Made by a program: the position numbers and the translations under genes
Notes under the pieces: model-generated
What the model was told of the DNA's origin: nothing
Database searches by the model: none
What the model saw: only the letters and a program-made list of their open reading frames with translations
Origin: Vibrio tasmaniensis 1F-187
GTDB lineage: Bacteria > Pseudomonadota > Gammaproteobacteria > Enterobacterales > Vibrionaceae
Assembly (NCBI RefSeq): GCF_000272405.2
Contig: NZ_AJZM02000005.1
Span: 1 to 25,117, forward strand
Reading direction: 5' to 3'
DNA length: 25,117 bases
Part shown: positions 1 through 25,117 of the stretch, piece after piece
How the letters are laid out: each line of letters starts with the position of its first letter
How positions within the stretch are numbered: the first letter of the stretch is position 1

Positions 1-6
1 TTAAAT

Positions 7-17
7 TGTTAAAGAGC
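7..17 (-). promoter_or_regulatory. rrn leader boxA antitermination site
   Basis: Read on the minus strand this is GCTCTTTAACA, which matches the boxA core of rRNA leaders, where NusB/NusE load and make RNA polymerase resistant to Rho. It is the last recognisable element before the window ends and lies downstream of two rRNA-type promoters on the same strand. The 16S rRNA gene should therefore begin just off the left edge. A 16S-23S spacer also carries a boxA, but the promoters behind this one make the 5' leader the better reading. Confidence 0.8.
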
Positions 18-69
18 TTTGCTTGTCGAAACTTTCTTTTTACAAAGAAACCCTTGAAAGCGGACGTGA

Positions 70-97
70 ATTCTAGCGATTTAATTTTAAGTGTCAA
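70..97 (-). promoter_or_regulatory. rrn promoter P2 (minus strand)
   Basis: On the minus strand there is a perfect -35 TTGACA (92-97), a 16-nt spacer and the -10 TAGAAT (70-75). An AT-rich stretch (98-118) lies upstream and could act as an UP element. The promoter lies about 110 nt downstream of P1, the usual tandem arrangement in gammaproteobacterial rRNA operons. No start site has been measured. Confidence 0.7.
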
Positions 98-185
98 ACA
101 CTTTTTAAAATTAATTCCTTTCGAACTTTCCGTCTTACTGATTACCGCTGAAGCCTTGTAGCGACTGCTGTGTCAGTGAGGCGGC

Positions 186-240
186 ATTATAGAGATCATC
201 GAAAACATGGCAACCCCTTTTTTGATAAAAATTCAAAAAA
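186..240 (-). promoter_or_regulatory. rrn promoter P1 with UP element (minus strand)
   Basis: On the minus strand the -35 is TTGCCA (208-213), the spacer is 16 nt and the -10 is a perfect TATAAT (186-191). A 16-nt spacer is characteristic of rRNA P1 promoters. The sequence just after the -10 is GC-rich (GCCGCCTC), like the discriminator that makes rrn promoters sensitive to ppGpp and initiating NTP. An A/T-rich UP-like stretch occupies 214-240. Transcription runs left towards boxA and out of the window. Confidence 0.8.
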
Positions 241-314
241 ATTGCTTAAGCGTCTACTTTTACGTCAAAACCCTCTTTCATAGGCCAAAGCTCATACAAT
301 CAAGAGCATATAAC

Positions 315-839
315 TTAGAATTTCGCGACTAGATCTTTCGAGAATGTCTCTATATCCAGTTCTATACTCCACTTTTCACTTAGCTCCACTATGTTATCTA
401 GCGATTGCTGAACCGTTTTTATCGTCAATGTATTGTTATCTAGGTCGTATACCTGTTTTTGCGTAGTGTAATAGAAGTAAAGGATCGTTAATGCTTCTCG
501 ATCACCATGCTCAGCTTTTGGTTGAATACGCTTAAGCTTACGATAGATTTGATTGTGAACTTGTTTCACGTTCCACACATAAAGTGCTTCTTTAAAGTAA
601 TCATGCCCTTTCACACGGCTCGCGATAAAGGCATTCAGTGCGACTGATAAAATCACGCCAAGTACATTCAAATGGAAATTACCTGTCGCTTCCCCAGTAA
701 CGGATCCAACTGAACCAAAAAGTTCAATCAGAATGCTACCGAATACGATGGCAAACAAGGCGAGCGACCCAACCAATGAAACCAACAGTAGGTTCATCTT
801 CTTTCTATATTCTTCTTTATTAATCTTCTGTAACTTCAT
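315..839 (-). CDS. DUF3087 family membrane protein
   Basis: A 174-residue protein that I recognise as DUF3087, a gammaproteobacterial family without an assigned function. Two hydrophobic segments (about residues 16-40 and 57-76) are followed by a charged, mostly helical cytoplasmic-looking tail of about 95 residues containing KRIQPKAEHGDREALTILY. The start is the ATG at 839, preceded by AAGGA at a good distance. It runs in the same direction as the rRNA operon downstream, and its stop codon lies about 75 nt before the UP element of rrn P1. No terminator is obvious between them. Family assignment is from recall of the sequence pattern; the function is unknown. Confidence 0.75.
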   Translation of the reverse strand: MKLQKINKEEYRKKMNLLLVSLVGSLALFAIVFGSILIELFGSVGSVTGEATGNFHLNVLGVILSVALNAFIASRVKGHDYFKEALYVWNVKQVHNQIYRKLKRIQPKAEHGDREALTILYFYYTTQKQVYDLDNNTLTIKTVQQSLDNIVELSEKWSIELDIETFSKDLVAKF

Positions 840-1095
840 CGACTACTTCCTTATGTAAGTCACCTAATAATTTGCGCATACTATCTATGTAAACCTTGGT
901 TAGCTTCAACCTTTACCATCTTGTAATGTGGTCACTCTCTATTTAATACGTAGAGTTCTTGTGGTCAGTACTATACATAACTCCATTTGACTTCATTAAT
1001 AGAAAAGAGTTACATACCGCCATAATTTTGGTTATTCATCAATTCATGTTGATAAAGTCTGTTTCGTTTTATCACATACTGACAAGGTACATCCC

Positions 1096-1695
1096 ATGCG
1101 TTCATTTGTATTACGCGCTCGCGCAGCCCCTACAGAGAGCAAACTTATCTTAGAAGGTGTTGGGCAAGACGCTCATACTGAGATTCTGGCTCATACTCTG
1201 ATGAACACGATCTTCGTTGCTCAATCTCACCGTGAGAATGTCACCGTGCACCTTGTGCTAGAGAGTACTAAAGACTTTTCTCGTACCATTACATTCGATT
1301 CAAATGAAATCACCAACATTGGTGGCTTTCATGAATCTGCACTGTTATCTGCGGTAGTAAGAGCGGTTGACGCTTCTCAAGGCATGACAAAAGAACAGAC
1401 ACGTCAGGTAGAACCGGGCATCACTGTTCGCACTATGAGCTTTGAAAAGTTGGTCAAAGAACTGGCCGAAGACCACCAGCTGTACATGATGGATAAGAAG
1501 GGTGACTTTATCCGTGATGCAGAGATTGCTGAAAACCCATGTTTCCTTCTTACTGATCACATCCCTATGCCGAAGAAAAGCTACAACAGCTTGAAGCGTT
1601 TAGGCACAGAGAAAATCAGCTTAGGTCCAAACATGCTGTTTGCTTCTCAGTGTGTTGTGTTGATCAACAATGAACTGGATGTACGTGGTTTTTGA
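1096..1695 (+). CDS. trmY: TrmY-like SPOUT tRNA pseudouridine-54 N1-methyltransferase homologue
   Basis: A 199-residue protein of the TrmY/UPF0217 family. In archaea TrmY uses S-adenosylmethionine to N1-methylate pseudouridine 54 in the T-loop of tRNA. The N-terminus MRSFVLRARAAPT and the C-terminal SAM-knot region LGPNMLFASQCVVLINNELD (about residues 176-195) are diagnostic of the family. The ATG at 1096 has AAGG eight nucleotides upstream. The gene is divergent from the DUF3087 gene and convergent with the polysaccharide operon, ending at a shared stem-loop. Bacteria normally carry 5-methyluridine at position 54, so the archaeal activity may not apply here; family membership is firmer than the substrate. 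Confidence 0.85.
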   Translation: MRSFVLRARAAPTESKLILEGVGQDAHTEILAHTLMNTIFVAQSHRENVTVHLVLESTKDFSRTITFDSNEITNIGGFHESALLSAVVRAVDASQGMTKEQTRQVEPGITVRTMSFEKLVKELAEDHQLYMMDKKGDFIRDAEIAENPCFLLTDHIPMPKKSYNSLKRLGTEKISLGPNMLFASQCVVLINNELDVRGF

Positions 1696-1767
1696 TATCC
1701 ACAGCTCTCTCTACGATAGTTCACTCTAAAACAACAGTTCGCTATAAAAATAGCTAGCCCTAAAACA

Positions 1768-1796
1768 ATAAATGGAGCGATATACGCTCCATTTAT
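1768..1796. terminator. Stem-loop between convergent genes
   Basis: A perfect 12-bp stem (ATAAATGGAGCG / CGCTCCATTTAT) with a five-base loop lies between trmY and the convergent operon ending at 1816. The T-rich tail is short on both strands, so it may be a modest bidirectional terminator. Confidence 0.6.
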
Positions 1797-1815
1797 GGTC
1801 AAGTTAGCGTGCTAA

Positions 1816-2853
1816 TTAAAAACGCACTTCGACGGTCATCCCTTCAATCCAATATTCTCTAGGCAAATCAGCCGTAAAGTTCAATGCTACTTTGAGATAT
1901 GCTGGCTGCCCTTCAAAAGGGCTTGCTAATTGAGTCGGCAACTTACTGACGATTTCTACCGAATCTGCAATCTCAGCCTCAAAAGTACTACCATTTGGAA
2001 ACCTTACCTTGGTATGAGCTCCTATTATCGCATTCTCTAAATATTTAGGGTCTAAATACGCGACCACTTGCGGGATGGTATTCTTCGCTATCGTTACAAG
2101 CTCGTCACCTTCGAACACTCTCTGCCCTTCAACGACATGGATATCGACAACGCGACCTGCATAGGGAGACTTAATCGCCAACCCTTGCTCAACAACACGT
2201 TTAAGTGCTAGATCTTTCATTAAAGCACGTCGAGCCTGACTAACCGGACCCGCTAATTCTCTTTCTTGTTCAGCTAATTTCGCATTTTGATAATCAAGTT
2301 TTTGTCCATTAAGCTGATTGTTAAGTGAGTTACTCATTCCCACTATACTTGCGTAGTCCACATCGGATACCTGACCTTTCTTCCTGTATTCTTCATAGCG
2401 CGTTTGAATTTGCTGTACCGTGTTTAAATTACTGCGCGTTTCTTCAATACCTTTCAAGTGCAGTAAGCCAATATCATCAGGAAACCTGATTTCTAAATCT
2501 AATAACTCAGCATGAAGAAATTCGATTTGCGCTTCCACTTCCATATTAGTCAACTGAATCGCTGTCTCTGATTTTAGGATTTGACTTCCATCGTCTACTG
2601 GAATTGGGCCGACTACTCCTGCAACTTTAGAGGTTAAGGTTACAGGATGCGAGGTAATGATTGCCGGAGCAATAACCAGAAAATTTGTCTTTAAGAAAAA
2701 ATACGCTACGAATAATAGAGGGCTAACCACTAAGCTTAAGATTAAATACCAACGAAAGCGGTAGCCTCCTCTTTTCGCTTGTCCGTAAGCAACTTTGACA
2801 CCATCATCCGATTGAGGGTTATTCTTTTTATCAAGATGAAATTTCACTTTCAT
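1816..2853 (-). CDS. HlyD/Alg44-like membrane fusion protein of polysaccharide operon
   Basis: A 345-residue periplasmic adaptor anchored in the inner membrane. About 34 cytoplasmic residues precede a single membrane segment (about 35-54). Then come a first lipoyl-like half (about 62-104), a long helical hairpin (about 105-222), the second lipoyl half with SPYAGRVVDIHVVEGQRVFE (about 229-248) and a beta-barrel (about 259-345). In HlyD and Alg44 relatives such proteins link an inner-membrane machine to the outer envelope. I chose the ATG at 2853 because AAAAGG lies 8 nt upstream and it follows the glycosyltransferase stop by two bases; a TTG at 2889 would extend it into that gene without a clear ribosome site. 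Unlike Alg44 it has no N-terminal PilZ domain. It is the last gene of the operon. Confidence 0.85.
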   Translation of the reverse strand: MKVKFHLDKKNNPQSDDGVKVAYGQAKRGGYRFRWYLILSLVVSPLLFVAYFFLKTNFLVIAPAIITSHPVTLTSKVAGVVGPIPVDDGSQILKSETAIQLTNMEVEAQIEFLHAELLDLEIRFPDDIGLLHLKGIEETRSNLNTVQQIQTRYEEYRKKGQVSDVDYASIVGMSNSLNNQLNGQKLDYQNAKLAEQERELAGPVSQARRALMKDLALKRVVEQGLAIKSPYAGRVVDIHVVEGQRVFEGDELVTIAKNTIPQVVAYLDPKYLENAIIGAHTKVRFPNGSTFEAEIADSVEIVSKLPTQLASPFEGQPAYLKVALNFTADLPREYWIEGMTVEVRF

Positions 2854-2855
2854 TG

Positions 2856-4172
2856 TTAAAACCTTTTGCCTTTTTTCAATACCCACCAAGGAGCCATACT
2901 GGATTCTTCATGACTTCTTCTAAATAACTCATTCACCATAGAGAACGCCGTAATCAACCGCATAAAGAACTGATAAAACGGATACAAGATTAGCCATTTT
3001 GCCATCTTAAGATCTTCTTTCGCTCTTTCGGAAACCAACCCAATATAGACAGTAAAAAACAACAACACTGTCGACAAATAGACGCAATAGATAAGGATCA
3101 GAAGTGCAGCAACAAAATCGAAGGGGTAAGCCCAAAATATGTAAAACATGAATAGCGAAACTAGAATGGGCAGCAATACGTTTTGTAGAACGCCATAAAC
3201 TAAAGTAAATATAAAGTTTCCCCAACCGAGTAATCTAGGGGTTAGACCTTCATTGTGTTTCCTTAAAAACAGAAATAATAAGTCTCCATCCCATCTTAGC
3301 CTTTGTTGTACCAACCCTTTCAGTGTATCGGGTACATCAGTATGGCCCACAGCTTTAGGTGTAAAAGCGAGTTTATTGTTTGGATGTCTTTTCTTGTACT
3401 GTTTGAGCCTCATCGTTAAGTCGAGATCTTCAGCAGTATGGGTATCCCACCCTCCAACTTGCTTCAGAGTGTTCTTTCGAAAGGCACCAAATGCTCCTGA
3501 TATATTATTGAGAACACCCCAGTTGGATAGCCCCGTCTTACCAGCTTGCATTGATAACATATATTCAAGAGACTGCATTCGCGTAAGCAAATTTTCTTGC
3601 CAGTTTCTAACGCGTAAAGCACCTCCAGAAGCAATCACATTCTTATCAGTAAATTGCTTCATCATTTGTAACGCCATGTCGTTATCAAAAGAAGTATCAC
3701 CATCAACATTAATAACAAAATCACCAGTAGCGTTATCTAAACCAGCATTCAACGTTGATACGCGACCTCCTCTTTGCCACTTAGGAATGACACGAACATC
3801 TCTGTTTCTTACCGTTTTATGTCTTTGCTCCCCTCGCATTGCAGCTAAGTAGGTATCTTCATTTTGAGTTGCTCCATCGACTACGGCTAAAATCTCAATC
3901 TTTCCGGGATAAAGCTGTTCAACAAGCGTGTCGATCGTTATCTCAATTGCATCTCCTTCTCCATAACAAGTAATTACAAACGAGATGCTTGGGTATTCTT
4001 TTATCTCTATGTCACTGGCCGAATAAGACCAGCGAAAGATTCCACTTAACACAAGCAGAAAGAGTGGGAGCTCCACCATAATCATCATGGGGAAAAGCAT
4101 TAGCCAAAGCTCAGAGTTCTCTAAAAGCATCCCCCAGAAGTACTGTTGGAGATCAAGGCTAACTGACAGCAT
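2856..4172 (-). CDS. Family 2 processive beta-glycosyltransferase (polysaccharide synthase)
   Basis: A 438-residue inner-membrane synthase of the PgaC/NodC/Alg8/cellulose-synthase type, which polymerises a nucleotide sugar in the cytoplasm and threads the chain through its own membrane part. A hydrophobic N-terminus (about 24-47) precedes the GT-A domain. All four catalytic signatures are present: VVDG (D99), DGD (157-159), TAED (246-249) and QRLRW (290-294, the QxxRW motif). Further membrane segments follow at about 317-345, 350-380 and 393-412. No PilZ domain is visible. The ATG at 4172 overlaps the upstream gene by 14 bases; a GTG at 4181 is the alternative, and neither has a strong ribosome site, which fits translational coupling. 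The sugar cannot be predicted from sequence alone. Confidence 0.88.
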   Translation of the reverse strand: MLSVSLDLQQYFWGMLLENSELWLMLFPMMIMVELPLFLLVLSGIFRWSYSASDIEIKEYPSISFVITCYGEGDAIEITIDTLVEQLYPGKIEILAVVDGATQNEDTYLAAMRGEQRHKTVRNRDVRVIPKWQRGGRVSTLNAGLDNATGDFVINVDGDTSFDNDMALQMMKQFTDKNVIASGGALRVRNWQENLLTRMQSLEYMLSMQAGKTGLSNWGVLNNISGAFGAFRKNTLKQVGGWDTHTAEDLDLTMRLKQYKKRHPNNKLAFTPKAVGHTDVPDTLKGLVQQRLRWDGDLLFLFLRKHNEGLTPRLLGWGNFIFTLVYGVLQNVLLPILVSLFMFYIFWAYPFDFVAALLILIYCVYLSTVLLFFTVYIGLVSERAKEDLKMAKWLILYPFYQFFMRLITAFSMVNELFRRSHEESSMAPWWVLKKGKRF

Positions 4173-5514
4173 AGATTTCACTGACTTTACTTTCTAACCA
4201 ATAACCAACATCTTCTTTCATTGTTGGATCGGGTATACCCCATGCAAAGACATTCAGCGTGAAATCGTCATCTTCGATTAGAGAACAAAGTGCTTCTATT
4301 TTCCCGCGTAATACTTCTATATGTTCCATCTTAGCTTTAGGCATAAACACAAGAAGAACATCGCTTTTAAACTGACAACAAATATCAGAATCTCTAAATA
4401 ATCCGTTTAAACGCTCTGTAATTTGCTCGATCAAAGCAAACATTTTTGCGTCTCCATTTTTAGACACATACTGCGCTAAATCAGGCAGGTGTAACCCCAA
4501 TAATAAGTGCTCTTCTTCGTGGCGAAGTGCAATCCTATTAACCCAGCTAAGAAGATTAGAAAAATACCCGCCGTCTACTTTCCCGCTTAAGGTCAGTTCA
4601 GGCGCCGATAGCTTCACTCCATGACGGAATATATACTCTCCCTGAACTCCAAGTTTCAGCGAATAAATCTTCCTAACAACCAACTTTGAAATATCGTTTT
4701 TTGTACCACACTCGAAACAAGAAGCTAATGTCTCCGCTTCAGAAAAAGAGTGAGAGCATGAGTTACATGTATGAGTTTCTAAAGGGCGATCATAATCCAC
4801 TCCAATATGTCGAAGCTGAGTCAAACATTTCGGGCATTCTAATTTTTGGTTGCGTTTGAACAGCCCTTGTTCAGCAACATGGCCACACGTGAAACAATGG
4901 AGAGAGGTACGCTCAGTAATATCAATGTCTTTGCAAGAAGGACACGCTTCGATGTAGTTTAAGTGGGCACTGGCACATTCATGACACACTCTGACTCGAT
5001 CGATTAAATCCTCAATTTCAAAAGTGTCTCGCTTAGTCTCTGATAATACAAAACGATAAGTTGAACTTAACTCCGGATAGTAAAGCTCCACTAACGGATA
5101 GGAATATATCGATTTATGAGACAAATATTTGTGAGGTGATAATCGACGTCTTTGATCCGAGCCTAACCACCCAACAAGAGGGTCTAATGTATCCGATGAG
5201 TCGATAATACTTTCTAACGTTCTGCGGTGTTGAATCACCTCTTCTTCAACACTTTCTGGATTTAAAGTGCCGTCTGATAAACACTCTGATAATGCACTAT
5301 CTTCTAAAATATAAATCTTCCAAGACCAAAATTTCCTGCTACGGTGGAGTTGGCTCATCAAGTCGTCTTGCGAACTAAGATCGCCATTTAGAACTATGAC
5401 GCCGCCCAATAAATCAGGGAGTTGATTAATGTCACTGACTGGCACGAGCTCAAATGATTCTCTGGTTTCAAGTGTAGGGGTTCCAAGGCAGTAAATTTTC
5501 AACTTATCTTTCAT
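4159..5514 (-). CDS. TackOD1 zinc-domain protein with degenerate GGDEF and intact I-site
   Basis: A 451-residue soluble protein, first in the operon. Residues 1-85 look like a small alpha/beta, receiver-like module without obvious phosphorylation residues. Six CxxC motifs follow (177-180, 191-194, 207-210, 227-230, 250-253, 266-269), enough for three zinc ribbons; the pattern matches the TackOD1 output domain. The C-terminal 150 residues resemble GGDEF, but the signature reads KSDVL (383-387), so diguanylate cyclase activity is very unlikely. The inhibitory-site motif RxxD is kept as RDSD (374-377), exactly five residues before the degenerate motif as in active enzymes. I infer a cyclic-di-GMP receptor, by analogy with PelD. 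The ATG at 5514 has GGAG eight bases upstream. Domain names are from recall and the receptor role is inference. Confidence 0.8.
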   Translation of the reverse strand: MKDKLKIYCLGTPTLETRESFELVPVSDINQLPDLLGGVIVLNGDLSSQDDLMSQLHRSRKFWSWKIYILEDSALSECLSDGTLNPESVEEEVIQHRRTLESIIDSSDTLDPLVGWLGSDQRRRLSPHKYLSHKSIYSYPLVELYYPELSSTYRFVLSETKRDTFEIEDLIDRVRVCHECASAHLNYIEACPSCKDIDITERTSLHCFTCGHVAEQGLFKRNQKLECPKCLTQLRHIGVDYDRPLETHTCNSCSHSFSEAETLASCFECGTKNDISKLVVRKIYSLKLGVQGEYIFRHGVKLSAPELTLSGKVDGGYFSNLLSWVNRIALRHEEEHLLLGLHLPDLAQYVSKNGDAKMFALIEQITERLNGLFRDSDICCQFKSDVLLVFMPKAKMEHIEVLRGKIEALCSLIEDDDFTLNVFAWGIPDPTMKEDVGYWLESKVSEIYAVS

Positions 5515-5610
5515 TCATTAACTCCAAGTCTTTTGACGCTGTCATCGTTGAATCAAAGCTAAAAAACGTTAATTTTGAACGATGCTATTTCATTATCCAC
5601 CCTTACATAA

Positions 5611-5640
5611 ATACTAGATATCGATATGAAAACCGTCCAA
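5611..5640 (-). promoter_or_regulatory. Possible promoter of the polysaccharide operon
   Basis: On the minus strand TTGGAC (5635-5640) and TAGTAT (5611-5616) are separated by 18 bases, about 95 bp upstream of the first start codon. The spacer contains a 10-bp palindrome, ATATCGATAT (5618-5627), which might be an operator. The -35 and -10 are only moderate matches. Confidence 0.3.
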
Positions 5641-5846
5641 TAATTAGCCGAAAAGATTAAATAGGATCACCAATTAATTAACACCTACGAAACATGAATA
5701 TCGTTAATACTTGGCATCAAAGCGGTTACATTCAAGTCTAAAAGTAGGGGTTGATGAGTGTTATTTTCGATAGCAGCACTTCCGGAATAATAGCGTTCTC
5801 AAACAAATTAAGCCTAATGCCCATGATTTTTTGACCTCCTAAACAC
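5641..5846. other. Leader region with two candidate short ORFs
   Basis: There is no established gene here. On the minus strand a 28-codon frame (5824 down to 5738, MGIRLNLFENAI...) has GGAGG (5835-5839) ten bases before its ATG. On the plus strand an overlapping 26-codon frame (5754-5834) follows AGGGG and ends just before the stem-loop at 5847. The two overlap, so at most one is likely real, and neither has a recognised product. Confidence 0.3.
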
Positions 5847-5877
5847 AAAAAGAGCTCAACTAAGTGAGCTCTTTTTT
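5847..5877. terminator. Strong bidirectional terminator
   Basis: A perfect 12-bp stem, AAAAAGAGCTCA / TGAGCTCTTTTT, with a six-base loop ACTAAG. It has a run of T on the plus strand and a shorter one on the minus strand. It lies downstream of the permease gene read on the minus strand and separates it from the polysaccharide operon. Confidence 0.85.
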
Positions 5878-5925
5878 ATTATCTATATCTTGCTATCAAT
5901 GGAGTTATCTAGGAATCAGACCCGA

Positions 5926-7026
5926 TTAACCAAAGATGAAGCTGTATAGGAAGCCTGCACCCATCGCCATGCTTAGGATAACGAATAGGAATGCCGCAAT
6001 CATTTGGTTCTTGAAGATTGATTTAAGCAGGATAACTTCCGTTAAACTTGCACCTGCACTACCAATAATCAATGCCATTACCGACCCCAACGCCATGCCT
6101 TTCTGAACTAGAGCAGCACTTAATGGGATTACCGCTTCAGCACGAATGTACAGTGGAATACCAATCACGGCTGCTACTGGAATCGCATACCACATACCTT
6201 CACCAGCGTACTGTGCAATTAGGTCTGTAGGAATGAAGCCGTAGATGAATGAACCAATCGCAATACCCATCATTAGGTAAGGGAAAACTTGTTTGAAGTC
6301 TTTCCAAGTTGAGAACCAAATTCTCATCCAACGGCTAGGTTCTTTCTTCTCTACGATTTCAGCCGTTGCGCTTCCATCTGCTGAACAGCATGAAACGGTC
6401 ACTTGTGGCTCTTCTTTTTTCGAATCACAGCAAGATGTTTCTTTTGCCATTACTGGTGCAGGTTCACCACATGCACTTGTACCACATGAAGATTCCGCTT
6501 TAGCCGTTGCTGCTTTCTTAGGAGTAGAGTCACCACAACTAGTGCCACAGCTTGAAGCAGAACCTGTCGATTCATACGCTTCAGGTTTGACGTAGCGTTC
6601 AAAACCTAACTTCTCAAGTGCGTAACCAGCCACTACAGATACCGTCATTGCTACAAGGAAGTAGAACACAGCGACTTGCCAGCCGAACGTAATCACGAAC
6701 AAACCAATGATCACTGGGTTCAATAGTGGGCTACCGAATAGGAATACCATCATTGGACCGAAACCCGCTCTTGCACGCAGCAATCCTTTTAGGAAAGGAA
6801 TGGTCGAACATGAACAGAAAGGTGTAATTGCACCCAATAGTGCAGCAACCACATACCCCTTACCATTACGTGAGCTCAGGATAGATTGAATCTTTTCTGG
6901 TGTAAGGAACTCTTGAAGAATCCCAACAATGTAGCTGATCGCTAAGAAAAGGATAATTAACTCTACTGCTAAGAAAGCGAACATATCAAGTGCGTCTTTT
7001 AGCATTGTTAACATTTCATTGCTCAT
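5926..7026 (-). CDS. ArsP/DUF318-type permease with cysteine-rich loop
   Basis: A 366-residue inner-membrane permease of the ArsP_1 (DUF318) family, whose known members export trivalent organoarsenicals. Two membrane halves carry family motifs: TPFCSCST (69-76, with C71 and C73) followed by FGSPLLNP in the first, and IPLYIRAEAVIPLSAAL in the second. Between them, residues 150-228 form a hydrophilic loop with eight cysteines (160, 164, 181, 186, 199, 200, 213, 214), arranged as CGTSC, CGTSAC and two SCC pairs, suggesting soft-metal(loid) binding. The ATG at 7026 has GGAG a few bases upstream; a TTG at 7077 is less likely. It is divergent from an ArsR-type regulator, with shared operators between them. 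The substrate is not proven; arsenic, antimony or another thiophilic ion is plausible. Confidence 0.82.
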   Translation of the reverse strand: MSNEMLTMLKDALDMFAFLAVELIILFLAISYIVGILQEFLTPEKIQSILSSRNGKGYVVAALLGAITPFCSCSTIPFLKGLLRARAGFGPMMVFLFGSPLLNPVIIGLFVITFGWQVAVFYFLVAMTVSVVAGYALEKLGFERYVKPEAYESTGSASSCGTSCGDSTPKKAATAKAESSCGTSACGEPAPVMAKETSCCDSKKEEPQVTVSCCSADGSATAEIVEKKEPSRWMRIWFSTWKDFKQVFPYLMMGIAIGSFIYGFIPTDLIAQYAGEGMWYAIPVAAVIGIPLYIRAEAVIPLSAALVQKGMALGSVMALIIGSAGASLTEVILLKSIFKNQMIAAFLFVILSMAMGAGFLYSFIFG

Positions 7027-7083
7027 AATTAACTCCAAACTGGATTGAAGGTCGGGCTCTATGAGAAAAGTAACCAACCCTTA

Positions 7084-7128
7084 ATTTCGAATATTCTCGA
7101 ATTATAGAAATAAACAGCTCCAGATCAA
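7084..7128 (-). promoter_or_regulatory. Permease promoter with ArsR-type operator O1
   Basis: On the minus strand TTGATC (7123-7128), a 16-base spacer and a perfect TATAAT (7101-7106) lie about 75 bp before the permease start. Operator O1 (7084-7103), ATTTCGA-N6-TCGAATT, has one mismatch to a perfect palindrome and covers the transcription start and the edge of the -10, a position where a bound repressor would block initiation. Confidence 0.7.
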
Positions 7129-7133
7129 GCTTT

Positions 7134-7153
7134 ATTTCGATAAAAATCGAAAT
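7134..7153. promoter_or_regulatory. ArsR-type operator O2
   Basis: A perfect copy of ATTTCGA-N6-TCGAAAT, just upstream of the permease -35 box. A related palindrome, TTTTCGAAAA, follows at 7156-7165. Its sequence identity to O3 and near identity to O1 point to one regulator binding all three. Confidence 0.7.
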
Positions 7154-7205
7154 GATTTTCGAAAACACGGTTTTTCAATGACTTATACAGACACCGTTTT
7201 TAAAT

Positions 7206-7240
7206 TTGAATTCGACATACATTTCGACTAACATCGAAAT
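7206..7240 (+). promoter_or_regulatory. Regulator promoter with ArsR-type operator O3
   Basis: TTGAAT (7206-7211), a 17-base spacer and TAACAT (7229-7234) form the likely promoter of the arsR-sigZ pair. Operator O3 (7221-7240), a perfect ATTTCGA-N6-TCGAAAT, spans the -10, which suggests autorepression. The GGAG ribosome site of the regulator lies just downstream. Confidence 0.7.
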
Positions 7241-7259
7241 TAAATCTTGAGGAGTTAAT

Positions 7260-7556
7260 ATGAACTTAGAAGTCGTAGCGAAAGCACTTAAAGAGTTGGG
7301 ACACCCTATTCGCCTAACTATTTATAAGAGTGTCGTTAAAGCTGGCTACCAAGGCATTGCAGTTGGCGGCCTACAAGAAGAGCTAGGTATCCCTGGTTCC
7401 ACCTTGTCTCACCACATATCAAGCTTGGCGTCTGCGGGCCTAATCAGCCAAAGACGAGAAGGGAGAACTCTATTCTGCGTGGCGGAGTATGAATGCCTAG
7501 AAGGTGTGATTGATTTCTTACAAGACGAGTGTTGCGTAAATGATCAGTGCAACTGA
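7260..7556 (+). CDS. ArsR/SmtB-type metal(loid)-responsive repressor
   Basis: A 98-residue winged-helix repressor. The recognition helix region is GIPGSTLSHHISSLASAGLI (about residues 43-62), followed by the wing QRREGRTLFCV. The classic ELCVCDL metal box is absent. Instead cysteines lie at 73, 79, 91, 92 and 97, ending in DECCVNDQCN, so metal(loid) sensing probably uses C-terminal thiols. Such regulators leave DNA when the ion binds. The start has GAGGAG just upstream. The gene overlaps the sigma factor by 17 bases and is divergent from the permease; three shared palindromes suggest it represses both units. The exact inducer cannot be read from the sequence. Confidence 0.88.
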   Translation: MNLEVVAKALKELGHPIRLTIYKSVVKAGYQGIAVGGLQEELGIPGSTLSHHISSLASAGLISQRREGRTLFCVAEYECLEGVIDFLQDECCVNDQCN

Positions 7557-8157
7557 TGCACCTTTGAACGGGGCACCTTTGAATAAGGCACCTTTAAAGC
7601 TCGAACAAGTCTGGGCCGAGTATCAGCAAGCATTAAAGTCATTCTTGCATTCAAAGGTCAACAATTCTGCGGATGTAGACGACTTGATCCAAGATATCTT
7701 GATTAAGACCTATCAGAACTTAGACAAGGTACAAGATGCGAGCAGTGTTAAGGCTTGGCTGTTCCAGTTAGCCAACAACACCATTATCGACTTCTACCGT
7801 AAGCACGCTCGACAACAACGTGATAGCCAAATTAATGCTGAAGATCTTTGGTTTACCGATTTAGACCACAATTCTGAGTTCAAGCAAAAGCTTTCATTAT
7901 GTATTGAACCCTTTATTCAGGCGTTACCAGAACAAAGTTCATCATTACTGCTTGCTGTCGACATCAAAGGCCAAAGCCAGAAAGAGATCGCAGAGGCTCA
8001 AAACATCAGCTACTCAACCGTTAAGTCTCGTGTTCAGAAAAGTCGCGGGGATCTTAAGAACTTGTTTGAAGAGTGCTGTAACTTGTCACTTGATCAACAA
8101 GGCAATGTGATTGATTGTGAGCTCAAGTCGGACGCTGATTGCGGTAAGTGCCAATAG
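7540..8157 (+). CDS. sigZ: SigZ-type ECF sigma factor with cysteine-rich tail
   Basis: A 205-residue ECF sigma factor. Region 2 includes DVDDLIQDILIKTYQNLD (46-63) and KAWLFQLANNTIIDFYR (71-87); region 4 has the helix-turn-helix QSQKEIAEAQNISYSTVKSR (145-164). A tail after region 4 carries CC (179-180), C193 and CGKC (201-204), a pattern I associate with SigZ. No anti-sigma gene is adjacent, so the tail may sense metal or redox state itself, or control may come only from the co-transcribed ArsR-type repressor. The start overlaps the repressor gene by 17 bases with only a weak ribosome site. Residues 7-20 derive from a threefold 15-bp repeat. A stem-loop terminator follows. The promoters it recognises are unknown. 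Confidence 0.85.
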   Translation: MISATDAPLNGAPLNKAPLKLEQVWAEYQQALKSFLHSKVNNSADVDDLIQDILIKTYQNLDKVQDASSVKAWLFQLANNTIIDFYRKHARQQRDSQINAEDLWFTDLDHNSEFKQKLSLCIEPFIQALPEQSSSLLLAVDIKGQSQKEIAEAQNISYSTVKSRVQKSRGDLKNLFEECCNLSLDQQGNVIDCELKSDADCGKCQ

Positions 8158-8200
8158 AAGTACTTATAGTAACTAGCTCAAACCCATTATTTGAATAGAA

Positions 8201-8234
8201 CAAAGCCAGCAATTGATGCTGGCTTTGTTGTTTT
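8201..8234 (+). terminator. Rho-independent terminator after sigZ
   Basis: A perfect 10-bp stem, CAAAGCCAGC / GCTGGCTTTG, with a seven-base loop, followed by TTGTTTTC. It ends the arsR-sigZ transcript about 45 bp after the sigZ stop codon. Confidence 0.85.
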
Positions 8235-8306
8235 CATAATCTGAAAATCACGCTTTGTTTATGCGAATCGAGTGCTTAAGCGAACCTAGTGCTTGATCGT
8301 ACCGAA

Positions 8307-8921
8307 CTACGCCGCTTCCGCTTTTACGACCGGTTGATAGCGTCCCGGTTTATGATTCATCGCCAAAATCAAGTTGGTTACTATCGCACCCAGTACAGAC
8401 AGAAGAACCAGCGACACATCAACGATAAACAGTGAAAGCACAACAATCGTACAATCTAGTGCCATCTGAACCTTACCCGCACGAATCCCAAAACGTTCTT
8501 GTAAGAACAGCGCCAGAATGTTGAAGCCACCTAAGCTCATTTTATGACGGAAGATCACCAACATGCCGGTACCAATCAAGCCACCACCAAGTAAAGCTGC
8601 ATACAATGCATGAATTTCGGCAATTTGAATCACGTGATACAAGTGATCCACGGCGAACGAAACAATCGAAACCGCGATAAACGTATTGATGGTGAAGCGC
8701 CAGCCCATACGAGCAACCGACAAAATATAGAAAGGTAAGTTAAGTGCGAAGAACACTTGGCCAAAGCTCAAATCTGTCACTTTGGTAATGAAGATCGCTA
8801 GACCAGCCGTGCCTCCGGTGAGCAAACCGACTTGATTGAAAAAGATAACGCCGAGTGACACTAGCGCGCTACCTAAGATCAGCGCCAGTAAGTTTTCGCG
8901 AAGGTTATGATCTTTATCCAT
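8307..8921 (-). CDS. YitT-like multispanning membrane protein (short form)
   Basis: A 204-residue protein with about five or six membrane segments. The pattern FFNQVGLLTGGTAGLAIF (27-44) and MSLGGFNILALFL (128-140) is typical of the YitT/DUF161 family. Canonical YitT proteins are about 280 residues and end in a cytoplasmic DUF2179 domain. This one stops after the membrane part with a short basic tail, so it belongs to the short class common in proteobacteria. The ATG at 8921 has GGGAG upstream; an ATG at 8951 would add ten residues. It lies alone between a terminator and a divergent unit. The transported substrate, if any, is unknown. Confidence 0.8.
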   Translation of the reverse strand: MDKDHNLRENLLALILGSALVSLGVIFFNQVGLLTGGTAGLAIFITKVTDLSFGQVFFALNLPFYILSVARMGWRFTINTFIAVSIVSFAVDHLYHVIQIAEIHALYAALLGGGLIGTGMLVIFRHKMSLGGFNILALFLQERFGIRAGKVQMALDCTIVVLSLFIVDVSLVLLSVLGAIVTNLILAMNHKPGRYQPVVKAEAA

Positions 8922-9209
8922 GTGAATGACTCTCCCTGAATCTTTTAACATCGCGTTTCAGTCCCGTTGAAACGATTGAAGTACAAATTTACGATGTTTA
9001 ACAGATAAGTCGAGTAATTGCGCAGTGTTACTGAGTGATTAATTTGTATACTAGTTTTTACAGGCTTTAAAATACTTCAATAAAGCAAGCAGTTATATCT
9101 AAAAAATTTAATATCCATCCTAAATTCTCCGCTTCTACCACATAATCAGCGAGCTTCGTGTTTTCCTATTTATTAACTACGTTTCATTCCAATTCCAGCG
9201 ATGCTTAAA
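8922..9209. other. Intergenic region between yitT-like gene and His-rich gene
   Basis: AT-rich sequence without a convincing frame on either strand. It must hold the promoter of the yitT-like gene on the minus strand, and perhaps part of the promoter for the plus-strand unit. I see no terminator or RNA gene in it. Confidence 0.4.
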
Positions 9210-9241
9210 TCTATGCATAAATCTATGCATAAAACGCATAG
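9210..9241. repeat. 12-bp tandem repeat and inverted repeat, possible operator
   Basis: TCTATGCATAAA occurs twice head to tail (9210-9221, 9222-9233). The second copy also begins an inverted repeat, CTATGC-N7-GCATAG (9223-9241). The block lies 20 bp before the start of the His-rich gene, where an operator would act. Confidence 0.5.
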
Positions 9242-9261
9242 ACTAAATCACAAAAGGTCAT

Positions 9262-9456
9262 TTGATACATACCCTACTCGTCATTAGTTTGGTTATTGTG
9301 CATCACAGTCAGCCATTGATTGATCTCTTGGCTCAGCATGCCGTGAGCAGTGGATGCCACCAGCAGTCAGCGCATGAGCATTCCGGGCACGAACACCACA
9401 ATAAGATGACTGACCAACACATGTCAGCGCAAGACCACTCACATCACCACCATTAA
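9262..9456 (+). CDS. Small histidine-rich protein upstream of MFS transporter
   Basis: A 64-residue protein starting at TTG, with AAAAGG only four bases upstream; no ATG start is available before the hydrophobic part. Residues 1-13 are hydrophobic (MIHTLLVISLVIV) and could be a short membrane anchor or signal. The rest is hydrophilic and rich in histidine, with HEHSGHEHH and a final HSHHHH, plus one cysteine. Such tails bind zinc, nickel, copper or cobalt. The stop is only 15 bases before the MFS start, so the two are probably co-transcribed. I recognise no family. The reading frame and its histidine bias argue for a real gene; the TTG start makes it uncertain. Confidence 0.55.
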   Translation: MIHTLLVISLVIVHHSQPLIDLLAQHAVSSGCHQQSAHEHSGHEHHNKMTDQHMSAQDHSHHHH

Positions 9457-9471
9457 TTTAAGAGTATTAGA

Positions 9472-10677
9472 ATGAGCATTTTCCGTTTTCCTTTACTGGT
9501 ATGGCTTGGGATCGGCACACTTATTATCAGTCTAGGGATCAGACAATCATTCGGCATTTTCATGATGCCAATTTCAGAGCATTTCGGCACCGGCCGTGAA
9601 TTTTTCAGCTTCGCCATTGCTCTACAAAACCTGCTGTTTGGTGTGTTCCAGCCTTTTGTAGGCATGGCCGCTGACAAATGGGGAGCAAGACGCATCATTA
9701 TTGCAGGTGCATGTGCTTACGGTTTGGGTTTATTTCTTACGTCAATGTCTACCGAATCAAGCATGCTTTACGTTTCACTAGGCGCATTGGTTGGCCTTGG
9801 GTTAAGTGCAACAAGCTATGTGATCGTGCTAGGCGCGGTAGCAAAAGTAGTACCTGCAAAGCACGCGGCTAAAGCATTCGGTCTAACCACAGCTGCAGGT
9901 TCATTTGGTATGTTCGCGGTAATTCCGGGTGCGCAATACATGTTGAACGAGTTTGATTGGCAAAATGCGATGCAAGTATTTGGCGTGCTTTGTTGTTTGA
10001 TGATCTCATTTGCACTGTTTATGCGAGCACCGAAGTTAGCAACCAATAAACAAGTAGAAGACACCCAGACACTGAAAGAAGCACTGTCTGAAGCGTTTTC
10101 GAACAAAAGTTATTGGTTGATTCACGCGGGCTTCTTCGTGTGTGGTTTCCACGTGATGTTCATTGCGACGCACTTACCAAGTTACTTAGCAGACAAAAAC
10201 TTACCTGCGAGTAGTGCAGCAATGGCACTGGCTTATGTGGGTATCTTCAACATCTTCGGATCTTACTTCTGGGGTGTGATGGGCGATAAGTTCAGCAAGC
10301 GTCATGTGATGTCTGCACTGTACTTAGTACGTACTGTGGTTATCGGTGCGTTTGTGACTCTGCCAGTGACTGAATCAACCGCGGCAATCTTCGGTGCGGC
10401 GATTGGTTTCTGTTGGTTGGGTACGGTTCCGCTAACGTCTGGTTTAGTTCGTCAGATCTTTGGTGCCCGTTACCTGTCGACGCTGTACGGCTTGGTGTTC
10501 TTTACTCACCAGGTAGGTAGTTTCTTAGGTGCTTGGGTCGGTGGTCGTATTTACGATTACTACGGATCTTATGAGTCGATCTGGTGGTCAACGGTGGTAC
10601 TGGCATTTGCAGCAGCGCTTATCCATTTACCTATCAATGACAAGCCGATTGAGCGACTGAAATTGGCAATGGCTTAG
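9472..10677 (+). CDS. MFS transporter, monocarboxylate/oxalate-formate antiporter-like
   Basis: A 401-residue major facilitator protein with about twelve membrane segments. The first-half signature after helix 2 is GMAADKWGARRIIIAGA, matching GxxxDxxGxR, and a second-half equivalent is GVMGDKFSKRHVM. The middle loop (about residues 185-210) is charged, as expected between two six-helix halves. General resemblance is to the oxalate:formate antiporter/monocarboxylate group, so an organic-anion substrate is the default guess. The gene directly follows a His-rich small protein, which might instead suggest a metal or metal-chelate cargo. Its ribosome site is weak, consistent with coupling to the upstream gene. 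A long stem-loop terminator follows. Confidence 0.8.
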   Translation: MSIFRFPLLVWLGIGTLIISLGIRQSFGIFMMPISEHFGTGREFFSFAIALQNLLFGVFQPFVGMAADKWGARRIIIAGACAYGLGLFLTSMSTESSMLYVSLGALVGLGLSATSYVIVLGAVAKVVPAKHAAKAFGLTTAAGSFGMFAVIPGAQYMLNEFDWQNAMQVFGVLCCLMISFALFMRAPKLATNKQVEDTQTLKEALSEAFSNKSYWLIHAGFFVCGFHVMFIATHLPSYLADKNLPASSAAMALAYVGIFNIFGSYFWGVMGDKFSKRHVMSALYLVRTVVIGAFVTLPVTESTAAIFGAAIGFCWLGTVPLTSGLVRQIFGARYLSTLYGLVFFTHQVGSFLGAWVGGRIYDYYGSYESIWWSTVVLAFAAALIHLPINDKPIERLKLAMA

Positions 10678-10726
10678 CGTTTAACGCTGACTCCCCCAAC
10701 AACAAAAATCGATAAGCAATCCAATA

Positions 10727-10780
10727 AGAGAGTGGATATTGAAAGGAGCACATCCTGAGATATTCGCTCTCTTTTTTATT
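10727..10780 (+). terminator. Terminator after MFS gene
   Basis: A 13-bp stem beginning AGAGAGTGGATAT and closing ATATTCGCTCTCT, with two G-U pairs and a 20-base loop, is followed by a run of six T. It ends the His-rich/MFS unit. Confidence 0.75.
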
Positions 10781-10901
10781 GGCCGTTGTAATCGAAATTA
10801 TAACTAGCGAAACTTGCATAAACCTCACTGAATAATAAGACTATTCTTTTCGTTTTAATTTATAGTATTCACTTGCTCCTTTAAAACTAATCCGCAGGCT
10901 T

Positions 10902-11627
10902 ATGGAATACCTAGATCAGACCGCCCTTATCGCAATGGCACTCATTTTTGCAGGCTCATTTGTGCAAACCGCAATCGGCTTTGGTTTGGCCATTGTGGCT
11001 GCCCCACTGCTGTTTTTGGTTTCACCAGACTATGTACCTGCGCCTATCTGTTTAGTTGGCCTGTTCATCTCTTTATTCAACGCCTTTAAACACCGTGCAA
11101 ACATTTCTATTGGCGGATTAAAAATCGCATTACTAGGACGCATTCCAGGCTCACTAGCAGGCGGTGCCTTGTTGGTGATGGTTTCAACGAGCGTGTTGTC
11201 ACTTTGGTTAGGTTTATTAGTGGTATTTGCAGTGATTGTCAGCTTGCTTCCGTTTAGGTTAGAGCCGACGCCTGCCAAAATGGGCATCGCGGGATTCTTC
11301 TCAGGATTCTTTGGCACCAGTTCAGGTATTGGTGGCCCGCCGATGGCACTGCTACTCCAACACCAAGATGCCAATCAGCTGCGTGGCAACTTGTCTGCCT
11401 TTTTTGTCTTTAGTTCAATCATTTCGTTGATTGTTCAGATCCCAATTGGCTTCTTCACTATGCACCATTTGATCATCACCATACCTTTGCTGCCTGCTGC
11501 TTGGTTGGGTTACAAAGTGGCGTTAATGACCACGCAAAGCATTCCTAAAGAGAAGATACGTATTGGTTCTTTACTGTTATGTTCTATCAGTGGCTTTACT
11601 GCCATTTGGCAAGGCTTAGCTGGTTAG
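10902..11627 (+). CDS. TauE/SafE family permease
   Basis: A 241-residue membrane protein with about seven or eight hydrophobic segments and the internal repeat typical of TauE/SafE (formerly DUF81): GFGLAIVAAPLLFLV (26-40) in the first half and FFGTSSGIGGPPMALLL (136-152) in the second. Characterised members export sulfite, sulfoacetate or related organosulfur anions, but the family is broad and the substrate here is unknown. The ATG at 10902 has AGG only three bases upstream, so the start is less certain than the family. It is flanked by terminators on both sides, so it is probably monocistronic. Confidence 0.85.
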   Translation: MEYLDQTALIAMALIFAGSFVQTAIGFGLAIVAAPLLFLVSPDYVPAPICLVGLFISLFNAFKHRANISIGGLKIALLGRIPGSLAGGALLVMVSTSVLSLWLGLLVVFAVIVSLLPFRLEPTPAKMGIAGFFSGFFGTSSGIGGPPMALLLQHQDANQLRGNLSAFFVFSSIISLIVQIPIGFFTMHHLIITIPLLPAAWLGYKVALMTTQSIPKEKIRIGSLLLCSISGFTAIWQGLAG

Positions 11628-11636
11628 TATAGAGAT

Positions 11637-11667
11637 AACGTAAGTGCTGAAGGTTGCTTACGTTTTG
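11637..11667 (+). terminator. Terminator after TauE/SafE gene
   Basis: An 8-bp stem, AACGTAAG / CTTACGTT, with a 12-base loop, followed by TTTG. It lies ten bases after the stop codon. Confidence 0.6.
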
Positions 11668-12016
11668 TAACTATTTTAATGACAGCTCACTCATCTCGAT
11701 AAGCAAGCTCATATGACTGACTAGTGACGTTATCCATTATGCTCAAATACTCTAATGCGGCGCCTTATTTAAGCTTTAAAGTCAGTACCACACTGTCGTA
11801 AACATCTCTATCTGGCGGTCACGATTCCCTCTCATTCACCATCAATAAACCATTACTGCATAAACCATTTTTTCATAAGCTTTTTGTATACAGAGCTGAG
11901 ACTGTTCAAATCAGGCTGAATGTTCAATTGGTAGCGTAGTCCTATTCATAATACGTCTATATACTGCATATTCATTAAGCAGGAAAATGAACACATTCAG
12001 TATTAAGGACTTTCAA
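11668..12016. other. Upstream region of the chemoreceptor gene
   Basis: No gene is visible. The promoter of the chemoreceptor must lie here. The best candidate, TTCAAT with CATAAT 18 bases later (about 11925-11954), is weak, and I see no clear sigma-28 or sigma-54 promoter. The ATG at 11987 lies at the end of this stretch but has a poorer ribosome site than the one at 12017. Confidence 0.3.
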
Positions 12017-13921
12017 ATGAAACAACTTGGGTTTAAGCAAGTTCTTTTAGTCGCCGTATCAGCAATAATTGCAATAAGTGTAGGCTCAGCCAACTATTTT
12101 TCATATCAGAGCAATAAGGAAGCACTGACTGAGAATATTTACCAGAGCACACAAGACCGTATTCGCATTGAAGGGAACAAGGTTGAGACTTACCTGGATG
12201 CTAAAACACAAGCAGTAGCAAAAGTAGCTGCTGATTATCGTCAACATAATTATCAAGATAGACACGCCGAGCGAATGCGCGTGGGCTCATTAGGTGCTGA
12301 TGTCGCGAACTTAATGATAGGTTTTGACAATGGCGATGCTTATGCCTCATTCGATTACCCGGGCTGGGATAATCACAAAAGCCCATCAAGCTACGACCCT
12401 CGCAGTAAAGCTTGGTACAAAGAAGGTAAGCGTTCAGGAAGCCTTGTATATACAGACCCATATACAGACTCCACAACAGGTACCTTAATGGTGAGCATTG
12501 GTAAAGATGTTGGTAACGGTGTGGTATTGGCAGACATTCCACTCGATGTTCTAAGTGACACTGTCTCTGAAATCGACCTCAACGGTGCTATTTCGATGAT
12601 GATGACCAATGACATGACGGTGCTGGCTAGCACATCCAATGTGGTTAAGGTGGGCACTAAATTAACGGATTACGCTTCTTTGAAAGACGTTGCAAAAAAA
12701 GCACAAAATTCAGAAAGCACAATCGTTAATTATAGTATCAACGGCGTTGAGAAAGTGATGTTCAGCCATGCGGTTAGCTATGGTGATAAAGAGTGGTACC
12801 TACTTGTTGGATTAGACAAAAGCGTCGTATTCGCAGCGCTAGAAGTCGCTCAGCAGCAAGCAATTATGATCACGATTGTCTACCTATTGATCAGCGTAGT
12901 TGCCACGTTATTCATTCTCAATATTCTTTACAAACCCATCCTAGCGTTGAAAGAAACCATTACAGGGCTATCAAATGGTGATGGTGATTTAACTCAGAGA
13001 CTCGAAGTAAAGAAACACGATGATTTAGGGCAAATCGCATCTGGTGTAAACCAATTCATCGAGCATATACAAGACTTGATGCTAAAGATTGACGCAGCAT
13101 CGTCTGAACTGAAAGAAAATGTGCAGCAACTTGAACATAAATCAGATGAAAATAACCACATTTTGAATCAGCACGTGCAAGAAACTGAACAAATTGTCAC
13201 TGCCATTGAAGAAATGAGTTCAACAGCTGACGCCGTTGCCCAAAATGCAGGTGAAACGGCGCAATCAACTAAAGTCGCGTCCGATATCGGGGAGCAATCA
13301 CTCAATGCTGTCGGTGATGCACAAATGAAGGTTAATGCACTAGTTTCTGAGATAGAGAACACATCATCGAACCTAGAAAGCATGAGCCAAGAAACTAAAG
13401 GGATCAGTGATATTTTGACAGTGATTGGTGAAATCGCTGAACAGACCAATCTCCTTGCGTTAAATGCAGCGATTGAAGCCGCACGAGCGGGCGAGCAAGG
13501 TCGTGGGTTTGCAGTAGTAGCTGATGAAGTGAGAGCCTTAGCGAGTCGAACACAAGCGAGTACACAACAGATTGAACAAGCGCTGACTCGTTTGCTTTCA
13601 GTGAACAAGAATGTTGAAGAGTCTATGAATAAGACGAAAGGGACTTGTGACGAAACATTTAATAACACCGAGAAAGTGGGCAGCAGCTTAAATGAGCTAA
13701 CGTCACAAGTAACGGGTATCAATGACCTAAGCATTCAAATTGCAACGGCCGCAGAAGAGCAAAGCAGCGTCACTCAGGAAATTAGTCGTAACATGGTGGC
13801 TCTGAGTGACATTGTAAATGAACTCAACAAAAATGGAGATCAAGCTTTGGTGCAAACCAACAATATCTCCCAAGTAAACGAACGACTGGCATCAATGGTT
13901 GGTATGTTTAAACTGCGTTAA
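12017..13921 (+). CDS. Methyl-accepting chemotaxis protein with dCache sensor
   Basis: A 634-residue chemoreceptor. It has membrane helix 1 (about 8-28), a periplasmic dCache domain (about 32-275), membrane helix 2 (about 283-303), HAMP (about 304-358) and a long cytoplasmic coiled coil. The conserved tip (about 472-509) contains [20 protein letters not shown]. The sensor has YDPRSKAWY (126-134), YTDPYTD (145-151) and an aspartate at 173, resembling the amino-acid-binding signature of dCache receptors, so an amino-acid attractant is a reasonable guess. The C-terminus lacks the CheR/CheB pentapeptide. I chose the ATG at 12017, where AAGGA sits seven bases upstream; an ATG at 11987 would add ten residues. 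It is followed by a strong terminator. Confidence 0.92.
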
Positions 13922-14023
13922 TTCATACTAAAACAGTTATTTAAAATGAAACTTGTAGTGTGTAGCGGTTATGATTTCAAATATCGTCTATAGTTTTTCA
14001 ATAGCAGTCATCGTTTAAAATAG

Positions 14024-14048
14024 CCGCCTTCTCCGAAGGCGGTTTTTT
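14024..14048 (+). terminator. Strong terminator after the chemoreceptor gene
   Basis: A perfect 8-bp GC-rich stem, CCGCCTTC / GAAGGCGG, with a TCC loop and six T. It lies between the chemoreceptor and the convergent pgpB gene. Confidence 0.9.
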
Positions 14049-14099
14049 ATTCCTCTCTCTCAAAAGCCCCACTATTGCTCTTCTAGGCAAGTTTATTAC

Positions 14100-14846
14100 T
14101 CATTTGCTACCTCTTAGAAACATCGGTAACAAAGGTTCTATTCTTTGCGTCGGAATCAGTGGCACCAATAGGTAGATCAAACCGGCAAAGGCGATAGACG
14201 CAGCTAAGTCTTCAGGGCGGTGCATACCAAGCCAAACACGACTATAAGCAACGCCACCAGCCCAAACTAGCAAACCGCCAACTAAGTAAAAACGTTTCGC
14301 TTCTAGGAACAAGCCGCCAAAGAACGCCAGACACACGCCAACGAAAATCATGTGCCCAGATGGGAAAGAATAGTCAGTCTCACCCAACCAGTGACGCGTT
14401 CGCCACTCACTCACCTTATCTTTCACAGATGCAATCGCTGCGTTCTTTTCTACCAATGGCAGTTCGTAAAACAGCTCTGGCATGTCAACGACTTCTTGCG
14501 TCACCAAATACTCAGAATAAGGACGCGGGCTTTCTGTAGAGTGCTTTAAGAAAGTTTTTGCTGCAAAGCTGAGAACCAACAACAAGCCGAGCTGCAGACA
14601 AAGGCTGACGAGCTTAGCTTTGGAAAATTTCATCGTGAGCAATACCAAAGACAAAACAGCTAGCGTTACCAAGAATCCTTGATTACCCGCCGAGTAAGTC
14701 ACAAACGTTATGAAGGCGCCTTGGAAAGGCGAAACCGCAGCCCCAAGGTCAAAATTAGATCCAAAGATCAAAAACGGTACGAGAGAAGACAAACTTAAAA
14801 CGAGCAGTAATAAGCCTTTGGATTTGTTAGAGAACGGAGATGTCAT
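14100..14846 (-). CDS. pgpB: PgpB-type PAP2 lipid phosphatase
   Basis: A 248-residue inner-membrane phosphatase with about six membrane segments. The three PAP2 motifs are intact: KHSTESPRP (101-109, KxxxxxxRP), PSGH (162-165) and SRVWLGMHRPED (202-213, with R203, H209 and D213), whose active site faces the periplasm. The stretch WRTRHWLGETDYSFPSGH before motif 2 and the 248-residue length match PgpB, which dephosphorylates phosphatidylglycerophosphate and undecaprenyl pyrophosphate. It would therefore feed both phospholipid synthesis and carrier-lipid recycling. The ATG at 14846 lacks a strong ribosome site. It is convergent with the chemoreceptor gene and divergent from the ribB leader. Confidence 0.85.
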   Translation of the reverse strand: MTSPFSNKSKGLLLLVLSLSSLVPFLIFGSNFDLGAAVSPFQGAFITFVTYSAGNQGFLVTLAVLSLVLLTMKFSKAKLVSLCLQLGLLLVLSFAAKTFLKHSTESPRPYSEYLVTQEVVDMPELFYELPLVEKNAAIASVKDKVSEWRTRHWLGETDYSFPSGHMIFVGVCLAFFGGLFLEAKRFYLVGGLLVWAGGVAYSRVWLGMHRPEDLAASIAFAGLIYLLVPLIPTQRIEPLLPMFLRGSK

Positions 14847-15233
14847 GACTAAGATCTTTTGGATAAAGTGGATGGATGCTAGCGCAGCTTAGCACTGCCA
14901 ATATCAATTTTATGTCAAAACGGTCATTAAGCCGTCATGGTCTAACAATGTTCGATTGATGAACCTCTTGAGTATTGATTCAGTGAACGGCCAGGCCAGC
15001 ACCAATAATGTTCGACATACACTGATGTTCATAGAGCAACAAAGACCACTCAAACCAGCTGAGACAAAGGCATTATCCCACTAAAGACTGCCGGACACGT
15101 TCTGCTGATAAAGTGAACACTTACCCGATTATAAGGCTGGAATCTGAAAAACTTTGCTGTCAGTCCTTTAAATCCACTATTGAAAGGATTACCATCTGGT
15201 CTGCTTTCAAAGCAAAACAGATTATTAATTTTT
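14847..15233. other. Intergenic region with the ribB and pgpB promoters
   Basis: No convincing gene. The promoters of pgpB (minus) and of the ribB leader (plus) must lie here, but I could not choose a clear -35/-10 pair. Just before the aptamer, 15194-15222 can fold as nested stems ATCTG/CAGAT and GCTTT/AAAGC. Confidence 0.35.
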
Positions 15234-15376
15234 ATTCTCAGGGCGGGGCGAAATTCCCCACCGGCGGTATGTTTTTAGCAAAATCTAAAGATAAGCCCGC
15301 GAGCGCTCGATCCGTCGAGGTCAGCAGATCTGGTGAGATGCCAGAGCCGACGGTCATAGTCCGGATGAGAGAGAAT
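15234..15376 (+). ncRNA. FMN riboswitch (RFN element) controlling ribB
   Basis: This is a textbook RFN aptamer. The closing stem P1 is ATTCTC (15234-15239) with GAGAAT (15371-15376). The conserved 5' part reads AGGGCGGGGCGAAATTCCCC followed by ACCGGCGGT, and the 3' part has GATCTGGTGAGATGCCAGAG followed by CCGACGGTCATAGTCCGGATG. FMN binding normally lowers expression of the downstream riboflavin gene. Here that gene is ribB, whose start codon is about 350 bases further on. How the aptamer is linked to ribB over that distance is not clear from the sequence. Confidence 0.97.
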
Positions 15377-15392
15377 GAAAACACACTCGTTT

Positions 15393-15437
15393 AAGTTGGA
15401 AAGGTGTACCTATTTATTAGGTTCATGCCTCCAACTT
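15393..15437 (+). promoter_or_regulatory. Stem-loop downstream of the FMN aptamer (possible expression platform)
   Basis: AAGTTGGA (15393-15400) pairs perfectly with TCCAACTT (15430-15437), with further G/C pairs and ACC/GGT inside. It lies 16 bases after P1 of the aptamer and may be part of the switching element. It is not followed by a clear U-tract, so a classic intrinsic terminator is doubtful. Confidence 0.5.
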
Positions 15438-15479
15438 AGACGGGTGCATTTCGTTTTGGATAAAACCATAATGAGCTAA

Positions 15480-15637
15480 TACCAATCACAGTAAATAAAT
15501 GATCAGAGATAGCGCAGGAAAAACGCTTGAGAACAAGGCAAAATTTTTCGATAAGTAGTTATTCTAGTCAAAAATTTTAACGCCGTTATCAAGGGTTTTA
15601 ACCAGCTAGAATGACCAGTTGTTTACTACGATTGGTA
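15480..15637. repeat. 158-bp imperfect palindromic intergenic repeat (Vibrio type, MITE-like)
   Basis: The ends TACCAATCACAGTAAATAA and TTGTTTACTACGATTGGTA are inverted repeats matching at 16 of 19 positions. An inner pair, AAAATTTTT / AAAAATTTT, lies around the centre, so the whole unit can fold into a long hairpin. I recognise the type from Vibrio intergenic regions, but no copy number can be given from one window. It encodes no transposase and sits inside the ribB leader. A perfect 14-bp palindrome, ACAAGTCGACTTGT, directly follows (15637-15650). Confidence 0.75.
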
Positions 15638-15726
15638 CAAGTCGACTTGTAATGAGTCTGCTTTGTTGTGCTCGGTTGAGATCCCTCATACAGCCCTGAT
15701 TCTGGTGATATTTTAGGAGTTTAACC

Positions 15727-16383
15727 ATGAATCAGTCTTCACTACTTGCCGAATTTGGCGAACCAATCACTCGCGTTGAAAACGCACTGCAAGCTCTACG
15801 CGAAGGTCGTGGCGTACTTTTACTTGACGATGAAGATCGCGAGAACGAAGGCGACATCATCTACTCAGTAGAACACCTAACTAATGCGCAAATGGCGCTT
15901 ATGATCCGAGAATGCAGCGGTATTGTGTGCTTATGCTTAACAGACGAGCAAGCGAACCAACTTGAACTTCCACCTATGGTTGTTGATAACAACAGCGCAA
16001 ACCAAACTGCGTTTACCGTCACTATCGAAGCAAAAGTCGGCGTAACAACAGGTGTTTCTGCCGCTGACCGTGTAACAACGATCAAGACAGCAGCAAACCC
16101 AACGGCTAAGCCTAGTGACCTAGCTCGCCCTGGCCACGTATTCCCACTGCGTGCGCGTAAAGGTGGTGTACTAGCTCGCCGCGGTCACACAGAAGGTACT
16201 GTGGATCTAATGCAAATGGCAGGTCTTCAATCGGCAGGTGTACTGTGTGAAGTTACCAACCCAGACGGCACGATGGCAAAAGCGCCAGAGATCGTTGCTT
16301 TCGGTAAAATGCACAACATGCCTGTACTGACCATTGAAGATATGGTGATGTACCGCACTGAGTTCGACCTAAAACTGGCTTAA
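15727..16383 (+). CDS. ribB: 3,4-dihydroxy-2-butanone-4-phosphate synthase
   Basis: A 218-residue RibB. It converts ribulose 5-phosphate to 3,4-dihydroxy-2-butanone 4-phosphate and formate, the four-carbon precursor of riboflavin, using magnesium. The active-site signature [10 protein letters not shown] (34-43) is intact, as are the motif [14 protein letters not shown] and the closing segment [12 protein letters not shown]. The length matches stand-alone RibB proteins; there is no fused GTP cyclohydrolase II domain. The ATG has AGGAG seven bases upstream. It is monocistronic, under an FMN riboswitch with a 350-base leader carrying a palindromic repeat. A stand-alone riboswitch-controlled ribB apart from other rib genes is common in gammaproteobacteria and gives extra feedback-controlled supply of this precursor. 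Confidence 0.97.
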
Positions 16384-16397
16384 TGTTTAATATTTAA

Positions 16398-16425
16398 TGC
16401 TTAGTGCTTAGTGCTTAGTGCTTAG
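16398..16425. repeat. Simple repeat TGCTTAG x4
   Basis: Four exact head-to-tail copies of a 7-bp unit lie 15 bases after the ribB stop codon. They are outside any gene. Copy number at such repeats can vary by slippage. Confidence 0.9.
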
Positions 16426-16591
16426 TATCCCGATATTAACTCAAGCGCATTGACCTAAACAGATCTAGGCTCACCAATGGAGCCAAGCTTATTTTAAACA
16501 GGGCATAGTGACTGTCACTCAAACAGCTTTTACAGCTGACTGATACCGTCCAATAAACCCTGTTAGAATCAGAACCGCATACAAAAATTAG

Positions 16592-16620
16592 AGCCTCACT
16601 GATTTCAGTGGGGCTTTTTT
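16592..16620 (+). terminator. Terminator downstream of ribB
   Basis: A 10-bp stem, AGCCTCACTG / CAGTGGGGCT, with one G-U pair, an ATTT loop and a run of T. It is about 210 bases after the ribB stop. The stretch between (16426-16591) has no convincing gene and could be a long 3' untranslated region or hold a small RNA. Confidence 0.85.
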
Positions 16621-16667
16621 CATACTCACGTCCGATAAAAAACCGAGCCAATTAGCAACTATTATCA

Positions 16668-16699
16668 TTAACAATACGCAACTGTTATGTTATAACATA
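16668..16699 (+). promoter_or_regulatory. Promoter with Zur-like palindromic operator for the ABC importer
   Basis: TTAACA (16668-16673), a 17-base spacer and TATAAC (16691-16696) form a good promoter 35 bp before the first gene. A perfect 14-bp palindrome, TATGTTATAACATA (16686-16699), covers the -10. It resembles Zur boxes, particularly the short alphaproteobacterial form. ATTATCATTA (16661-16670), overlapping the -35, recalls half a Fur box. Repression by a Fur-family metal regulator is therefore likely; which one is not certain. Confidence 0.65.
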
Positions 16700-16730
16700 G
16701 CAAATAATTACTCATAACTAGGACAAAAGC

Positions 16731-18266
16731 ATGAAAAAGCTTGCCGCACTGGCGCTACTTTCCATCAGTGCACTACTCATATGGATATTTTTACCATCAA
16801 ACGAAACACAACCAACACAGCTAAACATTTCTGGCCCCTTCGAATTTACCGACCAAGATTTATCTAAAAACGGCTATTTATTTACACGGTTACAAGTCGT
16901 TGAAGCGCTTACTGCTATCGATAAGTCAGGCAACATCACACCTTTATTAGCGAAAGAATGGACAACTAGCGCAAACAATCTACGCTGGGAATTCACATTG
17001 CGCCCAGACGTTGTTTTCCACGATGGTTCACCGCTTACCGCGCAAGCTGTTCAAACTTCTCTTTCTCACGCTTTAAATAAACCAGGCGTATTAAAGCGAG
17101 TACCCATCAAAGAAATATCAGCTTCAGACAACCTTCTAGTCATCGAGCTATCTCAACCTTATCGACCATTGCTGGCCGTGTTAGCGCATTACACAGCAGC
17201 GATTGCAGCACCAAGTTCGTTTGATCAACAAGGGAGCGTGGCACAGCTGAGTGGTACAGGTCCTTATAAAATCCAAGAATTACAAGCTCCTCATAAAGCG
17301 CATGTTGTCAAAAATGCGGACTACTGGGGCACAAAAGCCTCGATTGAACATGTTCACTACCTTGCAGGTCATCGCTCTGAAAGCCGTGCTTTGTTAGCAC
17401 AAACCGGTCAAGCCGATCTGGTTTACACACTCGATCCAGCCAGTATCGACCTACTTGAGTCTGCAAAAAATGTTGAATTAGTGATGGAGTCAATCCCAAG
17501 AACGATCCTAATTAAGTTGAATAATGAACACCCACTTTTGAATCATTCAGATGTGCGTCAAGCTATCAGTTTAGCTTTGGACCGAACGGGTATTTCAAAA
17601 CAAATCGTCCGCGTTCCAGGCTCTGAAGCCTATCAACTGTTTGCCCCTTCTCTTGGCGCATGGCACATCAATAACCTTGAGCAAACTCAGCGCAATATCG
17701 ACCAAGCGAAAACATTACTCGCAGGGCAAGGTTGGCAGGAAAATGAGGAAGGTCTCCTTTCGCGAGAAGGCAAACCATTCGATATTACTTTAACTACCTA
17801 CTCAGATAGACCAGAACTGCCTATCGTAGCTACCGCGATTCAAGCTCAGCTTAAAGAAGTCGGCATTCAAGTGAATGTTTCTATCGATAACTCAAGTGCA
17901 ATTCCATCAAAGCACAAAGACGGCACCTTAGAAATGGCGCTCGTGGCGCGTAATTTTGGCACTACGGCGGATCCCCTAGCCTTACTAATGCGCGACTTTG
18001 CTAGCCATAAAGGCAGTGACTGGGGACCAATGAACTGGTCTTCTGATGAGTTCAGCAGCTTACTTCAACGTCTATCGGTTGAACCAAACCAAGAACAATA
18101 TAATCTAATGACTCAAGAAGCTTCATCCATATTAGCGGAAGAAATGCCGCTGATTCCTGTGACTTTCTACACTCAATTAGTCGCGGTGAATGAACGTGTT
18201 AACCACTTCTCATTTGACCCATTTGAAATCAACTATCGTATCTCAGAGATGACGATTAATGATTAA
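16731..18266 (+). CDS. ABC importer substrate-binding protein, peptide/nickel family (SBP_5)
   Basis: A 511-residue family 5 solute-binding protein (DppA/OppA/NikA type). Features include QVVEALTAIDKSGNITPLLA (about 55-74), LRPDVVFHDGSPLTAQAV near residue 100, and the hinge region SDVRQAISLALDRTGI. The N-terminal hydrophobic stretch (about 5-20) has no lipobox cysteine and no clear AxA cleavage site, so the protein may stay anchored to the membrane by an uncleaved signal. The ATG has AGGA seven bases upstream. It starts a four-gene operon, overlapping the next gene by 8 bases. The metal-type operator in front suggests a metal or metal-chelate ligand rather than a dipeptide; this is inference. 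Confidence 0.88.
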   Translation: MKKLAALALLSISALLIWIFLPSNETQPTQLNISGPFEFTDQDLSKNGYLFTRLQVVEALTAIDKSGNITPLLAKEWTTSANNLRWEFTLRPDVVFHDGSPLTAQAVQTSLSHALNKPGVLKRVPIKEISASDNLLVIELSQPYRPLLAVLAHYTAAIAAPSSFDQQGSVAQLSGTGPYKIQELQAPHKAHVVKNADYWGTKASIEHVHYLAGHRSESRALLAQTGQADLVYTLDPASIDLLESAKNVELVMESIPRTILIKLNNEHPLLNHSDVRQAISLALDRTGISKQIVRVPGSEAYQLFAPSLGAWHINNLEQTQRNIDQAKTLLAGQGWQENEEGLLSREGKPFDITLTTYSDRPELPIVATAIQAQLKEVGIQVNVSIDNSSAIPSKHKDGTLEMALVARNFGTTADPLALLMRDFASHKGSDWGPMNWSSDEFSSLLQRLSVEPNQEQYNLMTQEASSILAEEMPLIPVTFYTQLVAVNERVNHFSFDPFEINYRISEMTIND

Positions 18267-19272
18267 TATCTTAATCCGAAGAGTACTCCAAGCCGGCTTT
18301 GTGGCTTGGAGTATCGGAACACTCACTTTCATTTTAATGCGCTTGTTACCCGGCGACTTTGCTTTTCGAATTGCAGCGGGTCGTTATGGGTACGATTATG
18401 TGGATGCAGATGCGGCACAAGCGGTTTACCAAGAGCTAGGGCTTGATCGTTCGGGCTTGCAGCTATACCTCGAATGGCTATGGGATCTTCTTCATTTTGA
18501 TTTGGGAACATCATTGATCAGCGGTGCACCTGTGATTAATGAAATCAGCCACCAGCTCGGTCACTCGCTTTTATTGGCCGTCGTCGCGACTGTCATTTCT
18601 CTTTTCATTGCCATCCCAATCGGTATTTATTGTGGAAAACGGACCGACTCTTTTGCAGACAACTTCTCACTATTAGGTTCTATCATCCTAAGAGCTCAGC
18701 CAGTCTTTCTTATTGGTTTGGCCTTGGTGATTATCTTTGCGTTACAGCTGAATTGGCTTCCTGTGGCAGGCTTTGGTCGAGTCGAGTTTATCGTTCTGCC
18801 CGCCCTCGCCTTAGCACTATCGCTGGCTGCAATGTCTAGTCGCCTTATAAGAAATGCCACTCATGATGCCATCACAGCACCGCACTTTTTATTCGCTCGT
18901 TTAAAAGGACTCAGTGAGGCGCAAGCTTTTCAGCATCACGCTCATAAACACATCGCTTTACCTGTTATTACTTTTGTTGGTGTTCAAGCAACCGGGTTAA
19001 TTGAAGGGATCATTATGATCGAGTCATTATTCTCTTGGCCGGGTATTGGTCACGCGTTAGCGCATGCGATTTTCCGTAGAGATATACCAATGATTCAAGG
19101 TTCTGCTCTGCTGATGGGGCTTCTATTTGTGGTCATCAATACCTTAGTCGATCTTGTTAACTACCAATTGGATCCAAGGCAACGCGCGAATAAACCCTCT
19201 GCTTTATTTTCAAAATTTGCACCTAATAAACAACAAGCAGAACCCGAAAAAAAGAAGGTTAAGATCGTATGA
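18259..19272 (+). CDS. ABC importer permease, DppB/NikB type
   Basis: A 337-residue permease with about six membrane segments. The N-terminus MINILIRRVLQAGFVAWSIG and the phrase LMRLLPGDF are typical of DppB/NikB. The cytoplasmic coupling (EAA-like) loop lies around ARLKGLSEAQAFQHHAHKH, followed by FVGVQATGLIEGIIMIESLF and WPGIGHALAHAI. About 35 hydrophilic C-terminal residues, ending in EPEKKKVKIV, are an unusual basic tail. The start overlaps the binding-protein gene by 8 bases and the end overlaps the second permease by 4 (ATGA), so translation is coupled. Confidence 0.92.
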   Translation: MINILIRRVLQAGFVAWSIGTLTFILMRLLPGDFAFRIAAGRYGYDYVDADAAQAVYQELGLDRSGLQLYLEWLWDLLHFDLGTSLISGAPVINEISHQLGHSLLLAVVATVISLFIAIPIGIYCGKRTDSFADNFSLLGSIILRAQPVFLIGLALVIIFALQLNWLPVAGFGRVEFIVLPALALALSLAAMSSRLIRNATHDAITAPHFLFARLKGLSEAQAFQHHAHKHIALPVITFVGVQATGLIEGIIMIESLFSWPGIGHALAHAIFRRDIPMIQGSALLMGLLFVVINTLVDLVNYQLDPRQRANKPSALFSKFAPNKQQAEPEKKKVKIV

Positions 19273-20147
19273 ATTTAACAAAGCCGCAATGGTTAGGTCT
19301 GATTATCTTAGCCGCCTTATTATGCCTAGTCATGCTAGAACGGACTGTCTATCAAGGTGATATTGCCAAGCAAAATTTAGACCTTGCATTCACAACGCCT
19401 TCTGTCGAAGAACCTTTAGGCAGAGACCATTTTGGACGCAGTAATTTGGCAAGATTAAGCCACGCCATCAGCACCTCACTTTCCATGGCATTAATAAGTA
19501 TTACTACCGCTGCGTTGTTAGGGACGTCAATGGGAGTAATCGCTGGTTGGAAACAAGGATGGTGGGATAAAATCTTTTCATTCAACGTGAACATGATACT
19601 CGCCATGCCCGGCTTAATTCTTGTTTTACTTTTTGCGGCAATGGTTCCTGGATCATTCCTCATTCTATATATCGCCATATCGCTCATGCTGTGGGTGGAT
19701 TTTTTCCGCGTGTCACGCAACCGAACGTTGTCACTCATTCAGTCACCTGCAGTAGAAGCCTCTCGGCTTTATGGGTTCAACCACTGGTATATATTCAAGC
19801 GTCACTTATGGCCAGATTGCCGAAATGATTTATTCACCCTGTTCTGTTTTGGTACGGGTAATTCAATACTGGCACTCGCGTCTTTAGGCTTTCTGCATGT
19901 TGGGCTCAAGCCGCCAGAAGCTGAACTCGGCTTAATGATGGTTGAACTATTCCGTTACTACCACCAAGCCCCTTGGGTTTTGATTCAACCGGTACTGACC
20001 GTTTTTCTTCTGGTATTAAGCTTTCATTTATTAGCTCAAGGAAAACGTCACACGCAATCCTCAAAAAACCATACGCATAATGAACCGGGAGCTAAACAAG
20101 AAAAACCCCAACTAGGCAAACAAGCGGATAACGGAGTAGCAGCATGA
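19269..20147 (+). CDS. ABC importer permease, DppC/NikC type
   Basis: A 292-residue permease with about five or six membrane segments. The opening motif EEPLGRDHFGRSNLARL corresponds to the LGTDxxGRD motif of DppC/NikC, with the coupling loop near VEASRLYGFNHWYIFKRHLW. It pairs with the preceding DppB-type subunit to form the channel. The C-terminal 40 residues are hydrophilic, with several histidines and lysines (HTQSSKNHTHNE). The gene overlaps both neighbours by four bases. Confidence 0.92.
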   Translation: MNLTKPQWLGLIILAALLCLVMLERTVYQGDIAKQNLDLAFTTPSVEEPLGRDHFGRSNLARLSHAISTSLSMALISITTAALLGTSMGVIAGWKQGWWDKIFSFNVNMILAMPGLILVLLFAAMVPGSFLILYIAISLMLWVDFFRVSRNRTLSLIQSPAVEASRLYGFNHWYIFKRHLWPDCRNDLFTLFCFGTGNSILALASLGFLHVGLKPPEAELGLMMVELFRYYHQAPWVLIQPVLTVFLLVLSFHLLAQGKRHTQSSKNHTHNEPGAKQEKPQLGKQADNGVAA

Positions 20148-21604
20148 ACGCAATGTTAAAAATTGAAAACCTGTCGATTCAAACTGATACTCAAACCTTA
20201 GTCCAGAGCTTAAGTTTAGATTTATATCCGCAGCGTCCGCTCACCATTTTGGGAGAAACAGGCGCGGGGAAAAGCCTAATCGCGGCAGCTATCGCCGGCA
20301 CATTACCTGATGCCTTAAAACCAGAGGGCGACATTACTTTGTTTGATGAGCTTAACCCTTTAAACCGAGAACGATTTTGGGGAAAAGAAATCGCATTATT
20401 ACCTCAAGAACCTTGGTTAGCACTCAACCCGCTTCGGACTATAGGATCGCAGATAAGCGAAGTTCATAAGCTGGTTTTAAACGAAGATCGCTCCCAGAGT
20501 GACACACTCACCCATCATGCACTTCAACAAATGGATCTGGGCAAAGATGGAGATAAACACCCATTTGAACTCTCGGGCGGAATGGCGCAACGTGCTGCGT
20601 ACTTATGTGCGACACAAGCTGGAGGCAAACTGTTAATTGCCGATGAACCCACAAAAGGCTTAGACGAAAGCCGACGTGATCACGTTGGGCAACTTCTCCT
20701 TTCTCACTGCCAACAACTTGAAAATGGCAAACCCGGTGGCCTGCTCACCATCACTCACGACATTAAACTGGCTAAAATGTTAGGTGGTGACATCATTGTA
20801 ATGAAAGAAGGGGCAATTGTTGAAAGGGGAGACGCTAAAGCCATTTTAGATCAGCCGCAAGCGGCCTACACAAAAGCGCTAATACAAGCGCAACCTGAGT
20901 ATTGGTATCTTGATCAGCCAACTTCCTCGCAACCTTCAAATGAATCAAATAGTCACGCTACTCCCTCAGAGGTTGGTATACAAAGCGGGCAGAAGCCATT
21001 GCTTGAAGTTGAAAGTTTAGCGATTTACCGCGATCAAAGAACACTCTTTTCAGATCTCACGTTCTCATTATCACAAGGTGAAATACTGGGAGTTTATGGT
21101 GACAGCGGATGCGGGAAATCTTCTCTCGCCGATACTTTACTAAGGTTGCATCACGACTTTTCCGGCAATATCGACTGGCTTCAAAAAATCGAAAAAGGAC
21201 AACGCCTCAAGCTTTACCAAGATCCACCCAGTGCGCACTCCCCTCACACAACACTAAAAACGTTGCTTGATGACTTGTGTGCGCTTCACAAGCTAAATCG
21301 CTCCAAGATACCCGTACTTCTAGATAGATTGAGCCTTAACTCTGCTTTGCTTGAACGTCCATCAAGCCAAGTATCCGGAGGAGAATTGCAGAGGTTTGCG
21401 ATTTTACGAGCGCTACTGATGAGCCCAAAACTGTTAATTGCAGATGAACCCTCATCACGATTAGACCCCATCACAGCAGCCCAAACGCTAAAGCTGATTG
21501 TTGAAGTATCGAAAGAAGCTAACTGCGGCCTAATTTTGATCAGCCATGATCAACTGGCTTTGAGTAAGCTATGCAATAAAGTGATCGACTTATCGCGCTA
21601 TTGA
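20144..21604 (+). CDS. Fused double ATPase of the ABC importer (DppD-DppF/NikD-NikE type)
   Basis: A 486-residue protein with two complete nucleotide-binding domains in one chain. The first has Walker A GETGAGKS (37-44), Q-loop LLPQEP, signature LSGGMAQ (143-149) and Walker B LLIADEPT (163-170). The second has Walker A GDSGCGKS (319-326), signature VSGGELQR (410-417) and Walker B LLIADEPS (430-437) with H-loop SHD. A polar linker (about 258-284) joins them. Two separate genes (nikD and nikE) is the textbook arrangement; YejF shows the fused form is viable. It is the last gene of the operon and overlaps the permease by four bases. Confidence 0.93.
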   Translation: MNAMLKIENLSIQTDTQTLVQSLSLDLYPQRPLTILGETGAGKSLIAAAIAGTLPDALKPEGDITLFDELNPLNRERFWGKEIALLPQEPWLALNPLRTIGSQISEVHKLVLNEDRSQSDTLTHHALQQMDLGKDGDKHPFELSGGMAQRAAYLCATQAGGKLLIADEPTKGLDESRRDHVGQLLLSHCQQLENGKPGGLLTITHDIKLAKMLGGDIIVMKEGAIVERGDAKAILDQPQAAYTKALIQAQPEYWYLDQPTSSQPSNESNSHATPSEVGIQSGQKPLLEVESLAIYRDQRTLFSDLTFSLSQGEILGVYGDSGCGKSSLADTLLRLHHDFSGNIDWLQKIEKGQRLKLYQDPPSAHSPHTTLKTLLDDLCALHKLNRSKIPVLLDRLSLNSALLERPSSQVSGGELQRFAILRALLMSPKLLIADEPSSRLDPITAAQTLKLIVEVSKEANCGLILISHDQLALSKLCNKVIDLSRY

Positions 21605-22014
21605 TTTATCTAGCTATTGATTTCTGGATCGATAGACTTATTGAGCTATTGGGCTATCGACCTAAACGAGCTTCGCGGTTATCTGTCTTCTCAGTGGTAC
21701 ATTCGCCGTAAATCTTTAGTCATACCTTCACTATCTACTCACTGAATGTACATCTCTGTGTAACCCAATCTGACTAACCTTGCATAAGAGGTTAGCCAGA
21801 TTGTAGCTATTTATGCTTCAGCCATAGCAAAGTCTAGAAACTATAAAAACCTCTAACCTCTTCTATCGCACTCACTCGAATGGTGAGGTGATGCACCAGT
21901 ATTGGTCATCCACAAGCGGGCTTAAAATATAAGTCGTTGAAATATAATGTTTATCAATTTTGGCACAAATCGTGAACTACCACTAAGTAGGTATTCAGAT
22001 ATTAGGAGTTGAAT
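21605..22014. other. Intergenic region with imperfect hairpin
   Basis: No gene is visible. Just after the ATPase stop, GCTATTGATTT is partly repeated. A long stem, AATCTG-A-CTAACCT with AGGTTAG-C-CAGATT (21767-21802), has one mismatch and an eight-base loop but no T-tract, so terminator function is unsure. The promoter of the next gene is not clear. Confidence 0.4.
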
Positions 22015-22878
22015 ATGTTGGTCGTTATTTCAGTGGGTTTATCCCTATTAGTACTTGCAGCGCTGTTTCATTTCTCAAAGAAGAGACAAACAGCGCTATC
22101 ACACCGGTTTGAAACCTTAGTTCTACTCAGACAGTTATTGTTGCTATCACGCAAACATCGCGCGGCAACGCATTATGCTCTGGCGTATCAATTGACGAGC
22201 GACTCAATTCGAAAAGTGAATCAGATTTACGACAACATACTTGAGGTATCTGAACTGCTTCAATCTCATGTGTCGTTTGACAGCCGTCCGATGTATCGCA
22301 TTTATCACCTCAAACTCATCGCTATGCACAATGACTGGCAAAACCGTAGCTTAGTACGTAATCAATCGATTCATGGAAAAACGATTCGTCACAGCATGTT
22401 CTTGATGGATGAAGTGATGATCATCTGGCTGATTCAATCAGAACGAGAAGACATGAGCCGTGAGTACCACATGAACTGGCAACAGATCTTAGATTGTATG
22501 GAGATCCTTACCAAGTTGAGAATGGCCATCCCTGGGATAGAAAAGTCGAATACGGAAATACCTGAGGAGTATGCGAGATTCAAATTCTATGCATCTCAGA
22601 CTCACCGTAAACTCAACCAATTATCAATTATCTGCCCTATTAGCAGTGGATCACCAGTTTGCACTCGAGCGATGCATGCACTCGCAGAAATCGCATCGAG
22701 CAACGAATTAACCCAACCGACAGATAGCTTATACGAATTAACCAGTGATATTTCTAGCGTCGTATCGCAAGTTTACGACCAAGTATTATCCGACATTACT
22801 AGAAACTTGTATCAGCCTTTACCTGACATCAACGATAAGGCGATAAACACCCGATTATCGGTACACAGATACGTGTAA
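22015..22878 (+). CDS. Membrane-anchored helical protein of unknown function
   Basis: A 287-residue protein that I do not recognise. Residues 2-21 form one hydrophobic helix (LVVISVGLSLLVLAALF), followed by KKR. The remaining 265 residues are almost entirely predicted helix and soluble. The stretch LLLLSRKHRAATHYALAYQL (about 41-60) is vaguely like the start of nitrate/nitrite-sensing NIT domains (paired four-helix bundles with conserved arginines), but no kinase, HAMP or output domain follows. The ATG at 22015 has AGGAG six bases upstream; a TTG at 22009 is less likely. It is monocistronic, with a strong terminator after it. The NIT comparison is a weak suggestion only. Confidence 0.75.
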   Translation: MLVVISVGLSLLVLAALFHFSKKRQTALSHRFETLVLLRQLLLLSRKHRAATHYALAYQLTSDSIRKVNQIYDNILEVSELLQSHVSFDSRPMYRIYHLKLIAMHNDWQNRSLVRNQSIHGKTIRHSMFLMDEVMIIWLIQSEREDMSREYHMNWQQILDCMEILTKLRMAIPGIEKSNTEIPEEYARFKFYASQTHRKLNQLSIICPISSGSPVCTRAMHALAEIASSNELTQPTDSLYELTSDISSVVSQVYDQVLSDITRNLYQPLPDINDKAINTRLSVHRYV

Positions 22879-22924
22879 AGACTTCGTGAGAGGAGAGCGT
22901 GTGGAACTCTGAATGATTGAGTTC

Positions 22925-22956
22925 AAATCCGATATCACCTTTGATATCGGATTTTT
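22925..22956 (+). terminator. Strong terminator
   Basis: A perfect 12-bp stem, AAATCCGATATC / GATATCGGATTT, with a six-base loop, ending in a run of T. It ends the transcript of the helical protein. Confidence 0.9.
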
Positions 22957-22974
22957 GTATTTATGTGTTTATGC

Positions 22975-23001
22975 CTTGTGTACTTGTGTACTTGTGTACT
23001 T
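22975..23001. repeat. Simple repeat CTTGTGTA x3
   Basis: Three exact copies of an 8-bp unit plus a partial fourth lie just before the 3' end of the LysR gene. The repeat is intergenic, between convergent transcripts. Confidence 0.85.
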
Positions 23002-23014
23002 AAGATATATAACC

Positions 23015-23911
23015 TCAAACATCCCCAGACTTGATATCGCTAGCCCAAGTTTCTGCTGCAAAATCAATAAACTGACGAACTATAGGAAGCTGGTAACTGC
23101 GAGATAAATACACCGCCCAAAGCACACTACTCGGTGAAACAAAATCATCCAAAATTCGTTTCAACTTCCCTCTTGCAATCAACGGATTGGCTAAATCACA
23201 AGGTAAGCGAACAATCCCTTTTCCATGCTGTGCGGCGCGAGTTAATACTCCAACATCATTGGCCTTTATTGTGCCAGAAACCTCAACCGAATAATGCTGG
23301 TTATCCTTAACGAAATCCCACTTAGAAACACTCAAATGGCGAAAGCAATTATGCTGTCGAAGTGCTTCGACCGTTTCAGGTTCTCCGTGTTTGTCTAGGT
23401 AGTCTTGTGAGGCACACACAACCGAATCAATTTCCATTAGCTTTCGAGCAATCAAGCTATCGTCAGGTTGATCGGTATAGCGCAGCGCAATATCGATTCT
23501 GTCGTCCACCAGCTGAGCAAAATGGTCAGAAGCAAAAAGCTCTACTGTGATACTGGGATGAAGCTCTGTGAACTGTTCAACCACATCCAACAACATGTGC
23601 TGAGTCAAGCCAATTGGGGCTGCTATTCGAATGGTTCCGGAAAGAGCATCGGTTTGATTAAGTGCAGTGACTTCTAGCTCCGCCGTTTCATGGAGTATTT
23701 TTTCGCAACGTTGTAACGCAATCTCCCCTGCTGTCGTCAAACTTACCTTACGAGTCGTTCTGTGTAATAGCCTCTGCTTTAACCACCCTTCGATCTCTTG
23801 AACATGCCTTGAAACCTGTAAACGGCTCATGTCCAAATGCTCTGCTGCTTGAGTAAAACTGGCGCAATTTGCAACTTCAACAAAGCTACGCATCGCCGTC
23901 AACCTGTCCAT
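23015..23911 (-). CDS. LysR-type transcriptional regulator
   Basis: A 298-residue LysR-family regulator. The winged helix-turn-helix (about 4-62) contains FVEVANCASFTQAAEHLDMS and SRHVQEIE. The effector domain (about 88-295) has GTIRIAAPIGLTQHMLLDV and typical DxxL/ALRYTDQP features. I chose the ATG at 23911 because GGGAG lies about six bases upstream; the frame is open to 23965 but those extra residues do not resemble the family. It is divergent from an NAD(P)-binding oxidoreductase-like gene, and LysR proteins commonly control the divergent neighbour together with themselves. The sequence resembles the DsdC/AaeR-like group of single-target regulators near reductases. The inducer is unknown. 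Confidence 0.92.
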   Translation of the reverse strand: MDRLTAMRSFVEVANCASFTQAAEHLDMSRLQVSRHVQEIEGWLKQRLLHRTTRKVSLTTAGEIALQRCEKILHETAELEVTALNQTDALSGTIRIAAPIGLTQHMLLDVVEQFTELHPSITVELFASDHFAQLVDDRIDIALRYTDQPDDSLIARKLMEIDSVVCASQDYLDKHGEPETVEALRQHNCFRHLSVSKWDFVKDNQHYSVEVSGTIKANDVGVLTRAAQHGKGIVRLPCDLANPLIARGKLKRILDDFVSPSSVLWAVYLSRSYQLPIVRQFIDFAAETWASDIKSGDV

Positions 23912-23979
23912 CACACTCTCCCTTACCGACTTAACCAAGCCTATTAGATAACTGTATAGATACAATCTACATCATTTTA

Positions 23980-23991
23980 CGATATTTATCG
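23980..23991. promoter_or_regulatory. Possible LysR operator
   Basis: CGATA-TT-TATCG is a perfect 12-bp inverted repeat in the 154-bp divergent intergenic region, about 75 bp from either start codon. Its position suits a LysR site, but the match to T-N11-A is not distinctive. Confidence 0.35.
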
Positions 23992-24065
23992 CAACCTAGT
24001 GAGCTATTAGACTGCAATGGCTGTCGAGAAACAGACTCAATAAATTAGATAATTGGAGAGACATT

Positions 24066-24704
24066 ATGAAAATTGCAGTATTAGGCGCATCAGGTTGGAT
24101 TGGTAGTCACATCGCTCAAGAAGCTCAATCTCGCGGACACGAAGTTGTTGCTGTTGTAAGAGATGCAAGCCGCGTAAAAATCAGCGATGTTGAAGTTCGT
24201 TCATTTGATTTACAAGATGAAGCGGCAAGTCTAGCGACCGCTTTCTCAGGCGTTGATGCGGTAATTGCTTCGATTGGTGGACGCGCTCTAGGCAATCACG
24301 ACATCGTAAAAAACACAGCAGCTAAGTTACTTGATACATTGCCAAGCATTGGCATCGAACGTCTACTTTGGGTAGGAGGTGCAGGCTCATTAGAAGTGGC
24401 GCCAAACGTACCGTTAGTTACCGTTCCTGACTTCCCTGCGGACTACAAAAACGAAGCGCTAGCACAAGGAGAAGCCCTTGAAATGTTCAAACAATCTAAT
24501 GAAAAGGTTAACTGGACATTCGTTAGCCCTGCTGCGGAAATCTTCCCGGGCGATAAGCTATCAGCCTACCGCACAGGTGGTGATCAACTGCTCACTGACG
24601 AAGATGGCAACAGCAAAATATCCGTCAGCGACTACGCTATCGCGATGATTGATGAACTAGAAGCTGGCAAGTTCCCACGCCAACGTATTGGTGTCGCTTA
24701 CTAG
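24066..24704 (+). CDS. NAD(P)H-binding atypical short-chain reductase-like protein
   Basis: A 212-residue single Rossmann-fold protein. The dinucleotide site is GASGWIG (7-13, GxxGxxG), followed by AVVRDASRV, where the arginine suggests NADP preference, and FDLQDEAASLATAFSGVDAV. This is the pattern of atypical SDRs such as the NmrA-like/BVR-B-like or YwnB-type group, around 210 residues. The classic YxxxK catalytic pair is not evident, so it may be a reductase of quinone-like or flavin substrates or a redox sensor. The ATG has GGAG seven bases upstream. It is divergent from a LysR gene that probably regulates it, and a terminator follows. Confidence 0.85.
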   Translation: MKIAVLGASGWIGSHIAQEAQSRGHEVVAVVRDASRVKISDVEVRSFDLQDEAASLATAFSGVDAVIASIGGRALGNHDIVKNTAAKLLDTLPSIGIERLLWVGGAGSLEVAPNVPLVTVPDFPADYKNEALAQGEALEMFKQSNEKVNWTFVSPAAEIFPGDKLSAYRTGGDQLLTDEDGNSKISVSDYAIAMIDELEAGKFPRQRIGVAY

Positions 24705-24727
24705 TCAGCTCATATATAAAAACTAAA

Positions 24728-24757
24728 AAAGCCGCTTGTTCAAAACAATGCGGCTTT
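24728..24757. terminator. Bidirectional terminator
   Basis: The stem AAAGCCGC / GCGGCTTT is extended by TTGTT/AACAA across a one-base bulge. A-tract and T-tract lie on either side. It lies between the reductase-like gene and the convergent cupin gene. Confidence 0.85.
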
Positions 24758-24781
24758 CTCATCTTTATATTGAGCATTCCT

Positions 24782-25117
24782 TTAATCCAATGGCAGGTGA
24801 CCCGTTTTCACTAGGATAACCGTCTCTTCTTCCACATAAGGGAAATGCTCGCTCATATGAGGGCTACGCATCCATGTGTGTTTTGGATACTCGCCATGTT
24901 CATCTTTAAAAGTGCCTGACAACACAAAGATCTCTTCACCACCAAAGTGACGGTGCGGCTGAAAACGTTCGCCAACAGGCCACTTCACTAAAGCGACATG
25001 CTCGTGCTCGAATTCATGCAGTGGCATCACTTGTAAGCCACCGATGCCCGGAAGCCATTCCGTTTCTAGAGTATTGATACGAACTTGAGTTAAGTTGATC
25101 TGCTCCAGTAAGACTGG
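24782..25117 (-). CDS. Cupin-domain protein (ChrR-like), 5' end cut by window edge
   Basis: The reading frame is open from the right edge for 111 codons to the stop at 24782. The first in-frame start candidates in the window (GTG 25030, ATG 25027) lie inside the conserved part. Upstream residues such as NTLETEWLPGIGGLQVMPLH continue the fold, so the true start is outside the window. The cupin metal site reads PHRHFGGEEIFVLSGTF, with two histidines and a glutamate, and a later histidine in SPHMSEHFPY. The nearest match I recognise is the cupin part of ChrR-type anti-sigma/quercetinase-like proteins, without the N-terminal zinc anti-sigma domain in view. Function is unknown. Confidence 0.8.
   Translation of the reverse strand, partial: PVLLEQINLTQVRINTLETEWLPGIGGLQVMPLHEFEHEHVALVKWPVGERFQPHRHFGGEEIFVLSGTFKDEHGEYPKHTWMRSPHMSEHFPYVEEETVILVKTGHLPLD

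What the first reader, a model, noticed from the sequence alone, without database searches (positions are those of the whole stretch)
1816..5514. Candidate undescribed polysaccharide synthase system: TackOD1/degenerate-GGDEF protein + GT2 + PilZ-less adaptor
Three overlapping or abutting genes encode a complete core: a signal-receiving cytoplasmic protein, a processive GT2 synthase with all catalytic motifs, and an Alg44-like periplasmic adaptor. Known cyclic-di-GMP-controlled synthases place the receptor in the synthase (BcsA PilZ), in the adaptor (Alg44 PilZ), or in a degenerate GGDEF protein (PelD). Here neither synthase nor adaptor has PilZ, and the only receptor candidate is fused to a zinc-ribbon domain. 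I do not know of a characterised system with this composition.
Basis: partly seen in the sequence, partly recalled or inferred. Interest (0 to 1): 0.85.

Follow-up and report, generated by a model that had tools for sequence, protein, structure and literature searches.

The report
Vibrio copy of mxdABC biofilm operon
These three neighbouring Vibrio genes are a relative of the already described Shewanella mxdABC operon, which is thought to build an uncharacterised biofilm polysaccharide under control of the bacterial signal molecule cyclic-di-GMP, so the system is real but not new.

Summary
Three co-directional genes on the minus strand (1816-5514) encode a TackOD1 zinc-ribbon protein ending in a degenerate GGDEF domain, a processive-type GT2 synthase, and a HlyD-type adaptor. 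None has a PilZ match.

The claim of an undescribed system does not hold. I located the Shewanella oneidensis MR-1 mxd locus through published promoter primers. Gene order is the same and all three proteins are homologous: MxdA 32%, MxdB 57%, MxdC 32% identity. MR-1 MxdA itself is TackOD1 plus degenerate GGDEF. Papers report that MxdA binds c-di-GMP and that deleting mxdA or mxdB impairs aggregation and biofilm. mxdD is absent here.

Additions: in 139 aligned MxdA-like proteins the c-di-GMP I-site RxxD is intact in 134 and the GG(D/E)EF motif in none. In 227 Vibrio genomes TackOD1 and this GT2 co-occur 31 times; GT2 alone 0, truncated TackOD1 alone 1. Some distant versions carry a predicted channel gene with an unknown C-terminal part.

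Most likely mechanism: c-di-GMP binds MxdA's dead GGDEF domain, MxdA switches on MxdB, MxdC passes the polymer outward. The sugar and the MxdA-MxdB contact are unknown. New member of a known kind.

The parts
4159..5514 (-). mxdA-like gene, 451 aa: N-terminal alpha/beta domain (about 1-105), TackOD1 zinc-ribbon domain (106-287), degenerate GGDEF domain (about 306-451) with I-site RDSD (374-377) and KSDVL in place of GGDEF (383-387)
2856..4181 (-). mxdB-like gene, 441 aa membrane GT2 synthase with DxD, TAED and QxxRW motifs and conserved C-terminal tail HEESSMAPWWVLKKG
   Evidence: (57% identity to S. oneidensis MxdB)
1816..2889 (-). mxdC-like gene, HlyD-family membrane-fusion/adaptor protein; longest frame starts at TTG 2889, more likely start ATG at 2853
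   Evidence: (32% identity to MxdC)
1768..1796 (-). terminator-like hairpin just after mxdC (12-pair stem, imperfect T-rich tail); consensus match only, little above chance

Best explanation
The three genes are an mxdABC operon. The MxdA-like protein is a cytoplasmic c-di-GMP receptor: its GGDEF domain has lost the catalytic motif but keeps the RxxD I-site. Bound c-di-GMP is relayed, perhaps through the zinc-ribbon TackOD1 domain, to the MxdB-like GT2 synthase, switching it on. MxdB polymerises an unidentified sugar across the inner membrane, and MxdC, a HlyD-type adaptor, leads the polymer through the periplasm to an outer-membrane channel encoded elsewhere. The product is a biofilm matrix polysaccharide. 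Shown here: homology, gene order, I-site conservation, loss of the catalytic motif, the GGDEF fold and co-occurrence. Shown by others in Shewanella, as read in papers: c-di-GMP binding by MxdA, its interaction with CheY3, and the deletion phenotypes. Inferred: that MxdA acts directly on MxdB, the role of TackOD1, the export route, and that the Vibrio copy behaves like the Shewanella one.
For: Identity to MR-1 MxdA 32% over 409 columns, MxdB 57% over 430, MxdC 32% over 365, in the same gene order. MR-1 MxdA: TackOD1 238.7 bits, GGDEF 22.5 bits, just below the 23.8 cut-off. I-site R in 134 of 139 and D in 138 of 139 aligned proteins, both in 134, and an intact GG(D/E)EF in 0 of 139; 11 of 12 TackOD1 Cys columns invariant and the twelfth 132 of 139. 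GGDEF fold over 306-451. In Vibrio, 31 of 227 genomes have both TackOD1 and the GT2, 1 has only a truncated TackOD1, 0 have only the GT2; in 30 of the 31 the two matches lie 472-527 bp apart. Beyond Vibrio, GT2 sits next to TackOD1 in 24 of 25 non-own over-cut-off loci of the order sample, which itself includes Vibrio genomes (23 large regions; 2 short ones), and in 15 of 17 fetched class loci, one of these a broken partial match (L092). Papers.
Against: MxdA and MxdC identity is only 32%, so function could have shifted. mxdD has no match in the first 12 kb of the window or in the other loci scanned. One report, known only by citation, says MxdA alters c-di-GMP levels indirectly (cited in PMC3691769, and PMC3409153), which would suit an upstream role. 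A review passage instead says c-di-GMP acts by interacting with the MxdB glycosyltransferase, citing the same Gambari paper (PMC8683041). No direct MxdA-MxdB contact was found in the passages read. No outer-membrane channel was recognised next to the operon. TackOD1 function is described as obscure (PMC5847659). The I-site is not intact in 5 of 139.
Confidence: 0.85

Rival explanations
1. The operon is mxdABC, but MxdA is not the synthase switch. It works upstream, as a scaffold that gathers CheY and diguanylate cyclases and changes c-di-GMP levels indirectly, while MxdB is controlled by c-di-GMP directly, by transcription or otherwise.
For: Papers say MxdA indirectly modulates c-di-GMP levels (Rakshe et al. 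2011, seen only as cited) and interacts with CheY3 and with PdgA. A review says c-di-GMP acts through MxdB. [quoted passage not shown]
Against: The mxdB-like GT2 never occurs without TackOD1 in 227 Vibrio genomes and the two genes are adjacent, which suggests a dedicated direct partner. MxdA is reported to bind c-di-GMP. MxdB has no PilZ match.
Confidence: 0.2
2. A distinct, undescribed synthase system that merely resembles Mxd.
For: Moderate identity (32%) for the receptor and adaptor; mxdD missing.
Against: Same three families in the same order, 57% identity in the synthase, TackOD1 in MR-1 MxdA, and a graded series of intermediates. mxdD also has no match in the three other loci assigned to the same genus as MR-1 (L032, L033, L037), so it is not core.
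Confidence: 0.04
3. The GT2 is not a polymer synthase but makes a short glycan or glycolipid, and the HlyD-like protein exports or modifies that.
For: No NCBIfam GT2 model reaches its cut-off, e.g. PgaC/IcaA 161.4 of 422.3 bits, NodC 75 of 550, CelA 25.7 of 699.1. The sugar product of Mxd was not identified in the passages seen.
Against: QxxRW and TAED motifs and best similarity to PgaC-type polymer synthases; mxdA and mxdB mutants are aggregation-deficient and mxd mutants form flat biofilms.
Confidence: 0.08

Closest known systems
mxdABCD operon of Shewanella oneidensis MR-1
   Same: Gene order A-B-C, TackOD1 plus degenerate GGDEF in A, GT2 in B, HlyD-type C; homologous proteins
   Different: mxdD (a 122-aa frame in MR-1, assigned by position) is absent here; A and C only 32% identical; regulation in Vibrio untested
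BgsBA mixed-linkage beta-glucan synthase of Sinorhizobium meliloti
   Same: c-di-GMP-activated GT2 without PilZ (PMC5567048, abstract); a HlyD-type partner BgsB is recalled, not checked
   Different: c-di-GMP binds the C-terminal domain of the synthase itself; the abstract names no TackOD1-type receptor; BgsA sequence was not compared
Pel system, PelD receptor (recalled)
   Same: Works alike: degenerate GGDEF domain with I-site as c-di-GMP receptor for a synthase
   Different: Membrane PelD with GAF domain and a seven-gene operon, as recalled; no PelD comparison was run
PNAG synthase PgaC/IcaA
   Same: Best-scoring NCBIfam GT2 model for the synthase (161.4 bits)
   Different: Far below the family cut-off of 422.3; no PgaD- or PgaB-like gene among the immediate neighbours scanned
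Alginate Alg8/Alg44 (recalled)
   Same: GT2 plus HlyD-like adaptor layout
   Different: Alg44 carries PilZ (recalled); no PilZ match here

Membership tests
MxdABC synthase system | mxdA homologue with TackOD1 and degenerate GGDEF | tested here: met
   32% identity over 409 columns to MR-1 MxdA; TackOD1 in both
MxdABC synthase system | mxdB homologue (membrane GT2) directly downstream | tested here: met
   57% identity over 430 columns, 23 bp overlap
MxdABC synthase system | mxdC homologue (HlyD type) directly downstream | tested here: met
   32% identity over 365 columns
MxdABC synthase system (mxdABCD as named; fourth gene not treated as defining, since no other locus scanned has it) | mxdD as fourth gene | tested here: not met
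   No tblastn match (E up to 1e-3) in the first 12 kb of the window nor in any of the other 43 loci scanned except MR-1 itself
MxdABC synthase system | c-di-GMP binding by MxdA | not testable with these tools
   I-site RxxD present here and in 134 of 139; binding itself needs the bench
MxdABC synthase system | biofilm/aggregation role | not testable with these tools
   Reported for Shewanella only in the papers seen
PNAG synthase PgaC/IcaA | Reaches NCBIfam TIGR03937 cut-off | tested here: not met
   161.4 against 422.3 bits
Bacterial cellulose synthase BcsA | CelA model and PilZ domain | tested here: not met
   CelA 25.7 of 699.1 bits; no PilZ
Active diguanylate cyclase | GG(D/E)EF catalytic motif | tested here: not met
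   KSDVL in the window protein; intact motif in 0 of 139 aligned proteins
Response-regulator receiver domain at the N-terminus | REC fold with phosphorylatable Asp | tested here: inconclusive
   No Response_reg in the window protein's table nor among the 25 most-matched families of 99 members; alignments to REC-GGDEF chains PleD, DgcR, WspR span residues 1-5 to 451 at rmsd above 12; the presumed Asp position is N in the window protein, D in 25 of 139; isolated-domain model weak, pLDDT 63.9, and its fold search did not run

The most novel reading that the evidence does not exclude
MxdA-type proteins are a separate, widespread class of c-di-GMP receptor for polysaccharide synthases. A dead GGDEF domain senses the signal and the TackOD1 zinc module, so far without a known role, docks onto and gates the GT2 enzyme. 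In distant relatives the system carries its own outer-membrane channel fused to a possible glycan-hydrolase domain, making a self-contained secretion machine.
Probability: 0.4. Interest if true: 0.55.

Novelty: new member of a known kind. Interest (0 to 1): 0.33.

Why it matters
It joins three loose ends: a domain of unknown role (TackOD1), a poorly understood Shewanella biofilm operon whose sugar product was not identified in the passages seen, and many Vibrio genes labelled simply as diguanylate cyclase. The conserved I-site and lost active-site motif say those labels are probably wrong: these proteins likely read c-di-GMP and do not make it. The channel-bearing variants point to how the polymer may leave the cell.

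Tried and rejected
An undescribed system: rejected, see the homology to mxdABC. Active diguanylate cyclase: rejected on the degenerate motif. Pga, Bcs or Nod synthase: NCBIfam cut-offs not reached. A c-di-GMP riboswitch upstream: the only Rfam match over gathering score in the window is an FMN riboswitch at 15230-15380. Phage origin: none of six peptide patterns from the GT2 matched viral contigs. Solved structures by sequence for the TackOD1 protein: three matches between E 0.48 and 0.87, taken as chance. Solved structures for the GT2: 14 weak matches, best E 5.9e-8, including hyaluronan synthases, none decisive for the sugar. A promoter for the operon: 9 promoter-like sites against 9.6 in shuffles, no signal. 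A homologue of the L058 channel in the window's own genome: none found, and the tool warns that an empty answer shows nothing. Receiver fold of the N-terminal domain: left open; only two-domain rows with high rmsd were listed, and the isolated-domain model was weak.

Papers: PMC3691769, PMC7666153, PMC11395469, PMC3409153, PMC8683041 and PMC5847659 were read as passages (plus the Discussion section of PMC7666153); PMC5567048 as outline and abstract. Gambari et al. 2019 and Rakshe et al. 2011 are not held and are known only by citation. That I saw no study of a Vibrio mxd operon rests on searches of this open-licence library only; the other listed papers were judged by title and start of abstract.
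Full report
What is there. The window lies in a Vibrio genome: the closest TackOD1 protein is 93% identical and labelled Vibrio syngnathi, and a named Vibrio splendidus contig carries an 81% copy. The genome has one TackOD1 match. On the minus strand three genes follow each other: 4159-5514 (451 aa), 2856-4181 (441 aa) and 1816-2889 (357 aa at most). Pfam gives TackOD1 (195.1 bits) with a sub-threshold GGDEF match, GT2 families, and HlyD_3. No PilZ match appeared. The third gene probably starts at ATG 2853, two bases after the GT2 stop codon. A terminator-like hairpin lies just beyond it, little above chance. Neighbours look unrelated: trmY and a DUF3087 gene on one side, an ArsP-type permease on the other.

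Identification. Recall of the Shewanella mxd operon led to a direct test. Published primers for the S. oneidensis mxd promoter (PMC3691769) were used as patterns. One of 129 genomes in the genus sample matched one primer, exactly; two more primers matched the fetched region exactly. Directly downstream lie genes of 462, 442 and 362 aa and a 122-aa frame in the mxdD position. Comparison with the window: A 131 of 409 identical (32%), B 246 of 430 (57%), C 118 of 365 (32%). MR-1 MxdA has TackOD1 at 238.7 bits and a sub-threshold GGDEF match. The window operon is therefore mxdABC without mxdD. Other GT2 matches in the window's own genome are only 27% and 32% identical.

What is known of Mxd, from passages read. 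Deletion of mxdA or mxdB impairs aggregation and strongly reduces biofilm; MxdB is GT2-like and MxdC efflux-like (PMC3691769). MxdA has a degenerate GGDEF domain (PMC3409153). MxdA binds c-di-GMP and interacts with CheY3 and PdgA (PMC11395469). CheY proteins of E. coli and V. cholerae, but not P. aeruginosa, interact with S. oneidensis MxdA in two-hybrid tests (PMC7666153). A review puts the c-di-GMP contact at MxdB instead (PMC8683041). The sugar product was not given in the passages read.

Receptor anatomy. Two protein searches listed their best 120 of 327 and best 120 of 210 hits, together 144 proteins. Of these, 137 of 400-520 aa plus the window and MR-1 proteins were aligned (7 dropped for length; 139 rows). 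The I-site Arg is kept in 134 of 139 (K in 3, N 1, Q 1) and the I-site Asp in 138 of 139; 134 have both. An intact GG(D/E)EF is present in 0 of 139; only the central Asp is common (114 of 139). Eleven TackOD1 Cys columns and two His (206, 236) are invariant in all 139, and the twelfth Cys is kept in 132. A 99-row AlphaFold2 model has mean pLDDT 91.4. Foldseek and VIA-align match residues 306-451 to GGDEF domains. The N-terminal 105 residues form an alpha/beta unit. Two-domain alignments to receiver-GGDEF proteins hint at a receiver-like fold, but rmsd is above 12 and Pfam lists no receiver domain, and the stand-alone model is weak. This stays open.

Synthase. In 44 aligned GT2 proteins from the loci (one, L092, broken and one, L098, interrupted), D102, D160 and D162 are invariant, QxxRW is kept in 43 and the TAED acidic pair varies (E251 in 36, D252 in 43). 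The C-terminal tail HEESSMAPWWVLK(R/K)G is shared by the Vibrio and MR-1 copies; the distant clade has NPWKVS instead.

Conservation. TackOD1 over its cut-off: 25 of 394 genomes in the order sample, 19 of 369 in the class sample, 32 of 227 Vibrio, 16 of 129 in the genus of MR-1. So it is an accessory system. In Vibrio the GT2 (E up to 1e-60) is in 31 of 227. All 31 are TackOD1 carriers, the one remaining carrier (G866) has a truncated TackOD1, and no genome has the GT2 alone. In 30 of 31 the two matches lie 472-527 bp apart, in G876 2896 bp. The order sample has 25 non-own over-cut-off loci; 23 were fetched as large regions and all 23 have the GT2 adjacent, with HlyD downstream in 21. Of the other two, seen only as short loci, one shows the GT2 and one (a broken gene near a contig end) does not. 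Of 17 class loci fetched (2 further fragment matches were not fetched), 15 have the GT2 adjacent, one of them only as a broken partial match (L092). A HlyD-like gene is downstream in 9 (in 3 of these with a channel gene between) and upstream in 3 by BLAST, plus L089 by Pfam. Several of the HlyD hits are weak.

Variants. Four loci (L058, an Aeromonas caviae plasmid; L079; L082; L086) match a TolC-type gene between B and C, L086 only over its C-terminal part; Pfam finds OEP in L058. Seven others (L038, L051, L085, L087, L089, L090, L094) have a gene of 670-699 aa upstream of A; in the four whose frames were listed (L038, L051, L085, L089) one gene lies between, HlyD-like by Pfam in L089 and, below cut-off, L051, and by weak BLAST in L038 and L085. 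L051 and L089 versions of the upstream gene are 36% identical; neither has a Pfam match, and relation to the Aeromonas channel is marginal (21% identity, E 0.021 in one pairwise test). An HLD(I/V/L)E motif is found in 10 of these 11 loci (nine, L082), not in L086 (three forward frames searched); the search used a slightly looser form of the motif. For the C-terminal part, L089 and L051 gave no Pfam match and L058 only matches below cut-off, and L089 no PDB match. A channel role for the seven and a glycan-hydrolase role for the C-terminal part are guesses.

Mechanism. Best reading: c-di-GMP binds the I-site of MxdA, MxdA activates MxdB, MxdB makes and moves the polymer, MxdC passes it outward. 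The direct A-B step, the sugar and the outer-membrane exit are inferred. The main rival is an upstream scaffold role for MxdA.

Verdict. A good observation, a wrong novelty claim. It is a new member, in Vibrio, of the Mxd kind. The family-wide receptor signature, the strict co-occurrence and the channel-bearing variants are useful additions.

Noticed in passing
L051:2609-4624, L089:2565-4658, L058:7260-9344 (and L038, L079, L082, L085, L087, L090, L094): Some Mxd-like operons carry a further large protein (670-704 aa; 836 aa in L082), in the Aeromonas copy an outer-membrane efflux protein by Pfam, whose C-terminal part has no Pfam match over cut-off where tested and an HLDxE motif in 10 of 11 loci looked at.
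   Followed up: partly
L057:4695-6004: An alphaproteobacterial plasmid (Alisedimentitalea scapharcae) has the TackOD1 part and a 116-aa GGDEF-like tail (likeness judged by eye) as two overlapping frames, followed by GT2, HlyD and galE; split gene or frameshift is unresolved.
   Followed up: partly
Vibrio genomes G900, G334, G876, G866: Interrupted or truncated copies: GT2 in two pieces (G900), interrupted GT2 (G334), one stop and a 2.9 kb gap (G876), truncated TackOD1 without GT2 (G866); the operon seems to be decaying in places.
   Followed up: no
window 15230-15380: FMN riboswitch (119 bits) some 350 bases upstream of a ribB-like gene at 15727-16383 (gene name from recall of the sequence).
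   Followed up: no
window 1816-2889: The shared MVG(I/F)E...KVL beginning of this frame and MR-1 MxdC mirrors the conserved GT2 tail in the overlapping frame, so it should not be taken as protein conservation.
   Followed up: yes
public records, e.g. P0001, P0021, P0035: Many MxdA homologues are named diguanylate cyclase although the GG(D/E)EF motif is intact in none of 139 aligned; probably misannotation.
   Followed up: yes
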